From the NCBI GenBank assembly GCA_011525625.1, contig WYAX01000020.1:186001-250000 (forward strand): DNA of 64,000 nt, read 5' to 3'. The DNA is from Nitrospira defluvii. Its GTDB lineage: Bacteria > Nitrospirota > Nitrospiria > Nitrospirales > Nitrospiraceae. Below the pieces are notes generated by a model. The model searched no databases, was not told the origin of the DNA, and saw only the letters and a list, made by a program, of their open reading frames with translations. The translations under genes and the position numbers were made by a program. Below are positions 1 to 64,000 of this stretch, in pieces. Position 1 is the stretch's first letter; each line of letters starts with the position of its first letter.

Positions 1-123
1 CGGAGCAATTTTCACGGTTTTCTTAAAATCCGAGAATGATCTGCGGACCCCATCCCCTGGAGGAATAGGTTCACCAGTCGGAACAATGACAACACAATCA
101 GGCTCAATGATTATTCCAGCCAT
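1..123 (-). CDS. Partial hypothetical protein cut by left edge
   Basis: An open frame of 41 codons runs from an ATG at 123 off the left edge of the window. It begins MAGIIIEPDCVVIVPTG and reads like protein (hydrophobic start, then a Pro/Gly turn and a charged stretch), without stops. Codon use is clearly more AT-rich (ATA, ATT, GTT) than in the rest of the window, so it may be acquired DNA. No clear ribosome binding site precedes the ATG. I do not recognise the family. The plus-strand frame at 86-364 competes for the same DNA but reads less like a protein. Confidence 0.4.
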   Translation of the reverse strand, partial: MAGIIIEPDCVVIVPTGEPIPPGDGVRRSFSDFKKTVKIAP

Positions 124-421
124 TGCAATTGGTCAGCCCACTGCCGGCAGACGTCATGACAGAGTACTAGTTGTTGCGTATCGACCACTAGCCACAGTCC
201 CCACGTTTTCTGAACCTTGTCTGCTCTTTCGAGGTCCGTATGTCGAAATTCAAAAGCCTTTATCGAGCCAAACAGAATTTGTCGCTCAGTCCGTTGTATA
301 TCCAGCTAGCTTGGCAGGTCACCTCTCCGAATTGATTCCATCCGTGGACCTTCCGAATGATTAATCAGAGAGAGTAAATGCCATCCATATTCCTGGGAGC
401 TTTCAACATCCTCTGACTTCA
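124..421. other. AT-richer non-coding stretch
   Basis: No gene could be supported here. The stretch is less GC-rich than the rest of the window. A plus-strand frame from 86 to 364 is open but lacks a properly spaced ribosome binding site and any recognisable motif. Confidence 0.4.
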
Positions 422-545
422 CCGGTTGCTCAAACGGGTGGCCAGCAAGGGCGCAGGCGAGGAAAACACCGCAGGCGTACCCTCTGGGTACGTCGAGGAT
501 TTTTTCGAGCTGAGAACGAAGTTGGTCGCCTGTTTCAGCAACCGG
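422..545 (-). repeat. Palindromic repeat, family A copy 1
   Basis: A 124-base imperfect palindrome. Its outer arms are CCGGTTGCT and its complement AGCAACCGG, and its centre is the perfect hairpin GTACCC-TCT-GGGTAC (477-491). Read on the minus strand it starts two bases after the TAA stop of the 89-residue gene. It shares CTTCGTTCTC, the GTACC/GGGTACGCCT core, CCTTGCTGG and GTTTGAGC with the copy at 32736-32859, which is also 124 bases. Confidence 0.75.
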
Positions 546-546
546 G

Positions 547-816
547 TTAGAGTTCGCGGATGGCGCCTTGCAGGACGGTCATCTGGGTCATGGGGTCGCC
601 GGAGGCTTGGAGCTCTGCGCGGATCTGTTCTTTGAGGTAGGCGGTGTAGCCGATTTTGTCGACGAGGAGGTCGAGGAAACGTTCGGAGGACAACAGGCTC
701 TGCGCCTTCAGTTCGTCGAGGGTCTCGTCGCTCACCGGTACATAGCTGCTGCCGATGTGGAAAATGATGTTGTAGTGGCGATCCCGCCCGAGCCGTTCGA
801 ACCGTAGTCCCTTCAC
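547..816 (-). CDS. Conserved hypothetical protein, 89 aa
   Basis: Small soluble protein, predicted cytoplasmic, without signal peptide or membrane segment. The start is GTG at 816, chosen because AGGAAGGA lies six bases upstream. The mixed hydrophobic and charged pattern is consistent with a compact alpha/beta fold, but no family is recognised. It lies downstream of the PII-like gene across a 118-base gap that contains a good sigma-70-like promoter (852-880), so it may be transcribed independently of the dab cluster. A family A repeat follows immediately after its stop codon. Confidence 0.7.
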   Translation of the reverse strand: MKGLRFERLGRDRHYNIIFHIGSSYVPVSDETLDELKAQSLLSSERFLDLLVDKIGYTAYLKEQIRAELQASGDPMTQMTVLQGAIREL

Positions 817-851
817 GTGCCGTCCTTCCTCTTACAGGCCAACGGGGGCAC

Positions 852-880
852 ATTGTAGACAATCACCGGGGAGAAGACAA
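852..880 (-). promoter_or_regulatory. Putative sigma-70 promoter for the 89-aa gene
   Basis: On the minus strand TTGTCT (875-880), a 17-base spacer and TACAAT (852-857) match the sigma-70 consensus well. It sits 36 bases upstream of the GTG at 816, in the gap after the PII-like gene. Confidence 0.5.
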
Positions 881-934
881 GGTCAGCTGTGCCCGAAACG
901 ACAGGCCGGCTGGGCTTCCTGCCGGTCTCTGGCT

Positions 935-1276
935 TCAGGATTTCCCGCTTTTCTTGCCGAAGTAGTCGCGCCGGCTGACGGCCACGTCCGACACGAACAT
1001 CACACCGGAATGACGGTCGAACAGCGGCCGGAGTCCGGCGAGCACCGGCTCGACTTTCTCTTCCGGTACCACGGCCATGATCATGATCAGGCTCTCCTGC
1101 TCGCTGAACATGAAGTGGGCTTCGCGAACGCCGTGATGGCCCTTTCCCGAGATGTTGCCGATGATGGTGTACCCGGTCGCTTCCACCTTGTCCAGCAACT
1201 CCGTGACAAACGGCCGATGCTCCCCGGATACGATGACACGAATTTCCTTCATGGGATGCAACGTGAGTGCGGCCAT
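935..1276 (-). CDS. PII-like regulatory protein of the dab cluster
   Basis: A 113-residue protein with the small ferredoxin-like layout of the PII (GlnB-like) superfamily. It opens with KEIRVIVSGEH, a beta strand followed by a helix, has a central TIIGNISGKGHHG segment where PII proteins carry the T-loop, and a second beta-alpha-beta half. PII-like proteins commonly accompany bicarbonate transporters (SbtB with SbtA, CPII near carboxysomes) and bind adenine nucleotides. The position 54 bases after dabA suggests regulation of carbon uptake, which is inference. The start at 1276 is supported by AAAGGAGTGG just upstream. It lacks the classical uridylylation-site tyrosine motif of GlnB. Confidence 0.75.
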   Translation of the reverse strand: MAALTLHPMKEIRVIVSGEHRPFVTELLDKVEATGYTIIGNISGKGHHGVREAHFMFSEQESLIMIMAVVPEEKVEPVLAGLRPLFDRHSGVMFVSDVAVSRRDYFGKKSGKS

Positions 1277-1330
1277 CTCTCCACTCCTTTGAAAAAGATC
1301 CTGCGAGGGCTTCCTGATGTCTCGTCTGCG

Positions 1331-4300
1331 CTAAGTGTCGCCGGGGTGCCTGATCCGACGCCAGACGCCCGACGGCATGTAGCGGTACCAAATTCCATCC
1401 TCAGGGTCCAGTGCGGCCAGATGGACCCACTCGTTGTGGTAGAAATGCTGCAAAATCTCATGCCGGGCGATGAGTGGTTCGATCCGGCTCCGCGAGGCCT
1501 CCACCAGTGTCAGCAGACGCATGGGTTCGTGGTAGGGGACCTCACCGTTCATGACGGTCTGCCAGGCCAGACCGAGCCGGAGGTCGCTCCAGGGACCGGC
1601 CATGATGCCGATGCGTCCGACGACGTTGTGATAGATCTTGCTCCCGCTTCCATACACGTCGTTGTCGACAGCCGAGAAGTAATGCTCCATGTTGATCCAC
1701 TGCGCCACGACCTGCGGCGCGGTCAGGAGCACTTCCAGCCAGCGGGCGGTCGGATCCTCGCGAGCGTCGTAGGAATGCAGAAAGACGCGCCCGCCTAGAT
1801 TCAGCCCCTTCGTCAATTCTCGGCGGCCGATGATGAACGTCGTGTTGTCGGAGAGGCCCCATTCCGGGCGTACCTGACTCCAGTCCGCGCTGCGGCCGGC
1901 CACATGGGCCGAGGCCTCGTCGAGGGCCAGGACCGCACCGACGTCGGGAAATCGCGTGCAGCGCTCCTGGCTGGTGAGCTGGGCCGCCTCCCGCAAGTCG
2001 TCGTACAACCGTGCGACGTCTTTCCGATGGGTCGGGGGCGCGTCTTCAAGGTCGAAGAGGTGCACCTCGTCGGTTGTGGTGTCGACTTGCCCGGCGAGAA
2101 AGTGGGTATCGGCTGGAATGTCGATGCCGCGTTTCGCGAGCCGCTCGCGCACCGGCGGCCGGTTAGCCATGGCGGCCAGGACGCGGGCGTTCGGTTTTCC
2201 TTCGTTGCCGCCGCAGGCCCCGCAGTCCAAGGCCGACTCGAAGGGATTGTTCTCCGTCGTGCTGCCGTGGGCGCAGAAGAGCACCAGTCGCGCAAAATTT
2301 CGCACCAGGCCCATCATACGCAAGGCGGTTTCGACCGTCAGGACCTGCTCGTCGAGCGTAAAACCGGTGCGCGTGATGCGTTCCTTCTGGCGCGAGGCCG
2401 CGCGGCGGTTGATCCGGTAGTGGCGGCGCAAATCGTCGAGGAATGTCGCCAACTGCTCGGCTGACAGATCGACCGCTTTGGCGGCATCGGTCAGGTACGG
2501 TTCGACGGGCGCCTCCTCATCCAGTGCACGCCGCCGGAGGGCCTCCACGAACTCGGCCTCGACGCGAGAGCCGTGGAGCCCGAGTTGGTCGCGCAACGCC
2601 TTCCAGATCAACGCGCGCTGCTCGGAGACGACCATTTCCTCGGTTTCGGCGGGTGCCAGTTTATCCACCGTCAAGATCGTCGCGATCGGCGGAACGAAGA
2701 GTCGCCGCACCCAGGTGGTCAGACGTTTGTACAGCGCGGGCACCAGGGTTTTGGCCATCATGGGGAGAGCATAAAACCAGCCGAGCGACTCCACCATGAC
2801 GTACGGGGTAACCACATTTTCTTTGAGATCGTGCAGCAGCGTATGTCCGGCATGGACGAGTTTGGCGCGCGACTGGTGTTTGGAGACGTAGTGATCCAGG
2901 TAGCTGCGCGGAATCTCGCGGACCTCGTTCTTCGCGCGCATGATGACGGGAAATTGCTCAGTCTCATGGTCCTTGCCCCAGGCCCGGTAGCGGATAAAGA
3001 CGGCGAAGAAGCCGGCGAAGCCGTAGGTGTCGTTGGCGCCCGTCGATTCCAGATGACGGCGAAACGGCTCGGATCGCACATCGATGCAAAAGACCGATTG
3101 GGAATGGGGCCGGACCGTTGGCCGGCGTTCGGGGGCCGCCGGCTGCGGTGTGGTCGGTGCGCGCTGCAACATCCCGAAGAGATGCTCGTGATACCCGGCT
3201 TCGAAGGCGTTCAGCCACACCGGGCCATGCGCCGATTCGGGAAACGCGTCCATCCAGTCCAGGAGTTGTCGTAGCGCCGGCAGCGGAGCGTCCATCAAGA
3301 GCGCCGGCACAATCTCGAGCGCCTGGGCGAGCGTGAGCAAGCGGCGGGCCATGCGTCGCTGGGCGGCCCGCTCCCGGCGCGGGCCGTACTCGATTTGATA
3401 GTGATGGGTCAGTTGCTCCCATTCCCGTGCCGGCAGAGCGGTGTGCTGGGAGGGGCCGGCCTGGGCGTGGAGCCGGGCCACGCGATCGGCATAAGGGGCG
3501 GGCAGGCGACCGGCGACCCATTCCTTCCGCATGTAGTACGCGTGGGGCTGCTGGTCCATGAAGCGCAAGACGGCGCGATAGCTCCCGTCGATGCCTAAGT
3601 CGCGCTGACAGACCTTCTGGACCAGTTCCCGCACATACCACAGCCGGACGGCCAGAAATTTGACCAGACCGACAGGGTGGGCCTGCTGCCAGGCGTAGTC
3701 AGTTTCTTCCGCCCGCCATTTGATGAAACCGGCCCATCCAGGCAGCGCCGCGAGCTGGAGGGAGAGGTAGTCCTGTCTGTACTCCACCGGGATCGCGAGC
3801 GCTTCCAGACAGTCGAGCACCAGGTCTTCCGGATGTTCCGGGAGCGCGGCAATTTTCCGACGGCTGTCTTCGATGCCGCAGGTCCTCCATTCCTTCGCGG
3901 CGGCGTGTTTCCATGCGGCGTAGAGGCCCTGGTGCCGTTCCGGCATCGGCCAGGTGGCATGGCCCTCGTCGAGGAAGGCCTCGCACCATTTGACCAGTTC
4001 ACCGTTAATCTGTTCGACGATCGTGGTGCCCAGCGTTCGGTCGCACCAGCTCGACAGTGTCAGTTCCCGTCCGAGGGCGGTCACATCTTCCCGGATGGCG
4101 GCGGCCATACGGTCCGGCATGTTCGGCGTGGAGCAGGACACCAGACGTGCAGCCAGCGCATTGATCGGCTCCTCGTCCGGCGCCGGTTCCATGAGCCGGT
4201 CGAGCGGCTCGTCGGTGGGACGGGAGAGACCGTGGGTCAGGCAGGCTCGCAGGACTTCGCGATGCGCAATGCGACAGGATCCGAGGTCGACGTCGTCGGG

Positions 4301-4597
4301 CCGCGCGAGGGCGGCCAAGGCCTCGTCGACGTGCCGGACCAGAATGCGACCGGACTTCAAGTATCGCCGATACATGTCGCCGGAGAGGTAGCCGTTGCCG
4401 CCCACAAATTGCTTCCCGCGACGGACCGTTTCGGTAAACGGCAGATACTCCAGGCTATGCAGGGGATTGTGGTGGACGAACGTGCGCATGGGCCAGTACT
4501 GCGCGATGACCTCGCTGGCCAGTCGAATCGTCCCCCGTAATTCCATGCGGCGGGCTTCGAGCTCGCTGTGTCCGGGTGTCTCCCTCACCGGGTCCAT
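1331..4597 (-). CDS. dabA: DabA-like inorganic carbon transporter subunit (DUF2309)
   Basis: A 1088-residue protein of the UPF0753/DUF2309 family, the peripheral zinc-binding subunit of DAB (DABs accumulate bicarbonate) complexes, thought to work as a vectorial, beta-carbonic-anhydrase-like CO2 hydration module. The zinc site is intact: Cys504 and Asp506 in VFCIDVRSE, His777 in FCAHGS and Cys792 in DCGACGG. The 15-residue His-Cys spacing equals that reported for Halothiobacillus DabA. The distance from the first Cys to the His is about 100 residues longer than in that protein, so there is an insertion. The N-terminal FVHHNPLHSLE is typical of the family. The ATG at 4597 has AGGAG upstream and overlaps the end of the preceding membrane subunit by 13 bases, implying translational coupling. 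The frame stays open far upstream, but that part is the shadow of the membrane gene. Confidence 0.93.
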   Translation of the reverse strand: MDPVRETPGHSELEARRMELRGTIRLASEVIAQYWPMRTFVHHNPLHSLEYLPFTETVRRGKQFVGGNGYLSGDMYRRYLKSGRILVRHVDEALAALARPDDVDLGSCRIAHREVLRACLTHGLSRPTDEPLDRLMEPAPDEEPINALAARLVSCSTPNMPDRMAAAIREDVTALGRELTLSSWCDRTLGTTIVEQINGELVKWCEAFLDEGHATWPMPERHQGLYAAWKHAAAKEWRTCGIEDSRRKIAALPEHPEDLVLDCLEALAIPVEYRQDYLSLQLAALPGWAGFIKWRAEETDYAWQQAHPVGLVKFLAVRLWYVRELVQKVCQRDLGIDGSYRAVLRFMDQQPHAYYMRKEWVAGRLPAPYADRVARLHAQAGPSQHTALPAREWEQLTHHYQIEYGPRRERAAQRRMARRLLTLAQALEIVPALLMDAPLPALRQLLDWMDAFPESAHGPVWLNAFEAGYHEHLFGMLQRAPTTPQPAAPERRPTVRPHSQSVFCIDVRSEPFRRHLESTGANDTYGFAGFFAVFIRYRAWGKDHETEQFPVIMRAKNEVREIPRSYLDHYVSKHQSRAKLVHAGHTLLHDLKENVVTPYVMVESLGWFYALPMMAKTLVPALYKRLTTWVRRLFVPPIATILTVDKLAPAETEEMVVSEQRALIWKALRDQLGLHGSRVEAEFVEALRRRALDEEAPVEPYLTDAAKAVDLSAEQLATFLDDLRRHYRINRRAASRQKERITRTGFTLDEQVLTVETALRMMGLVRNFARLVLFCAHGSTTENNPFESALDCGACGGNEGKPNARVLAAMANRPPVRERLAKRGIDIPADTHFLAGQVDTTTDEVHLFDLEDAPPTHRKDVARLYDDLREAAQLTSQERCTRFPDVGAVLALDEASAHVAGRSADWSQVRPEWGLSDNTTFIIGRRELTKGLNLGGRVFLHSYDAREDPTARWLEVLLTAPQVVAQWINMEHYFSAVDNDVYGSGSKIYHNVVGRIGIMAGPWSDLRLGLAWQTVMNGEVPYHEPMRLLTLVEASRSRIEPLIARHEILQHFYHNEWVHLAALDPEDGIWYRYMPSGVWRRIRHPGDT

Positions 4598-5892
4598 GTG
4601 TTCTCCTGAGAGGCGGTCGAGAGGGGAGGCGTCGGCGCGTTCGGCTCGAACCATCGTGAGGGCGCTGTTCCAAGCACCAGTAGCAGGAACAACACCAACA
4701 CGAGCGACAGGAATTCCGTCCGGCGGAGATCTTCGTAACGAATCTCCACGCGCCCCCGGCCGAACACGAGTTGTTGCACGAGTTCCATCTGGTACCAGGA
4801 GGCAGTCAACCAGACGAGCATGATGACGGCGAAGGGTCCGGATGGGGTAAAGGTCGGTAGGAGCAACATGCTTAAGAAGCCGGAAAACACGCCGAACGGC
4901 GGCATGCCCAAGGCGGCGAGCGCGAGCAACGCCAGCAGCGTGCTGAAGCGGGGCATGGGATAGGCCATCCCGCCGAGCGCGCGAAGATCCACGTCGCCGT
5001 ACCGCGCTCGGATCGCGAACCAGGCCAGCAGGAGTCCGCTGGTGGCGAGCCCGACGGCGCTGAGGTAGATCGTGGCGGGAATCGGTGCGGTTCCCGTCTC
5101 GGCCACGTACCACCAGAGCAGGCAGAAGAAGGCCAGCGCGGCATAGGCGAGTCGAGGCAGCGGTCGCGATTGAATCAATGCCCGCAACGATCCGTAGACG
5201 GCGCCCGCGAGGGCCAGAATTGCCAGGGTGTGGAGCACGGTTTCGGACAAGGTCGGGAGCAGGACCTGCAAGTCGTGAAACCCGACCATAGGTAGTAGGA
5301 ATGCCAGGAATGCGGGGAGATTGCCCGGCAATCCGCTCAACGACGCCACGAATCCACTGTGGAAGGGCAGTAGAGGAACAAGCGTCGCGCAGGCCATCAG
5401 GGCGGCGATGTCCGAGGCCGGAGCCGGAAGCGCAAGAGCCAGGAGGGTCGCGATAATCCCCAATCCGTAGGACGACAGGCCTCGCCAGGTGTCCGGCGTA
5501 GAAACTGGTTGATGCCGAAACAACAGACCGCACAGGAGGATCAGCAGCAGAAGCAGCAGGATGCCATGGACGAGTCCCTGGCTTGTCAGGGTGCCGAGTC
5601 CCAGGCCCAGCAGCATGAGGGTCACGGGCCAGGTCGGACTCGTGTCCCGGTGTAACGGCTGGCCGAGCAGCGACAGGTAGGCCGTCAGCGGTAGCAGGCA
5701 GAGAAAGGGAACACCCACAGAGGGTTCCCCCAGAGCCAGGGCCGAGCCGATCACGGAACAGAGACTCGCCGCGGCGGCGACCAGGGCGGCTGTTTTCATC
5801 CGCGGCAGGGCGGCTCTCCACAGCCAGCTGAGCCCCGCGCCGAGGATCGGAACGGCAAGGAGCAGCCATGGTGCCATCCAGGGTCGCATCAT
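4585..5892 (-). CDS. Proton-conducting antiporter-type membrane subunit (second Dab membrane protein)
   Basis: A 435-residue, very hydrophobic protein with roughly a dozen membrane segments. It resembles the NuoL/M/N and Mrp antiporter family; the MPPFGVFSGF motif near residue 315 corresponds to the conserved PPxGxFxxK-type segment of that family. It is shorter and more divergent than the NuoL-like neighbour at 5951-7645. It starts at 5892 (tandem ATGs, GGGGCGAG upstream) and its stop lies inside the start region of dabA. Known DAB systems are usually described as two proteins, so this looks like an additional membrane subunit. Assignment to the complex rests on the tight gene overlap and is inference. 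Confidence 0.8.
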   Translation of the reverse strand: MMRPWMAPWLLLAVPILGAGLSWLWRAALPRMKTAALVAAAASLCSVIGSALALGEPSVGVPFLCLLPLTAYLSLLGQPLHRDTSPTWPVTLMLLGLGLGTLTSQGLVHGILLLLLLILLCGLLFRHQPVSTPDTWRGLSSYGLGIIATLLALALPAPASDIAALMACATLVPLLPFHSGFVASLSGLPGNLPAFLAFLLPMVGFHDLQVLLPTLSETVLHTLAILALAGAVYGSLRALIQSRPLPRLAYAALAFFCLLWWYVAETGTAPIPATIYLSAVGLATSGLLLAWFAIRARYGDVDLRALGGMAYPMPRFSTLLALLALAALGMPPFGVFSGFLSMLLLPTFTPSGPFAVIMLVWLTASWYQMELVQQLVFGRGRVEIRYEDLRRTEFLSLVLVLFLLLVLGTAPSRWFEPNAPTPPLSTASQENTWTR

Positions 5893-5950
5893 GACTCGCC
5901 CCCTGGTGCGGCCGCTCCTCGACGGTCGAATCTGCGTGACGCGCGGGTGG

Positions 5951-7645
5951 TCACGACAGGCGTTTCTCCAAGCGATGGGCGACGTGCGTCACGAGACGGC
6001 CGAGCGTGAGGTAGAGCCGATCCAGGTAGAGTCGGTTCATGCACACCACGTAGAGGCGAACGAGGAACGCCTCGATCCAGGCGGGAATCGTGATGGTGCG
6101 GCCATGGGCGTGGGCATAGAGATAGACCCAGCTGAGCACCGTCAACAGCGTGGTGCCGACCACCAGGCTATCGAAGAGCCGCCCGGGAAGCGCTGCCGCC
6201 TTAAAGTAGGAGGCCACCTCCTCAGCGTTCGGGTAAAGGAAATGGGTGAAGCTCTCCACCGCGAACAGATAAGTGAAGACCACGATGACCAGCGTCACCA
6301 GCATGGCGGCGGACACTTTCCACGAAGCCACGGCGCGTATGCGCGTGAGCGAGAGGATGGCCTGTGACGAGGTGACCCAGATGAAGAACAGGAAGATCAC
6401 CGTGCCTTGTGATTCGAGCAACGGAATTCTCAGCACACCATGGGTGACCAGTAGGATAACCAGCGGCAGCAACAACGTGGTGAAGAATCCGGTGGACCAA
6501 GTCAGGTTGGAGAATTCGCGCTCCTCCGCCTCACGGTCGAGGTGAGGGAACGAGGGCTCCTGACGGGCCTTGTGGATGACGTTGCCGCAGTTCAGGAACA
6601 CGGTGCCTTTGAACAGGCCGTGGGCGATCAGATGGAACACGGCGAGGGAAAAGGCGCCCAGGCCGCATTCCATGATCATGTAGCCCATCTGCCCGATCGT
6701 CGAGAAGCCCAGCGTCTTCTTGATGTCGTTTTGGGTCAACATCATGGTCGCGCCGAGAACGGCCGTAAGCATGCCGATGACGAAGACCACGTGCAATGTC
6801 GACGGACTTAGTCCGTACAGCGGGGCGAGCCGGTTCAGCAGGAACCCTCCGGCGTTGATAATGCCCGCGTGCAAGAGGGCATGGATCGGTGTCGGTGCGT
6901 ACAGTGAGCGGGGCAGCCAGGTGTGAATGGGGAACTGGGCCGACTTGCCCATCGCGCCGCCGAAAATGAGCAGCGTGACGGCCGTCACCCCGTTCATCTC
7001 CCAGCCGAATTCTGGCCAGATGAACAGGGTGATGGGCGTCTCCGCGGCGCGGGTGAACAGCGTCTGAAACTCGAATGTGCCGTAGAGCGAATAGGCCAGG
7101 ACAATGCCTGCGAGGAAGGCGGCATCGCTCAACCGCAACATGGTGAAGGTGTTGGCGGCGCCGGAGAGCGTGGCGGCGTGGCCGTGATTATGTGCCAGAA
7201 GGAACAGGAGCCAGGAGAGAATTTGCCAGAAGACGAACAGCATGACGAGATTCGCACTGGCGACCATACACAGCAGCACCGCGGTCGTGAGGCCCAGCAG
7301 GCCGAGATATCGCCGATAGCCGCGGTCCTGATACATGTAGCCCATGGAATAGCGGTAAATGAGCGTGGTCACGCCGGTGATGAGGACCATCATGACGGCG
7401 CTGAGCCGGTCGATATAGAACCCGATCGGAAACGCGAGATTGGCGACGGCGGCCGGGTCGTAGAACTGGATGGTGACCGGTCCCCCGGAGGTCACCAGCA
7501 CCAGAGTGAGTAGAGCGCCCAGGAAGGAGGCGACGATCGGAAGGAGTCCGGCCCGCGCATTCTGGTCCTGTTCGGCGCGGTCGCCGGTCATCACGATGAA
7601 CGCCGTCAGTAACGGCAGCAGCGGGACGAGGACGAGGAAAGCCAT
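5951..7645 (-). CDS. dabB: DabB-like NuoL-family membrane subunit
   Basis: A 564-residue NuoL/Mrp-type proton-conducting membrane protein with the hallmark GKSAQFPIHTWLP, followed by APTPIHALLHAG, and about 14 membrane segments. In DAB systems this subunit is thought to couple ion flow to DabA-driven CO2 hydration. The frame is open up to 7762, but the ATG at 7645 is preferred: it begins directly with a membrane segment (MAFLVLVPLLPLL), and the extra upstream codons would run through a strong intrinsic terminator (7672-7721). The ribosome binding site is modest (GAGGG). It is the first gene of the minus-strand dab operon. Confidence 0.88.
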   Translation of the reverse strand: MAFLVLVPLLPLLTAFIVMTGDRAEQDQNARAGLLPIVASFLGALLTLVLVTSGGPVTIQFYDPAAVANLAFPIGFYIDRLSAVMMVLITGVTTLIYRYSMGYMYQDRGYRRYLGLLGLTTAVLLCMVASANLVMLFVFWQILSWLLFLLAHNHGHAATLSGAANTFTMLRLSDAAFLAGIVLAYSLYGTFEFQTLFTRAAETPITLFIWPEFGWEMNGVTAVTLLIFGGAMGKSAQFPIHTWLPRSLYAPTPIHALLHAGIINAGGFLLNRLAPLYGLSPSTLHVVFVIGMLTAVLGATMMLTQNDIKKTLGFSTIGQMGYMIMECGLGAFSLAVFHLIAHGLFKGTVFLNCGNVIHKARQEPSFPHLDREAEEREFSNLTWSTGFFTTLLLPLVILLVTHGVLRIPLLESQGTVIFLFFIWVTSSQAILSLTRIRAVASWKVSAAMLVTLVIVVFTYLFAVESFTHFLYPNAEEVASYFKAAALPGRLFDSLVVGTTLLTVLSWVYLYAHAHGRTITIPAWIEAFLVRLYVVCMNRLYLDRLYLTLGRLVTHVAHRLEKRLS

Positions 7646-7671
7646 GCCGACCCTCTGTGTTCCACGAAATG

Positions 7672-7721
7672 AAAAAGGCCAGCCGACGGTCCTTGCAACC
7701 ACAAGGAACCAACGACTGGCC
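7672..7721 (-). terminator. Intrinsic terminator in the dabB leader
   Basis: On the minus strand, arms GGCCAG and CTGGCC (plus 7716-7721 and 7677-7682) continue inward through TTCCTT/AAGGA, with a short loop and few mismatches. Five T residues follow (7676-7672). It lies 26 bases upstream of the dabB start codon, so it must be read through or disrupted for dab expression from an upstream promoter. Confidence 0.75.
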
Positions 7722-7845
7722 TGCACTGTCCCCGGCCTTTCCCTCCGGGGAAACACCGGCAAGACCCTACTGCCTGTCTCATTGCCTCACTGATGTGGGT
7801 CCGGGCCGCGCGGATCACAGCCTCTCGTCGGCACCACGGAACACT
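7672..7845 (-). ncRNA. Structured leader RNA of the dab operon (candidate riboswitch or attenuator)
   Basis: Between a plausible promoter (7852-7880) and dabB lies about 170 bases of GC-rich, strongly foldable leader ending in a terminator 26 bases before the ATG. GCCGACG near the 5' end (plus 7826-7832) is complementary to CGUCGGC in the 3' arm of the terminator (plus 7682-7688). Pairing of the two would break the terminator, as an antiterminator does. The leader matches no riboswitch class I can recognise. It could instead be an independent small RNA that ends at the terminator. Confidence 0.45.
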
Positions 7846-7851
7846 CCGGTA

Positions 7852-7880
7852 GATGTAGCCGTGCACCCTTGGAATTGCAA
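7852..7880 (-). promoter_or_regulatory. Putative promoter of the dab operon leader
   Basis: On the minus strand TTGCAA (7875-7880), a 17-base spacer and TACATC (7852-7857). The -10 box is weak. The position fits transcription of the leader and dab operon. Confidence 0.35.
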
Positions 7881-7943
7881 GTGAAAAGTCGGCGAAGGCG
7901 GAAGGCCGCCGGGGCTGTGTCGGTTCATGTCGGGTGAAGGGGG

Positions 7944-7973
7944 TTGGAGTAGGGAAGCCGCCGCGACTATAAT
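7944..7973 (+). promoter_or_regulatory. Putative sigma-70 promoter of the DUF2294 gene
   Basis: TTGGAG (7944-7949), an 18-base spacer and a perfect TATAAT (7968-7973) lie 40 bases upstream of the ATG at 8014. It diverges from the dab leader promoter, so the 7646-8013 gap holds the control region of both transcripts. Confidence 0.55.
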
Positions 7974-8013
7974 CCGTTCGGCCGTTGTCTACGATCATGC
8001 GAGAAGGATCGCC

Positions 8014-8382
8014 ATGCCGGTGCCCAGCAAGGGAGAAAAGGAAGCCGCCGTCCGGACGGCGATCATCAAGTTTGAGCAGGAATTCCTCGGACGAGGTCCG
8101 GACGAGGTCCGGGTGTTCATTGTGCGCGACATGCTGGTCGTGCGCTTGAAGGGGGTCCTGACGCCGGCCGAACGCCAATTGGCCAAGACCGCAGAAGGCG
8201 TCGATATGGTGAAACGGTTGCGTCAGAATCTCATTGCCCAGGGCCGGGAGCGTCTCTGCGAACAGGTGACGGACCTCATCGGCGCAAAGATCACCGCCCT
8301 CTTTACCGACATTGATACCGTGGTCGGCGAACGGATTTTTGTCTTCACGTTGGAATTCGATTTGGAAGCCGCCTTTCGGTAA
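8014..8382 (+). CDS. DUF2294 family protein
   Basis: A 122-residue soluble protein with the features of DUF2294: FLGRGPDEVRVFIVRDMLVV, then LKGVLTPAERQLA, and a C-terminal half ending in a beta-strand-rich VFTLEFD. The molecular function of this family is not established. The start at 8014 is supported by GAGAAGGA and by the family's usual N-terminus. It diverges from the dab operon across a shared control region, so a link to carbon uptake is possible but unproven. Its stop overlaps the selO start (TAATG). Confidence 0.82.
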   Translation: MPVPSKGEKEAAVRTAIIKFEQEFLGRGPDEVRVFIVRDMLVVRLKGVLTPAERQLAKTAEGVDMVKRLRQNLIAQGRERLCEQVTDLIGAKITALFTDIDTVVGERIFVFTLEFDLEAAFR

Positions 8383-9863
8383 TGGTCATGACACGCCACA
8401 CGTTGGAAACGCTCCGCTTCGACAATCGTTATGCGCGGTTACCCGAGGCCTTTTATGCCAAGGTGAATCCGACCCCCTTCAGCAGCGCGCCGTTCCTGAT
8501 CAGTGCGAACGGAGCGGCGCTGGAGCTGCTCGACCTGGATCCTCGCGAGGCGATGCGACCGGAGTTTGCCGGGGTGTTCGGCGGCAGTCTGCTGGTGCCG
8601 GGGATGGAGCCGCTGGCCATGCTCTATTCCGGTCATCAATTCGGGGTGTATGTCCCCCAGCTCGGCGATGGCCGGGCGATTCTCCTGGGAGAAATCGTCA
8701 ACGGGCGCGGCGAGCGGTGGGATCTGCATTTGAAAGGTGCGGGCATGACCCCGTTTTCCCGCGACGGGGACGGGCGGTCGGTGTTGCGCTCGGCGATCCG
8801 TGAATATCTCTGCTGTGAAGCGATGCACGGACTCGGCATTCCGACGACGCGAGCCCTCTGTCTGGTCGGTAGCGACGACACGGTCTATCGCGAGCAGGTG
8901 GAAACCGGCGCGACCATCGTCCGTATGGCCCCGTCGCATGTGCGATTCGGGAGCTTCGAGATCTTCTATTACCGGAAGCAGCATGAGCATTTGCAGCGAT
9001 TGGCCGATTATGTGATCGAGTCGCATTTCTCTCACCTCGCGCCGGTGGCCGACAAATATCTCCGGTTCTTTGCCGAGGTGGTCGAGCGCACGGCCAGACT
9101 GATCGCGCAGTGGCAGGCGGTCGGTTGGTCGCATGGTGTGTTGAATACCGACAACATGTCCATCTTAGGCCTGACACTCGACTACGGTCCCTACGGGTTC
9201 ATGGACGACTACGATCCCGGATTTATCTGCAATCACTCCGACTATAACGGGCGCTATGCCTTCAACCAGCAGCCCTATATCGGACTCTGGAACCTGAGTT
9301 GCCTCGCGCAAACCCTGCTGCCCTTTGTGCCCAAGGAAGACCTGAAGGCGGTGCTGGATGGTTACCAGGTCACCGTCGATCGCTATTATCGAGATCACAT
9401 GCGAATGAAGCTCGGCTTGCGAGAGGATCGCACGGAGGATGAGGCGCTGCTGCAAGAATTGAAGTCGCTCATGGTCGGCAGCCGGGTCGACTACACCATC
9501 TTCTGGCGCGAGCTCGGGACTTTTTCATCCGACCCTGCGGCGAAAAACGAACGGCTGCGGGAGCATTTCTTGAATCCGGATCGCTTCGATGCCTGGGCGG
9601 GGCAATATCGCGAACGGCTACGGAGTGAAGAGAGTCGGGATGACGAGCGACGAGCCGGCATGGATCGCGCCAATCCCAAATATGTCCTCCGTAACTATCT
9701 CGCCCAAGGGGCGATCGAAAAGGCTCAGCAGAAAGACTATGCCGAGATCGACCGGCTCTTGAACCTGCTTCGCGATCCGTATACCGACCACCCCGGCATG
9801 GATTCCTACGCGGCCGCCCCGCCGAACTGGGGCAAACACCTCAGCGTGAGCTGTTCGTCGTAG
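8382..9863 (+). CDS. selO: Protein adenylyltransferase SelO (YdiU family)
   Basis: A 493-residue pseudokinase-fold enzyme that transfers AMP from ATP to protein Ser/Thr/Tyr residues and is linked to redox stress responses. Family landmarks are YSGHQFG and LGDGRAILLGE in the nucleotide site, LHLKGAGMTPFSRDGDGR, HGVLNTDNMSI with the catalytic Asp, and DYGPYGFMDDY. The C-terminus ends LSVSCSS, where eukaryotic homologues carry selenocysteine; here it is an ordinary Cys. The length matches the E. coli protein closely. The start at 8382 overlaps the previous stop; an ATG at 8388 is an alternative. Confidence 0.95.
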   Translation: MVMTRHTLETLRFDNRYARLPEAFYAKVNPTPFSSAPFLISANGAALELLDLDPREAMRPEFAGVFGGSLLVPGMEPLAMLYSGHQFGVYVPQLGDGRAILLGEIVNGRGERWDLHLKGAGMTPFSRDGDGRSVLRSAIREYLCCEAMHGLGIPTTRALCLVGSDDTVYREQVETGATIVRMAPSHVRFGSFEIFYYRKQHEHLQRLADYVIESHFSHLAPVADKYLRFFAEVVERTARLIAQWQAVGWSHGVLNTDNMSILGLTLDYGPYGFMDDYDPGFICNHSDYNGRYAFNQQPYIGLWNLSCLAQTLLPFVPKEDLKAVLDGYQVTVDRYYRDHMRMKLGLREDRTEDEALLQELKSLMVGSRVDYTIFWRELGTFSSDPAAKNERLREHFLNPDRFDAWAGQYRERLRSEESRDDERRAGMDRANPKYVLRNYLAQGAIEKAQQKDYAEIDRLLNLLRDPYTDHPGMDSYAAAPPNWGKHLSVSCSS

Positions 9864-10090
9864 CCACCGACCTCTGTCCGCTGTCCCCGACAACACGTTC
9901 GCGGTATCCGATTGGATACGGCGATGTATCCTCGCCGATACGACAACTCTCCATCTCGTCTCACCTGAGACGTGCCACGCGCCGATTCTCCAGTCCATCG
10001 AGCGTCTACGTAGTTGGCACGAGAGATGCTGCCGTACGTAGAGTCGGCAAGACGGCCTCAGCCTTGAGCCACTGAAGCAAAGGATTGCGC
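9864..10090. other. Intergenic region with short inverted repeats
   Basis: The gap after selO contains GTATCC-GATT-GGATAC, then CGGCGA and TCGCCG flanking GTATCC. None is followed by a T-tract, so they are not classical terminators. No gene is seen. Confidence 0.35.
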
Positions 10091-13000
10091 ATGGCCTTCA
10101 AGGGAGACGATTCCACCCTATCCTTGGCCACGACGGTCACCCTCGCCCTCGCCGTGGCCGCCATGGTGCTCACCAAGAACCCGCTACAGAGTTCGCGGCC
10201 CCCGGGCATGGGCACGGGACTTCAGCAAGTGACAGGCGAATTGTCGGTCCGTGCCAGGTTGTGGGAAGACCCCTTCGCGGCCGTCGAGAAGGCCGTCGAA
10301 GCTCAACGCCAGATCTCGGTCCAGGTCATGGCAGACGACAAGAAGATTGGCCTGGTGACCGCGAGGGTCGCCCCATCGTTGCAGGGCAGCGACGGCTTGG
10401 AGAGCCTGCAGCGCAGGATTACAGAGACCGGTCGCACATCACTCTTGCTGTTGGTCGTCATGACTCAAGGCGGATCGTCGGTTGATGACAGCGAGGTGCG
10501 CATTCGGGACCGCTATGCGGTCGGTGCCGCGCTGGAGGTCGGCTGTTTCGTCGCCGACAAGAGCGAGTCGCTGTCGTATTTCACGTGGGAGTTTTCGGCA
10601 TCAGTTCAGATCACACCCGCGAATCAGTCGACTCGGACGGGCAACAAATTGTTATCCTCCAAGATCGACGAGATACTCCCATCTCAATACACACCCTATG
10701 AATGGTACAGCCGAAACACGTTCAGTACCTGCGGTGGGGACAACCATTCCTTCCGTCGGGTATTGGTCCTGTGGGTGAAGTCGCCGGAGTCCGACCATAG
10801 AATCCTCGCCCGTCTCGATGCCTTGCTGAAAAAGGTCCACCCGCGTGAGTGGGGTGAAGGCGAGAGTCTGCGGGTAAAACTCCTGGGACCCCGTAGTTCG
10901 TCGGAGTTTCGAAGTATTATCGAGGAAATCGAGGCGGGCCTGTCCAGCAACCCACATGCTCAGTATAGATGGCGTGCAGCAGATGACCGAGTAGAAGTCT
11001 ATTCCCCCTGGGCTACCGCAATGCCACAGCTCCTCGCCTATGGGCTCAAGGCGTTGAACAGGCAGATCTGCCGCTCCACTCTCGACAACCAGCAGGTGCA
11101 TGAGCAATTGCTGCGTGCGGCTTGTCTTATCCCTTCCTATAGTGTCACCAGCGACAACGTGCTCTTCACATCCCTTCTCGATGAACTTGAGAGGAGACAG
11201 GTCAAGGTCGGGAAAGATCGAATGGTGTTAATAGGGGAATGGGATTCGTTCTACGCCAGGGCTCTACCGTTGACCTTCACCGCCGCCGCCTGTCGGCACG
11301 CGACCAAAAAGTGGAACGAGTTGCTGAAAATCACATGTCATGACATCCAAGCAGGGATCGAGAACCAGCTCAATGCGACGTTGTCGCCTAAAGATCTCAA
11401 TATTGTGCAATACAGCTACCTGAGTGGTCTGGACGGCGAAACTGCGGAGGATCAAGCCAAACGAACCAAGGCCAAAGAGGACGACAAAGCGAAGGATCGG
11501 GACAAGGGGGAACATAAGGGCCCGTTCCGCGACATTGCGTCGTACGAGCGGCCGGAGGGTCAGGCGCAACTGGATTACGTGCGCCGTTTGGTGTCGCGCA
11601 TCAAGGCCGAACGCGAGAACGATAAGGTCAAAGCCATCGGAATCCTCGGGCGAGACCCCTATGACGCGCTGTTGATCCTCCAAGCCGTGCGGGAAGAATT
11701 TCCAACCGCCCTGTTCTTTGCAACGGATCTGGACGCACGATACTTTCATGCGGACGAGCAGAAGTGGACGCGCAACCTCATCGTGGCCTCCCAATTCGGG
11801 CTCCAGCTGGCGCCCTCGCTGCAACAGAGCATTCCGCCGTTCCGCAGCTCGCTCCAAACCTCCACGTTCTTTGCGGTGCTGCAGGCGATCGGTCGAGTCA
11901 GGATAGAGGAATCGGGGCAAACGCCGAAGTTCATCCTGTCCGGCTGGGGCGCCAAGCATGAGTTTGCGACGCAGATTCCGCCTAAGCTCTTCGAAATCGG
12001 CCGCCATGGCGCGGTGGATCTCAGCCCCGATTGGCCGGGGACTGGATTGCGGACGGTCCACCCGGATCGAACGGATGTCGATCCGAGCACAGGGAGATTT
12101 CATGTGCCGCCGGACTTGGGGCTGCTCTGGATTGTCGGCCTGACCCTCGGCTTTTTGGCGCTCTGGAGCTACGGGCGATTGTGGAATTGGATGACGGTAC
12201 GGGACGAACCGGACCCGACCAAGCGTCGCCTTGAATGGATCTCGCGGTCGGCCTGGCTGTCCATTCCTGTCGTTATGATGTCGGCGTTCGTCTGTCAGAT
12301 CGTCCATCTCCAAACGTATGCCGAAGAGGAGCCTGTTTCCTGGTCCGACGGCGTGAGCATTTGGCCGACGGAAGCGCTGCGGTTGGCCGCCATAAGCCTG
12401 TGCCTGGTGTTTCTCTTCAAGGCCCGTGCCGATTCCGCTCGCAACATCGATGAGCTCACGCAGTCCTTTTTCCCCGATCTGCCGCGTCAGTTTCTAAAGA
12501 GTGGATGGCGGGACGCACTGAAGGGATTCTGGAGCGACCTGAATTGGATGTTTCACGGCTCCCAGCGGGACTATCCGGGCGACGTGAAAGATCTCTGGAT
12601 GCGCTACTGCCGCGCCCACAGGGTGCTCCCACGCGCGGGGCGAATTGCGCTCGGATTAATGATCTACGTTCTCCTTCTCCTGCCGTTGATGCTGGTCATG
12701 AACGGCGGTGAAATCCCCCTCTCCGTGCCCTGTCGAGGTACGTTCAGCTGCGCCATCGACGCAGTCGCACTCAAGGCGAGCGTCTTGTCATTCCTCATTT
12801 TGAATCTGGCCTTGTTGGATGCGGTAATCCTTTGCACGAAATGGATTCACGAGCTGCCATCCGCTCTCACTGAGAAGCCTCCGATGTGGAAGATCCGCCT
12901 GATGGTCGAGCGGAGTACAGTGGTGAATCGACGTGTTCTCCATCCCTTCCTGGTGCTGTTTCTGTTGATCGCCGCGAGGAACCACTACTTCGACAATTGG

Positions 13001-13324
13001 GACTTCCCACCCGTGCTGATCCTGGCTCTCACGGTCAACAGCCTAGTAGCCATCACCAGTGCCAGCCTGCTCTATCTGGCGGCGATCGGGGCTAAACGGC
13101 GCATTCTCGCCTCCCTGCAGCAACAACTCGACCAGGAGGCTCCGTCAGCCGATCAGACAGGCGCTGCCGATCAGCGTTCATTGCAGGAAGCACTCCGCCA
13201 GATCATCACCGACATCGACAGCGTGCAACAGGGGGCGTTTGTCCCCTTCTATCAGCAGCCGATGGTGCAGGCGACCTTGGTTGCTGCCCTCGCCTTCCTG
13301 CAGTACTGGTATCTCGGCCAGTAA
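10091..13324 (+). CDS. Large membrane protein of unknown function, 1077 aa
   Basis: The N-terminus has one membrane segment or uncleaved signal (about residues 10-28). A large soluble region of about 650 residues follows, probably periplasmic. The C-terminal third carries about eight hydrophobic segments, starting at LGLLWIVGLTLGFLALW. Within the soluble part, around residues 500-640, a run such as VKAIGILGRDPYDALLILQ and later ALFFATDLDARYF looks like a Rossmann-type ligand-binding fold. A charged linker with alternating Lys/Asp lies before it. I do not recognise the family. The ATG at 10091 is preferred over a TTG two codons earlier, with AAAGG upstream. It stands alone between selO and the hydrolase genes. 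Confidence 0.8.
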   Translation: MAFKGDDSTLSLATTVTLALAVAAMVLTKNPLQSSRPPGMGTGLQQVTGELSVRARLWEDPFAAVEKAVEAQRQISVQVMADDKKIGLVTARVAPSLQGSDGLESLQRRITETGRTSLLLLVVMTQGGSSVDDSEVRIRDRYAVGAALEVGCFVADKSESLSYFTWEFSASVQITPANQSTRTGNKLLSSKIDEILPSQYTPYEWYSRNTFSTCGGDNHSFRRVLVLWVKSPESDHRILARLDALLKKVHPREWGEGESLRVKLLGPRSSSEFRSIIEEIEAGLSSNPHAQYRWRAADDRVEVYSPWATAMPQLLAYGLKALNRQICRSTLDNQQVHEQLLRAACLIPSYSVTSDNVLFTSLLDELERRQVKVGKDRMVLIGEWDSFYARALPLTFTAAACRHATKKWNELLKITCHDIQAGIENQLNATLSPKDLNIVQYSYLSGLDGETAEDQAKRTKAKEDDKAKDRDKGEHKGPFRDIASYERPEGQAQLDYVRRLVSRIKAERENDKVKAIGILGRDPYDALLILQAVREEFPTALFFATDLDARYFHADEQKWTRNLIVASQFGLQLAPSLQQSIPPFRSSLQTSTFFAVLQAIGRVRIEESGQTPKFILSGWGAKHEFATQIPPKLFEIGRHGAVDLSPDWPGTGLRTVHPDRTDVDPSTGRFHVPPDLGLLWIVGLTLGFLALWSYGRLWNWMTVRDEPDPTKRRLEWISRSAWLSIPVVMMSAFVCQIVHLQTYAEEEPVSWSDGVSIWPTEALRLAAISLCLVFLFKARADSARNIDELTQSFFPDLPRQFLKSGWRDALKGFWSDLNWMFHGSQRDYPGDVKDLWMRYCRAHRVLPRAGRIALGLMIYVLLLLPLMLVMNGGEIPLSVPCRGTFSCAIDAVALKASVLSFLILNLALLDAVILCTKWIHELPSALTEKPPMWKIRLMVERSTVVNRRVLHPFLVLFLLIAARNHYFDNWDFPPVLILALTVNSLVAITSASLLYLAAIGAKRRILASLQQQLDQEAPSADQTGAADQRSLQEALRQIITDIDSVQQGAFVPFYQQPMVQATLVAALAFLQYWYLGQ

Positions 13325-13413
13325 TCCCATTACACTGGGGAGCATGATGGACTGTCAGACTATCCTCCTGGGTTTCGACCCGAGGACCGGTCGGAAGAAG
13401 GAGTGCTAGCGAC

Positions 13414-14127
13414 ATGCGCCTTGAAAAAGTGGGCGGTCTCACAGTTCGCCTGACCGGCGGGATCGACGGCAAGGGCGGGGGCAATGGCCCGCTGGTGGTG
13501 CTGCTCCATGGATTCGGCGCGCCGGGTGATGACTTGGTGCCGCTCAGCGAATATCTGGACGCGCCGGCGGGCACGCGATTTCTTTTTCCTGAAGCACCGA
13601 TTCAGATCCCGATGGGCTTCGGGGATTCGCGTGCCTGGTGGATGATCGATATGGCCCGCATTCAGGCCGATCGAGCGGCGGGCAAGGTTCGGGACATGTC
13701 CGGCGAAATCCCGCGCGGACTGCCAGAAGCGCGGGATCGTGTGAGGGCCTTGTTGGAGGATGTGCACAAGAAGCTAGGGGCTGATCCGTCCCAGACCGTG
13801 CTGGGCGGATTTTCGCAAGGCGCGATGTTATCCTGCGATGCGCTTCTCCACAGCACACAGCCCTATGCCGGACTCATTCAACTGTCGGGCACGCTGGTCG
13901 CCAGGCAGGAATGGGCGCCGCTGCTGACAAAGCGGAAGGGGCTGCCGCTCTTTCAAAGCCATGGCACTCAAGACCCGATCCTGCCCTATGCGATGGCCGA
14001 GCGGTTGCGCGATGAATTTCTTCAGGCCGGCGTGACGGTCGAGTGGCAGCCGTTCCGGGGCGGCCATGAAATCCCGGAGCCGGTCTTGCGAAAGCTGGGT
14101 AGCTTTCTCGTGAAAGTCCTACGGTAG
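13414..14127 (+). CDS. Alpha/beta hydrolase, phospholipase/carboxylesterase type
   Basis: A 237-residue cytoplasmic serine hydrolase of the small esterase family (LYPLA/YpfH-like). It shows the oxyanion segment LLHGFGAPGDD, the nucleophile elbow GGFSQGAM (Ser at about residue 135), an Asp in HGTQDPILPY and the C-terminal His in FRGGHEIP. These complete a Ser-Asp-His triad. The start at 13414 is backed by AAGGAG ten bases upstream. The next hydrolase gene begins four bases after its stop, suggesting one operon. The natural substrate cannot be read from the sequence. Confidence 0.88.
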   Translation: MRLEKVGGLTVRLTGGIDGKGGGNGPLVVLLHGFGAPGDDLVPLSEYLDAPAGTRFLFPEAPIQIPMGFGDSRAWWMIDMARIQADRAAGKVRDMSGEIPRGLPEARDRVRALLEDVHKKLGADPSQTVLGGFSQGAMLSCDALLHSTQPYAGLIQLSGTLVARQEWAPLLTKRKGLPLFQSHGTQDPILPYAMAERLRDEFLQAGVTVEWQPFRGGHEIPEPVLRKLGSFLVKVLR

Positions 14128-14131
14128 GAGC

Positions 14132-14881
14132 ATGATGGATCCGTTCACACTCACCTGTGCGGATGGGACGACCCTGCGCGGCGATAGAGCGATCGGCAAG
14201 GATCGTCAATGCCTCTTCATCACCGGGTTTCTCTCGAAGCGTTGGGGGAATAAGAGTAAGGCCCTGGCGCAATGGTGTCAGGACCGGGGCTGGGGCTTCT
14301 GTTGTTTCGATTTTCGCGGCTGGGGCGACTCCGGAGGCAACTGGGGCCAGTATCGGCTGCTTCAATGGCTGGAAGATGCGGAGGCCGTGACGAATCTGCT
14401 GGCGGCTGGTCCGCCGGTGACGATTGTCGGCAATTCGCTGGGCGGCTGGTTGGCCTGGTTGGTTGCACAAGAGCTGGTGGCCGTTGAGGAACTGATTCTC
14501 ATTGCCCCGGCTTTCAATATGATGGACCTAAGGGCGGCGCAAATCTCCGCTGAGCGGCGCGAACAGTGGCAATCGGCTGGCTCCATGCCCTGGGATGACG
14601 AACCTTTGCATCGAGAGGCGCCGATTCCCTGGCATTGGGTGGAAGACAGCCAGACGCTCTGGCGCCGTCGCTTCACCATGCCGCGCCGTGTGAAGACGAC
14701 CATTCTGCACGGCTTGCAGGATACGGTGATCAACCCGGAAGGCAGTTGGGCCTTTGTGCAGCATGTGCTGTCGCAGGATCCGGAGTTCCCGATCGAACTG
14801 CTGCTGAAAACCGGCGATCATCGGCTGAGCGGCCCGGAACACGTTGAGACGATACGGCGACTGGTGTGTCGAGGATCCTGA
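14132..14881 (+). CDS. Alpha/beta hydrolase
   Basis: A 249-residue alpha/beta hydrolase with nucleophile elbow GNSLGGW (Ser at about residue 99), an acid in HGLQDTVIN and a catalytic His in GDHRLSG. FDFRGWGDSGGNWG lies before the elbow, as in many esterase and lipase-like family members. There is no signal peptide, so it is probably cytoplasmic. It follows the previous hydrolase gene by four bases (TAGGAGC serves as both stop and ribosome binding site). The two proteins are different subfamilies, not a recent duplication. The substrate is unknown. Confidence 0.85.
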   Translation: MMDPFTLTCADGTTLRGDRAIGKDRQCLFITGFLSKRWGNKSKALAQWCQDRGWGFCCFDFRGWGDSGGNWGQYRLLQWLEDAEAVTNLLAAGPPVTIVGNSLGGWLAWLVAQELVAVEELILIAPAFNMMDLRAAQISAERREQWQSAGSMPWDDEPLHREAPIPWHWVEDSQTLWRRRFTMPRRVKTTILHGLQDTVINPEGSWAFVQHVLSQDPEFPIELLLKTGDHRLSGPEHVETIRRLVCRGS

Positions 14882-15087
14882 GGCGCAGTTCTGACCGTCG
14901 TTCCGTGCAGCTTCGCTTCTCTGTGACAGGTTCATTCCGTCATCAGCGTTCTTCCCACTGTGCCTACACAGTTTCCAGAAACTTCTGTTCACCAGATCCG
15001 GCTCACGTAAAATAATAATGGTTGTTGAATACTTTCTCTTCGGAAAGTTTCACTGCGCGGCCCACGTCACTAGCAACATCTTCATTC

Positions 15088-15948
15088 ATGAACCTTGTAT
15101 GCAGCTGCCTGGCCCGATTCGTGTTGATCTTCATATTTCTCACTGCTCCGCTCTCAGGATGTACGACGTTCGACGGCCTCAAACGGATAAGACATCTTCC
15201 GAAGGCTGCTGAGACGATCAACTACGACCCAAAGAACCCGGACGTTTTCTATGACCAGTCGGTACGGGCGTATCGGCGTATGTCCAAGCACCAGCAGAAT
15301 GGTCAGCAACAATTGGAGGCCGTTGTCAGGGATACCCTCGGGAAAAAGATCCGGCAGGAAGAGGAGCTATTGGCGTTAAGCGACACGGGGTTGTCGAGAA
15401 CGTTCGGGCCTAGCCGAACGGCTGTCATGGGAGGTGGATTGTTACTTGGGGTGGGCATCTTTGTCGCACAGATCATATTGTTCTTTCCATGCGCCCTCGC
15501 GTTAGGAGTCGTGGGAGAGGTTCTTGGAATACCGGCTTTGCCGGTATCGTCTCACCTGGAAACCGTCTATCTCGAAGAAGCCCAGCAAGCGTATGACAGA
15601 GGCCGGGAACAACTGGCTGCTGGTTCTCCGGAGTCAGCCCTCGCCAGTTGGGACCATGCGGAACAATTGATCCCTTCACTTCAGGCACTGTCCGATATGA
15701 ATTACTGGCGTGGCCAGGCATTTGATTCGTTGAACGAGCCTCGACCCGCGCTGCTTGCCTACTCGACGTTTCTTGACTATTCGGAATCTTCCCTTCCGTC
15801 GTATTTCAAAGCAAATTTTGCTGATGATCCGACATGGGAGCGGAAAGCGGATCATGCAGAATCCAGGATGGCTGACCTGAGCAGGCGATTAGCGCGGAAC
15901 GGTGCATTGGTGACGTTCTCGTCTGAACAGCCGGAGGAACGTCCATGA
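15088..15948 (+). CDS. TPR-type lipoprotein, first of a tandem pair
   Basis: A 286-residue lipoprotein with signal peptide and lipobox LSGC near residue 25. The mature part contains a region with DPKNPDVFYDQSVRAYRR, a hydrophobic hairpin (about residues 115-145), then a TPR-like segment in which a helix with AL..WD.AEQL.P is followed by SDMNYWRGQAFDSL. The frame is open back to 15022, but the ATG at 15088 gives the proper lipoprotein signal. The last four bases overlap the next gene (ATGA), which encodes a clear paralogue. Function unknown; probably envelope. Confidence 0.8.
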   Translation: MNLVCSCLARFVLIFIFLTAPLSGCTTFDGLKRIRHLPKAAETINYDPKNPDVFYDQSVRAYRRMSKHQQNGQQQLEAVVRDTLGKKIRQEEELLALSDTGLSRTFGPSRTAVMGGGLLLGVGIFVAQIILFFPCALALGVVGEVLGIPALPVSSHLETVYLEEAQQAYDRGREQLAAGSPESALASWDHAEQLIPSLQALSDMNYWRGQAFDSLNEPRPALLAYSTFLDYSESSLPSYFKANFADDPTWERKADHAESRMADLSRRLARNGALVTFSSEQPEERP

Positions 15949-16736
15949 CCGATGCGATGGGCGTGCGGACGGACAGGATGGCACAAGTGGTGAAGGAAGG
16001 ACAAAGGCTTTGTCGAGTCGGCCTGTGCTTATTGCTTTCAGGTTGTACGTCTCTTCCAGGATTCTCTGAGCTCAAACAGTTACCTGGATTCATGGATACG
16101 CCTCCTCAAGAGGAGATACAGTATGACAAGACGGTCTTGGCTTATCGGGTCGGAGGAACAGACGCTTCCAAGGGGTCGGTCTTGCGTAATGCGGTGGGAA
16201 AGAAAATCCAGACTGCGCAGGAGTTAAAAAGGTTTACCTCGAGTGTCAATCGCGAGATCGTGGGGGTGGCCACAAGATACACCGCCTACACTCTTGCCGG
16301 TCTGTATACTCCATACAATGTTGCAACCAAAGTGTTTTATATCGTGCCGACGGTTCCATTGTTCGTAGCAGGCACGGTCCTCAAGTCGGCCAGAGAAGAA
16401 GCTGTAGAGACAGCATACGGATCGGGACGAACTCATTTCATGCGCGGAGAGTTGAAGGAAGCGTTAGCCGATTGGAGCCGGGCCATTGCGCTGGAACCGG
16501 AACTTCGAGCAATATCAGACTTGGACTATTGGCGAGGTCGTGCCTTCCAAGAGGACGGGAAAGTCACCGAAGCAGTGATTGCGTATCAGCTTTTTCTCAG
16601 TTATTCAGAAAGAACGCGACCGGATTTTTTTACTAAAAAGTTTCCTGCCGATATGAGGTGGGAAGAGGAATCAGCCGACATAGAGCGGCGCTTATCTGAA
16701 GTTCAAAACTCTTCGAACGGGAAAGTTGGCATGTAA
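15945..16736 (+). CDS. TPR-type lipoprotein, second of a tandem pair
   Basis: A 263-residue paralogue of the preceding gene. It shares the LSGCTS lipobox, the Y-D-x-(S/T)-V-x-AYR motif, GKKI, the central hydrophobic hairpin, a TPR-like helix pair (ALADWSRAIALEPEL, then SDLDYWRGRAF) and an AY..FL.YSE segment near the C-terminus. The lipobox lies about 35 residues in, so translation may begin later, for instance at the second or third Met. Overlap with the first gene (ATGA) indicates coupled translation. The pair likely arose by tandem duplication and then diverged. Confidence 0.78.
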   Translation: MTDAMGVRTDRMAQVVKEGQRLCRVGLCLLLSGCTSLPGFSELKQLPGFMDTPPQEEIQYDKTVLAYRVGGTDASKGSVLRNAVGKKIQTAQELKRFTSSVNREIVGVATRYTAYTLAGLYTPYNVATKVFYIVPTVPLFVAGTVLKSAREEAVETAYGSGRTHFMRGELKEALADWSRAIALEPELRAISDLDYWRGRAFQEDGKVTEAVIAYQLFLSYSERTRPDFFTKKFPADMRWEEESADIERRLSEVQNSSNGKVGM

Positions 16737-16738
16737 GC

Positions 16739-16906
16739 ATGCTGGTCTTAATTCATAAAGAATGCGGCGGTCCGGCGTTGGAGGAATCTCCTGTCGGAGA
16801 AGTGTGCGCCGTTCCAGTCGACCGGTTTCCGTTTGCCTGTTTCACCTGTCTGGAAGAAATCGTCGACGAAACGGAATTGCGGCTTGCAGAAGATTTGGGC
16901 ATCTGA
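16739..16906 (+). CDS. Small Cys-rich, probably metal-binding protein, 55 aa
   Basis: This frame begins MLVLIHKECGGPALEE and ends LRLAEDLGI. It carries HKEC, a lone Cys in EVCAV and a CFTC pair, which together could form one zinc site. It lies immediately after the lipoprotein gene (ATG three bases after TAA) and 24 bases before the HugZ-like gene. No clear Shine-Dalgarno sequence is present, so translation may be coupled to the upstream gene. The protein-like composition and exact fit between genes support it. Function unknown. Confidence 0.6.
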   Translation: MLVLIHKECGGPALEESPVGEVCAVPVDRFPFACFTCLEEIVDETELRLAEDLGI

Positions 16907-16930
16907 CTAATTTCGAAAAGCGAGGAGCCA

Positions 16931-17737
16931 ATGTCATCGTTAGGCGCACATAACAGCGGACCGGATTCAGACGGTCCTGACGTTCCCGAACCATCCCATG
17001 CCGAAAAGGCCAGGACGTTGGTGCATCTGCAGCAGACGGGCGGGCTCTCGACCATTTCGCGCAAACAGCCCGGTTGGCCCTTCGGATCGGTCATGCCATA
17101 CGGGTTAGACGAGCAGGGGCAGCCGAGTTTTCTCATCAGTTCCATGGCGATGCACACACAGAACCTGCTCGGCGATCCCCGCGCGAGCCTGCTGGTCACG
17201 CCCCCGGAGAGTCAGCGGGATCCGCTGGGCGCAGCCAGGGTGACGCTGATGGGGTCGGTGACGAAGGTGCCAAAGGACGAGGCCGTATCGGTGCGCCAAC
17301 GGTATCTGGCTCGTCATGCGAACGCGGCCTACTGGGTCGACTTCGACGACTTTAACTTTTTCCGCATGGCCTTGGCGGACATCTATTTTGTCGGCGGGTT
17401 CGGATCGATGGGATGGGTGGCGCCGGCCGACTACATGGCGGCGGCAGTCGATCCCTTGGCCGAGACCGCTGCGGACCTCATTCGTGAGATGAATACGGCA
17501 CAACAGGAGACGCTCCTCCTGCTGGCCCGCGAATGCGGCAAGTTGGATGCCGAGCAGGCGAGTGTCACGACGATGGACCGATTGGGATTTCATCTGCGGG
17601 TCAAAACACCCGACCGCATGCAGGGCGGACGATTCGCGTTTACCGACCAGGTACGCAATGCTGAGGAAGCCCGTGCCGCGCTCGCCGATCTGGCCGCGAA
17701 GGCAAGGGCGGGAACCCAGGTGCTGCACTCTCTGTAA
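16931..17737 (+). CDS. HugZ-like pyridoxamine 5'-phosphate oxidase-fold protein
   Basis: A 268-residue protein with an FMN-binding split-barrel N-terminal domain (about residues 25-160) and a C-terminal DUF2470-like domain (about 185-265). This is the architecture of HugZ-family heme-utilisation or heme-oxygenase-like proteins. Typical stretches are GGLSTISRKQPGWPFGS, LISSMAMHTQNL, RASLLV and YFVGGFGSMGWV. Heme degradation is inferred from the family; heme ligands cannot be confirmed by reading. The start at 16931 has GAGGAGCC just upstream. Confidence 0.87.
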   Translation: MSSLGAHNSGPDSDGPDVPEPSHAEKARTLVHLQQTGGLSTISRKQPGWPFGSVMPYGLDEQGQPSFLISSMAMHTQNLLGDPRASLLVTPPESQRDPLGAARVTLMGSVTKVPKDEAVSVRQRYLARHANAAYWVDFDDFNFFRMALADIYFVGGFGSMGWVAPADYMAAAVDPLAETAADLIREMNTAQQETLLLLARECGKLDAEQASVTTMDRLGFHLRVKTPDRMQGGRFAFTDQVRNAEEARAALADLAAKARAGTQVLHSL

Positions 17738-17784
17738 CTACACGGGAGGCCCGGGACGATGATGGGTCTACCAGCCGGCCAATA

Positions 17785-18504
17785 TTATTTTCTATCGATC
17801 GCTCGCAAGATCTCCGTACGCAACGTCTGCGAATGCGGGTTCTTCACTTCGCGGCGGATGACGATGTCGGTCGGGCTGACGGGCTTACCATAGTAGGCTC
17901 GACTCCATTCATCCCGCGAGATGAGTGCCGCTCCTTCCAACGACACACCCGCGAACAGGCCCTTGGCCCGTACGAACGACAAGAGGTCCGCGCTGAGGTT
18001 GGGCGTCGTCGCGCCGGAAACGCCGGCGCCGACCGGGCCGACGGCGACCGATCCATCTGCCCCCAGTTTGAAATTACCCAGCAGCAACGAATCGACCCCG
18101 CGTTGCGTCAGAACCAGCAACACTACCTCCGACATTTGCGCGCCGAATTGAAAGCCGAAACTGGCCGCTCCCATCGTGAAGAAGGCCGGCTCGCTCCATT
18201 CGCCGGTCTTCTCGTCCTTGGCGACGAAGACGCCGCTGCCGCCGGCCGCGCCATAGATCAATGCGCCCTTCATGTATTGCGGCACAATGAACAGGCCCTT
18301 GGCGTCATGGATGTGGTCGCGAAACCAGGACATATTGGAATCGGCCAGAAAATTGGAGAGGGTCATACGCGACTGGTCTACGAGATCGCGCTGCTCGCGG
18401 TCATCCGCACGGGCGGAGGCGGCACCCGTCCAAGCGGACAGGGCAAGGAGGAGTATCAGCATAAGGCGGCAGGATCTTCGCTGACTCTGTGTGTCTGGAA
18501 TCAT
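17785..18504 (-). CDS. SYLF-domain (Ysc84/DUF500) lipid-binding protein, exported
   Basis: A 239-residue protein with an N-terminal signal peptide (hydrophobic stretch LMLILLLALSAWTGAASA) and a SYLF domain over most of the rest. Family features are KGLFIVPQY, GAAGGSGVFVAKD, SFGFQFGAQ and the C-terminal KGLFAGVSLEGA with the A-Y-Y-G segment. SYLF domains bind phosphoinositides in eukaryotes; in bacteria the proteins are periplasmic and of uncertain role. The start at 18504 is chosen because it gives a normal signal peptide, although the frame is open to 18585. It is divergent from ettA, with about 100 bases between. Confidence 0.88.
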   Translation of the reverse strand: MIPDTQSQRRSCRLMLILLLALSAWTGAASARADDREQRDLVDQSRMTLSNFLADSNMSWFRDHIHDAKGLFIVPQYMKGALIYGAAGGSGVFVAKDEKTGEWSEPAFFTMGAASFGFQFGAQMSEVVLLVLTQRGVDSLLLGNFKLGADGSVAVGPVGAGVSGATTPNLSADLLSFVRAKGLFAGVSLEGAALISRDEWSRAYYGKPVSPTDIVIRREVKNPHSQTLRTEILRAIDRK

Positions 18505-18603
18505 AGGCTGGCACCCTCGGCGCGGTTGTGAATACGGCCGGGCTTTGTTATGGTCGTCGATTGCACGCTCGAACAGACGGTTCACACTCTACTGAGGATG
18601 GCT

Positions 18604-20286
18604 ATGGCGACGAACGATAAGCAAGTGATTTTTTCACTGGTCGGGGTAGGCAAAGTCTATCCACCGAAGAAGCAGGTACTCCGCGATATCTACCTGGGTT
18701 TTTATTATGGCGCCAAGATCGGCGTTCTCGGGTTGAACGGGTCCGGGAAAAGCTCGCTGTTGAAAATCATCGCCGGCGTGGATCCCAATTATGTGGGCGA
18801 GATCACCCGTTCGAAAGGCTACACCGTCGGCTTGCTCGAGCAGGAGCCGCAGCTCGACCCCAACAAGACCGTGAAAGAAGTCGTGGAAGAAGGCAAGAAA
18901 GAACTGGTCGCCTTGCTGCACGAATACGAAGCGGTCAGCAACAGCATGGGCGACGCGAGCCCGGATGAGATGGAAAAACTCATCGACAAACAGGCGCAAC
19001 TGCAAGAAAAGATCGAAGCCGCGAACGGCTGGGAACTGGAAAGCGAGCTGGAGATCGCCATGGATGCCCTGCGCTGTCCGCCCGCCGATCAGAAGGTCGG
19101 CGTGTTGTCCGGAGGCGAAAAACGCCGTGTAGCGCTCTGCCGACTGATGATTCAAGAGCCCGACATTCTCCTGCTCGATGAGCCGACCAACCATCTCGAT
19201 GCCGAATCGGTGCAATGGTTGGAGCAGCATCTTCAGCAGTACAAAGGCACCGTCATCGCCGTCACGCACGACCGGTACTTCCTCGACAACGTTGCCGGTT
19301 GGATTTTGGAACTCGATCGCGGGCACGGCATTCCGTTTCAGGGCAACTACACCTCTTGGCTGGAACAGAAGCAGGAACGGCTGGAGAAGGAAGAGAAGGC
19401 CGAATCCAAACGGAAGAAGACGCTGGAGCACGAGTTGGAATGGATTCGGATGTCGCCGAAGGCTCGGCAATCGAAGGGCAAGGCGCGCCTCAATCGCTAT
19501 GAAGAACTGGTCAACCAAAAGCAGGACCAGCTGGCCGCCGAGCTGGAAATCTACATTCCACCGGGCCCTCGCCTGGGCGACGTGGTCGTGGAGGCGAAGG
19601 GGATCAGTAAGGCGTTCGGCGACAATGTGTTGTATGAAAATGTGGAATTCAGCCTGCCGAAGGGCGGCATCGTGGGCGTCGTCGGTCCCAACGGGGCGGG
19701 CAAGACGACCATGTTCCGCATGATCATCGGCAAGGAGAAGCCGGATACAGGCACCATCCGCATCGGCGAAACGGTCAAGTTAGGGTATGTGGACCAGGAC
19801 CGATCGCTGGATCCCAACAAAACCGTCTACGAAATCATCTCCGACGGGCAGGACACGATCATGCTGGGCAAGGCCGAGGTGAATGCGCGTGGCTACTGCG
19901 CCCGCTTCAACTTCGCCGGGACCGACCAGCAGAAAAAAGTGAAAGACCTGTCGGGCGGGGAACGCAACCGTGTGCACCTGGCTCGGATGCTGAAAGAGGG
20001 TGCGAATCTGATCATCCTCGACGAGCCGACCAACGACCTGGATGTGAATACGCTGCGCGCGCTCGAAGAAGGGTTGGAAGATTTTGCCGGCTGTGCCGTG
20101 ATCAGCAGCCACGACCGCTGGTTCCTGGACCGCATCGCCACGCACATTATGGCCTTTGAAGGCGACAGCAAGGTCGTCTGGTACGAAGGGAATTATAGCG
20201 AATACGAAGCCGATCGGAAGCGACGGCTCGGCAAAGAAGCCGACCAGCCGCACCGGATTCGGTATCGCAAGCTGACCAGGAATTAG
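18604..20286 (+). CDS. ettA: Energy-dependent translational throttle protein EttA (ABC-F)
   Basis: A 560-residue ABC-F ATPase with two nucleotide-binding domains and no membrane part. It binds the ribosomal E site and gates entry into elongation according to the ATP/ADP ratio. Both Walker A motifs ([18 protein letters not shown]), both signatures ([16 protein letters not shown]) and both Walker B motifs ([22 protein letters not shown]) are present. The EttA arm insertion lies between the first Walker A and signature, and the linker is Lys/Glu-rich. The ATG at 18604 has GAGG upstream and matches the family N-terminus ([11 protein letters not shown]). The stop codon TAG is also the first three bases of a family B repeat. 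Confidence 0.95.
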
Positions 20287-20410
20287 CCCGCATGATTCAT
20301 GAGCACTTCTGCTGCAATCGCCGAGTCACTGCTACGACGGGCCTTCGGCCAGCGGGCTCGCTACGTGACTCGACGATTTCGCGACGAACCGTCATGAATC
20401 TTCGGGCTAA
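20284..20410 (+). repeat. Palindromic repeat, family B copy 1
   Basis: A 127-base imperfect palindrome whose outer arms are TAGCCCGCATGATTCATGA and TCATGAATCTTCGGGCTA. The first three bases are the stop codon of ettA. It matches, in direct comparison, the minus-strand reading of 50135-50287 (TAGCCCGCATTATTGATGA, CACTTCTGC, CTCGCCGA-like and CGGGCTCGC segments). A family A element follows at once. Confidence 0.75.
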
Positions 20411-20494
20411 CAGGCTGTTGAAAAGGGTTGCCGGCAGCGTCCTCAGTCGGCGTGCTTCCTGCGGCCCTGCCGGACAACCCTTTTGAACAGTCTG
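20411..20494 (+). repeat. Palindromic repeat, family A-like copy 2 (short)
   Basis: CAGGCTGTTGAAAAGGGTTG and CAACCCTTTTGAACAGTCTG form the arms of an 84-base inverted repeat with a GC-rich loop. It begins directly after the end of the family B element, as CTAA-CAGGCTG, the same junction as at 23389. Confidence 0.65.
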
Positions 20495-20579
20495 CGATCG
20501 CCAGTTCAGGGGACTGGTTCGTGACCGCTTTTCTTCTCAGCCGCACATCCATTCACCGCATTGCGTCGTAGATTCACAC

Positions 20580-21836
20580 ATGAGCATGGTACTGGGACGC
20601 TCCCTCGGTTATTGCCTCGCGACGCTGCTGCTGATCTCTCCTGCATGTACGACGCTTGATCCTCCTCGGGCCGTCTCGCCTGATCTTCGCCCGGCTCCGA
20701 CGAGAGCCACACTACAGTTGGGACAGAAGGAATTGGCGGATGGCCGGTTCGTCGGGTTGGCCTTCTCCGGCGGGGGCAGCCGCGCGGCCGTCTTCGGGGC
20801 GGCCGTCATGAAGGAATTGGACCGCCTGGGGCTGCTGCAGCAAGTCGATGTGTTGTCCGCGGTGTCCGGCGGCGCCTTGCCTGCCGCAGCCTATGCCCTG
20901 GAGGGTTATCGGGACTTGAATTTTCAGAACGGGTTCGTCGAACAGATCGGGCGCGATATTCAAGGCGCAGCAGCGGGGCCTTGGTACCAAGTGCCCCGCA
21001 ACCTGCTCCGCTATTCCTTCAAAGACACCATACCCGCCGAACCGGTGATTCGCGCCTTGGACGACCAACTGTTTCACGGCGCCACCTTCGCCGACCTCAA
21101 TCCTTCGCGGCCGATCTTGCTGTTGAACGCCACGGATGCCCTGACCGGCGATCCCCTGATCATTGCCGAGGAACGGTTTGCGTCGTTGGGCATCCCGTTG
21201 GGGCCGTTCAGTATTGCCCGGGCCGTCTATATGTCTGCGGCCTATCCCGGCCTGCTGGAACCCTTAGCGCTGACCGACGGACGCACAGGCACGAACGGCA
21301 CGGCTACCGATCCGGTCCTAGCCTATGACGGAGGCGCCGCCGACAATCTGGGTATTCGAACGCTCATACATGTGGTGGAGGAAACTCTGTCGGAGCAGCC
21401 GATGGCGGATCGTTTCCCGCAGGGCTGCCTGGTCATCTCCATCGATGCCACGAGCCGCCCGAGGAACGAGGCGAACACACCGCTCTCCGCTGCCGCGGCC
21501 TTGCTCAGAGGCCACCGTCGCCATGTATTGGAGCTCGTCGGTATTCCGGCCGCTCAGCAAGACCGAGCGATGTTCGGCACCTTTCGGGTCGGTCAGAACG
21601 GAAGCGGAGGGATCTGCCGATTTTGGCATGTGGCATTGCGCCAGTTACCGGACAGTGATCCATTAGGCGAGCACGTCACACACATCACCACGAATCTGGG
21701 CTTGTCGGCTGAAGATCAGGCTGCGTTGCTGACCGCCGCCGCCCGGCTTGTGGCGAAGGGGCGCCAGGAGATGAACGGAACGGGCGGCTGGGCCGGTTTT
21801 CTTGAGACCAAGCCGGCGTTGTTCTCCCATCCATGA
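20580..21836 (+). CDS. Patatin-like phospholipase lipoprotein
   Basis: A 418-residue lipoprotein (lipobox LISPAC near residue 24) with a patatin phospholipase domain. The oxyanion loop is FSGGGSRAA, the nucleophile Ser is in LSAVSGGALPAA, and the catalytic Asp is in YDGGAADNLG, completing a Ser-Asp dyad. It probably acts on phospholipids or related esters at the periplasmic face of a membrane. The start at 20580 (ATG) gives the signal peptide; an ATG two codons later is possible. The stop overlaps the next gene by four bases (ATGA), so it may be co-transcribed with the two SDR genes. Confidence 0.88.
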   Translation: MSMVLGRSLGYCLATLLLISPACTTLDPPRAVSPDLRPAPTRATLQLGQKELADGRFVGLAFSGGGSRAAVFGAAVMKELDRLGLLQQVDVLSAVSGGALPAAAYALEGYRDLNFQNGFVEQIGRDIQGAAAGPWYQVPRNLLRYSFKDTIPAEPVIRALDDQLFHGATFADLNPSRPILLLNATDALTGDPLIIAEERFASLGIPLGPFSIARAVYMSAAYPGLLEPLALTDGRTGTNGTATDPVLAYDGGAADNLGIRTLIHVVEETLSEQPMADRFPQGCLVISIDATSRPRNEANTPLSAAAALLRGHRRHVLELVGIPAAQQDRAMFGTFRVGQNGSGGICRFWHVALRQLPDSDPLGEHVTHITTNLGLSAEDQAALLTAAARLVAKGRQEMNGTGGWAGFLETKPALFSHP

Positions 21837-22507
21837 CGCACCCCATCGTTCAGCAGCCTGTGTTTGTCACCGGCGCCACGGGATACCTAGGCGCCCGACT
21901 CATTCCGTTGTTGCTCCAACGTGGCCATCACGTCACGGCTTTGGCTCGCGAGAAGTCTCTCAAGAACGTTCCAGCCGGCTGTCGGGTTGTGACTGGTAAT
22001 CCGTTACATGCGGACACGTTCGCGGAATCTGTGCGGGGATGCGATACGCTGGTTCAACTGGTCGGCGTGCCCAAACCGTCACCCTGGAAAGGGGCGCAGT
22101 TCCGCGCGATCGATGGGCCTTCCGCCATGGCAGCGGTGCGAGCCGCTGCTTCAACCGGGGTGCACCACTTTGTTTACGTCAGCGTCGCCCATCCCGCGCC
22201 CATCATGCACGACTACCTCGTCGTACGTCGTGAGTGTGAAGCAGCCATCGCGCGAGCTGGGTTGATCGCCACCATCCTTCGCCCCTGGTATATTCTCGGC
22301 CCCGGGCATTGGTGGCCCTTGGCGCTGAAGCCGGTCTATCGTGTCCTGGAACGGGTGCCTGCGACAAGGGAGTCCGCCATGCGCTTGGGATTGGTCACGA
22401 TTCGGGAGATGCTCGCGGCCCTGTTGTGGTCCATCGAGCACCCCCCGGTGAAGACCAGGCTCATCGAGGTGCCGGAGATCAGGCGTCTGGCACGGAGCGA
22501 GACATGA
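21833..22507 (+). CDS. NAD(P)-binding epimerase/NmrA-type protein
   Basis: A 224-residue atypical short-chain dehydrogenase (NAD(P)-dependent epimerase or NmrA-like). The dinucleotide motif is VTGATGYLGARL near the N-terminus, the acidic or polar strand end follows, and LVQLVGVPKPS and FVYVSVAHPAP are typical of complex-I-assembly (NDUFA9-like) and NmrA-like members. The usual YxxxK is replaced by an unusual arrangement (DYLVVRRECE), so it may be a non-catalytic or altered family member. It overlaps the patatin gene upstream and the RmlD-like gene downstream. Confidence 0.8.
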   Translation: MTHPIVQQPVFVTGATGYLGARLIPLLLQRGHHVTALAREKSLKNVPAGCRVVTGNPLHADTFAESVRGCDTLVQLVGVPKPSPWKGAQFRAIDGPSAMAAVRAAASTGVHHFVYVSVAHPAPIMHDYLVVRRECEAAIARAGLIATILRPWYILGPGHWWPLALKPVYRVLERVPATRESAMRLGLVTIREMLAALLWSIEHPPVKTRLIEVPEIRRLARSET

Positions 22508-23388
22508 AACCGGTGGCACTCGTTACCGGTGCCGCCGGACTGATCGGTGGCTATCTCGTCAGAACGGCTCCGCGCTGGGTGCCCGATTGGGATGTACGAG
22601 GCGTGACCAGGGACGAGGTCGATCTCACCGATCACGGGCAGGTGGAACGACTCTGGAATCGTCACCGTCCGGATCTGGTCATTCACTGCGCGGCGTTAAG
22701 CCGAACCGGTCTCTGTGAGCAGGAGCCCGAGCGGGCCCGGCAGATCAACGTCGAGGCGACCAGGTCCCTGGCCGACCTCGCGAAAGACGTGCCCTTCATC
22801 TTCCTCTCTACCGATCAAGTCTTCGACGGCGCGAAGGGGCAGTATGTCGAAACCGATGCCGTCCGTCCGCTGAATGTCTACGGGAAGACGAAGGCTGAGG
22901 CGGAGCAGGTGGTGCTCGCGAATCCAGCCCATGCGGTGGTGCGCATCGCGCTGACGGCGGGAACGTCACCGACGCGCGACCGGAGTTTCGTCGAAGATAT
23001 GGTGCGGACGGCGGCGAAGGGCACCATGATGACGCTCTTTACGGACGAGTTTCGCTGTCCGTTGCCGGCGGGTGCCTTGGTGCGGGCGCTCTGGGAAATC
23101 GGACTCCAGGGACGACCGGGTCTCTATCACCTGGGCGGTCGTGAGCGGCTGTCGCGCTGGGAGATCGGGGAGTTGCTGGCGGCGCGATTTCCGGAATTGC
23201 GGTCTTCGATCCGGCCCGGTTCGGTTGCCGATTACCAGGGTCCGCCACGCCCGCCGGATTTGTCGATGTGCAGTGACACGATCCAGGCGCTTCTGTCCTT
23301 CCGCCTGCCGGGCTTTCGCCAGTGGCTGACGGAGAAACCGTCGAATGGCGGCGATCCTTGGGACGATCCTTCTGCGGTGGCGCGCTAA
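22504..23388 (+). CDS. RmlD-like SDR family sugar nucleotide reductase
   Basis: A 294-residue extended SDR protein similar to dTDP-4-dehydrorhamnose reductase (RmlD). It has VTGAAGLIGGYL at the N-terminus, DLTDHGQVERLW, IHCAALSRTGLCE, STDQVFDG and the catalytic YGKTK. C-terminal substrate-binding stretches include FRCPLPAGALVRALWEI and YHLGGRERLSRWE. No other rhamnose genes adjoin, so the exact substrate is uncertain. The start at 22504 overlaps the preceding stop (ATGA). The frame is open further upstream, but only as a shadow of the previous gene. A family A repeat begins at the base after its TAA. Confidence 0.85.
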   Translation: MKPVALVTGAAGLIGGYLVRTAPRWVPDWDVRGVTRDEVDLTDHGQVERLWNRHRPDLVIHCAALSRTGLCEQEPERARQINVEATRSLADLAKDVPFIFLSTDQVFDGAKGQYVETDAVRPLNVYGKTKAEAEQVVLANPAHAVVRIALTAGTSPTRDRSFVEDMVRTAAKGTMMTLFTDEFRCPLPAGALVRALWEIGLQGRPGLYHLGGRERLSRWEIGELLAARFPELRSSIRPGSVADYQGPPRPPDLSMCSDTIQALLSFRLPGFRQWLTEKPSNGGDPWDDPSAVAR

Positions 23389-23588
23389 CAGGCTGCGGAA
23401 CCACTCGTGTGTTGCCCAATACGCTCGGATCCCCTCATGCGCCGTATCGGTAGCAGAATACCCCGCAGGATGCGCACAAAGGCCGTCCAGCAAGGCCGCA
23501 GCGAGCGACGTGGCGAATCGTACTCACGCCGTACGGTGAGCCGCTGAGGGATGGGAGCACGCCGCTGACGGACGTTTTCCGCATCCTG
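23389..23588 (+). repeat. Palindromic repeat, family A-like copy 3 (long, degenerate)
   Basis: Arms CAGGCTGCGGAA and TTCCGCATCCTG enclose about 175 bases, including CAAGGCCG and GTACGGTGAGC segments. The element starts at the first base after the TAA of the RmlD-like gene and ends six bases before the stop of the convergent cytochrome c gene. Confidence 0.6.
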
Positions 23589-23593
23589 CTCAA

Positions 23594-23953
23594 TCAATGC
23601 GGAAGCGTGCGAATGTAGGCTAACACACTCTGGATGTCGCGGTCGGAGAGGAGTCCCTTCCAGGAGGGCATGTTCGGTTTGCCCTCATGGATGGTAGTGA
23701 GCAACGCGCTGTCCGATTTCTTCCTGGTCGCGGGTGCCGTCAGGTTCGCCGGATCCGCACCGAGCAACTTATACCCATCGCCTTTTCCCTCAGGACCGTG
23801 ACAACCGGCGCAGTGTCGGCTGAAGATGCGTTTGCCTTTGGAACTCTCCGGTGTCTTCGTGCCGGCGGCGCCACTCGCCTCCGAGGGAATACCGGACCAG
23901 CCGATGCATGCCACGATGATCATCACGATGCCCACGACACCCGCCTTCACCAT
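23594..23953 (-). CDS. Class I c-type cytochrome
   Basis: A 119-residue exported monoheme cytochrome c. It has a signal peptide (hydrophobic stretch to about residue 30), heme motif CAGCH near residue 50, a family-typical GPEGKGDG after it, and an axial Met in KPNMPSWKG. The C-terminal helix ALAYIRTLPH is usual. It would act in periplasmic electron transfer, partner unknown. The start at 23953 has GGAGGGG seven bases upstream, better than the ATG four codons earlier. No oxidase genes adjoin. Confidence 0.9.
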   Translation of the reverse strand: MVKAGVVGIVMIIVACIGWSGIPSEASGAAGTKTPESSKGKRIFSRHCAGCHGPEGKGDGYKLLGADPANLTAPATRKKSDSALLTTIHEGKPNMPSWKGLLSDRDIQSVLAYIRTLPH

Positions 23954-24139
23954 AGTCCCCTCCATACCGATCCTTCATCTTGCAGCGTAGGGCCTCGGGC
24001 ATCATACCGCCGGGCGGCGGACAATACCAAGACCATCTGCACTGGCCCCCTGGTGTCGCCGCCGGCAATCATCATAGTACAATCGCTGCATCACATCCTG
24101 CGCGCCCTGTGCACGCGGTGTACGTCCGGGGCCCATCGC

Positions 24140-24940
24140 ATGTCGCCGACGGATCCACTCTCCCTCCTCCTCACCGCCTGGGTTGCCTCGGCGATCCTCA
24201 TGGTCGGACTTTGGCTGCTTGAGCGCCGCCTGCAGCATCTGTCGATTGCCGATGTCGGGTGGTGTTACGGATTGGCCTTGGTGGTGTTGTGGTACGCCAG
24301 TGCTGCTCCTGGTGAACCGGCCAGGCGGACGCTGGTCGCTCTGTTGGTTCTATTGTACGCCGTGCGCTTGGGTACGCATGTGCTCATCGATCGGTTGTGG
24401 GGGAAATCGGAGGACGGCCGCTACCGCGCTCTGCGCGTGCAATGGGGCGAGCAGGGCTCAACTCGCCGGTTCTGGTATTTTCAACTGCAAGCTGCGGCCA
24501 TCGTGTGGTTCTCACTTCCTCCGCTGATCGTCATGCAGAATCCCCATCCGCCCTTTCATCTCATGGAGCTACTGGGTGTACTGCTCTGGGTGGTCGCAGT
24601 GACCGGGGAGGCAGTCGCCGATTGGCAGTTGGCGTCGTTTCGAGGGCAGCCCTGGAACAGGGATCGTGTGTGCCGGGAGGGCCTCTGGTACTACTCGCGC
24701 CATCCCAATTACTTTTTCGAATGGCTGCACTGGTGGAGTTATGTGGTGATGGGGTTGGCGAGTCCGCTGGGCAATTGGGGGCTGACGCTGATCGGCCCGC
24801 TGACGATGGGGTGGGCGCTCCTGAAAGTCACCGGCATTCCCTGGACGGAGACGCAGACCATGAAAAGCCGTGGTCGAGAGTATGCGGAGTATCAGCGTAC
24901 GACGAATGCGTTTATTCCCTGGCCTCCGCGTCGGCTCTAG
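24140..24940 (+). CDS. DUF1295 (steroid 5-alpha-reductase-like) membrane protein
   Basis: A 266-residue protein with about six membrane segments. The C-terminal region has the family hallmark GLWYYSRHPNYFFEWLHWW, followed by GREYAEYQRTTNAFIPWPP. This is the DUF1295 group, related to isoprenylcysteine methyltransferase and steroid reductase-like membrane enzymes. The substrate of bacterial members is generally not known. The start at 24140 begins just before the first membrane segment. The frame stays open upstream to 23687, but that part is antisense to the cytochrome gene. Confidence 0.85.
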   Translation: MSPTDPLSLLLTAWVASAILMVGLWLLERRLQHLSIADVGWCYGLALVVLWYASAAPGEPARRTLVALLVLLYAVRLGTHVLIDRLWGKSEDGRYRALRVQWGEQGSTRRFWYFQLQAAAIVWFSLPPLIVMQNPHPPFHLMELLGVLLWVVAVTGEAVADWQLASFRGQPWNRDRVCREGLWYYSRHPNYFFEWLHWWSYVVMGLASPLGNWGLTLIGPLTMGWALLKVTGIPWTETQTMKSRGREYAEYQRTTNAFIPWPPRRL

Positions 24941-24959
24941 CTGCGAGCCTCTCCGGGGG

Positions 24960-25181
24960 TCACTTGCCGGCGAGTTCAGCCAATCGCGCACGAGCCGTCT
25001 TGGCGGCGGGGCTGTCGGGATACTGGCGGACGATGTTCTCGTACAGTTCCCTGGCGTGGACCAGGTTGGTTTGGCGCTCCTCGAACTGAGCGGTTTCCAA
25101 CCATTGTGTCGCCTGATCCGGGCCGCAGCCCGATCCGAACAGCCCCACGGTGATTGCCATCCAGGCGAATGATCTCGTCAT
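24960..25181 (-). CDS. Small lipoprotein with a TPR-like hairpin, 73 aa
   Basis: The signal peptide ends in lipobox LFGSGC, and the mature part is one helix hairpin (FEERQTNLVHARELYENIV, then PDSPAAKTARARLAEL) resembling a single TPR or YfiO-like unit. The start at 25181 is preferred to longer options because AAGGAA lies nine bases upstream and it opens the signal peptide. Function unknown; envelope-located. Confidence 0.78.
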   Translation of the reverse strand: MTRSFAWMAITVGLFGSGCGPDQATQWLETAQFEERQTNLVHARELYENIVRQYPDSPAAKTARARLAELAGK

Positions 25182-25295
25182 GCGATCGGTTCCTTTCACG
25201 ACTGTCCGGCGCGGCGCATGCTGCGCTGGCGATTGCCGCAGTCTGTCGCAAGTACGCACAGGTTTCAAGACGATGGAAGCGGCACCCTGGTTCCG

Positions 25296-25607
25296 TTACG
25301 AGGTGTGTTCCTCACGGATGCCGAAGCGGGGGGAGGTAATGCCTTCGCTGCGGCAGCGAGGGCAGCGGCTGGGTCTCGTCAGCCTGGTGCGGTCGCGGAA
25401 CGTATAGGTGCAGTCCTGGCAGGTCGAGGGCTCCAGCACAAATGTTCGCGCCGGATCGCGAGCGAGCGTTTTGACGATGTGCGTCAGGTGGTCCTCCACG
25501 TGGCGCTCGGGCATGCCGAGCAGCTGGGCCAGTTGGTGGGAAGACAGCAACGTACCCGTCAGCAGCGCGATCATTCGGCGTCGGGGCGTCTGTTCCTGCG
25601 AGGTCAT
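25296..25607 (-). CDS. HTH/Zn-ribbon transcriptional regulator (COG3357-like)
   Basis: A 103-residue protein with an N-terminal winged helix-turn-helix (LSSHQLAQLLGMPERHVEDHLTHIV, residues about 20-45, written here as two motifs: LSSHQLAQLLGM and HVEDHLTHIV) and a C-terminal zinc ribbon with CQDC and CPRC pairs. This arrangement corresponds to predicted regulators in COG3357. It is a DNA-binding protein by inference. Its target is unknown; it diverges from tldD with about 150 bases between and might control itself or that gene pair. Confidence 0.8.
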   Translation of the reverse strand: MTSQEQTPRRRMIALLTGTLLSSHQLAQLLGMPERHVEDHLTHIVKTLARDPARTFVLEPSTCQDCTYTFRDRTRLTRPSRCPRCRSEGITSPRFGIREEHTS

Positions 25608-25705
25608 GCGCGAGCATTTTAGCAGGAGGCACGACAGGTCCTCCAGCGCGCCGCCTCGCGCCGAGCACGGGCTGATGAAAAGGCAGGCAGCGGTCGACGC
25701 GATCT

Positions 25706-25714
25706 TGGTATACT
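25706..25714 (+). promoter_or_regulatory. Putative extended -10 promoter of tldD
   Basis: TGGTATACT is an extended -10 element (TGn-TATACT) 43 bases before the tldD ATG. No good -35 box lies at the matching distance, which is usual for extended -10 promoters. Confidence 0.4.
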
Positions 25715-25757
25715 ACGCACGATTGCTTGTACGTGCCCCGCAACCAGAGATGCTGCG

Positions 25758-27221
25758 ATGACGGGACCCTCGTGGGACGAATTGGCGGAGCTGGCGCTCT
25801 CGCGTGTTCGTGCGGCCGGGGTGGAGTATGCCGATATTCGGCTGCTCGATTCGACCACGCGGACGATCGTTGGTGAAGACCGGCGCATCGCGCATATCCG
25901 CGAGTCGACCGATCGCGGGTTCGGTATTCGCGTACTCCATCGGGGCGCCTGGGGATTTGCCGCGAGTTCCATCCTGTCCCTCGAAGAGGTACCCCGGGTC
26001 GCCGACCTTGCGGTGGAAATTGCGAAGGGATCGGCTTCTCTTGCGATCTCGAAGGTGCACCTCGCGCCCGAGCCGGTGCATCGAGACCGGATTGTCACAC
26101 CCTGCCGCCTGGATCCCTTTGCCGTTCCGCTCGAAGAGCAAACGGCGCTGCTGCTGAACACCATGGACATCATTCAGCGGCAGCCTGGCGTCGTCAGGAG
26201 CCATGCCGGCATGTGGGCGCAGCGTGACCGAAAACTATTTGTGTCCACCGAGGGTTCCCATCTGGAGTTCGACCTGTTGGCGATGCAAGGCGACTGCACG
26301 GCCACGGCAGTGCATGACGGACGATTTGCCAGTCGCTCCTTCAACACGCCCCATCTCCGCATGGGGTATGAGCTGGTGCGTGATGCCGACTGGGCCCGCG
26401 AAGCGGAACGAATTGCGTCACAGGCGGTGGAAAAGGTGCGAGCGCCGGTGATCGAACCGGGCCGCTACGATCTGGTTCTGGATCCGGAACATCTCTCGTT
26501 GACGATGCACGAGTCGTGCGGCCATCCAAGCGAATTGGATCGCGCGCTCGGGTATGAAGCCAACTACGCCGGGACCAGTTTTCTGACGCCGGACAAGTGT
26601 GGCACCTACCGGTATGGCTCATCCGCTGTGAACCTAGTTGCCGACAACACCGAAGCCGGTACACTGGCGGCGACGGGATACGATGACGACGGCGTGAGTT
26701 GCCAGAAATGGGATATCGTGCGGGAGGGCATCTTCGTCGGATACTGCACGAATCGCGAAGTGGCGCCGAGGATCAAGGAGGAACGGTCACGCGGGTCGAA
26801 CCGGGCCGATAGCTGGGGCAGCGTGCCGATGGTGCGCATTGCGAACATCGGGCTTGAGCCGGGAACCGTCACGCTCGACGGCCTCCTGGCCGACGTGAAG
26901 CGGGGCATCTACATCGAAGGCCACGGGTCGTACAGTATCGACCAGCGGCGGTACAATTTTCAGTTCGGCGGCGACGCCTTCTGGTTGATTGAAAACGGCC
27001 GGCGAACGGGTATGGTACGCGATGTGATCTATCACGGGATCACGCCGGATTTTTGGGGACGGTGCGACGGTGTCGCCGACCGAAGTCATCGCCGGCAGTA
27101 TGGATTTATCACCTGCGGAAAGGGCCAACCGGGGCAATCGGGCTGGATGACCCACGCCGCGTCCCATGCCCGGTTCCGTCGCGTGGACGTCATCAGCGGA
27201 GAGACGAAGGCGAACCCATGA
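25758..27221 (+). CDS. tldD: TldD/PmbA family metallopeptidase, TldD-like subunit
   Basis: A 487-residue zinc metallopeptidase subunit. In E. coli TldD and TldE form a heterodimer that degrades unfolded peptides and matures microcin B17. The active site HESCGH (HExxxH) lies near residue 250 inside LTMHESCGHPSELDRALG, followed by YAGTSF. Downstream SRGSNRADSWGSVPMVR and IEGHGSYSID are conserved in TldD. The start at 25758 follows a TG-TATACT promoter; the last four bases overlap the next gene (ATGA). It forms a two-gene operon with the tldE-like gene. Confidence 0.93.
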   Translation: MTGPSWDELAELALSRVRAAGVEYADIRLLDSTTRTIVGEDRRIAHIRESTDRGFGIRVLHRGAWGFAASSILSLEEVPRVADLAVEIAKGSASLAISKVHLAPEPVHRDRIVTPCRLDPFAVPLEEQTALLLNTMDIIQRQPGVVRSHAGMWAQRDRKLFVSTEGSHLEFDLLAMQGDCTATAVHDGRFASRSFNTPHLRMGYELVRDADWAREAERIASQAVEKVRAPVIEPGRYDLVLDPEHLSLTMHESCGHPSELDRALGYEANYAGTSFLTPDKCGTYRYGSSAVNLVADNTEAGTLAATGYDDDGVSCQKWDIVREGIFVGYCTNREVAPRIKEERSRGSNRADSWGSVPMVRIANIGLEPGTVTLDGLLADVKRGIYIEGHGSYSIDQRRYNFQFGGDAFWLIENGRRTGMVRDVIYHGITPDFWGRCDGVADRSHRRQYGFITCGKGQPGQSGWMTHAASHARFRRVDVISGETKANP

Positions 27222-28564
27222 CTTCCTCGATCACCGCGTCATGGCCGAAATTGACGAGTCGTCAGGAGTTTGAATTCCTGGCCGACCTGGTGATGGGCCG
27301 CTCAACCGCGGACGAGACGTTTCTGTCGTTGCGGGATTCCCATGGCGGTACGACGCGTTTCGCCAACAACCAGGTCATTCAGAATGTGAATCAGCGGCGG
27401 GGCAGTCTGTCGATCACGGTAGCCTTTGGGCGCAGGCACGGGACGGCCAGTACAACGGACTTCACGGCCGGGGCGGTACGAGAAACGCTGAAGCAGGCGG
27501 AATCGATCGCCCGTCTGTCGCCGGACGATCCGGAATATCTTCCGCCAGTGGGCGCGCAAATCTATTTGTCGCTCCCGACCTCCCGTCCGGAAACGCATGC
27601 CGCAGGACCGGCACGTCGGCTTGATTACGCGCGTGAGGCTATCGGCCAGTGCAAGATGGAAAATCTGAACGCGGCGGGGACGGTGTCGTCCAGTGTCGCG
27701 ACGATCGGGTTGGCCGCCGGGACGGGATTGCGAGCCTATGAGGAGCGCACGGAGGCGCGGTTCAGCCTGACTGTCCAGGCCGGCGACGCCACGGGCTGGT
27801 CGGCGGCAGCCCATCGATCCATCGACCGGTTGCATGTTCAGGAGCGCACCCTGGCCGCCATTATCAAAGCCAAGCGCGGAGCCGACGAGCCACAGGAATT
27901 ACCGCCGGGCCGCTACACGGTCATCCTGGAGCCGGCTGCCGTGGCGGGCCTGCTCAGTTGGATGATCTGGATGTTGGATGCCAAGTCGTTTTACAAAGGC
28001 ACCAGTCCGTTCAACGGGAAGTTGGGCTCGCGCATCATCGATCGACGCCTGTCCCTGTTGAATCAACCGGCCCATGCCGACTTGCTCGGAAACGGTTTTA
28101 CCCATGAGGGGCTGCCGGTCATCGAATCAGGCTGGATCGAGTCGGGAGTACTGACGCAACTCCTGCACGACCGGTACACGGCGCGGGAACATCGGATCGA
28201 CCCCCTCGCCACGTTGGAGTCGCCCCATTTCTCAGGTGAGCGTCCCATCGGCACGCGGGTGGACGACCTTATCCGTACCACCCAGCGTGGGATCCTGGTG
28301 ACAAATTTCTGGTACATCCGTCCGGTCAATCCGTCCGATCTGACGCTGACCGGGATGACCAGAGACGGCACGTTTCTCATTGAAAACGGTGAGATTACCT
28401 CGGCCATCCGGAATTTCCGGTTTCATGAGAGTCCGTTGCGCGCGTTGAACCAAGTAGACGCCTACACGACCCCCGCCGAGGCGGTGACCTCGGAGACCGG
28501 AAAGGCGCTGGTTCCTGCCATGCGGATTCACGACTTCAACTTCTCCAGCGTTACGCGCTTCTAG
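27218..28564 (+). CDS. TldD/PmbA family protein, TldE-like subunit
   Basis: A 448-residue partner of TldD lacking the HExxxH zinc site, as expected for the TldE/PmbA subunit. The family C-terminal region is present, with GILVTNFWYIRPVNPSDLTLTG shortened here to TNFWYIRPVNP and GTFLIENGEI. The N-terminal domain carries the usual TTRFANNQVIQN. Translation is coupled to tldD by an ATGA overlap. The frame is open upstream to 27053 but that is the shadow of tldD. Confidence 0.9.
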   Translation: MTSSITASWPKLTSRQEFEFLADLVMGRSTADETFLSLRDSHGGTTRFANNQVIQNVNQRRGSLSITVAFGRRHGTASTTDFTAGAVRETLKQAESIARLSPDDPEYLPPVGAQIYLSLPTSRPETHAAGPARRLDYAREAIGQCKMENLNAAGTVSSSVATIGLAAGTGLRAYEERTEARFSLTVQAGDATGWSAAAHRSIDRLHVQERTLAAIIKAKRGADEPQELPPGRYTVILEPAAVAGLLSWMIWMLDAKSFYKGTSPFNGKLGSRIIDRRLSLLNQPAHADLLGNGFTHEGLPVIESGWIESGVLTQLLHDRYTAREHRIDPLATLESPHFSGERPIGTRVDDLIRTTQRGILVTNFWYIRPVNPSDLTLTGMTRDGTFLIENGEITSAIRNFRFHESPLRALNQVDAYTTPAEAVTSETGKALVPAMRIHDFNFSSVTRF

Positions 28565-28679
28565 CCACCCCTGTGCCCGGCCTGCGGACCGAAAAAAGCC
28601 CCCCGCGGCCATTGACTCGGCCTATGGGAAAGAGTAATGAATTAAGGGTAATTGTCCGATATGAGTTCGGTGTGCGCCT

Positions 28680-29387
28680 ATGAATCGGAAACAACAGCGT
28701 CTGGCGGAAAAGCCCGTTCATCTCCTGACCCTCGCGCCCGACAAGGGTGAAAAAGGAGCGGTGAATCCGTTCGCGCCTTCGCCTCTTCGCGCGGCGATCG
28801 GAAAGGTGTTCGTCAAGCTCGAAGATATGACCGAGCGGTTCGAGGACTGGTGCCAGTACGGCAGCTCCGAAGACCGGACGGAACAGCCGTTGGGACAACG
28901 AGTCTCGAAGTGGCTGGGAGCGCCTGTCGCGCGGCATATCGAGCATGAGGTTCAGGCGGAACATGGCTTGGTCCCCGCTCGTCGATGGGATGGTGCTGTC
29001 GGCGATCTTATCTTCCGGTTGCGCGACCGTGCGGGATTTGTGCAGCGCGCCTTGGCGGCCCAAGCCCGTGAACTCAAGGACTGGGTCATCCACCACACCC
29101 AATCCACTCAGGCGGAACTCCATGAGTTGCGCGAACAGGTCTCCACTCAGAAAGCCCAGATGGAAGAACTCTCGTCGCAGCTTCAAGATTTGCGTGCGCT
29201 GGTGAGTTCACAGCAGCAAGTCTTGATGTACATGGGCAAGGATATGGAGATGGCCCCGCCTGCCGAGTTAGAGCTGTCCCTCGTCCCGCCGCGTCCGTTA
29301 CCCTATCGCGACCGTGAGATGAAATCTTCGAGAGATCGGCGCGAGGCCTCTGCCGAGGCCTCCGAGACTCCCTACCTCAACGCGTAG
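28680..29387 (+). CDS. Hypothetical coiled-coil protein, 235 aa
   Basis: A soluble protein without signal peptide. The N-terminal half has mixed helices (AIGKVFVKLEDMTERFEDW). The region of about residues 135-185 is a strong coiled coil with heptads such as ELHELREQVSTQ and MEELSSQLQDLRAL. The tail is Pro/Arg-rich and probably disordered. A TTGACT hexamer lies at 28612, but no good -10 box is at the matching distance. No family recognised. It follows tldE by 115 bases in the same direction. Confidence 0.65.
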   Translation: MNRKQQRLAEKPVHLLTLAPDKGEKGAVNPFAPSPLRAAIGKVFVKLEDMTERFEDWCQYGSSEDRTEQPLGQRVSKWLGAPVARHIEHEVQAEHGLVPARRWDGAVGDLIFRLRDRAGFVQRALAAQARELKDWVIHHTQSTQAELHELREQVSTQKAQMEELSSQLQDLRALVSSQQQVLMYMGKDMEMAPPAELELSLVPPRPLPYRDREMKSSRDRREASAEASETPYLNA

Positions 29388-29661
29388 ATCACCGGTGCAC
29401 GATCCGGCGGTACGCCTGGATCGAGCCCGTCCTGCTGGCTGCTCATCGATCTCGTAGATCCACCCCTTAGCAGGCGATACCTCTTACCGATTTGCTGTCG
29501 TGAACAGCGGGCGACGTCGGGCGCGGTGAGGTTGTGTCAGGTCGCATCCTACGTATCTGCGGCTGTGCCCATCATCAATCCACAACGTGCTGGCAACTTC
29601 CTGATAAGACTGCTACGTTGTGCGTCTCCTCACGGGCGAGCCGTTGCCGGAGGATTGAAGC
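29388..29661. other. Intergenic stretch without recognised features
   Basis: Two GTAGATC words and a CACCGGTG palindrome occur, but no terminator, repeat copy or gene could be supported. Confidence 0.3.
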
Positions 29662-31338
29662 ATGGTTCGTTCTCTCGCCGTCACACGATCAGGAGCGCGA
29701 TCAATGGTGAAGCGACGATATCTGCAACTACTACTGTTCGGTCTCGTGTGGGTGGGGCTGGCGTCATCTGTCGGGGAGGGACGCGCGCGGGCGGAGGTGA
29801 CCTTATTCGACAATCTCGGTACGTTACATCACGAGATCACCACGACCTCCGAGCTTGCGCAGCAATATTTCGACCAAGGACTCAGACTGGTCTATGCATT
29901 CAACCACGAGGAAGCCATCGCCGCATTCACGGAGGCCTCCCGCCTGGATCCCGAGGCACCCATGCCCTATTGGGGTGTGGCGTTGAGCTTGGGGCCGAAC
30001 ATCAATGCCGGGATGGACACGAAAGCGGAATCGCGCGCGGTCGACGCCATACACAAGGCCATCGCGCGCCTTTCGCAGGCCACTCCCCGTGAGCGGGCCT
30101 ATATTGAGGCCTTGGCGACACGGTACTCCGGCAAAAAATCTCCCTCCAGAAAAAGCAGGGATGACGCCTATGCCAAGGCCATGCGCCGGCTCGCGTCGGA
30201 GTCTCCCGACGATGTCGATGCCGCCGTGCTGTTCGCGGAATCGATGATGGTCCTTCGCCCCTGGGACTATTGGCGAGCCGATGGCCGTCCACAACCGGGA
30301 ACGGAGGAGATCGTGGCGACGTTGGAAGCGGCGCTGGAGCGAGACCCGAATCATCCTGGCGCCTGCCATTACTACATTCATGCCGTGGAAGCCTCGCCCG
30401 ATCCGCAACGCGGGTTGGCCTGTGCCCAGCGCCTGCCGTCACTGATGCCCGGCGCCGGACATCTCGTCCATATGCCGTCGCACATCTTTATGCGGGTGGG
30501 CCGCTATCGGGAGGCGTCTGAGCGGAATGCGAACGCGGCGACGGTGGACCACGAGTATTTGCGTCATCACCCCCTTGAGGGCAACTACGCATCAGGATAC
30601 TATGCGCACAATCTGCATTTCTTAAACGCCTCTCTGGTGATGGAGGGACGAAGCGCGGACGCCTTGCAGGTTGCGCGTGATCTCTTGGGCAAGATCTCGG
30701 TCGAGGAGATCGTGAAAGAGCCGTCGCTCGAATGGTACGCGCCGACCATGCTGCTCACGATGGCGCGATTCGGCCAGTGGGGCGAATTGATCCGGCAGCC
30801 TCCGCCTCCCAAGGAGTTGCGGTTCACGACGGGCCTCTGGCACTACGTCCGCGGATTGGCCTTTGCCGCGACGACCCGATTCGGAAGCGCCGAGGGGGAA
30901 TTGTCGAATCTCAGGAAGTCGTTAAAAGTCTTCACCAAGGCGAAGACGACGGAGGGCAAGTTGAGTCGCACGCTGCTCAAAGTGGCGGAGCGTGTGCTGG
31001 TCGGAGAAATGGCTGCACGCCGTGGAGACCACGAGGCGGGGATTCAGGCCTTGCGCGAAGCGCTGCAAGTGGAATCGTCGTTGCCATACAGTGAACCGCC
31101 GTTTTGGTTTCAGCCGGTCCGCCACAACCTGGGAGCGGTGCTGTTGCTGGCGGGACGTCCCGGCGAGGCGGAAGCCGTCTACCGGGAGGATTTACGCGTG
31201 AATCCGGAGAACGGCTGGGCGCTGCATGGACTCGTGCACAGTCTCCAGGCCCAGCGCAAAGACGCGGCTCACGAAGAGGCCCGGCTGCGTGCCGCCTGGG
31301 CGCAGGCCGATGTGGCGTTGACAGGGTCGCGTTTCTGA
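29662..31338 (+). CDS. Exported TPR-repeat protein, 558 aa
   Basis: Signal peptide near the N-terminus (YLQLLLFGLVWVGLASSV) and TPR units through much of the mature part, beginning with AQQYFDQGLRLVYAFNHEEA, followed by AFTEASRLDPEAPMPYWGVA and, later, VHMPSHIFMRVGRYREAS. TPR proteins of this type are common in bacteria but uncharacterised; the HMPSHIFMR stretch is a recurring signature of them. The start at 29662 has CGGAGG eight bases upstream; the ATG at 29704 would give a shorter, more standard signal peptide and also has GGAG nearby. Predicted periplasmic. Confidence 0.85.
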   Translation: MVRSLAVTRSGARSMVKRRYLQLLLFGLVWVGLASSVGEGRARAEVTLFDNLGTLHHEITTTSELAQQYFDQGLRLVYAFNHEEAIAAFTEASRLDPEAPMPYWGVALSLGPNINAGMDTKAESRAVDAIHKAIARLSQATPRERAYIEALATRYSGKKSPSRKSRDDAYAKAMRRLASESPDDVDAAVLFAESMMVLRPWDYWRADGRPQPGTEEIVATLEAALERDPNHPGACHYYIHAVEASPDPQRGLACAQRLPSLMPGAGHLVHMPSHIFMRVGRYREASERNANAATVDHEYLRHHPLEGNYASGYYAHNLHFLNASLVMEGRSADALQVARDLLGKISVEEIVKEPSLEWYAPTMLLTMARFGQWGELIRQPPPPKELRFTTGLWHYVRGLAFAATTRFGSAEGELSNLRKSLKVFTKAKTTEGKLSRTLLKVAERVLVGEMAARRGDHEAGIQALREALQVESSLPYSEPPFWFQPVRHNLGAVLLLAGRPGEAEAVYREDLRVNPENGWALHGLVHSLQAQRKDAAHEEARLRAAWAQADVALTGSRF

Positions 31339-31383
31339 GGTTCCGCAGGAGCGAATGATGAATCGATCCATGAAAGGGAGACG

Positions 31384-32196
31384 GTGAACACAGAGTATGT
31401 ATTTCATACGAGCGAGGAACCGCGCGAACTCGTGCGGTTGCACATGCTCGAGCGGATCTTTGATGCGGGCACCCAGCGGCGCCTGCTGGCCACGGGTTTG
31501 ACGAGCGGGTGGCATTGCCTGGAAGTGGGGGCCGGGGCCGGCTCCATCGTCCGGTGGCTGGAGCAGCGCGTCGGGCCGTCGGGTAAAGTAGTCGCGCTCG
31601 ACACCAACCCGCGATTCCTGCGGGGCAGTAGTAGTTCGACCATTGAAATCGTTCAAGGCGACATTTGCGACACGGACCTTCCCCTCGCTACCTTTGACCT
31701 GGTCCACGCGCGCTACGTGATGATTCACATTGCGGAGTATCAGCGCGCGTTCGAACGGATGTTGCGTTGCGTAAAGCCGGGTGGATGGGTCGTGCTTGAG
31801 GAGCCTGATTTTCACGCGGCTCGCGCAGTGGCCGGGTCGGAGGAAGGCAGGGTGTCGTTCAGTCGCGTGTCCGATGCGATCGAGCGGATGTTCACCTCGC
31901 TCGGAATGGATCATGCGTTGGGGGTAAAGTTGCCTGCACTCTTTCAGCGCCACGATTTGACGCAGTTGACGGTGGAGCACGAAGGGCATTTGTCCGCGGG
32001 CGGGGGAACGGTGGCGCAGATGATGAAGTTATCCGCCGAGCAATTGCGAGAGAAGTATGTCGCGACCGGTATGGTCACAGAGGCCGATCTTGATCAGTAT
32101 GGCCGTCTGGCCGATGATCCCGACTTCTGGGCGATCTATTATGCGACGGTGGCGGTGACGGGCTGGTGGCAGCCGCAATGCGGCGGGCGGATGTAA
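31384..32196 (+). CDS. Class I SAM-dependent methyltransferase
   Basis: A 270-residue methyltransferase with motif I CLEVGAGAGSI, acidic strand end VVALDTNPRFL, motif IV-like FDLVHARYVMIH and post-motif CVKPGGWVVLEEPDF. The C-terminal region is variable, and there is no hint of the substrate. The GTG at 31384 has AAAGGGAG eight bases upstream. It lies 45 bases after the TPR gene and eight before the TIGR00725 gene, so the three may be co-transcribed. Confidence 0.87.
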   Translation: MNTEYVFHTSEEPRELVRLHMLERIFDAGTQRRLLATGLTSGWHCLEVGAGAGSIVRWLEQRVGPSGKVVALDTNPRFLRGSSSSTIEIVQGDICDTDLPLATFDLVHARYVMIHIAEYQRAFERMLRCVKPGGWVVLEEPDFHAARAVAGSEEGRVSFSRVSDAIERMFTSLGMDHALGVKLPALFQRHDLTQLTVEHEGHLSAGGGTVAQMMKLSAEQLREKYVATGMVTEADLDQYGRLADDPDFWAIYYATVAVTGWWQPQCGGRM

Positions 32197-32204
32197 GGAT
32201 GGGC

Positions 32205-32735
32205 ATGCGCTATATTGTGGGTGTGATGGGGCCGGCCAAGGCCAGGAAGAAGGATGTAGACAATGCCCGCGTGTTGGGCGAGTTGATCGCGCGCCGGGAA
32301 TGGGTCGTGCTGACCGGTGGACGTGATGTCGGCGTCATGGACGCGGCCTGCCAGGGTGCGAAGAAGGTTCCCGGCAGTTTGACGATCGGCGTGCTGCCGT
32401 CGGCTCGTGAGCGCGTGTCGAAATACGTCGATCTGGCGATCATCACCGAGATGGGCAATGCGCGCAACAACGTCAACGTCATGTCGAGCAACGTGGTGGT
32501 GGTGTGCGGCCTGATGGGGGCCGGCACGGTGTCCGAGGTCGCACTCGCGCTGAAGGCGGGTAAGCCGGTCATCCTGGTCGGGGCGACGCCGGCTGAGGAG
32601 AAATTTTTCAAGAAACTCGGGGGGCGGCTGATCGCCTCGGTGGAGACCCCGGAAGAGGCCATCACCCTGATGATGAAGCAGTTCGAGCAGCAACAACCGG
32701 ATCTGGTCCAAGGCGCGCGCTCCTGGGGCGTCTAG
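32205..32735 (+). CDS. TIGR00725 family (SLOG/LOG-like) protein
   Basis: A 176-residue Rossmann-type protein of the TIGR00725 subset of the LOG/MoCo-carrier superfamily. It has VGVMGPA at the start, VLTGGRDVGVMDAACQGAKK and the late VVVCGLMGAGTVSEVALALK resembling the nucleotide-binding PGGxGTxxE motif of LOG proteins. Members may bind nucleotides or cleave ribosyl bonds; the function of TIGR00725 is not known. The start at 32205 has AAGGA spaced five bases; an ATG two codons earlier is possible. A family A repeat begins right after its TAG. Confidence 0.85.
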   Translation: MRYIVGVMGPAKARKKDVDNARVLGELIARREWVVLTGGRDVGVMDAACQGAKKVPGSLTIGVLPSARERVSKYVDLAIITEMGNARNNVNVMSSNVVVVCGLMGAGTVSEVALALKAGKPVILVGATPAEEKFFKKLGGRLIASVETPEEAITLMMKQFEQQQPDLVQGARSWGV

Positions 32736-32859
32736 CAGGCGGCCGAAACAGCCTCCCAGCTTCGTTCTCGCATCGCTCTCAGACTCAACGTACCGCAAGG
32801 GTACGCCTCGTCTGTTCGCATTGCTGCGGCCTTGCTGGATAGGCTGTTTGAGCCGCCTG
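32736..32859 (+). repeat. Palindromic repeat, family A copy 4
   Basis: A 124-base imperfect palindrome. The arms are CAGGCGGC-GAAACAGCC and GGCTGTTTGA-GCCGCCTG, and the centre is CGTACC-GCAAG-GGTACG (32789-32805). It begins at the first base after the TAG stop of the TIGR00725 gene. Copy 1 (422-545) read on the minus strand aligns along the whole length. Confidence 0.75.
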
Positions 32860-32886
32860 TCTCTTATCAGCAGTACGTTGAGTTCT

Positions 32887-33360
32887 TCAATGGACAGCGG
32901 GAGAGCCGGACACTGTGCCTGTGTCCAGCAGCACGCCGGAGTTGTCGAAGGGGAGGCGGCCGTCCTTCGTGTGCAGCACGCCTGTGACGTGGTAGGTGAG
33001 CGACTGATCGCCGGAAAATGAGAGTAACTGCCTCACGACCTGTAAGGTGGACGTACTGGTTTGGACAGAAGTCACAGCGTCACTCAACCGCGGCACGACC
33101 AATTCCTTGTTGCTCAATCCCCGTACAAGCCGATTCCCGTTCAGATCCAGACGAAAGTCGATCCCGGTGACGGCGAGGTCGAAGTCGTTGGGATTCCGGA
33201 TACGCAGCTCAACCTGAAGTCGCTGCTCAAAGGCGCTGGCCTCCAGCGGCGTGACATTCGTCACCAGCACCTCCGGAGGTTCGCCCTTCATCAGCCAGGT
33301 TGCGCACCCGGCAAGCAGGAATACTGCCAGTAAGCTGCTCAGTCGCGTCAGCCGCCTCAT
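32887..33360 (-). CDS. LEA14-like (LEA type 2) lipoprotein
   Basis: A 157-residue lipoprotein with lipobox LLAGC and one LEA14/WHy-type beta-sandwich domain. It shows LRIRNPNDFDLAVTGIDFRLDLN (quoted in part: RIRNPNDFDLAV) and VVPRLSDAVT. Such proteins are linked to desiccation or stress in plants; in bacteria they sit in the envelope with unknown partners. The start at 33360 begins the signal peptide directly; ATGs at 33369 and 33372 are possible. No clear Shine-Dalgarno sequence separates these options. Confidence 0.8.
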   Translation of the reverse strand: MRRLTRLSSLLAVFLLAGCATWLMKGEPPEVLVTNVTPLEASAFEQRLQVELRIRNPNDFDLAVTGIDFRLDLNGNRLVRGLSNKELVVPRLSDAVTSVQTSTSTLQVVRQLLSFSGDQSLTYHVTGVLHTKDGRLPFDNSGVLLDTGTVSGSPAVH

Positions 33361-33513
33361 CCCGCGCATCATACACAAACATCCAATCGTTTGCGACGTG
33401 CGTAGAGATGAGTAACCTCCCTGACGGGCTGACTTGCGTCGCGGAGACCCGGATGCTTTGGTAAGATAATCGAGCGGAATTCGACACAGATCTCTCCGAG
33501 GAGGATGTCGCCC

Positions 33514-34134
33514 ATGAATGTCGTCCCACGCATGAACATCTCTACCGTACTCATTCTGCCGCTGATGCTTGCCGGGATTCTGGTCTCCATCGGTCACGCC
33601 GCAGACCAGTCTGGCGGCAAAGCGTACTTTGCCGGAGGGTGCTTTTGGTGCATGGAGGAAGTGTTTGAGAAAGTGCCCGGCGTCATTTCCGTCACCAGCG
33701 GCTATATGGGCGGGCGGGTGGAGCACCCGACCTATGAACAGGTATCGGCGGGGGGAACCGGCCATGCCGAGTCGGTGGAAGTGGTGTATGACCCGGCCAA
33801 GGTCACCTATCAGGTCTTGCTGGACGCCTTCTGGCACAATGTGGACCCGGTCACGCCAAACGCGCAGTTCTGCGACCATGGCAGCCAGTACCGCGCGGTG
33901 ATTTTCTACCACGGTGAAGAACAGCAGCGTCTGGCCGAGGAGTCGAAGCGCGCGATCGAACACTCACCGCGACTGTCCCAGCCGATCGTGACGGAACTCA
34001 CCAAGGCGTCCCAGTTTTATCCGGCGGAAGACTATCACCAGGATTTCTATAAGAAGAATCCGATCCGGTACAAGTTTTATAAGTTCAATTGCGGGCGCGC
34101 GCAGCGTCTTGAGGAAGTCTGGGGTGCCCCATGA
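33514..34134 (+). CDS. msrA: Exported peptide-methionine (S)-S-oxide reductase MsrA
   Basis: A 206-residue MsrA that reduces the S-form of methionine sulfoxide in proteins. The nucleophile Cys lies in AGGCFWCMEE; GYMGG, EQVSAGGTGHAE and FWHNVDP are conserved. An N-terminal hydrophobic segment (ISTVLILPLMLAGILVSIG) points to export to the periplasm. The ATG at 33514 is preferred because GAGGAGG lies nine bases before it; the ATG at 33505 is too close. No methionine-R-sulfoxide reductase adjoins. The stop overlaps the CoA-binding gene (ATGA). Confidence 0.93.
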   Translation: MNVVPRMNISTVLILPLMLAGILVSIGHAADQSGGKAYFAGGCFWCMEEVFEKVPGVISVTSGYMGGRVEHPTYEQVSAGGTGHAESVEVVYDPAKVTYQVLLDAFWHNVDPVTPNAQFCDHGSQYRAVIFYHGEEQQRLAEESKRAIEHSPRLSQPIVTELTKASQFYPAEDYHQDFYKKNPIRYKFYKFNCGRAQRLEEVWGAP

Positions 34135-34580
34135 CGGGCGAAGCGCCGTCGCAGGAGACGCTTCGGCGCCTCCTGATGGATTGCCACAGAATTGCCGTGG
34201 TGGGGTTGTCGTCGAATCCGGCCCGGCCGTCTTATCGCGTGGCTGCCTACATGCAGCAACAGGAAAAAGACGTGATTCCGGTCAATCCCCATGAAACGGT
34301 GGTCTTGGGGCAACCGGCCTATCCTTCATTGTCTGCAGTGCCCGGCGCGTTGGACCTGGTGACGGTCTTTCGCCGGTCCGAGGAGGCTGGGGCAATTGTC
34401 GACGAGGCGATTCGCATCAAAGCCAAGGCGGTCTGGCTTCAAGAAGGCGTGATCGACGAGACTGCGGCGCTGCGCGCCCGTCGGGCCGGGTTGGAGGTCG
34501 TGATGGATCGCTGCTGGCTCAAAGACCATCGTCGATTGTTCGGCGAGCAAGGTTCCGCAGCGAAGTCGGTGGGCTCATGA
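34131..34580 (+). CDS. CoA-binding protein (YccU-like)
   Basis: A 149-residue CoA_binding_2 protein with a Rossmann fold. It shows IAVVGLSSNPARPSYRVAAY and the loop VIPVNPHE, then LDLVTVFRRSEEAG and AVWLQEGVIDE. This family resembles the CoA-binding domain of succinyl-CoA synthetase but stands alone; its physiological role is unclear. It overlaps msrA by four bases and the following membrane gene by four bases (ATGA both times), so all three are translated from one message. Confidence 0.9.
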   Translation: MTGEAPSQETLRRLLMDCHRIAVVGLSSNPARPSYRVAAYMQQQEKDVIPVNPHETVVLGQPAYPSLSAVPGALDLVTVFRRSEEAGAIVDEAIRIKAKAVWLQEGVIDETAALRARRAGLEVVMDRCWLKDHRRLFGEQGSAAKSVGS

Positions 34581-35017
34581 CACCGGATCCTATCCTGGTG
34601 CGATTGATCCGGATGATTGCGTGGCTGAATGGAGTGCATACCCTCGACCATATGATCCGAGGAGATTTTCATTGGCCGATCGACGGGCAGTCGATTGCGT
34701 TTGTGATGATCATCGGTGCCATTTATCTCGTGATCGGAATGGGCCTATGGCTGTTCCGCAAAGGGGGTGTCGGGCCTGCATTCTGGACGATGATCGGCAG
34801 CGCGGGTCTCATGTTGGGGTGGTTGTCCCATTTCAGTCCGTTCACCGATCAGCCGCTGCACGTCATCTACGGAACCTACCACAAGGCGGCGGCCGGTGCG
34901 CTGGCGGTATTGTGTCTCCTGTTGTTGATGGGGGTTGTGCTGGCGGCAACGCTGTATTCGGGGTACCGCTGGTCTCGCCAACGCCGCGGTCCCCTGTCGC
35001 TGCCTGTTCCCCGATGA
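34577..35017 (+). CDS. Hypothetical membrane protein, 146 aa
   Basis: Three or four membrane segments can be seen (IAFVMIIGAIYLVIGMGLW, FWTMIGSAGLMLGWLSHF, AGALAVLCLLLLMGVVLA) plus a short amphipathic start with HTLDHMIRGDFHW, and a basic tail. No family recognised. It is coupled to the CoA-binding gene by an ATGA overlap and is the last gene of the msrA operon. Confidence 0.7.
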   Translation: MTPDPILVRLIRMIAWLNGVHTLDHMIRGDFHWPIDGQSIAFVMIIGAIYLVIGMGLWLFRKGGVGPAFWTMIGSAGLMLGWLSHFSPFTDQPLHVIYGTYHKAAAGALAVLCLLLLMGVVLAATLYSGYRWSRQRRGPLSLPVPR

Positions 35018-35169
35018 TCGCTGTTCCGGACTTTCCATTGAGGCCCTGCCCCGGTCGATTTGTTTCATTTTCTTGAGCAATCCCCCTCTCCGTGGAATAG
35101 TGACGTCACGGTGCGCGTGGACCACTCTCGCACCGGCTTCTATTCCATACATGTTTGGAGGTTTCGGCC

Positions 35170-35556
35170 ATGATGCCTGTCTTCACGGGTTCCGGGCGTG
35201 TGACGCTGCTTCTGCTGTCGCTGTGCTTCACCGGGGGCTGTGCGCAGTCGGCCCTGCAGGGTCATTCCTCGCAGGAAGATCTCGGGATGGGGATCGTCTC
35301 GGGAACACTGGGCGCGCAAACCCGGTCTACCCAGTCGGCCGGTGAACCGGGGTCGGGATCGGTGGTCGGTCAGGTCCAAGCTCTGGAAGGTGGTGCCTAT
35401 CTGGTGCGCGACGTCCGTGGCCAGGAGTATCGCATCCCCCATGATGAAAATACGAAAATTGATCGTCCGGCCCATATCGGCGATCGCATTCAATCCTGGT
35501 TCGACCGGCATGGGCGTGCCGTGCTGATCCGAAGCGCTGATGAGGAGAATCGATAG
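35170..35556 (+). CDS. Hypothetical lipoprotein, 128 aa
   Basis: Signal peptide with lipobox FTGGC. The mature part has a low-complexity Ser/Gly/Gln section and then a compact beta-rich domain (VVGQVQALEGGAYLVRDVRGQEYR), quoted in part. The ATG at 35170 has GGAGG at 35157-35161. It may be a small OB- or SH3-like barrel, but I do not recognise a family. It precedes the transglycosylase gene by about 30 bases. Confidence 0.7.
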   Translation: MMPVFTGSGRVTLLLLSLCFTGGCAQSALQGHSSQEDLGMGIVSGTLGAQTRSTQSAGEPGSGSVVGQVQALEGGAYLVRDVRGQEYRIPHDENTKIDRPAHIGDRIQSWFDRHGRAVLIRSADEENR

Positions 35557-35587
35557 GAGCCGTCCGGCCGCCGGCCGATTCTCTACC

Positions 35588-36205
35588 ATGCAACAGCCGG
35601 ATTGGAATCAGCTCTGGAGTCGAGTCGCTCGCGCACTCGTTCCCCTCGCCGTGGCCGGCTGCCTCATCGCCGCGATGCCTCCGGCCAGCAGGCTCGCCTT
35701 CGATCCTGCGATGAAGGACTACCAGCGACGACCAGCCTCCGAACCGATCGCCTCTCTGATCGCCACGTATGCCGAACAATACGCGTTGGATCCGGCGTTG
35801 CTACAGGCCATCATCAAAGTCGAGTCGAATTTCAACTCCGACGCCGTGTCGCCAAAAGGCGCGATCGGACTGATGCAGCTCATGCCGTTGACCGCTGCGG
35901 CGTTTCACGTTCTGGATCCGTTTGACCCCAGTGATAATATCCGCGCCGGTTCAGCGTTGCTCCGGGGACTGCTCGACCGGTTCGGTGGGGATCTGTCCTT
36001 GGCGTTAGCGGCCTACCATGTCGGTGAGGCGCGTGTCCGGCACACCGTCGGTGTGCCAACCCTGCCGGCGACGCAGCTCTATGTCGACCGGGTGTTGGGA
36101 TACTACGAGCGGTTCCGGACGAGCAGCGGGCAGCCGGCTCTCCGTTCCGTCGTCGGTCGCCGGTCGGCCCGGGGCATGGCGAACGAGTTCCATTCGGCCG
36201 AATGA
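35588..36205 (+). CDS. Lytic transglycosylase (SLT domain), exported
   Basis: A 205-residue protein with an N-terminal membrane segment or signal (ALVPLAVAGCLIAAM) and an SLT lysozyme-like domain from about residue 50. The catalytic Glu lies in AIIKVESNFNSDAVSPKGAIGLMQLMP (quoted in part: IIKVESNFN, KGAIGLMQLMP). LALAAYHVGE is the usual third motif (AAYNAGxxxV). It cleaves peptidoglycan glycan strands to 1,6-anhydro ends. The start at 35588 has no strong ribosome binding site; translation from 35540, overlapping the upstream lipoprotein gene, is an alternative. Confidence 0.87.
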   Translation: MQQPDWNQLWSRVARALVPLAVAGCLIAAMPPASRLAFDPAMKDYQRRPASEPIASLIATYAEQYALDPALLQAIIKVESNFNSDAVSPKGAIGLMQLMPLTAAAFHVLDPFDPSDNIRAGSALLRGLLDRFGGDLSLALAAYHVGEARVRHTVGVPTLPATQLYVDRVLGYYERFRTSSGQPALRSVVGRRSARGMANEFHSAE

Positions 36206-36286
36206 GTGGCGTCCGGTTGCATTTTCATCCGGAAAGAGAGTAGGGAATTCCGCGAGAACACTCAGCTGTTGAGATCGAGGACGCGC

Positions 36287-37441
36287 ATGAAGAAAAGTGA
36301 TCGGACAGCCCGGTTGGCCCAGTCGGATATCCGCGCGATGACCCTGGCCTGCGCGAAGGTCAATGGCATCAATATGTCTCAGGGAGTGTGCGATACGCCC
36401 GTGCCTCCGGTAGTCGTGCGGGCTGCCCAGCAGGCAATGGCACAGGGGCACAATACCTATGCCCGCTTTGACGGCATTGCGGAGTTGCGGGAGGCGATCG
36501 CCGCCAAATTAGCCGCCTACAATCACATCACCGCCGATCCCGAAACCCAGATCACGGTGAGTGCGGGCGCAACGGGGTCGTTTCAAGCTACCTGTATGGC
36601 GTTGCTCAACCCCGGAGACGAAGTGATTCTGTTTGAGCCCTTCTACGCCTACCATGTGCAGGCGATTCTTGCCGTGGAGGCGGTGCCCCGCTATGTCACG
36701 ATGCGACCGCCCGAGTGGACCGTCGACCTCAAGGGGCTCGAACAGGCGATCACGGCCAGAACGAAAGCGATCGTCGTGAACAGTCCGGGGAATCCGTCCG
36801 GCAAAGTCTTTACGCGTCGAGAGTTGGAACAGATCGCCGACATTGCCTGTCGGTACGATCTGTTGGTGATCACGGACGAGATTTACGAGTATTTCGTGTT
36901 CGACGGGCGAGAGCATATCAGCATGGCCTCGTTGCCCGGCATGGCCGACCGGACCATTACGATCGGCGGCTACTCCAAGACCTTCAGCATCACCGGGTGG
37001 CGTATTGGCTATAGCGTGGCGGAGCCGTCGTGGGCGAAGGCCATTGGGGCGATGAGCGATGTGTTGTATGTCTGTGCGCCGACACCCCTGCAGCATGGTG
37101 TGGCCGCCGGCATTCGTGCCCTTGGCCCGTCTTTTTACCGCGAGCTTGCTGTCGAACATCAACAGAAGCGGGACCGCTTCTGCGGTGCCTTGGCGAAGGC
37201 GGGGCTTCCACCCGCCGTGCCGCAAGGGGCCTACTACGTACTGGCAGATGTGTCTCGCGTTCCGGGGAAGACCAGTCGCGAACGTGCACTGTATCTCTTG
37301 GACAAGACCGGAGTGGCGGGCGTACCGGGAGAGGCCTTTTTTGAAGGGCCGGAAGGCAGTCGCTATATGCGGTTTTGTATGGCGAAGACCGATCGCGACC
37401 TGGAACAGGCCAGCCGGGCGATCGAACAGTTTGCGAGCTAA
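36287..37441 (+). CDS. Class I/II pyridoxal-phosphate aminotransferase
   Basis: A 384-residue fold-type I aminotransferase. NTYARFDGIAELREAI and TVSAGATGSFQATCMALL are the N-terminal landmarks; SPGNPSGKVF binds substrate carboxylate; the PLP Lys lies in SKTFSITGWRIGY. It resembles aspartate or kynurenine-type aminotransferases; the exact amino donor cannot be told. The ATG at 36287 has GAGG 6-9 bases upstream. The frame extends to 36206 without start support. It is convergent with the glycosyltransferase gene, with 23 bases between. Confidence 0.9.
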   Translation: MKKSDRTARLAQSDIRAMTLACAKVNGINMSQGVCDTPVPPVVVRAAQQAMAQGHNTYARFDGIAELREAIAAKLAAYNHITADPETQITVSAGATGSFQATCMALLNPGDEVILFEPFYAYHVQAILAVEAVPRYVTMRPPEWTVDLKGLEQAITARTKAIVVNSPGNPSGKVFTRRELEQIADIACRYDLLVITDEIYEYFVFDGREHISMASLPGMADRTITIGGYSKTFSITGWRIGYSVAEPSWAKAIGAMSDVLYVCAPTPLQHGVAAGIRALGPSFYRELAVEHQQKRDRFCGALAKAGLPPAVPQGAYYVLADVSRVPGKTSRERALYLLDKTGVAGVPGEAFFEGPEGSRYMRFCMAKTDRDLEQASRAIEQFAS

Positions 37442-37464
37442 GCGGACGGTACGAACTCGCGCGA

Positions 37465-38871
37465 CTATCGCGCTTGCCAGGATGCGGTTCTGGTCATGGC
37501 ACCCCACGTGGCCTTCTTCCCGCGTACCCAACGATACAGGCCGATCAATTTCCACGCCGAGTTCAATTGGCGAAAGCCAAAGTTTTCCACGACGGCGGCG
37601 AGCAGCAGTTTCATGACATCGCGCTGGGCCGGGTAGACGTGGAACGACATTTCTTCCAACAGTAAGGCGCTCACCGAGAGCAGCACGCCGAGGCCAATGG
37701 CCGCGATGAGCAGGATCAACCAGGTCTGCACGGACACAAATCCCAACACAAAGCTGAGGATCAGGAAGCAGTAGCCGAACACTTCGATCGCCGGCCCGAT
37801 CCATTCAAAGACGGCCATAAACGGAAAGGCCAGCCAGCCGATCGTGCCGCCCTTGGGATGAAACATGAGATCCAGGTTTTTGGTCAGGCTTTCACAGAGC
37901 CCGCGCTGCCACCGGACGCGTTGATTCTTCAGCGTGCGTAGGTCCTCCGGTGCTTCGGTCCAGCAGACCGAGTCGGGGACGAAAGTGATCCGGTAGGGCT
38001 TCTCGCTCAGCCGCAAATGGCGGTGTAGCCGGACGACCAACTCCATATCTTCCCCGATCGTGTCCGATCGATACCCGCCCACGGTGACAACGGCTTCCTT
38101 GCGAAAAATGCCGAACGCGCCGGAGATGATGAGCATGGCGTTCATCGGCGACCAGCCCAGGCGTCCGAACAGAAACGCGCGGAGGTATTCGACGATTTGG
38201 AAGAGCGCCAGGAGGTTCGTGGGGAGGCCGATCTTCGTCAGAAATCCGTTCTCGACGCGACAGCCATTGGCGATACGGACGGTGCCGCCGCTCGCAACCG
38301 TGCGGTGGTCGTCCAGAAACGGCTGCACCGCCCGTCGCAGGCTGTCTGGCTGGAGGATCGAATCCGCATCGATACAGCAAAAGAGCGGATAGAGCGAGAG
38401 GTTGATACCGGCGTTCAGGGAATCGGCTTTGCCGCCGTTCTCCTTGTCGATGACACGCAGATTGGCATGCAGCGCAGAATGGTAGATCGCCCGGATCTCC
38501 GCAGTCGGTAGCTGGGTGTGGTACGCCTCCGGAAACGGAAAGAGCTCGAACTCCTGGCGGAGCACGTCGATCGTGGCGTCCTTCGATCCGTCGTTGATCA
38601 CGACGATTTCATATTCGGAATAGCTGAGTTGGAGGAGCGACCGAATGGAGCCCGCGATCGTGGCGGCTTCATTGTATGCCGGAACAAGAATGCTGATCTG
38701 CGGCTCGAAACCCGTGTAGCTGCGCGGCAGGCTTTCCAGCACCCGCTCCTGCAGATATTGCCGCAAGTGCACGATGGCGATGACGTCCAGCATCAAGTAT
38801 CCGGCGGTCAAGCCGAGAAAGTAGAGCAGGAACAGCCATTCGGATAGTGAAATGAGCGTGTCTATCCACAT
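37465..38871 (-). CDS. Family 2 glycosyltransferase, processive membrane type (PgaC-like)
   Basis: A 468-residue integral membrane glycosyltransferase. An N-terminal membrane segment (EWLFLLYFLGLTAGYLML) is followed by the GT2 domain with ISILVPAYNEA, VINDGSKD, CIDADS, GEDMELVVRLH and QRVRWQRG, which together make the D, DxD, ED and QxxRW set of processive synthases. At least three C-terminal membrane segments come next. It would polymerise a beta-linked polysaccharide and pass it across the inner membrane, as PgaC, HasA and BcsA do. The start at 38871 is ATG with a weak ribosome binding site. It diverges from the exopolysaccharide operon starting at 38930, with 58 bases between. Confidence 0.9.
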   Translation of the reverse strand: MWIDTLISLSEWLFLLYFLGLTAGYLMLDVIAIVHLRQYLQERVLESLPRSYTGFEPQISILVPAYNEAATIAGSIRSLLQLSYSEYEIVVINDGSKDATIDVLRQEFELFPFPEAYHTQLPTAEIRAIYHSALHANLRVIDKENGGKADSLNAGINLSLYPLFCCIDADSILQPDSLRRAVQPFLDDHRTVASGGTVRIANGCRVENGFLTKIGLPTNLLALFQIVEYLRAFLFGRLGWSPMNAMLIISGAFGIFRKEAVVTVGGYRSDTIGEDMELVVRLHRHLRLSEKPYRITFVPDSVCWTEAPEDLRTLKNQRVRWQRGLCESLTKNLDLMFHPKGGTIGWLAFPFMAVFEWIGPAIEVFGYCFLILSFVLGFVSVQTWLILLIAAIGLGVLLSVSALLLEEMSFHVYPAQRDVMKLLLAAVVENFGFRQLNSAWKLIGLYRWVRGKKATWGAMTRTASWQAR

Positions 38872-38929
38872 CAATCAGCGTCTCGTGATATCGACCGGAA
38901 CTTGCCGGATCCGCAGGGGAAGGCGGTTG

Positions 38930-40498
38930 ATGGTGTCGCTCTGGCTGACGTTGTTCGCAGGAATCGGACTGGGTGCCTCGCTCCTTCCCGCGCGTGCTGC
39001 CGACATTCCCTTGTCAGAACCCATTCCTTCCACCGTCTACGAAATCGAACTGACCTATATCGGCGAGCGTACCGATCCGACCGTCGCGTTCAGCGGACCG
39101 CCGCCGACTGCAGCCCCTTTTCCTTATCGACCGTTTCTGCCCATTCTTGAACTGCGCGCGAGCCTGGGGGCGGTCCGGCCCTTCGGCCCGTGCCTGGCTC
39201 AGGTGACGAAGTCGGACATCGGCATCGACATACAGTGGAGCGCCGCCGGCGCGGCCCGTTGCGGGCAGCGTCTCGAGCTGCATCCAGCCGGGAAACCCGT
39301 GGACCTGTTGTCATACCGGATGTTGCGGATCCGTGGCCGCGCCACCGGCTCTGTAGTGGTCGGTATCGAAGATCTGGCTGGTTACAGGCGTGAGGACAAT
39401 CAGACGGTAAGCACCCTCTCCGGACCCTTTGATCTGACGGTTCCGTTGCAGGAGGTCGGGCGGGCAGTCGATCTTCGTCAGATCACGGCCCTCGTGGTGT
39501 CCACTGAGGGGCAAGGTGGTCAGATTCAGTTGGAGAAGATCGAGGTGATGCAAGAGTTGCCGGTCACGACGCGACCTAGAGGGACTGGATTTTGGGTCTG
39601 GAACTACCGTCAGGCAGTGCAGGATCCGGAGCCGATGCTGGATACCTGCCGTGCGCAGGGCTGCTCGCGAGTGCTGATTCAACTGCCGGCCCCATCCGAT
39701 GACGAGGGACTCTGGCGCGCCTATGCGCAGCTCCTCGCCAAGGTGCGGGACGCCGGTATTGAGCCGTGGGCGCTCGACGGCTATCCCGAAGCGATACAGG
39801 AACCGCATCGATTGGCCGATAAGATCTGGAGACTACTGCATCTCGTACCGCCGGGCCTCCTGTCGGGCGTGCAGCTCGACATCGAACCCTATCTCGTGCC
39901 GGGGTTTTTTCAGGACGAGGCGCAACTGCACCGGTATCTCGACACGATCGAGATGGTGAAAGATGCCATGCAAGGCCGAGCCAAGTTGTCGATGGTGATT
40001 CCATTCTGGCTCGCCACGCCGACCGTCAGTGGGCGCCCCCTGGCGTTTGCCGTAATGGATCTGGCGGATGAAGTGGCGGTGATGAGTTACCGCACCGATC
40101 TCGATGAGGTCCAGGACATTGCCGACGATATCCTGCGCTATGGGTCGATGAGCGGGATTCCGGTGTGGTTAGCCGTCGAGACGACCGTCTTGCCGGTCGA
40201 ACAGCATGTGGTGTTGCGACGAGCCCCGCAGCAGGGCCAGGCCGATGCCCTTTTGGATCGCGACCACCACCTGTTGCAGTGGCGACCGATCGGCGAGGTG
40301 GATCGTGCAGGCCTGCATCGGGAGTGGTTCCGGGTTCACCGTCGGTTCACGGTCAATCCTGAACGATTGTCCTTTGCCGGTCGTTCTCGTGCCCAGGTGT
40401 CCTCGGCGATCAAGATGATACAGGACACCACCTCACACCCGAGTTTTGCGGGGGTGATGATTCACGATCTTGATGGATTCCGTGCCCTCGCCGAATAG
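38930..40498 (+). CDS. Exported GH18-like (TIM-barrel) protein of the exopolysaccharide operon
   Basis: A 522-residue exported protein. A signal peptide (LTLFAGIGLGASLLPARAA) is followed by a beta-rich first half (about residues 30-210, possibly a carbohydrate-binding module) and a TIM-barrel-like second half starting at GFWVWNYR. Within it LLSGVQLDIEPYLVP has the DxxDxDxE-like acidic strand end of GH18-type hydrolases (here only the last D-x-E is obvious), and DEVAVMSYRTD a later barrel strand. PgaB has a comparable hydrolase half. The start at 38930 is supported by GGGGAAGG. It is the first gene of a tight three-gene operon. Confidence 0.75.
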   Translation: MVSLWLTLFAGIGLGASLLPARAADIPLSEPIPSTVYEIELTYIGERTDPTVAFSGPPPTAAPFPYRPFLPILELRASLGAVRPFGPCLAQVTKSDIGIDIQWSAAGAARCGQRLELHPAGKPVDLLSYRMLRIRGRATGSVVVGIEDLAGYRREDNQTVSTLSGPFDLTVPLQEVGRAVDLRQITALVVSTEGQGGQIQLEKIEVMQELPVTTRPRGTGFWVWNYRQAVQDPEPMLDTCRAQGCSRVLIQLPAPSDDEGLWRAYAQLLAKVRDAGIEPWALDGYPEAIQEPHRLADKIWRLLHLVPPGLLSGVQLDIEPYLVPGFFQDEAQLHRYLDTIEMVKDAMQGRAKLSMVIPFWLATPTVSGRPLAFAVMDLADEVAVMSYRTDLDEVQDIADDILRYGSMSGIPVWLAVETTVLPVEQHVVLRRAPQQGQADALLDRDHHLLQWRPIGEVDRAGLHREWFRVHRRFTVNPERLSFAGRSRAQVSSAIKMIQDTTSHPSFAGVMIHDLDGFRALAE

Positions 40499-40532
40499 AG
40501 TCGTGCATGTCGGAAAAACAGGGTCGTCACGG

Positions 40533-42893
40533 ATGATCGATCCCCGCAGGTGGATATTTCGACGAAGGTTTGCAGCCGGTCTGTTGGCGGGGATGTTGCT
40601 CGCCGCGGGCTGGTTCTCTACGCCCGCCACGATGATCGCCGCCATGGCGCCGGACTCGTCTCCGAGCCGGATTCTGCAACAAGCCAGAGCGTTGGAAGAG
40701 GAGAAGCACTACGAGGAGGCCATTGCGGCCTACCGGCAATACCTCTTGGCCAAACCGGACCATGATGATGTGCGCGCGACGATGGCGAAACTTCTGTCCT
40801 GGCAGGGGCAGAGGGCGGAGGCCATCGCCCTCTATCGAGACATTTTGACCCGCCAGCCGCTCGACTATGATACCCGAGTCGGCCTTGCCCGGGTCTTGTC
40901 CTGGAACAAACAATTCGCCGACGCGCGAGACGAATATGACCGGGTACTTCACGACGACCCGACCCATGCCGAAGCCCTGGCGGGCCTGGGAGACCTGCTG
41001 GTGTGGAGCGGCCATCGTGAACAGGCGATTCCATACTATGAACGGGCGGTGGCGGCCACCGGCGACGAAGAGATTGCGGCACGACTGCGCGTCGTAAAAG
41101 CCGAGGTCGAATCCGTTCCCGCTGTCCCGGATCCGTCGCCTGTTTACAGAAACAATTTGGAGTCGGCGGATGGAAGTCAGGCGTTGGAGCGAGGGCATCG
41201 TTTGGAAACGATGCGCCAGCACGAAGATGCCCTGGTCGTGTATCGCGAGGGATTGCGGCAGTCGCCGGAGAATGATGAGTTGCGTGCCGCTGTGGCCCGG
41301 CTTCTTTCCTGGCAGGGGGGCCATGTCGAAGCCGTCGAGTTATACCGGGATGTGTTGGTTCGTCATCCGGAGAATCAGGACATTCGCGTGGCGCTGGCGC
41401 AGGTGCTGTCGTGGCAGAAACAGTTCGAGGAGGCGGGACGCTTGTACCGGGAGGTCTTGCAAGCCGAGCCGGGGCAGATCGAGGCGCGCCGCGGCCTGGC
41501 CGAGGTCGCGCATTGGCGGGGTGATCGTTCAGAGGCTCTGGCACGCTATGAGGCGCTTCTTGCCGAGACCCACGACCCCGACATCGAGGAACGGCTGAGC
41601 GCCATTCGGTCGGAAGGACCGGTCGCATCAGCCCCTGCAGCCGAGTTGTCCGCCACAGGCTCGTCAACTGAGGAGCAAGGGGCACGAGCCGTGGCTGGCG
41701 CCATGGAACAAGCCACGAGATTCGAGGTGGCCAAACAGTATCACGAAGCGGAGGGCGTCTACCGAGAGGCATTGGGGCAACATCCCGACAATGACGAGAT
41801 CCGGAGTGCGTTGGCGCGTGTCTTGTCCTGGCAAGGCTCGCACCAGGAGGCTACGACGCTGTATCGGGATGTGTTGGTTCGCCACCCGGAGGATCAGGAC
41901 ATTCGCGTGGCGCTGGCGCAGGTGCTGTCGTGGCAGAAACAGTTCGAGGAGGCGGGACGCTTGTATCGGGAGGTCTTGCAAGCCGAGCCGGGGCAGATCG
42001 AGGCGCGCCGCGGCCTGGCCGAGGTCGCGCATTGGCGGGGCGACCGTTCAGAGGCCCTGGCACGCTATGAGGCGCTTCTTGCCGAGACCCACGACCCGGC
42101 GATTGAGCAGCGGATTGCTGCGGTGAAATCCGAGTTGCTAGTTTCGCCGCGGGCTGCGGTGGGGCAAGGGCTGACCGGACTGCGGCTTCCCTATCGTGAC
42201 TATGCCAAGATCGGCTACGGCCATTATTCCTATACGAAGAATCAACCGGACGAGCGTGATCTGCTGTTTGAAATCGCCAAGCCTTTGGGCAATCAAACGC
42301 TGGTGGTACGGGCCGAGCCGATTAATCGATTCGGGTTCCACGACACGCCGATTTCGGCGGAACTCTATAGTCCCCTGTGGCAGCGAGCCTGGGGGTATGT
42401 GGCGGCGCAGGGTACGGTCAATCCGCATTTTTCCCCCAACTACTCGGTGATGGGAGAAGTGGCACAAGGACTGGGTGGGTTGCATGCCTCGCTCGCTCCC
42501 TTTGAACTCTCCTTCGGCTACCGGCGACTCAATTACAAGCAGGACGACATCGATCTGTTGATGCCGGGGCTGACGGTCTTTCTGCCCTTTAATCTTTGGT
42601 TGACGGAGAAAATCTACCTGATTCCGAACACGGGAGCGGTCACGCTGGCTTCCCAACTCACCTGGCGGCCGACGGAACGTGTACAGGTCTTTGTCTCCGG
42701 CTCCTTCGGCACGTCCGGCGAACGGATCGTGGCGGCGCAGGACTTTACCCGTGTGGGGAGTCGTACGATTCAAGGGGGCGTCACGTTTCCGATCAACGAG
42801 CGATTCTCGGCCGAGACCTCCGGGTACTACGAAGACCGCGGATTCCTCTATGTCCGGCGGGGCGGGAATTTCAGTCTTATTTATCATTGGTGA
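40533..42893 (+). CDS. TPR plus YaiO-type outer membrane beta-barrel protein (PgaA-like role)
   Basis: A 786-residue envelope protein. The signal sequence (RRFAAGLLAGMLLAAGWF) leads into about ten TPR-like helix pairs between residues 50 and 535, each with the words LLSWQG, AIALYRDIL or VLSWQKQFEEAGRLYREVL. A beta-barrel of about 230 residues ends in YHW, the aromatic C-terminus of outer-membrane barrels, and resembles the YaiO family. TPR plus barrel is the layout of PgaA, which exports PNAG. Two 173-residue-spaced TPR blocks are nearly identical at DNA level (41342-41578 and 41861-42097). The start at 40533 is uncertain; ATGs at 40470 and 40507 also exist. Confidence 0.82.
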   Translation: MIDPRRWIFRRRFAAGLLAGMLLAAGWFSTPATMIAAMAPDSSPSRILQQARALEEEKHYEEAIAAYRQYLLAKPDHDDVRATMAKLLSWQGQRAEAIALYRDILTRQPLDYDTRVGLARVLSWNKQFADARDEYDRVLHDDPTHAEALAGLGDLLVWSGHREQAIPYYERAVAATGDEEIAARLRVVKAEVESVPAVPDPSPVYRNNLESADGSQALERGHRLETMRQHEDALVVYREGLRQSPENDELRAAVARLLSWQGGHVEAVELYRDVLVRHPENQDIRVALAQVLSWQKQFEEAGRLYREVLQAEPGQIEARRGLAEVAHWRGDRSEALARYEALLAETHDPDIEERLSAIRSEGPVASAPAAELSATGSSTEEQGARAVAGAMEQATRFEVAKQYHEAEGVYREALGQHPDNDEIRSALARVLSWQGSHQEATTLYRDVLVRHPEDQDIRVALAQVLSWQKQFEEAGRLYREVLQAEPGQIEARRGLAEVAHWRGDRSEALARYEALLAETHDPAIEQRIAAVKSELLVSPRAAVGQGLTGLRLPYRDYAKIGYGHYSYTKNQPDERDLLFEIAKPLGNQTLVVRAEPINRFGFHDTPISAELYSPLWQRAWGYVAAQGTVNPHFSPNYSVMGEVAQGLGGLHASLAPFELSFGYRRLNYKQDDIDLLMPGLTVFLPFNLWLTEKIYLIPNTGAVTLASQLTWRPTERVQVFVSGSFGTSGERIVAAQDFTRVGSRTIQGGVTFPINERFSAETSGYYEDRGFLYVRRGGNFSLIYHW
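41342..41578 (+). repeat. Intragenic direct repeat, copy 1
   Basis: 237 bases inside the TPR/barrel gene recur 519 bases downstream (41861-42097), in frame, with only about eight differences, nearly all at third codon positions. The protein copies differ by one residue (Asn to Asp). Confidence 0.85.
41861..42097 (+). repeat. Intragenic direct repeat, copy 2
   Basis: Second copy of the 237-base TPR block, at a spacing of 519 bases (173 codons). Such near-identity at synonymous sites points to recent duplication or ongoing gene conversion. Confidence 0.85.
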
Positions 42894-42897
42894 GTTG

Positions 42898-44838
42898 ATG
42901 TTGCACCGCACGAGTGTCCGTATCGGTGGTCTCGCGTTCCTCACGCTGCTCCTGCTGATGGGCGGCTGGGCTCTCTTCTGGTCGCAATCCGACCGGCCTT
43001 TCAAGGTTCCTGAACAGGATTTTCACCGGTTTCCCGGCGTGTCAGGGCCCAGTCATGTCACCGTTGTGCCACCAAACGTTCCGACCTCGTGGAGCACGTA
43101 TGGGCAGGGATCAGACAGTCGCCTGGCGATCCTCCTGACTGATCCGGACTCCTGCTGGCTGGGTTTGGCTCATGGGCTCAAGTCGATCGGCGTGCCGTTT
43201 CGCATCACACGAGATGTGCGCGAAGCCCTGTCCCATCAGACAGTGCTGGTCTATCCGATAATTTCGGGCAAGGTGTTCAAGCCGGAGGAACTCCAGGCGC
43301 TGGCGGAATTTCCGAAGGCTGGTGGCACGTTGATTGGCGTGCAGGTGTTGGGTGGTGGATTGAACCAGGTGTTCGGATTTCGTGAGGCCGTCGCCTCGCG
43401 CCAGCGGTATGACCTGACATTGGCCGCGACTGATCCGTTGCTGGCCGAGCTGAGCGATCCACAAGAGCGAACGTTGCGGATCGGTGTTCGGGAGAAGCAT
43501 CTGGAAGTGATGGGCACGTACGGCTACACCGACGCGACGACACCGCTCGTGCGATTCGACGACGGGACGGCCGCTGTGACTCAGATGATCTACGGACGTG
43601 GCCGGGCCTATGCCATCGGCGTGGATCTCGGCTTTCTGCTGTCGAAGGGGTACAACAATCGCGGAGACGAACTGGTCCGGACTTTCGACAATCAGTTCGA
43701 TCCGACGTTGGATGTATGGCTGCGGCTGCTCAAATCGATCTATCGCACGGCGGAAGAGCGGGCGATCACGCTCGGGACGGTGCCGTTCGGGAAATCGCTG
43801 TCCGTCATGTTGACGCACGATGTGGATTTTACCCAGTCGATCAAGAACGCGGTGGACTATGCGGAGTATGAAAAGAGTCAGGGAGTGGTCGGTACCTATT
43901 TCATTCAAGTGAAGTATATTCGCGACTACAACGACGACATCTTCTTCAACGACGAAGGGGTGCGGTATCTGGCTCGTCTGAGCGAACTCGGGATGGAGCT
44001 GGGAAGTCATACGATCGCGCATTCGAAGGTGTTCGATCAGTTTCCCTTGGGGACCGGCCGAGAAGCCTATCCGTCGTATGCGCCGTTTGTGAAAAGCCGG
44101 AGAACTGCCCTCAACGCCAGCCTCCTGGGCGAATTGCGGGTCAGTAAATTTCTGATCGATCACTTTTCCGGACAGACGATTGTCTCGTTCAGACCGGGAG
44201 AGCTCTCGAATCCTTTTGGACTCCCTCAAGCGCTCCTTGCGACGGGGTTTCGTTTCAGTTCGACCGCCACGGCCAATAACTCGCTTACCCATCTGCCCTA
44301 TCAATTGACCTATGACCGCCTGAGGGACGGTGAAGTCGAGGTGTTTGAGTTTCCCGTCACGATCGAAGACGAAGAACTCCCGAAACTGGGCGACCGGCTT
44401 CCGCAGGCGCTGGAGTTGGCAGGGAAGCTCAGCCGCTATGGCGGTTCGGTGGTGGTGCTCATTCATCCGAACGTTCTCGACCACAAGCTCGCCTTCGAGA
44501 AGGGGTTCGTGGAAGGGGTGCGCCCCTATGCCTGGTTCGGTTCGGTGGGGGAGTTCGGCCGGTGGTGGGCGGCGCGCAACCAGGTTCAGGTGGATGTGGC
44601 GCGCGATTTGGCGGGGATGCGTGTGACGCTGACGGTGCCGAGTCCCGTGGCCGGGTTGACGATCGAGGTCCCGAACGGATGGGAACTGGCGCGTTCCGGC
44701 TCCTCTGTGCGAGGGCTGACACAACAGGGCACTATCCTGACAGCCCCCGAGTTGCAGGGCACCCATACCGTCCTGCTGACGCCGCGAGCCCACGTGCCCG
44801 CCGGCCGGAATGCGGCGGCGGCCGGTCATCGTGCGTAA
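42898..44838 (+). CDS. Exported polysaccharide deacetylase (NodB-type) with N-terminal GATase-like domain
   Basis: A 646-residue protein with an N-terminal membrane anchor (LAFLTLLLLMGGWALFW), a domain of about 200 residues resembling a class I glutamine amidotransferase-like (BPL_N or ThuA-type) fold (SRLAILLTDPDSCWL), and a NodB polysaccharide deacetylase domain from about residue 295. The catalytic metal site is present: Asp308 and Asp310 in MLTHDVD and His371 and His375 in GSHTIAHS. RPGEL follows at the expected distance. It likely removes N-acetyl groups from the exported glycan, as PgaB does for PNAG. The ATG at 42898 lies four bases after the preceding stop. Confidence 0.87.
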   Translation: MLHRTSVRIGGLAFLTLLLLMGGWALFWSQSDRPFKVPEQDFHRFPGVSGPSHVTVVPPNVPTSWSTYGQGSDSRLAILLTDPDSCWLGLAHGLKSIGVPFRITRDVREALSHQTVLVYPIISGKVFKPEELQALAEFPKAGGTLIGVQVLGGGLNQVFGFREAVASRQRYDLTLAATDPLLAELSDPQERTLRIGVREKHLEVMGTYGYTDATTPLVRFDDGTAAVTQMIYGRGRAYAIGVDLGFLLSKGYNNRGDELVRTFDNQFDPTLDVWLRLLKSIYRTAEERAITLGTVPFGKSLSVMLTHDVDFTQSIKNAVDYAEYEKSQGVVGTYFIQVKYIRDYNDDIFFNDEGVRYLARLSELGMELGSHTIAHSKVFDQFPLGTGREAYPSYAPFVKSRRTALNASLLGELRVSKFLIDHFSGQTIVSFRPGELSNPFGLPQALLATGFRFSSTATANNSLTHLPYQLTYDRLRDGEVEVFEFPVTIEDEELPKLGDRLPQALELAGKLSRYGGSVVVLIHPNVLDHKLAFEKGFVEGVRPYAWFGSVGEFGRWWAARNQVQVDVARDLAGMRVTLTVPSPVAGLTIEVPNGWELARSGSSVRGLTQQGTILTAPELQGTHTVLLTPRAHVPAGRNAAAAGHRA

Positions 44839-44904
44839 CTTGATTTCAAACGATTTGGCGGCAGCGACGGCTTCCTGAGAGGGAACGATAGTGGAGGCTG
44901 TGCG

Positions 44905-46017
44905 TTAAGCCGTGCGTGCCTGCGGAGGGATGGCGGGAGCCGGGTGGTGAGTCCTCACGTTCGACTGCGCCATAAACGGAAGTAAGTGTTCCTGCGCCTC
45001 GACGGTCGTGAGCGCGTTGCACAAGTGTGTCAGCCGTTCAGCGGTCATCCAAGGCAGATTCGACAGGGCTTCGGCTGCCCGATAGCACACCCACCAATGC
45101 TCATCATCCAGGAGCGCGATGAGCCGCACTTCATCTTCTTCGACTCCAACCTTGCCCAATGCCGATGCCGCTTGAAGTCGAACAAACCACGTGGGATGAG
45201 AGAGATGCGCGCGAATCATCGTCACATCTCGCGGGTCGCTGCATTCTCCAAAGAGAAACAAGCAGGCGGCCAGCACGTCATCAGATGGTGTTCCCTTTTG
45301 GAGCAACGCTCTGAGCGGCGGGAGTGCGTGCTGGCTCTGGGTAGCCGCAAGATGGCGGATGAGGCGAGCGCCGATTTCCGGGCTGGCTTCACAGGCGGCC
45401 TTCGCGATGGCGTCGGCGGCGATGTCCGCACCGGCCGGTTCGAACATGGCGACCACCTTGAGGGGTGACCAATCGCTACGGCGACTGATGACGGGAATCA
45501 AGAGAGGGATCGCCGCCTTCGGGTCGATGTGCAGCAGCGCTTTGGCGGCGACTAAGGAGACAAACGCGTTGTCCGCCTGCAACATCGCGGCGAGCTCATT
45601 CCAGATTGATCGTTCCTTCAGGTGACCAAGCGTCACGACGGCCAGCAATCGGCGGCGGAGCAGTCTGGCGTGGAGGAGTTGTTTCGCGAACTGGTCCGTT
45701 CCGGTTCGTCTGGCGAGTTCCTTCAGATTTGTGCGTGCCTCCCCGCGAATGGACTCATAGCAATGGTTCCAGAGATAGAGCAGCACGAGGTGGTCGCGAG
45801 TGGTGAGCGGGGGAAGCGTGTCCGGCACCTCGACGACACATTGGGCGAGTAGCGGCCGCCAGGTTTCGGTGACGGCGCGGCGGCGTCGGTCTTTGTTGCG
45901 GCGAATGAACCGGAGCAGAAGAATCCCCAGCAGGAGCAACAACACGGCCGAATAAATGGAGATTGCGGCGATGCTGCCGATGCGAAGGGTCAGGTTTGAC
46001 TGGTCGAGGGCCAGCAC
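44905..46017 (-). CDS. Membrane-anchored HEAT-repeat protein
   Basis: A 370-residue protein. The N-terminal membrane segment (IAAISIYSAVLLLLLGILLL) is followed by a basic stretch and about 300 residues of helical repeats of HEAT type, e.g. FVSLVAAKALLHIDPKAAIPLL and FVRLQAASALGKVGVEEDEV. The last repeat includes HWWVCYRAAEALSNLP. It probably acts as a scaffold at the inner membrane. The GTG at 46017 has GGGAGGAG eight bases upstream. It follows the response regulator gene by 22 bases and converges with the deacetylase gene, so it likely belongs to the exopolysaccharide locus. Confidence 0.83.
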   Translation of the reverse strand: MLALDQSNLTLRIGSIAAISIYSAVLLLLLGILLLRFIRRNKDRRRRAVTETWRPLLAQCVVEVPDTLPPLTTRDHLVLLYLWNHCYESIRGEARTNLKELARRTGTDQFAKQLLHARLLRRRLLAVVTLGHLKERSIWNELAAMLQADNAFVSLVAAKALLHIDPKAAIPLLIPVISRRSDWSPLKVVAMFEPAGADIAADAIAKAACEASPEIGARLIRHLAATQSQHALPPLRALLQKGTPSDDVLAACLFLFGECSDPRDVTMIRAHLSHPTWFVRLQAASALGKVGVEEDEVRLIALLDDEHWWVCYRAAEALSNLPWMTAERLTHLCNALTTVEAQEHLLPFMAQSNVRTHHPAPAIPPQARTA

Positions 46018-46039
46018 GCGACTCCTCCCGGTGGGTCGC

Positions 46040-46435
46040 TCAGGCCGCCTGACTGACGAACCGCTTCAGTCGACTGGTCAGTTCGCGTGGGTTGAATGGC
46101 TTGACCATATAATCGTTGGCGCCGTTCTCCAAGGCACGCTTGATGTCATGCTCGCTCCCGTCGGCCGTCAGCATGACGATCGGCACTGCTCCCCAACCCT
46201 CGCGCGCTCTCAGATAGGTCAGCACTTGCAGTCCGCTCAGAAACGGAAGCATCACATCCAGCAGCACAATATCCGGGGGTGCCATGGTATCGGCGAGTTC
46301 CTGCGCCTGTCGGCCGTCTTTGGCGTGGATGACCTGATAACTCGCCCGTTCCAACAGAAACGTCAGCAAGCTTGCCGTGTCTTCCTCATCTTCCACCATG
46401 AGCACTCTAGGTTTGGGACTTGCGGGGCTTTCCAT
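46040..46435 (-). CDS. Single-domain response regulator (CheY-like)
   Basis: A 131-residue receiver domain without output domain. It shows the acidic pair in VLMVEDEED, the phospho-acceptor Asp in IVLLDVMLP, the Thr in MLTADG and the conserved Lys in MVKPFNPREL. It is likely phosphorylated by a histidine kinase or through an Hpt protein such as the one encoded at 46654-46980. It precedes the HEAT-repeat gene by 22 bases, pointing to signal control of the polysaccharide system. Confidence 0.92.
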   Translation of the reverse strand: MESPASPKPRVLMVEDEEDTASLLTFLLERASYQVIHAKDGRQAQELADTMAPPDIVLLDVMLPFLSGLQVLTYLRAREGWGAVPIVMLTADGSEHDIKRALENGANDYMVKPFNPRELTSRLKRFVSQAA

Positions 46436-46653
46436 GCACGCGCTCCTTCGGTGTCGAAGAGTGAGGGGCTAACGCTTCAGATGCCCTAGTCCGGACACGT
46501 TCATTCTTTTGTAGCACGGAATCCTCTAAACGCACGAAAACTTCTTCATTTTCGCCTTTGGTACGCAATGCCCGGGCGGGCGGTTGGTGCCGGTTAGGGC
46601 TCAGCAGCCGGCCGTCGATGGATTATGTGCCCGCGGGAGACTGTGCACTTCGG
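46436..46653. other. Intergenic stretch between Hpt and response regulator genes
   Basis: A 218-base gap that probably holds the promoter of the response regulator and HEAT genes. No convincing promoter pair, terminator or repeat could be picked out by eye. Confidence 0.3.
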
Positions 46654-46980
46654 CTACTCATAGGTAATCTCCACGCGTTCAAGATACGATGCCAGGGTCG
46701 CAAGGGTTTTGCGAATCGATGATTCATCGGCGGCCTTGGCCGCCTCCTCCACGTGAGCTGCGATGGTGGTCATGACGTGAAAGCCATAACTGCCGCTGAC
46801 CCCTTTCATGCCGTGGGCGACCCGCTTGATCGTGTCGAAGTCGTGTGCGGAGACGGCCTCAGTCATCACCGTGATTTCTTTCTGCCGATTGGCCATGAAT
46901 TTGGGAATCAATGGCTCGAATGACGAGTCCACCAGCACCACAATCGGTCCGGCTCCGCCGTCGGACATCGCGGGTGTCAT
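46654..46980 (-). CDS. Hpt-domain phosphotransfer protein
   Basis: A 108-residue single Hpt domain. The phospho-accepting His sits in VAHGMKGVSGSYGF (family pattern AHxLKGxSxxxG). Hpt proteins relay phosphate between receiver domains. The ATG at 46980 follows the stop of the GAF-PAS-REC gene by five bases; the two are a gene pair. No histidine kinase is in the neighbourhood. Confidence 0.88.
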   Translation of the reverse strand: MTPAMSDGGAGPIVVLVDSSFEPLIPKFMANRQKEITVMTEAVSAHDFDTIKRVAHGMKGVSGSYGFHVMTTIAAHVEEAAKAADESSIRKTLATLASYLERVEITYE

Positions 46981-46985
46981 CTCGC

Positions 46986-48353
46986 TCACAGGGCCGCCTC
47001 CTTTGTCCGGACGATCGCATGCTGCTGAATGGCCTCCAGTAGCGTGTGTTTTTTGATGGGTTTGGTCAGATGTGCGGTAAAGCCGACGGCCTGGGCTTTC
47101 TCGATGTCTTCCGTCAAACCATTGCCGGTCAGGGCGATAATCGGTGTCGCGTCGCGTCCCTGCTCCGCTTCCCATGCCCTGATGCTGTGTACCGCCTCGT
47201 AGCCGTCCATGACCGGCATCTGAACATCCATCAGGACCAGGTCGTATTGGCCGGCTTGAAACTTCTTCACCCCCACGGCACCGTTTTCGGCCAGATCGAG
47301 GCGGTAGGGCAAGGCTTTCAATAAGAGTGTGATCAGGACTCGATTGTCTTCCATGTCTTCGACCAGCAGGATGTGAAGGGGATAGGGATCAGAAGGGGCG
47401 GACCGATCCGGCATCGGTTGTTGCGCGGGTCGAGCACACTCCGGGGAGCGCAGCGTGTTTTCCACCGTGATCAGGAGCCGTTTGCGGCTGATCCAGAGAA
47501 GCCAGTCGCTCCGGCGCTCCTGGTCGGGGAAGAGGGCCAGTGAGACCTGTGTGGTGATCGGTGCACCGTCTCTCCCTCGGCCGATGGTCTCTCCCTGCCA
47601 GCGGCCCTGCTCCTTCAGGAGTGGGAACGCCATGGTGTCGATCTTGGCGATCTCGGCAGCGGTGTAGAGTTCCCTCCACGATTTTCCGATGAGCGCGGTC
47701 GGTTCATACCCGTACTGTGCGGCATGCGCGTGGTTCATATAGGTATAGCGACCTGTCTCGTCGAGGAAGGCGATTCCGTCGAGTGCCTGCTCGGCGGCAA
47801 AGAGAAATGTCGATCGCAGCGAGTCTGCCTGTTCGAGCTTGGCCACGTGAATCGCGAGTTGGCGATGGCGCAACCGAAGCTCGAATTGGGCGACCACTTG
47901 GCGGCCGAGCACGGTCAGGGCTTGTTTGTCTTGCGCAGAGAGTCGCTTCGGAACCCGATCGATGACGCAGAGCGTTCCGAGGGCATGCCCCTCCCGATCT
48001 ATGAGGGGCACGCCGGCATAAAATCGAATGTGCGGTTCCCCCGTCACCAGCGGATTGGTCGCGAATCGTACATCTCCTAGCGCGTCCGGCACTTCGAACA
48101 TATCCCGCTGCAGGATCGCGTGCGCACAAAAGGCGATATCACGAGAGGTGTGGCAGGCTGCCACGCCGGTCTTGGCTTTGAACCATTGACGGAGCGGATC
48201 AATCAGGCTGATCAACGCAATCGGCACCTGGCAGATCTGTGCCGCCAACTGCACGAGCTCGTCAAACGGCGCTTCAGGCTCAGTATCGAGGATCTCATAC
48301 CGTTTCAATGCCTCGACCCGCTGTGCTTCATGGTCAGGATAGGGTGCGATCAA
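46986..48353 (-). CDS. GAF-PAS-receiver protein without kinase domain
   Basis: About 455 residues. A GAF domain (about 20-165; LAAQICQVPIALISLID, FCAHAIL, FYAGVPLID, GTLCVIDRVPKRLS) is followed by a PAS domain (about 185-300; DGIAFLDETGRYTYMN, GYEPTALIGKSW) and a receiver domain (about 330-450; ILLVEDMEDNR, LVLMDVQMPVMDGYEA with the phospho-Asp, TKPIKK). No DHp or HATPase domain is present. The TTG at 48353 is chosen because GTGGAG precedes it and the family N-terminus (EALKRYEILDT) follows; the frame is open to an ATG at 48464 without ribosome binding site. Confidence 0.85.
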   Translation of the reverse strand: MIAPYPDHEAQRVEALKRYEILDTEPEAPFDELVQLAAQICQVPIALISLIDPLRQWFKAKTGVAACHTSRDIAFCAHAILQRDMFEVPDALGDVRFATNPLVTGEPHIRFYAGVPLIDREGHALGTLCVIDRVPKRLSAQDKQALTVLGRQVVAQFELRLRHRQLAIHVAKLEQADSLRSTFLFAAEQALDGIAFLDETGRYTYMNHAHAAQYGYEPTALIGKSWRELYTAAEIAKIDTMAFPLLKEQGRWQGETIGRGRDGAPITTQVSLALFPDQERRSDWLLWISRKRLLITVENTLRSPECARPAQQPMPDRSAPSDPYPLHILLVEDMEDNRVLITLLLKALPYRLDLAENGAVGVKKFQAGQYDLVLMDVQMPVMDGYEAVHSIRAWEAEQGRDATPIIALTGNGLTEDIEKAQAVGFTAHLTKPIKKHTLLEAIQQHAIVRTKEAAL

Positions 48354-48703
48354 TGGCGTGTGTCTCCACAAAATTCCCGCGAGAATGGTCTTGTTGCTCT
48401 GTCCGGCGGAACCGTCTTGCTCTCCTCTTCTCCTTATCGGATGTGGGCGAGCGACCTTGAGCATTTGACTGGTGGCGATGTATCGAGCCGTTCGGAGGAG
48501 GTCCAGACGGGCTCTGTGTCGCTGTGTACGAATCTGGTACAGAGAATATTTTCAAGGTGTCGCAGAAGATCGGTTCGCGCATGGTGTGGCTGATATGAGC
48601 AAAATTATTGATGAGACTTGAGGCTCCTGCCCACGCGTGGTATGTAAAAAGATCGCCTCCACACATAGAGGCCGAGCTGTTTCACATATTGAGGATGAAC
48701 CGC
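48354..48703. other. Intergenic region between divergent genes
   Basis: A 350-base gap, if the GAF gene starts at 48353. It holds the divergent control region; the plus-strand promoter candidate at 48618-48646 is the only element I can name. Confidence 0.35.
48618..48646 (+). promoter_or_regulatory. Putative promoter of the lipoprotein gene at 48704
   Basis: TTGAGG (48618-48623), a 17-base spacer ending in TGG, and TATGTA (48641-48646). The TG before the -10 box may compensate for its weakness. Confidence 0.35.
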
Positions 48704-49189
48704 ATGAAACACCACGCGTTGTCGATATTCTCCCTCGCTGCAAGCTTGTTGCTGATACAGGCCTGTAGTCACACGCCGCGGCTGCAAGAGGCTGTCTGGG
48801 GCCAACCGGCGGTAGGAGAAATCTCCTTACACCGTGGAGAGAATGCGGTGCTTGCCGGCGAGTGGGAATATGAAGAAGGCGGCGTGGTGGTGCCGTTACG
48901 GTTGGATCGATTCGGCAACGGCTCGTACGATTTTAAGGACGGACGGTTTCGGACCGATGTACTGTCCGATCACCGGTGGGCAGGGGCCTGGGCTCAGCAG
49001 GAAAATGATCGTGAAGGCGGATTTGAAATTACCCTCTCGCCGGACTTTTCAGAAGGCGACGGCCGCTGGTGGTATACCCGGATTGAAGAAGACCATGCCC
49101 CGAGCAAAGCCGGTGGGCATTTTCATGTCGTGAAGGTGCAATCGATGGCAGAGCATCATCCGGGGCCTGCCGAACAGGCGCCTCACTAG
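48704..49189 (+). CDS. Hypothetical lipoprotein, 161 aa
   Basis: Signal peptide with lipobox LIQAC, then a compact beta-rich domain with many aromatic residues (LAGEWEYEEGG, RWAGAWAQQEN, GRWWYTRIEED). The pattern suggests a small lipocalin-like or beta-sandwich fold, but no family is recognised. The ATG at 48704 has GAGG 8-11 bases upstream; the frame is open to 48608. It is convergent with the dehydrogenase gene, only three bases apart. Confidence 0.7.
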   Translation: MKHHALSIFSLAASLLLIQACSHTPRLQEAVWGQPAVGEISLHRGENAVLAGEWEYEEGGVVVPLRLDRFGNGSYDFKDGRFRTDVLSDHRWAGAWAQQENDREGGFEITLSPDFSEGDGRWWYTRIEEDHAPSKAGGHFHVVKVQSMAEHHPGPAEQAPH

Positions 49190-49192
49190 CCG

Positions 49193-50068
49193 TTATCTCG
49201 TGTTCCCTTCCGCCGGATCCACTCGCTCATACAGTGCGGAGTAATCCACCTCTCCCAAACCTCGGGCGATCGTGTCGGTGAGGAGCGATCGCACTCCCCG
49301 CAGCCCGTCGGTTGAGAGGTGCGCCTGGTCGGCCGCCGCCAGACACAGGTCGACATCTTTGAGCAGATGCCGGGTTGAAAAGTTCGGCTGTTCGTACTGT
49401 CGCGTCGCCAGTCGCGGTAGTTTCTTGTCGAACATCGGGGCATACAGCGCGCTCTTTCGTAGGAGGTCCATGAAGGTGTCCCGATTGACACCGCCTTCGC
49501 GAATCAGTCCGAAGCTGAGGGCAAAGGCTGCCATTTCTGCGGCGATCAACTGATTCAACGCGAGTTTCATCACGGCAGCTTTGCCCACCGGCCCGATCAG
49601 GCGCACGTCCGATCCCAAGGCGTGAAACAACGGCGTCCATTCGGCATAGTCTTCCGGCCTCCCGCCGACCATGATCAACAGCGTGCCTGCCTTGGCTTCC
49701 GTGATGCTGCCGAGGACCGGCGCCTCGAGGTAGCGACCGCCAAGCCGCGTGACCTCTTCGTCAATCGAGCGGCTTTCCGACGGCCCGATCGTCCCCATCT
49801 GGATGATCGTACGCTCCTTGATCGCGGGACTGGTTCGTGGATCGAACAGGACGGCACGGATGGCGGCTGCGTCCGCCAGGAGCAGTACCACCACCTGTGC
49901 CTTCGACATGGCTGCTGCAGCGGTCGGCGCGATACGGATGCCGTGTTGCCGGAGTGCATGCGTTTTTTCGACAGAGCGGTTATAGACCGACAGGAAATGC
50001 CCCGCGGCATGCAGCCGCTCCGCAACCGCTTCGCCCAACAATCCTGTCCCCAGCAACGCGACGTTCAT
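49193..50068 (-). CDS. 3-hydroxyisobutyrate dehydrogenase-family NAD(P) oxidoreductase
   Basis: A 291-residue beta-hydroxyacid dehydrogenase. The Rossmann motif is ALLGTGLLGEAVAERL, the substrate motif APVLGSITEAKAGTLLIMVGG (family G-x-x-x-A-x-x-G-x-L), and the catalytic Lys is in GKAAVMKLALNQL. It could act on glyoxylate/succinic semialdehyde or hydroxyisobutyrate-like substrates. It is complete and has no frame disruption. The gene stands alone between a lipoprotein gene and a family B repeat. Confidence 0.88.
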   Translation of the reverse strand: MNVALLGTGLLGEAVAERLHAAGHFLSVYNRSVEKTHALRQHGIRIAPTAAAAMSKAQVVVLLLADAAAIRAVLFDPRTSPAIKERTIIQMGTIGPSESRSIDEEVTRLGGRYLEAPVLGSITEAKAGTLLIMVGGRPEDYAEWTPLFHALGSDVRLIGPVGKAAVMKLALNQLIAAEMAAFALSFGLIREGGVNRDTFMDLLRKSALYAPMFDKKLPRLATRQYEQPNFSTRHLLKDVDLCLAAADQAHLSTDGLRGVRSLLTDTIARGLGEVDYSALYERVDPAEGNTR

Positions 50069-50134
50069 GACAGACCTCCGATGATGGTGACGCGAGCGGG
50101 CATGGTACAGAGAAGCGGCAGGGATGAAAAGGGC

Positions 50135-50287
50135 TAGCCCGGATTATTCATGACGATTCGTCGCGAACTCGCCCAGCCGCGTCATGGGACCGGCGTGCGG
50201 AGCCGTGAGGCGAGCCCGTCGGCCGCAGGCTTGTCGGAACAGCGGATCGGCGAGTGCTGCAGAAGTGGTCATCAATAATGCGGGCTA
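50135..50287 (-). repeat. Palindromic repeat, family B copy 2
   Basis: A 153-base imperfect palindrome that, read on the minus strand, starts TAGCCCGCATTATTGATGA and ends in TCATGAATAATCCGGGCTA. Its first three bases are the TAG stop codon of the cysQ-like gene. It aligns with 20284-20410 through CACTTCTGC, CTCGCCGA, GGGCTCGC and TTCGCGACGAA segments. Confidence 0.78.
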
Positions 50288-51097
50288 GGGTGTGGGCGAA
50301 CGAGTGCCCGTCTGTGCGGCGCTATGTCGGATGACGTGTGCGCGTGCCGGTGCCGACAGGCTCGATCCGATCGCCAAGGTGCCCGACAGTCTCGGATCGG
50401 AACGGTTGAAGGCGAACGGCTGGCCGGCCGCGGTCGTGGCCTGTCCCCCGCTTTCCTCAATGAGCAGGACGCCGGCGGCAATGTCCCACTCGTTGCCGCC
50501 ACTGAGGGTGATGGCCGCATCGGCTTGCCCGGCTGCGACCAGCGCGAGGGCGTAGGCGATGGAGCCGATGGGACGGCATCGAACATGAGGCTCAAGGCCT
50601 TCAAACCGGCCGACTCGCAGCTCCCAGGGATTGACGAGCGCGAGCGGCCGCTCGCCCGAGGCAAATGGAGGCAGAGCAGGTTCGAGGAAGCGCTCCATCC
50701 GGAAGCCTCGCCCCCGTATGGCCGAGAAGAATTCGCCGGTCGACGGATTGAAAATTGCGGCGACGACCGGCGAGCCCTGTTCGACCAGGGCCACCGACAG
50801 GCAATATTCCGGCAGGCCTCGTACGAAGGCACGCGTGCCGTCGATCGGATCGACAATCCACACACGTGTTCGGCTCAAACGCTCGTCATTGTCGGTGGTT
50901 TCCTCCGACAGCCAGCCGTCGTCAGGAAAGGCGGTCGACAACCGGTCGTGCAGGATGCGATTGACGGCGAGGTCGGCGGAGGTGACCGGTGAATGATCAG
51001 CCTTCGTGTACGTTTCAAATCCGGCAGACGAGAGACGACGTGCCTCTCGACCGGCCTGCTGCATGGCCTCCATCAGCAGGGCGAGTTCACGATCCAT
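50285..51097 (-). CDS. cysQ: CysQ-like 3'(2'),5'-bisphosphate nucleotidase / inositol monophosphatase family
   Basis: A 270-residue Mg-dependent, Li-sensitive-type phosphatase fold. The metal-binding motifs are SEET, WIVDPIDGTRAF and the C-terminal GGNEWDIAAGVLLIEESGG. It shows the CysQ-like start KADHSPVTSADLAVN. It probably recycles 3'-phosphoadenosine 5'-phosphate from sulfate assimilation; an inositol-phosphatase role cannot be excluded. The TAG stop coincides with the start of a family B repeat. Confidence 0.88.
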   Translation of the reverse strand: MDRELALLMEAMQQAGREARRLSSAGFETYTKADHSPVTSADLAVNRILHDRLSTAFPDDGWLSEETTDNDERLSRTRVWIVDPIDGTRAFVRGLPEYCLSVALVEQGSPVVAAIFNPSTGEFFSAIRGRGFRMERFLEPALPPFASGERPLALVNPWELRVGRFEGLEPHVRCRPIGSIAYALALVAAGQADAAITLSGGNEWDIAAGVLLIEESGGQATTAAGQPFAFNRSDPRLSGTLAIGSSLSAPARAHVIRHSAAQTGTRSPTP

Positions 51098-51246
51098 GAT
51101 GTCGCAGCTCCTGATCCATCAGGGGGAAGGAACGGAGTCGTTCCCATCCTTCACCGTACCAGGTCTTGGCGCCGGAACAAAGTCCGGAGTGGCTTGCTGC
51201 CGGAGGTGGCTCTTGACCATCCCGCGGCTTCCGCGTACAAGCTGGG

Positions 51247-52311
51247 ATGACGATGAAATTGAAACACAAACATTCCCGCAAGGCGGGACTGCCGCCCGGT
51301 ACGCTGGTCCACATCGGCGAAAAAAAATCCGAGGCGGTGACCATTACCGTCTATGAGTATGGCGAAGGACAGTTCCAGGAGCGATCCGTGGCCAAGCCGG
51401 ACGAGATCACCCTGGCGGGTGAGCCGACTGTACGTTGGGTCGATGTCGGGGGCATCCATAAGATGGAGGTGCTGGAGGCATTCGGCAAAATGTTCGGCCT
51501 GCACCCGCTGCTGCTGGAAGATATTGCGAATACCGACCAGCGCCCGAAACTCGACGACTACGGCACCTACGGCTACGTGGTGTTGAAGATGCTCTACGAG
51601 GGGCAGCACGAAGGCGACATCAATGTTGAGCAGGTCAGCCTGGTGTTCGGGGAAAACTATGTGCTCTCGTTTCAGGAAAACGGGGGTGATGTGTTTCAGG
51701 GAGTGAAAGAACGGCTGCGGAACGGGAAGGGCCGGTTACGCCACGCGGGTGCGGACTATCTGCTGTATGCACTGATGGATTCGATCGTGGATCGCTATTT
51801 CGTCATCCTGGAAAGCTTGGGAGAAAAAATCGAGCTGCTGCAGGATGTCTGTGTGACCAATCCCGGACCGGAAACCCTGCGGGATATCCACGCACTCAAA
51901 CGGCAGCTTCTGTATTTCCGACGCTCGGTCTGGCCGCTGCGTGATCTGATGAACAACCTGTCGCGGTCGGATGGTCAGTTCTTGCAGGGCTCGACCAAGG
52001 TCTTTTTTCGCGACGTGTACGATCACATCATTCAGATCGGCGACACGGTCGAGACGTTGCGCGAAATGGTGTCGTCGATGATGGAAGTGTATCTGTCCAG
52101 CGTCAGTTACCGGCTGAACGGGGTCATGAAAGTGCTGACGATCATCACGACGATTTTCATGCCCCTCAGTTTTATCGCCAGCATCTATGGGATGAATTTC
52201 GAGCACATGCCTGAATTGAAATCGCCCTGGGGCTACCCGACTGTGCTCGGCGTCATGGCCGTGACCGGGTTGGCGATGCTCTACTTCTTCAAGCAGAAGA
52301 AATGGTTATGA
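51247..52311 (+). CDS. corA: Magnesium/cobalt transporter CorA
   Basis: A 354-residue CorA. The N-terminal cytoplasmic domain includes VRWVDVGGIHKMEVLEAFGKMFGLHPLLLEDI (partial: LHPLLLEDI), the long stalk helix carries LRDLMNNL and SVSYRLNGVMKVLT, and two C-terminal membrane helices follow. The selectivity-loop signature YGMNFEHMPE lies between them, and the tail FKQKKWL is basic, as in the family. It mediates pentameric Mg2+ uptake in the inner membrane. The start at 51247 is ATG. Confidence 0.95.
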   Translation: MTMKLKHKHSRKAGLPPGTLVHIGEKKSEAVTITVYEYGEGQFQERSVAKPDEITLAGEPTVRWVDVGGIHKMEVLEAFGKMFGLHPLLLEDIANTDQRPKLDDYGTYGYVVLKMLYEGQHEGDINVEQVSLVFGENYVLSFQENGGDVFQGVKERLRNGKGRLRHAGADYLLYALMDSIVDRYFVILESLGEKIELLQDVCVTNPGPETLRDIHALKRQLLYFRRSVWPLRDLMNNLSRSDGQFLQGSTKVFFRDVYDHIIQIGDTVETLREMVSSMMEVYLSSVSYRLNGVMKVLTIITTIFMPLSFIASIYGMNFEHMPELKSPWGYPTVLGVMAVTGLAMLYFFKQKKWL

Positions 52312-52319
52312 CCCGGGGG

Positions 52320-52709
52320 TCAGTCTAGGACCTCAACACGATCCACGAAGTAGGGGGTTTCTCCGAAACAGGTCGTGGGGATATAGCGAAACTCCTTGTA
52401 GTGCAGGACGACCCGCTTACCCATCTGCCCATCGAGCTTCTTGGCCACGTTCTCGTCCCACACCGTGAAGCTCCAGAGCACCGGGGCCACGCCGGGTACG
52501 GTCGTCATCGCCAGCTCACCTTCCTGCGTTTTGCAAAACCATCCTTTTCGGGACAGCTTCTGCAAATACCCGGCGCGATCGCCGTCCGAGTAACTCCAAT
52601 TAAAGACGACCAGGAGATAGGCTGCGCCGCCGAACAATAACAACGTGAAGAGAAGTTTGGGTCTCCAGAGCCAGGCTACCGGAAACAGAATGGTTTCCCA
52701 CCACGTCAT
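52320..52709 (-). CDS. Conserved hypothetical membrane-anchored protein, 129 aa
   Basis: An N-terminal membrane helix (LLFTLLLFGGAAYLLVVF) is followed by a domain of about 90 residues with GYLQKLSRKGWFCKTQEGELAM (in part: KLSRKGWFCKTQEGE), WSFTVWDENVAKKL and VLHYKEFRYIPTTCFGETPYFVD (in part: TTCFGETPYFV). This is a widespread short family that has often carried unreliable names in databases; no function can be claimed. It is convergent with corA, eight bases apart, across the near-palindrome TGACCCGGGGGTCA. Confidence 0.8.
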   Translation of the reverse strand: MTWWETILFPVAWLWRPKLLFTLLLFGGAAYLLVVFNWSYSDGDRAGYLQKLSRKGWFCKTQEGELAMTTVPGVAPVLWSFTVWDENVAKKLDGQMGKRVVLHYKEFRYIPTTCFGETPYFVDRVEVLD

Positions 52710-52728
52710 AGGACTCCTTTTCTGACGG

Positions 52729-53349
52729 TTACCTCACGTCTTGAAACAACCAGGGGGCTTGGGTGCGGCGGCGTTGTTCGTACTCGCCGATTTGCGCCGC
52801 GTGCTGGAGCGTCAGGCCGATCGCGTCCAATCCGCGATAGAGACAATCCTTCCGGAATGGGTCGATCTCGAAGTGATAGGCCGTACCCTCGGGTGTCGTG
52901 ACCTGCTGGGCTGCCAGGTCGACGGTCAATCGGTAGCCGTCATGCGTCGCCACGCCATCAAAGAGCGCTTGAATTTCCGATCCCTTCAGAACTACCGGAA
53001 GAATGCCGTTCTGGAAGCAGTTGTTGTAAAAGATGTCGGCGAAGCTGGGTGCGAGAATGCACCGGAATCCTTGGTCGAGCAGCGCCCAGGGCGCATGTTC
53101 GCGCGAGGAGCCGCAACCGAAGTTATCCCTGGTGAGAAGGATCGAAGCTTGCTGGTAGCGTGGCTGGTTCAGGAAGAACTCAGGATCCTGCGATCCATCC
53201 TTCCGCCGCCGCCAATCGTAGAATAACCCTTCCCGCAACCCGGTGCGTTTGATCGTTTTCAAAAACTGCTTTGGAATGATCTGATCGGTATCGACATTGA
53301 GCCGGTCCAGCGGCGCGACCAGGCCTGTGAGCGTTGTGAATGCGTCCAT
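52729..53349 (-). CDS. leuD: 3-isopropylmalate dehydratase small subunit LeuD
   Basis: A 206-residue swivel-domain subunit of isopropylmalate isomerase in leucine biosynthesis. It shows [20 protein letters not shown] (in part: [13 protein letters not shown]), [35 protein letters not shown] (in part: [13 protein letters not shown]) and [13 protein letters not shown]. It pairs with LeuC encoded upstream across a 77-base gap. The length matches proteobacterial LeuD rather than the short archaeal form. Confidence 0.95.
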
Positions 53350-53426
53350 GGTATGTCCTTTTGTGCTTCGTGTCCGCCGGCCCTTGTTCCCAATGGGTCC
53401 GGCTCAGGATCGAAATGGCTTCCCGC

Positions 53427-54830
53427 TTATGACCACTGACGGATATCGACGAAATGCCCTTCAATAGCGGCAGCCACCGCCATGGCCGGCGACACCAGAT
53501 GGGTGCGTCCACCGGCTCCCTGGCGTCCCTCGAAGTTCCGGTTACTCGTTGATGCGCAACGTTCCCCCGGTTGCAGGACATCAGCATTCATGGCCAGGCA
53601 CATGCTGCAGCCAGCCTCCCGCCATTCGAATCCAGATTCCTTGAAAATACGATCCAAGCCTTCCTGCTCCGCCTGTTGCTTCACGAGGCCGGATCCGGGG
53701 ACGACCATGGCGTGCACGCTGCCGGCGACTTTCTTACCCTTGGCGAACGAGGCGGCCAGGCGCAGGTCTTCGATCCGGGAATTGGTGCAAGACCCGATGA
53801 ACACCTTGTCGATTTTGATGTCGCGAATCGGCATGCCTGGCTTGAGGGCCATGTACTCGATGGCGCGCTCTGTGGCCTGACGGAGTTTCTCATCTCCCAT
53901 GGTACGCGGGTCGGGTACGGTACCGTCCACGCCGGTGACCATGCCGGGGCTGGTGCCCCAGGTGACTTGCGGGGCAATCGTCTCGGCGCGTAATTCGACG
54001 ACGGCATCGTATTTCGCGCCGGTATCGGTGTGGAACTGCCGCCAAGCTGCCACGGCCTGGTCCCAGAGCGCCCCCTTGGGCGCCATCGGACGACCTTTGA
54101 TGTAGTTGAATGTGGTCTCGTCCGGGGCGACCATGCCGGCCCGCGCGCCGCCCTCGATGGACATGTTGCACAACGTCATGCGGCCTTCCATGCTGAGGGC
54201 GCGAATGGCGGACCCTGTATATTCGATGACGTAGCCTGTTCCGCCTGCTGTGCCGATCTTGCCGATGATGGCGAGGATGACGTCCTTCGCGGAGCAGCGC
54301 GGTGAGAGTTGACCGTCGACCCGGACTTCCATCGTTTTGGGGCGCTTCTGGACCAGACATTGCGTCGCCAGTACATGTTCGACTTCGCTGGTGCCGATGC
54401 CGAATGCGAGCGCGCCGAATGCGCCATGGGTTGACGTGTGGGAATCGCCGCACACGATCGTCATGCCCGGGAGGGTGAAGCCTTGCTCAGGGCCGATGAC
54501 ATGGACCACGCCCTGTCGGATGTCATTCATTCCGAAGAGAGTAATGCCAAACGTCTTGCAGTTATCTTCCAACGTTTGAATTTGTTTGGCGCTGATCGGA
54601 TCGGCAATCGCGATGCGGCGATCGGTCGTCGGGACGTTATGGTCGGGGACCGCGAGTGCGGCGCCTGGACGACGCGGGGTGCGACCTGCAACCGTCAGGC
54701 CCTCGAATGCCTGCGGAGAGGTCACTTCGTGCACCAAATGGCGGTCGATATAGAGCAACGTGGTCCCGTCGGACTCGGCTCGAACCACATGATCGTTCCA
54801 AATTTTTTCGAACAGTGTCTGTGCTGCCAT
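53427..54830 (-). CDS. leuC: 3-isopropylmalate dehydratase large subunit LeuC
   Basis: A 467-residue aconitase-family subunit that isomerises 2-isopropylmalate to 3-isopropylmalate with LeuD. The 4Fe-4S ligands are Cys in [12 protein letters not shown] and both Cys in [11 protein letters not shown]. Other landmarks are [36 protein letters not shown] (in part: [12 protein letters not shown]) and the C-terminal [10 protein letters not shown]. The ATG at 54830 is preferred over 54836 because AAGGAG then has normal spacing. A promoter with TATAAT lies 64 bases upstream. Confidence 0.96.
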
Positions 54831-54893
54831 GGTCATGCTCCTTGTAAACCCGCGCCTCTGCGAGAGATTGTGGCGTAGGGCTGATGCGCGTCT

Positions 54894-54924
54894 ATTATAT
54901 ATGCGACCAGGCCTGTTGCATCAA
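54894..54924 (-). promoter_or_regulatory. Putative leuCD promoter
   Basis: On the minus strand TTGATG (54919-54924) lies 17 bases from TATATA and 19 from a perfect TATAAT (54894-54899). The transcript start would be about 55 bases before leuC. No leucine-rich leader peptide was seen. Confidence 0.5.
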
Positions 54925-54989
54925 GGGCAAAGGGACCGCGGAAAAAATTGCCTCTTCAGCTTTTCACACTGCGGACCGATAAGGTTTCC

Positions 54990-55223
54990 ATGGAACAGGA
55001 ACCGATCGACGCCGAACACATCACGATCCCACGCTGGACGATCAAACGTGATCCCCGGGCGTTGGGTTGTTCCATCTGCGGTTCGGCGATCGTGAAGATC
55101 ACCGCGGAATGGCGACAGGTGTCCTTCTGTACCTGCAGACTGATCGAGTACCGTGTGTTGCCGAGAGCTCCCAAGGCCCTGCCTGCCCCGTCCCCGGCCG
55201 CAGATTCACGCAAAGATCCTTGA
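54990..55223 (+). CDS. Small zinc-ribbon-like protein, 77 aa
   Basis: Begins MEQEPIDAEHITIPRW and has CSIC and CTC pairs (ALGCSICGSAIV, SFCTCRLIEY) that could bind one zinc. The tail is Pro/Ala-rich. The ATG at 54990 has AAGG six bases upstream. It diverges from leuC. No family is known to me; it may bind nucleic acid or act as a redox or metal protein. Confidence 0.65.
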   Translation: MEQEPIDAEHITIPRWTIKRDPRALGCSICGSAIVKITAEWRQVSFCTCRLIEYRVLPRAPKALPAPSPAADSRKDP

Positions 55224-55410
55224 TCCTCTTGGAACGCTGACGAGCGCCGATTCTCTCCTCCTAAACGGTGGACGCTGCCGGGTGTTCCGGCTCATTCCCT
55301 CCGAGCCCGTTCCGCTTGGAGCAGGCTCTGCTGTGGCATCGAGCGGTCGGACTGTTCCTGGCGCACGGTGGCCAGGGACCGGCTGAATCAAGAGTGAAAT
55401 GGAGGTTCAC

Positions 55411-55962
55411 ATGGCACGAGGGCGATGGGTGTTTCTGATTGTGGGCTGCGCGAGCCTGATCGCAGGGGGAGTGACCGAGGCGAAGGACCGCCCGCATGTG
55501 AAGTCGCTGATGCCACCCGGGTTGACCATCCCGGCATCGTCACTGCGATCCTGTTCCGGTGAGGATGTGCTGGGCAATTGGAACCTCCTGACATTCGAGT
55601 CTTCCTATCGATTCAAACTGCCACAGGCTCCCTATCTATTTCCCTACCAGGTTTTTCAATACTCCTCTGAGCATGGAGCCAAGTCGGCTCATTCGCGCAC
55701 GCCCATTCTCGGCAGCCCGGATCGGGTGTTCGAGGGCGTGCCGCTGGACCTGACGTACCAGGTCGAGCCGGGAGGCCGCGTCGTGCTCAAGAGCAAGGGC
55801 CGTGGCGCGGTGGTGGAAACCTGGTCGTGTTCAGTCGCGGGGCAAGACGGGGGGGCGACGGGCGACGGGACTGATCTCCGACGCGGCGATGTCGTGATGA
55901 CCCTCCTCGGAAGCCACGGCCAGGCATTGTTCGTGCGCCATCTGCGAAAAATCGCGACATGA
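55411..55962 (+). CDS. Hypothetical exported protein, 183 aa
   Basis: An N-terminal signal peptide (WVFLIVGCASLIAGGV) that could be a lipoprotein signal around the Cys, then a beta-rich domain (LGNWNLLTFESSYRF, YQVEPGGRVVLKSKG, MTLLGSHGQALFVRHL). The Cys residues at about 50 and 135 may pair. The ATG at 55411 has GGAGG seven bases upstream. No family recognised. It precedes the MEKHLA gene. Confidence 0.72.
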   Translation: MARGRWVFLIVGCASLIAGGVTEAKDRPHVKSLMPPGLTIPASSLRSCSGEDVLGNWNLLTFESSYRFKLPQAPYLFPYQVFQYSSEHGAKSAHSRTPILGSPDRVFEGVPLDLTYQVEPGGRVVLKSKGRGAVVETWSCSVAGQDGGATGDGTDLRRGDVVMTLLGSHGQALFVRHLRKIAT

Positions 55963-56005
55963 CCGGGCTTGGCAGGCGGCAAGTCGGCGTGCTACTACCG
56001 GCAGC

Positions 56006-56563
56006 ATGCGGAGAGCCGGACCTGTTGCGTCGGTCCCTTCCGCCGAGGAGGACGTGGACGATTCAATTCCTGTGTGGCGTCGGCCGGAGGTTGTCGAATG
56101 GTCGCAATGGCTGCTCGACAGCTATTGCTCTTGCGTCGGCCGGGAACTGATGCAGCGGGTAGGGGGACCGGAGGAGCAGGCCCAGGCGTTGTTTACCGCG
56201 CCGTTTGTGGTGGTGTCGCATGGGACGCAAGACGATCCGATTTTGAATTACGGATCGCAACTCGCGCTGACCCTCTGGGAGATGACGTGGGAGCAGTTGG
56301 TGCAGACTCCGTCCCGGTTGACGGCGGAACCGGTGAACCGTGCCGAGCGGGAACGCATGCTCGAACGCGCCCGCGTCCAGGGGTATCTCGACAATTATCG
56401 AGGGATCAGAATCTCCAGTCGCGGGCACCGGTTTCTGATTGAGCAGGCCCTCGTATGGACGGTGGTCGACCCGGCTGGGCATCGTCGGGGACAAGCCGCC
56501 ACGTTTTCACGCTGGACCTTCCTCCAGCCGACGGAATCGGGGGACATGCGTTCCGCCAAGTGA
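56006..56563 (+). CDS. MEKHLA-domain protein
   Basis: A 185-residue protein, almost all one MEKHLA domain (PAS-related). It shows QWLLDSYCSCVGREL, APFVVVSHGTQDDPILNYG, LALTLWEMTWEQLVQTPSRLTAEP (in part: LTLWEMTWE, PSRLTAEP), NYRGIRISSRGHRFLIE (in part) and GQAATFSRW. In plants this domain is fused to HD-ZIP III factors; in bacteria the stand-alone form is uncharacterised and may sense a small ligand or light/redox. A GTG at 56054 is an alternative start. Its last 57 bases overlap the convergent DUF1653 gene. Confidence 0.87.
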   Translation: MRRAGPVASVPSAEEDVDDSIPVWRRPEVVEWSQWLLDSYCSCVGRELMQRVGGPEEQAQALFTAPFVVVSHGTQDDPILNYGSQLALTLWEMTWEQLVQTPSRLTAEPVNRAERERMLERARVQGYLDNYRGIRISSRGHRFLIEQALVWTVVDPAGHRRGQAATFSRWTFLQPTESGDMRSAK

Positions 56564-56725
56564 GACCGATTCGGCAAACATGCTTGCCGGTCTGATCCAC
56601 AACCCGCCTTCCCCATAGAGTTGTCGATAGACGACATATTCTTCTTCGGTTTCCGAATGCCGGGCCACGCCGAGCACTTCGTAGTCCTTCCCTTTATAGT
56701 GACGATAGCGACCGGGTTTGATCAT
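56507..56725 (-). CDS. DUF1653 family protein
   Basis: A 72-residue protein with the DUF1653 pattern: GRYRHYKGKDYEVLGVARHSETEEEYVVYRQLYGEGGLWIRP (in part: RYRHYKGKDYEVLGVARHSE, VVYRQLYG, LWIRPASMF). A small beta-barrel of unknown function. The start at 56725 has AAGGA eight bases upstream. It overlaps the MEKHLA gene tail to tail, and its start codon shares CATG with a possible start of the flavoprotein gene. Confidence 0.88.
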   Translation of the reverse strand: MIKPGRYRHYKGKDYEVLGVARHSETEEEYVVYRQLYGEGGLWIRPASMFAESVSLGGTHVPRFRRLEEGPA

Positions 56726-56774
56726 GGTGTATCCTTACAAGTTCCAACCTTCGGGACAGTCTATCGAACCGGGC

Positions 56775-58184
56775 ATGTCATCACAACTCTCTCAACGGAC
56801 CGACCGTCGGCATGATGTCGTGGTGATCGGCGGCGGATCGGCCGGCTATGCGGCCGCGCGGACGGCGCGCGACGCCGGCGCAGATGTCGCGATCATTGAT
56901 CAGGGGCCGCTGGGCGGGCTCTGTATTTTGCGCGGCTGCATGCCGACGAAGACCATTCTCCGGTCCGCCGAAATCATGGCGCTGATGAAACGTGCGCGGG
57001 AGTTCGGGCTGGCTCCAGTGAACGCGCAGGCCGACCTTGCGGCCATCGTGGATCGCAAGAACCGGTTGGTGCAGGAGTTCGCAGACTATCGCATCGCCGC
57101 ATTGCGTGATCCAGGGTTCACCCTCTATGAGTCCCGCGCCGAGTTTATCTCGCCCCACGAAATTCGCGTGGGCACGCTGCATATTCGCGGCAACGCCTTT
57201 GTGATCGCCACCGGATCGCGCCCGGCTGAAATCGCGATTCCTGGGCTGGACCAGGCCGGGTATCTGACCAGCGATGACATGCTCGATGTGCGTCGCGCGC
57301 CGTCGTCGTTGCTGGTATTGGGAGGCGGGCTGGTTGCAGTGGAGTTTGCGCAATTCTTCGCCCGCATCGGCACGAAGGTCACCATGTTGCAACGTGGTGC
57401 GACGCTCTTGTCCGATATGGATCAGGATGTCGGACAGGCACTGGCAGCCGCGTTCCAAGCCGAAGGCATTGAGGTGATCACCGGAGTATCGTTCCAGCAG
57501 GTGACGTCGACGCCGACGGAAAAAACGGTGCAGTTTCTTCAGGGGGGTGTGGCCCACACGCGTTCAGCCGAGATCATATTTCAGGCGCTGGGCCGTCGCC
57601 CGAACCTGAACGGGCTCAATGTGGAGGCGGCCGGCGTGAACGTTATCGATGGTCGTCTGGTTGTCGGCCCCGATATGCGGACGTCGCAGCCGCACATTTT
57701 TGCCGTAGGGGACGTCAACGATCTCACGCCCATCGTCCATTTGGCGATTCAGCAAGGTGAGACGGCCGCGTTTAATGCGACCCATGCGGACGGGCCCGCG
57801 CGGGTCATCGATCACCGGCTCGATAGTGAAATGGTCTTCACCGATCCGCAGGTGGCGGTTGCAGGGCTGAGCGAGCGCCAGTGTCGAGCGCAGTCGATCC
57901 CGTATCTGACGGCGTCCTATCCGTTTGCCGATCATGGAAAGGCCATGTGCCTGGGAGCGTCCCATGGATTCGTCAAATTGCTGTGCCGGCCGGATACCGG
58001 TGAACTGGTAGGGGCCCAGATTGTTGGCCCCGAAGCCGCGGAATTGATCCATGAACTCATTACTGTGATGTATTTTCATGGGACGGCACAGGATCTGCTC
58101 CGCATTCCGCACTATCATCCCACGCTTGCGGAGATCGTGACCTACCCTGCGGAATCCATCGTCGAGCAAATGGGGCAGGGATGA
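56775..58184 (+). CDS. FAD-dependent pyridine nucleotide-disulfide oxidoreductase (dihydrolipoamide dehydrogenase-like)
   Basis: A 469-residue flavoprotein. FAD site VVVIGGGSAGYAAARTARDAG (in part: VIGGGSAGYAAA), redox-active disulfide GGLCILRGCMPTK (Cys-x4-Cys), NAD site LVLGGGLVAVEFAQF, second FAD site HIFAVGDVND and the catalytic His-Glu in HYHPTLAE. No 2-oxoacid dehydrogenase genes adjoin, so it may be a lone dihydrolipoamide, mercuric or other disulfide reductase. The disulfide motif LCILRGC differs from the common TCLNVGC. The frame is open to 56718; the ATG at 56775 is chosen to match family length. Confidence 0.88.
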   Translation: MSSQLSQRTDRRHDVVVIGGGSAGYAAARTARDAGADVAIIDQGPLGGLCILRGCMPTKTILRSAEIMALMKRAREFGLAPVNAQADLAAIVDRKNRLVQEFADYRIAALRDPGFTLYESRAEFISPHEIRVGTLHIRGNAFVIATGSRPAEIAIPGLDQAGYLTSDDMLDVRRAPSSLLVLGGGLVAVEFAQFFARIGTKVTMLQRGATLLSDMDQDVGQALAAAFQAEGIEVITGVSFQQVTSTPTEKTVQFLQGGVAHTRSAEIIFQALGRRPNLNGLNVEAAGVNVIDGRLVVGPDMRTSQPHIFAVGDVNDLTPIVHLAIQQGETAAFNATHADGPARVIDHRLDSEMVFTDPQVAVAGLSERQCRAQSIPYLTASYPFADHGKAMCLGASHGFVKLLCRPDTGELVGAQIVGPEAAELIHELITVMYFHGTAQDLLRIPHYHPTLAEIVTYPAESIVEQMGQG

Positions 58185-58864
58185 GACGACTCGGTATGGC
58201 AGCTCCGTCCGTCGTGCTGGCCCTCGCGTTGGTGTCCTGCGGGCAGCAGACTTGGGATGCCGCGATGCAGGCCGGCGAGGCGGCGGTGCAGCGGGGACAG
58301 TATGACGAAGCCGAACGGATTTATACTGCCGCGCTGAAGAAGGCTGAAGAGTTCGGTCGGCATGATCGCCGGGTTGCGGTCACACTGGCTCGCCTCGCAC
58401 AGGCCTACAGCGCGCAGGGGAAATACGTCGAGGCAGAGCCGATGTATCTGGAGGCGCTCAAGATCTACCAGGAGGTGCATGGCGAGAATCACCTGGATGT
58501 GGCGGCCATGCTGAACAACCTCGGGGTGTTGCATCGCAAGCACGGGCAATTTGCCGACGCCCAGCGACTCTTGACCCGCGCGCTGGCCATCAAAGAGACC
58601 CTGCTCGGGACAGAGCATCTTGAAGTCGCGCTGGCGCTGAGCAACCTGGCTGCATTGTCCATGGCGCAAGGTGAGCCCGGACAGGCCTCCACGCTGCTTG
58701 CGCGGGCCTTGGCGGTGAGGGAAAAGCAGTTAGGGGTCGACCATCCCGATGTGGCCAAGACGCTCGTGGATTACGCCGCTGCGTTGCGCAAGATCGGACG
58801 GAGCGCTGAGGCAGATGCGCTCGACGCGCGGGCAGGCGAGATTCGCGCGAAAGCGAAGTCCTGA
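58181..58864 (+). CDS. Lipoprotein with kinesin light chain-type TPRs
   Basis: A 227-residue lipoprotein (lipobox ALVSC) with about four 42-residue TPRs of the kinesin-light-chain type. Each ends in an L-G-x-x-H-x-(D/E)-V-A pattern such as HGENHLDVAAMLNNLGVLH, LGTEHLEVALALSNLAAL and LGVDHPDVAKTLVDYA. It is probably an envelope scaffold. It overlaps the flavoprotein gene by four bases (ATGA). Confidence 0.88.
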   Translation: MRRLGMAAPSVVLALALVSCGQQTWDAAMQAGEAAVQRGQYDEAERIYTAALKKAEEFGRHDRRVAVTLARLAQAYSAQGKYVEAEPMYLEALKIYQEVHGENHLDVAAMLNNLGVLHRKHGQFADAQRLLTRALAIKETLLGTEHLEVALALSNLAALSMAQGEPGQASTLLARALAVREKQLGVDHPDVAKTLVDYAAALRKIGRSAEADALDARAGEIRAKAKS

Positions 58865-58941
58865 CGTCGAACGGAGAAAAGGTTGAACCATGCGGATAGG
58901 CCGGTGTAGCGTAGGACATTGACGTGAGTAGGGAGACGGGG

Positions 58942-59157
58942 ATGGCCGATTTGCGGACCAATGCAGTGATTGCGCGCGGAGTCGGCGTGGTGTGCATCGC
59001 CGGCGGATTTATGCTTGGCGTCTACGGCTTGGAGTTTCCCAACACCATTTGGCTGCAAACGGCATTGGGGCTGCTGGTGACCGGCATGATGGCTCAAGGG
59101 TATGCAATGTATTGTTCCATTCGGTGGGTTCGGGAACAGCGTGATTCAGAACGGTAA
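58942..59157 (+). CDS. Small membrane protein, 71 aa
   Basis: Two membrane helices (VIARGVGVVCIAGGFMLGVYG, quoted in part as GVVCIAGGFMLGVYG; and IWLQTALGLLVTGMMAQGYA) and a charged C-terminus. No family recognised. The ATG at 58942 has GGGAG eight bases upstream; a GTG at 58924 is possible. It precedes a lipoprotein gene by seven bases. Confidence 0.7.
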   Translation: MADLRTNAVIARGVGVVCIAGGFMLGVYGLEFPNTIWLQTALGLLVTGMMAQGYAMYCSIRWVREQRDSER

Positions 59158-59164
59158 GCGATCG

Positions 59165-59632
59165 ATGGATACCACGCGTCGTGAGCGGACAGGCCGGGGG
59201 CGAATGACGGCGATCCTGTTTCTGTTGTGCCTCGTGACGCTGTCCGGCTGCGGGGGGCCCTGGCGCGATCGGTATCTGGACAAGGGATTGAAGAGACTCA
59301 CGCAGGACGATATTGCGGAGAAGTTCGGTCCGCCGAGCACCGCCAAAACACCGGTGCTGGGGGGTAATACCGTCTGGACCTATCGAGTGCCGATGGGGGA
59401 TCGGGAAGTCCATCCGTGGGATCCCAGTAGCTTGACCGCCGGAAAGAAAACGAAGGCCCCGCCTTCGCCCTCGCCGTTCGGCAAGAGCTTGGCCGGCAGC
59501 GAAGAGCCCTATCGGGAGCCGCTGTATTGTTATCGGTATACCTTGTCTTTTGACGAGGACAAACGATTGACGGACTGGAAACGCGAAGAATGTGTTCCTC
59601 GCGCGAGTGAGGAAGAGACCGACTCACAGTGA
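59165..59632 (+). CDS. Hypothetical lipoprotein, 155 aa
   Basis: The lipobox LVTLSGC near residue 27 is followed by a region resembling SmpA/BamE-like or OmlA-type small lipoproteins (LTQDDIAEKFGPPSTAKT, then VWTYRV and YTLSFDEDKRLTDWKREECV), in which a helix is followed by a short beta sheet. This likeness is from pattern only. An ATG at 59204 would give a shorter signal peptide. The gene lies in a run of same-strand genes ending with an MscS-like channel. Confidence 0.75.
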   Translation: MDTTRRERTGRGRMTAILFLLCLVTLSGCGGPWRDRYLDKGLKRLTQDDIAEKFGPPSTAKTPVLGGNTVWTYRVPMGDREVHPWDPSSLTAGKKTKAPPSPSPFGKSLAGSEEPYREPLYCYRYTLSFDEDKRLTDWKREECVPRASEEETDSQ

Positions 59633-59649
59633 GGCCTGTAGACGACTCT

Positions 59650-60474
59650 ATGCAAGAGCTGTTGCCGGTAATTGGGTCCAGCGTATTCTTCGATCTCCTG
59701 AAGTCCATTCTCCTGCTGCTCATCCTCTTAATCGCGCGAACCATCCTGGTTCGCTGGATTAAGGGCAATTCCACTCTGACCATCGACGCGAAGCGCCGCT
59801 GGATCGTGACCGCTCGCAACAGTATGGTGTTGGGCCTGTTCGTGGGACTGGTGGTGATTTGGGCCCACGAGTTGGAAGCCTTTGCCGTCTCCCTGGTTGC
59901 GCTGGCGGCCGCCCTGGTACTGGCGACGAAAGAATTGATTCTCTGCTGGAGCGGCGCCGCATTGCGCGTCGGGGGCGGGGTGTACGGTGTAGGAGATCGA
60001 ATACAGCTGGGGACCTATCGCGGTGTCGTGCTGGAGTATGACGTCTTCGCCACCAAGTTGCTGGAGATCGGCCCAGGTCAGACCTCTCATCTGTATACCG
60101 GTCGAACGGTCGTGTTTCCCAACAGCCTCCTTTTCGGGAATCCGTTGATCAAGGAAAGTCCGTCGCAGGAATACGGTCTCTACGTGCTCTCGGTTCCGCT
60201 GCTGAGCACCGACAATTGGCAAGCTGCCGAGCAGGCGCTTCTCACTGCTGCCAAGGCGGAGTGCGCGCCCTTCATGGATCAGATGGGGCGGCAGATGAAA
60301 CTATTGGAGCAGCGTAATCTCTTGGAAGCTCCATCGCCGGAGCCCCGTATCACCATTCAGCTTCCTGAGGCCGGCCGTATTCACCTAGTCCTTCGCTTTC
60401 CGGCTCCGGACCGCGGCCGTTCGCGAGTCGAGCAGGCCATCCTGCGTCGCTATCTGACCTCGTTTCGCCCGTAA
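59650..60474 (+). CDS. MscS-family mechanosensitive channel-like protein
   Basis: A 274-residue inner-membrane protein. Three hydrophobic segments (LLKSILLLLILLIARTILV, SMVLGLFVGLVVIWA, FAVSLVALAAALVLATKELIL) precede the MscS beta domain with VGDRIQLGTYRGVVLEYDVFAT (in part: YGVGDRIQLG) and VVFPNSLLFGNPLI. It would release solutes on hypo-osmotic shock. It is a minimal-size member like E. coli MscS. The start is uncertain: a GTG at 59629 overlaps the preceding stop; the ATG at 59650 opens the first hydrophobic part. Confidence 0.88.
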   Translation: MQELLPVIGSSVFFDLLKSILLLLILLIARTILVRWIKGNSTLTIDAKRRWIVTARNSMVLGLFVGLVVIWAHELEAFAVSLVALAAALVLATKELILCWSGAALRVGGGVYGVGDRIQLGTYRGVVLEYDVFATKLLEIGPGQTSHLYTGRTVVFPNSLLFGNPLIKESPSQEYGLYVLSVPLLSTDNWQAAEQALLTAAKAECAPFMDQMGRQMKLLEQRNLLEAPSPEPRITIQLPEAGRIHLVLRFPAPDRGRSRVEQAILRRYLTSFRP

Positions 60475-60522
60475 CGCCTTCGGTGGTCTCCGCCAAAATC
60501 GGCAAAACAATTGGCAAAAGAA

Positions 60523-60544
60523 ACCCATCAGGGTATTGATGGGT
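60523..60544 (+). other. Short perfect hairpin
   Basis: ACCCATCA and TGATGGGT form an 8-base-pair stem around a 6-base loop, 65 bases before the ATG at 60610. No T-tract follows, so it may be an mRNA leader structure or a protein-binding site. Confidence 0.4.
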
Positions 60545-60609
60545 GCTACATGCCGGTCGGTGTAATGAGGAAACCGGACACCACATTTCAGTCAAAGAGG
60601 GGGTTGTCG

Positions 60610-61002
60610 ATGAGAAGGTCAATCGCTGTGATGGTCGCTGCCGCGTTTGTGAGCATGAGTTCACTAGCCGTTGCCGACGATCTGGGCTTGGGCAACATGT
60701 CTGAGGGAATCAAGCAGGACATGAGCGCCGTGTCCGACGATCTGAATGCCCACAAAGAGGAGCTGAAGAGCGACCTGAAGGCGAAGAAGGAATCGGCGAA
60801 GCGCGAATTGAAGGCGAAACGGGACGAGGCGAAAGCGAAGAAGAAGCAGGCCAAGGCGAAAAAAGAGCAGGTCAAAGCCAAGGCGAAGGCGAAGAAAGCG
60901 GCGGCGCATGCCACGGTGAAAGAAGCGAAGGGAGCCGCGAATGACGCTGCGAGCGAAGTCGGGACAATGACGAATGAGCTGAAGGACGCCGCACGGTACT
61001 AG
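60610..61002 (+). CDS. Exported Lys/Ala-rich coiled-coil protein, 130 aa
   Basis: A signal peptide (SIAVMVAAAFVSMSSLAVA) is followed by a short Gly/Ser-containing part and a highly charged helix of about 80 residues made of Lys, Ala and Glu (e.g. KSDLKAKKESAKRELKAK), then an Ala/Gly-rich tail. It is basic, predicted to be a long single helix or coiled coil, and may bind DNA, polysaccharide or membrane surfaces; this is inference. The ATG at 60610 has GAGGGGG eight bases upstream. A terminator follows at 61053. Confidence 0.78.
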   Translation: MRRSIAVMVAAAFVSMSSLAVADDLGLGNMSEGIKQDMSAVSDDLNAHKEELKSDLKAKKESAKRELKAKRDEAKAKKKQAKAKKEQVKAKAKAKKAAAHATVKEAKGAANDAASEVGTMTNELKDAARY

Positions 61003-61052
61003 CCCAAACGAATGACACACCCGGCGGGTTCTCCCCCATCGGAGTTCGTGAG

Positions 61053-61098
61053 CCACGGCCTGTGATCGGCTACCTCCCGGTCGCAGGCCGTGGTGTTT
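61053..61098 (+). terminator. Probable intrinsic terminator
   Basis: CCACGGCCTG (61053-61062) and CAGGCCGTGG (61084-61093) form a perfect 10-base-pair stem followed by TGTTT. It follows the coiled-coil gene and precedes the xth promoter. Confidence 0.65.
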
Positions 61099-61112
61099 CA
61101 ACAAAGTGTCGG

Positions 61113-61141
61113 TTGTTGCGGCGGGCGGGCTCTGTTAGAAT
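61113..61141 (+). promoter_or_regulatory. Putative sigma-70 promoter of xth
   Basis: TTGTTG (61113-61118), a 17-base spacer and TAGAAT (61136-61141), 11 bases before the xth ATG. The message would be leaderless or nearly so. Confidence 0.6.
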
Positions 61142-61152
61142 CCGCCCGCTGT

Positions 61153-61926
61153 ATGAAAATCGCGACCTTCAACGTCAATTCTCTGCGGAAGCGCCTTCCC
61201 ATTGTGTTGCAGTGGCTGGAACGTCATCAGCCGGATGTCCTGTGTTTGCAGGAAACCAAGGTTCAGGACAGCGAATTCCCTCTGACCGCTCTTGCCGCGT
61301 CCGGCTATGACATCACGTTCCGGGGGATGAAAGCATACAACGGCGTGGCAGTGCTCAGCCGCACCAAGCCTGAAGCGGTGTCTTACGGCTTCGACGACGG
61401 GGGTGATGTCGAGGATGCTCGTCTGTTGCGGGTGGTCATTCAGGGGATCCCGATCATCAACACGTATGTGCCGCAAGGGTTCGAGATCGATTCCCCCAAG
61501 TATCAGTACAAACTGAAATGGTATGAGCGTCTACGGAACCACTTCGAATCGCATCTGTCCCCGAAGGAGCCGGCGATCTGGTGTGGAGACATGAATGTGG
61601 CCCCAAGACCCATTGATGTCCACAGCCCGGAGAAACATCTGAAACATGTCTGCTACCACGAAGACGCGCGCAATGCCTATGGGAAGACGGTTGCGTGGGG
61701 CTTCGAAGATGTGTTCTGCAAACTGTATCCAGATCGCCAGCAATTCACGTTTTTCGACTACCGTGCGCCCAGTGCCCTTGCCGCCAACAAAGGGTGGCGG
61801 ATCGATCATATCCTCGCGACTGCACCGTTGGCCCAACGATGTCAGCGTGTCGATGTAGATTTAGAACCGCGCCGCGCGACAGACCCCTCGGATCACACCG
61901 TGCTCTGGGCCGACTTCTCTCTCTAA
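61153..61926 (+). CDS. xthA: Exodeoxyribonuclease III (XthA family)
   Basis: A 257-residue AP endonuclease/3' exonuclease of the ExoIII family. MKIATFNVNSLRKR, LCLQETKVQD (catalytic Glu), NTYVPQGFEI, WCGDMNVAP and the C-terminal GWRIDHILA and DPSDHTVLWADF (His-Asp) are all present. It cleaves abasic sites in base-excision repair and acts in the cytoplasm. The promoter at 61113-61141 leaves only a few bases before the ATG; no Shine-Dalgarno sequence is seen, so it may be translated leaderless. Confidence 0.96.
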   Translation: MKIATFNVNSLRKRLPIVLQWLERHQPDVLCLQETKVQDSEFPLTALAASGYDITFRGMKAYNGVAVLSRTKPEAVSYGFDDGGDVEDARLLRVVIQGIPIINTYVPQGFEIDSPKYQYKLKWYERLRNHFESHLSPKEPAIWCGDMNVAPRPIDVHSPEKHLKHVCYHEDARNAYGKTVAWGFEDVFCKLYPDRQQFTFFDYRAPSALAANKGWRIDHILATAPLAQRCQRVDVDLEPRRATDPSDHTVLWADFSL

Positions 61927-61983
61927 CCTCGTGCCTGCGGCGGGACAGGGCATTGACCAACCCCTCCCCCGCCGCTCGTGCGC

Positions 61984-62163
61984 TTACTGCAACGCTTCCA
62001 CTGGTTCCAATAACAAGGGTTCGGCCATTCGGGTACGCCGATTTTGTTCGATTAATGGATCGACGATCGATCCGCAATTGATGCATCGCCACACAAACGT
62101 TTCCGGGGAAAAATCCGGCCGCCATTCGTCCACCATCAGTCCTTGGCATCGTCCGCATGTCAT
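61984..62163 (-). CDS. Small zinc-ribbon protein, 59 aa
   Basis: Begins MTCGRCQGLMVDEW and has CGRC and CINCG pairs (VWRCINCGSIVD), a one-zinc ribbon. Similar very short proteins are common in Nitrospira-type genomes. The ATG at 62163 has GGAGGTGGG upstream at normal spacing, which is why it is preferred over 62232. Function unknown; possibly nucleic-acid or metal binding. Confidence 0.78.
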   Translation of the reverse strand: MTCGRCQGLMVDEWRPDFSPETFVWRCINCGSIVDPLIEQNRRTRMAEPLLLEPVEALQ

Positions 62164-62694
62164 GGTGCCCACCTCCTTAGAATGTGCCTCCAACGCGTGA
62201 AGGCCATGCCCATGTGAGGTAGAGAGTAACAACGTGAGATTAGAGAGGTGTTAGTGAGACGTTAGAACACATTAATCCTGATTCCTCTTAAATATCAGCT
62301 GGTTCATGTGCTCGGCTTAGACAAATTGAGAGGCGATCAAGAGGGTTCTGTCTAAAATCCCCATGCGAAATGAAACTCATCAGCCTGAGACGGTGGGTAT
62401 CAAGTCGATCAAGGAAGAGGGGAAGCCAAAACGGAGGTGTGGAGAATCGTCCGAGGGCAACGGTGGTGACGTTGGGAGGCCACACGTATGTGTATTGCGA
62501 GGGAGACTGCCCCTCGAGGTGGAAGAACCGTCGAGTTTCTTGACAGAATTTCCTTCGTACTTTATCGATGAACTGGCGCTGGGCTCTCCATCGGGAGCGA
62601 ACATGTATTCGTGTCATCGGAGTCTGACATTCAACGCCCCGGGCCGTAGCAAGCGGAGGAAGGGGCTACGCGTATCTACGCCGATCACTCAACT
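62164..62694. other. Intergenic region without supported gene
   Basis: A 531-base gap. A plus-strand frame at 62363-62710 overlaps the PilZ gene start and has no motif; I do not support it. The region is lower in GC near 62230-62300 and contains a candidate promoter for the PilZ gene at 62540-62568. Confidence 0.4.
62540..62568 (+). promoter_or_regulatory. Putative promoter of the PilZ gene
   Basis: A perfect -35 TTGACA (62540-62545), a 17-base spacer and TATCGA (62563-62568), about 127 bases before the ATG at 62695. The -10 box is weak. Confidence 0.4.
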
Positions 62695-63195
62695 ATGGCT
62701 CAATCGCTGACGTGCCCACAGTGCGGGCAACATCGCGTCTTTCGTTCCCGTTGTACCACGCTCATGGAGCGGCTCAAGTCGCTTGCCTACATCTCGCCAT
62801 TCCACTGTCAGTCGTGTAGTTGCCGCTTCTCGGCGTCACGGTGGGGATACAGCTATTCCAATCAAGTACTCGATCGTCGCGAACATTTGCGCATCCCGGT
62901 TCGACTGTTCTTGTCGTTCTCGGGAGGCAAGATACGTGGTGAAGGTACCGTGCTGGATATCTCGATGGGAGGATGTGTGATCGAGAGTCAGGCGTCGGTC
63001 CATGTGGACGACATTTTCTATCTACAAATCGTGCTCGAAAATGAGCAGGCTCCACTTGAGGTCGCGGCGATGGTCCGATCCGTCAGCTCGCGTGGGATTG
63101 CGTTTAAGTTTCTCCGCTCCGCACAGGAGAACCAACGGCTCTTGGCGTTTGTGCAATCCAAGACGGAAACCTGGGGCACACACTCATCCGTCTGA
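62695..63195 (+). CDS. Zinc-ribbon plus PilZ domain protein (c-di-GMP receptor)
   Basis: A 166-residue cytoplasmic protein with an N-terminal zinc ribbon (CPQCGQ and CQSCSC) and a C-terminal PilZ domain. The c-di-GMP motifs are present: RREHLRIPV (RxxxR type) and DISMGGC (D/NxSxxG). It likely reads c-di-GMP levels and could act on the surface polysaccharide system in this window, which is inference from function only. The start at 62695 is an ATG directly at the zinc ribbon. Confidence 0.88.
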   Translation: MAQSLTCPQCGQHRVFRSRCTTLMERLKSLAYISPFHCQSCSCRFSASRWGYSYSNQVLDRREHLRIPVRLFLSFSGGKIRGEGTVLDISMGGCVIESQASVHVDDIFYLQIVLENEQAPLEVAAMVRSVSSRGIAFKFLRSAQENQRLLAFVQSKTETWGTHSSV

Positions 63196-63275
63196 CCCTC
63201 CTGGCATCTCGCAGGTTGGTGGCCCTCATCCCAGTCCCCGCAGCATCCACGAAGCAACTTCTTGCGGATATTCTG

Positions 63276-63584
63276 CTACAGTGGCGTTTCCCAGGCCGAG
63301 GCTTGCGGATAGTCCGTGGTCAACCGTTCGTGTTCGGCGTGGTCAAAGGATTCCACGATCAGGTCGGTGCGGTTCAACGGTTCAGGACAAGAAGGTGAGG
63401 AAAGAAACTCTACATAGGCCTGTGCCTTCGCCTCAGTGCTGAATCGGCAGAGTCCATATTCAGGCATGTGGGAAGAGGGATGCCAGAAGGCCAAGCCGAT
63501 GGAGCTACCCTGAAAGACGCCCAGGGTGCGATGTCGAACCTGAAATCCTCCCGGCGTATCCGTTGAGCGGTCAAGTGCCATCAT
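63276..63584 (-). CDS. Hypothetical protein, 102 aa
   Basis: A small soluble protein with a well-behaved composition in its second half (LCRFSTEAKAQAYVEFLSS, then LIVESFDHAEHERLTTDYPQ in part). No family recognised. Start at 63584 (tandem ATGs, 63581 alternative); the frame is open to 63692, but the ATG pair has GGACG upstream. Confidence 0.55.
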   Translation of the reverse strand: MMALDRSTDTPGGFQVRHRTLGVFQGSSIGLAFWHPSSHMPEYGLCRFSTEAKAQAYVEFLSSPSCPEPLNRTDLIVESFDHAEHERLTTDYPQASAWETPL

Positions 63585-63745
63585 GCGTCCAAAAGCTGAT
63601 CTGCGAGCGGTGACGGGTAGTATAACAAGCTCACAGGGGGAAGCGACATCTCGGGAGGGGAAGGCCTCGGAGATTCTTGACTTCGTCGGCATCAGCCTTA
63701 GGTGTTGAACAGGCGCTGGTATGACGTCGGCGCGGAGGAGGAATC

Positions 63746-64000
63746 ATGAGCATGTTTGTTGCGCGAATGGTGCTGGGCTCGTTGCTGCTCACCGGCATAT
63801 TGACCTCATCGGGGTGCGGGTACAACGATCTGCAAGGTCTCGATGAAGACACCAAAGCCGCATGGAGCGAGGTCATCAACCAATATCAACGCCGGGCCGA
63901 CCTCATTCCCAATCTGGTGAATACGGTCAAAGGTTACGCCGCGCATGAACGAGAGACCTTGGAGAGTGTGGTGCAGGCGCGCGCTAGGGCCACGAATGTA
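63746..64000 (+). CDS. lemA: LemA family lipoprotein, cut by right edge
   Basis: The first 85 codons are in the window. A signal peptide with lipobox TSSGC is followed by YNDLQGLDEDTKAAWSEVINQYQRRADLIPNLVNTVKGYA (in part: QRRADLIPNLVNTVKGYA), the diagnostic start of LemA proteins. Cytoplasmic or envelope coiled-coil protein of unclear role. The ATG at 63746 has GGAGGA seven bases upstream. The gene continues beyond base 64000. Confidence 0.93.
   Translation, partial: MSMFVARMVLGSLLLTGILTSSGCGYNDLQGLDEDTKAAWSEVINQYQRRADLIPNLVNTVKGYAAHERETLESVVQARARATNV

Follow-up and report, generated by a model that had tools for sequence, protein, structure and literature searches.

A candidate exopolysaccharide locus of Nitrospira defluvii in which a HEAT-repeat membrane protein appears to be the constant partner of a GT2 synthase

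The analysis of the window, a 64,000-nt stretch of a 4.6-Mb genome whose nearest named relatives are Nitrospira genomes, reveals eight intact genes at positions 37465-48464. A PgaC-like GT2 synthase (37465..38871, minus strand; 468 aa; PF00535/PF13641) with hydrophobic segments at both ends forms a divergent pair with a plus-strand gene (38852..40498, start possibly 38930) for a secreted protein of glycoside hydrolase (GH) fold that carries a signal peptide. The latter gene is co-directional with those for a TPR array bearing a C-terminal YaiO-type outer-membrane barrel, assigned by profile matches and predicted to be the export pore (40470..42893, plus strand), and for a putative NodB/CE4-type deacetylase with an N-terminal membrane anchor and a DUF4350/GATase-like middle domain (42898..44838, plus strand), and the ends of these three genes overlap or nearly touch. 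Heading toward them on the minus strand are four further co-directional genes, encoding a GAF-PAS-REC protein (46986..48464), an Hpt phosphotransfer protein with an HGMKG motif (46654..46989), a PhoB-type, single-domain response regulator that consists of a receiver only (46040..46435), and a HEAT-repeat protein (44905..46017), with the HEAT_2, receiver, Hpt, GAF, and PAS profiles (Pfam/NCBIfam) all above their cut-offs. An Rfam scan of the locus gave no match. A putative lipoprotein without a Pfam match flanks the locus (48608-49189) and is conserved at 65-85% at the corresponding position of many relatives. The first-pass annotation of this DNA had named all of these genes at about these coordinates, and the profiles, motifs, and a GH fold model bear out its inventory, including a hydrolase and a deacetylase encoded as separate proteins; the end that it gave, 48353, was about right, with the GAF-PAS-REC gene running slightly past it.

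No Pfam or NCBIfam family matches the secreted GH-fold protein, whose AlphaFold model (mean pLDDT 80) combines a beta-sandwich at the N-terminus with a TIM barrel at the C-terminus. The best structural match of the barrel is Cwp19 (Z 20.0, rmsd 3.7, 243 aligned), alongside a putative chitinase domain (Z 18.8), the PgaB C-terminal domain (Z 17.4, rmsd 4.2, 242 aligned), and GH18 chitinases (Z about 16-17); since Z values of about 16-20 are common to many GH families, these matches establish the fold of the protein, not its family. On strand 4 lies a D-x-E (QLDIEPY) whose D301 and E303, numbered on a modelled fragment starting at window position 38978, are invariant in 17 members, while strand 6 carries an M-S-Y. 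The same DxE occurs in Devosia and Paenibacillus relatives and in a solved relative, 10yv_A, labelled as a putative GH97. It matches the end of the strand-4 GH18 motif DxxDxDxE, of which only the final D-x-E is kept and the first aspartates are not matched. The earlier description of this protein as GH18-like thus stands at the level of the predicted fold, a TIM barrel of the GH18/GH153 kind with an invariant DxE, and so does the call of a YaiO-type barrel for its neighbor, where both TIGR04390 (76.1 vs 32) and PF19413 (39.3 vs 23.9) score above cut-off in what is the only YaiO protein of the source genome. The probable CE4/NodB-type assignment of the deacetylase-like protein rests on motifs, the PF01522 match being weak and below cut-off (16.2 vs 23.1). 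HDVD, HTxxH (HTIAH in the window), FRPG, and IHP are invariant in 15 aligned Nitrospira proteins, HDVD and HTxAH are kept in more distant intact CE4 homologues of the family, and the Asp-His-His metal and catalytic motifs are present in the window protein, which has one N-terminal membrane helix. Searched against PDB sequences, the CE4 profile found nothing but a beta-galactosidase domain, which corresponds to the middle region.

The GT2 is 89-99% identical among Nitrospira, and its conserved residues (D94, D168-A-D170, E274-D275, and Q317-x-x-R320-W321), together with its membrane segments, match the D, DxD, ED, and QxxRW signature of processive GT2 enzymes, all four motifs being invariant. 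Membership in a non-processive family, a possibility left standing by the first-pass annotation, does not agree with this signature. The best NCBIfam model is PgaC_IcaA (TIGR03937), at 152.6 bits vs a cut-off of 422.3, which was reached in none of 29 relatives and in one control genome; likewise, among the E. coli synthases compared, none comes closer than PgaC (26% identity, E 4e-31). A maximum-likelihood tree, in which long rows (NfrB, BcsA, and YaiP among them) are not reliable, splits the HEAT-linked GTs from the PgaC/IcaA group by one branch (100/99). Judged by tree and profile score, the window synthase is outside the PgaC/IcaA group, and the locus qualifies for the HEAT-linked GT2 group as defined in this analysis, namely a GT within the group and a HEAT membrane protein in the locus. 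NfrB/NfrA (NfrB E 0.002, nothing full-length) and YaiP (E 3e-11) were considered as close kin and rejected, with no meaningful similarity found to either.

The block of GT, GH, TPR-barrel, CE4, HEAT, receiver, Hpt, and REC-bearing genes recurs with its gene order preserved in about 20 Nitrospira genomes, which are nearly all of the loci whose contigs extend far enough, and its flanking genes are conserved as well; some of these genomes hold a second receiver. The GH-fold gene was found in 21 of the 29 genus genomes searched. In a sample of 29 relatives, the YaiO barrel, located at this locus, and the GH-fold gene occur as one copy each and have an identical distribution over 13 genomes, which are related and hence not independent events. 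Across the family, full gene sets are present at five loci (L076-L079 and L090), CE4 is missing from L041, both barrel and CE4 are missing from L042, and L074, L075, and L091-L093 hold GT, GH, barrel, and HEAT with no receiver detected. Given the ordered recurrence within Nitrospira and the partial recurrence across the family, the co-occurrence of the block is not due to chance, and the gene set anticipated from the window alone is a conserved one, with losses. The CE4 gene lies in several frames at L035 (13417-15297) and L081 (6910-8812), and the GH gene at L041 (9075-10757) contains an internal TAG, reflecting either assembly error or accessory-gene decay.

The most constant feature is the pairing of the synthase with the HEAT protein. 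A GT profile search of 198 Nitrospirota genomes found a relative at E<=1e-50 in 36. In the own-family genomes with the GT, HEAT lies within the locus by coordinates in 20 of 20, a set that includes the profile-building proteins and their close kin and is therefore not independent. Outside the own family there were 16 such genomes, three of which were dropped with the GT at a contig edge, and HEAT sits immediately upstream of the GT in all 13 testable loci. CE4 and barrel genes also recur beside the pair in distant Nitrospirota. The HEAT-GT pairing is further strengthened by plasmid relatives of the GT (E<=1e-40), among which a HEAT gene is adjacent in 14 of 15 records spanning Archaea and four phyla of bacteria (Halosolutus, Salinirubellus, Haloarcula, three Mesorhizobium, Devosia, Erythrobacter, Legionella, Deinococcus, Emticicia, Bacteroides, Planococcus, and Paenibacillus), counting a weak HEAT score in Emticicia and two of the Mesorhizobium records on the basis of their near-identical GT; the exception is a Prevotella fusion, 27% identical. 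A scan of genome contigs extended no further than close Nitrospira, and the spread of the pair outside Nitrospirota rests on these plasmid records. Control loci built around other GT2, PgaC, IcaA, BcsA, NfrB, and YaiP proteins, those from Nitrospirota with only about 1.5 kb of flank, had a HEAT neighbor in 1 of 25, and the GT of that one belongs to the HEAT-linked group. By hydropathy, 23 of 25 HEAT proteins have a strong single N-terminal membrane helix, mostly followed by basic residues as in the window protein, and by the positive-inside rule the HEAT domain is predicted to lie in the cytosol. The pairing is too constant to be incidental, and HEAT appears to be a core component and the partner most regularly found with this synthase group, not a gene that merely adjoins the locus as had been proposed. 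From the sequences compared, the HEAT-linked GT2 group is recognizable in both bacteria and archaea, with the window locus as an apparently well-equipped diderm example.

Several neighboring loci deserve mention in their own right. The Devosia plasmid HEAT-GT locus (L098, 9546-13642) has apparent frame breaks in its TPR-barrel and GT genes, through sequencing error or as pseudogenes. Genes for polyphosphate-polymerase-domain, DUF4956, and CotH-kinase proteins precede the pair in Planococcus (L110, 1-2828). Beside HEAT-GT in both Paenibacillus (L107, 8383-13693) and a distant Nitrospirota genome (L173, 13914-16325) lies a second family of GH-like proteins, judged similar by eye. In the open-access literature, a scope that makes this weak evidence, we found nothing joining HEAT repeats with PgaC or with YaiO loci, and the term HEAT is absent from the main text of an operon survey (PMC7112194).

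With this partner in place, the relation to pga systems can be considered. Neither PgaD (PF13994) nor the PgaB hydrolase family GHL13 (PF14883) was found in any of 29 genomes, the E. coli positive control matching both, and with a synthase below the PgaC cut-off these results rule out a canonical pga system in the genome. The PgaA porin model (TIGR03939) stays below cut-off on the TPR/YaiO protein (80.3 bits vs 366.65), with its best stretch in the TPR part. By these comparisons the locus is not a pga system, and the initial reading of it as a re-split pga locus is not supported by the placement of the synthase and the missing PgaD and PgaB-type hydrolase; what survives of that interpretation is the inventory, the split, and the YaiO barrel, and what does not is the pga framing and the role given to HEAT. 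The locus might still specify a diverged route to partly deacetylated poly-beta-1,6-GlcNAc (PNAG) that follows the pgaABCD steps, with PgaB split, PgaD replaced, and HEAT incidental or a general scaffold. PgaC being both the best named model and the closest E. coli synthase tested, the PgaB C-terminal domain being among the structural matches of the GH fold, the presence of CE4, and a glmS neighbor in Halosolutus all speak for such a route. We nevertheless regard it as unlikely, given a PgaC score far below cut-off, a GT outside the PgaC/IcaA group, the lack of GHL13 and PgaD in all 29 genomes, a GH domain that has a GH18-like DxE and cannot be related to PgaB by sequence (profile comparison of the GH and CE4 proteins with PgaB gave no match), and a HEAT pairing that is too regular to be incidental.

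The signaling genes suggest how the synthase may be controlled. The window GAF-PAS-REC protein is missing a histidine-kinase domain, as is the protein at that position in L033, and two relatives (L026, a partial frame read, and L079) encode there a histidine kinase with receiver domains. The kinase domain at this position has thus apparently been lost within the genus. The earlier suggestion of signal control stays plausible, backed by the relatives that encode a kinase with receivers, even though the window protein itself does not contain one. A receiver without an output domain must act through a partner, and the shared cytosolic side of the HEAT domain, the receiver, and the GT catalytic domain would support phosphorelay control by contact. 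A less favored alternative is that the two-component genes form an unrelated relay that merely neighbors the glycan genes: the receiver went undetected in 5 of the 29 distinct family loci holding HEAT and was not annotated beside the pair in the Deinococcus, Legionella, Planococcus, and Bacteroides plasmid loci, so receiver control is not universal. Against this, receivers recur next to HEAT or GT in Archaea (Halobacteria), Alphaproteobacteria (Mesorhizobium, Erythrobacter, Devosia), Bacteroidota (Emticicia), and Nitrospirota, and an Hpt also accompanies the pair in Mesorhizobium and Devosia, making an unrelated relay rather improbable.

Clues to the sugar come from neighboring genes. In Halosolutus, a nucleotidyltransferase and glmS directly follow the HEAT-GT pair, just as glmS comes after a genuine pgaABC operon in Paraburkholderia. 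In Legionella a nucleotide-sugar dehydrogenase and epimerases lie beside the pair, so that the polymer may differ from locus to locus or include uronic acid. Weighing both, an amino-sugar type is the leading guess for the Nitrospira polymer. A polymer of another kind (e.g., a glucan or uronic-acid polymer), with CE4 and the GH-fold protein acting on other acetylated or cell-wall glycans, would accord with Cwp19, a cell-wall-lytic enzyme, as best structural match, with the UDP-sugar dehydrogenase and epimerases of Legionella, and with the second GH-like protein, seen in Paenibacillus and the distant Nitrospirota genome, joining or replacing the GH-fold protein in other HEAT-GT loci. The recurrence of CE4 beside HEAT-GT in separate Nitrospirota lineages and the Halosolutus glmS weigh against it, and we hold this alternative to be improbable.

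Taken together, the locus is probably a synthase-dependent machine for a deacetylated amino-sugar-type exopolysaccharide, with a HEAT-partnered and phosphorelay-switched synthase. In the mechanism that we propose, the GT2 would polymerize a nucleotide sugar, with UDP-GlcNAc the likeliest one, and push the chain across the inner membrane; acetyl groups would be removed by the anchored CE4 protein, the GH-fold protein would trim or clear chains in the periplasm, and the polymer would cross the outer membrane via the TPR-barrel. HEAT would replace PgaD as an inner-membrane partner dedicated to the synthase, and the receiver, fed by a hybrid kinase and Hpt, would dock on either the HEAT domain or the synthase itself and thereby turn synthesis on or off. 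HEAT and GT2 may form an ancient core to which barrel, deacetylase, hydrolase, and receiver were added by lineage. More tentatively, and with somewhat less than even confidence, we propose a synthase class of Bacteria and Archaea in which an obligatory membrane-anchored HEAT partner takes a phospho-signal from a single-domain response regulator, without PgaD or a c-di-GMP-binding domain.

As key nitrifiers, Nitrospira inhabit flocs and biofilms, and we know of no characterized matrix polymer locus for them; the present locus is a concrete candidate. The HEAT-GT pairing hints at a little-known way of controlling such enzymes, and its occurrence across two domains of life provides a testable idea for how a synthase that has neither PgaD nor a known c-di-GMP-binding domain may be assembled and controlled. 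HEAT next to a GT2 may moreover serve as a simple marker for unrecognized exopolysaccharide systems, including those of haloarchaea and of Gram-positives without an outer-membrane pore.

Comparison with known systems highlights both shared parts and a distinct arrangement. With PgaABCD/IcaADBC the window locus shares GT2 motifs, CE4 deacetylation, a GH TIM barrel, and TPR plus an outer-membrane barrel, whereas its GT falls in a separate group, PgaD/IcaD is lacking, CE4 and GH are in separate proteins with the GH of another family, a YaiO barrel stands in place of that of PgaA, and HEAT and phosphorelay genes are present. The E. coli yaiO-yaiX-yaiP-yaiS cluster likewise encodes a YaiO barrel close to a GT2 and to a protein predicted to be a deacetylase, but it is without TPR, HEAT, or receiver, YaiP is not close, and YaiX is a putative acyltransferase. 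E. coli NfrAB also combines a GT with a TPR outer-membrane protein without the pga-type set, and differs in that NfrB is annotated as c-di-GMP-activated and HEAT, CE4, and GH are not listed nearby. The Bcs cellulose system shares a processive GT2 and a TPR outer-membrane protein (BcsC), while the window locus is without BcsB, and BcsA, which has a long branch, lies far off in the tree.
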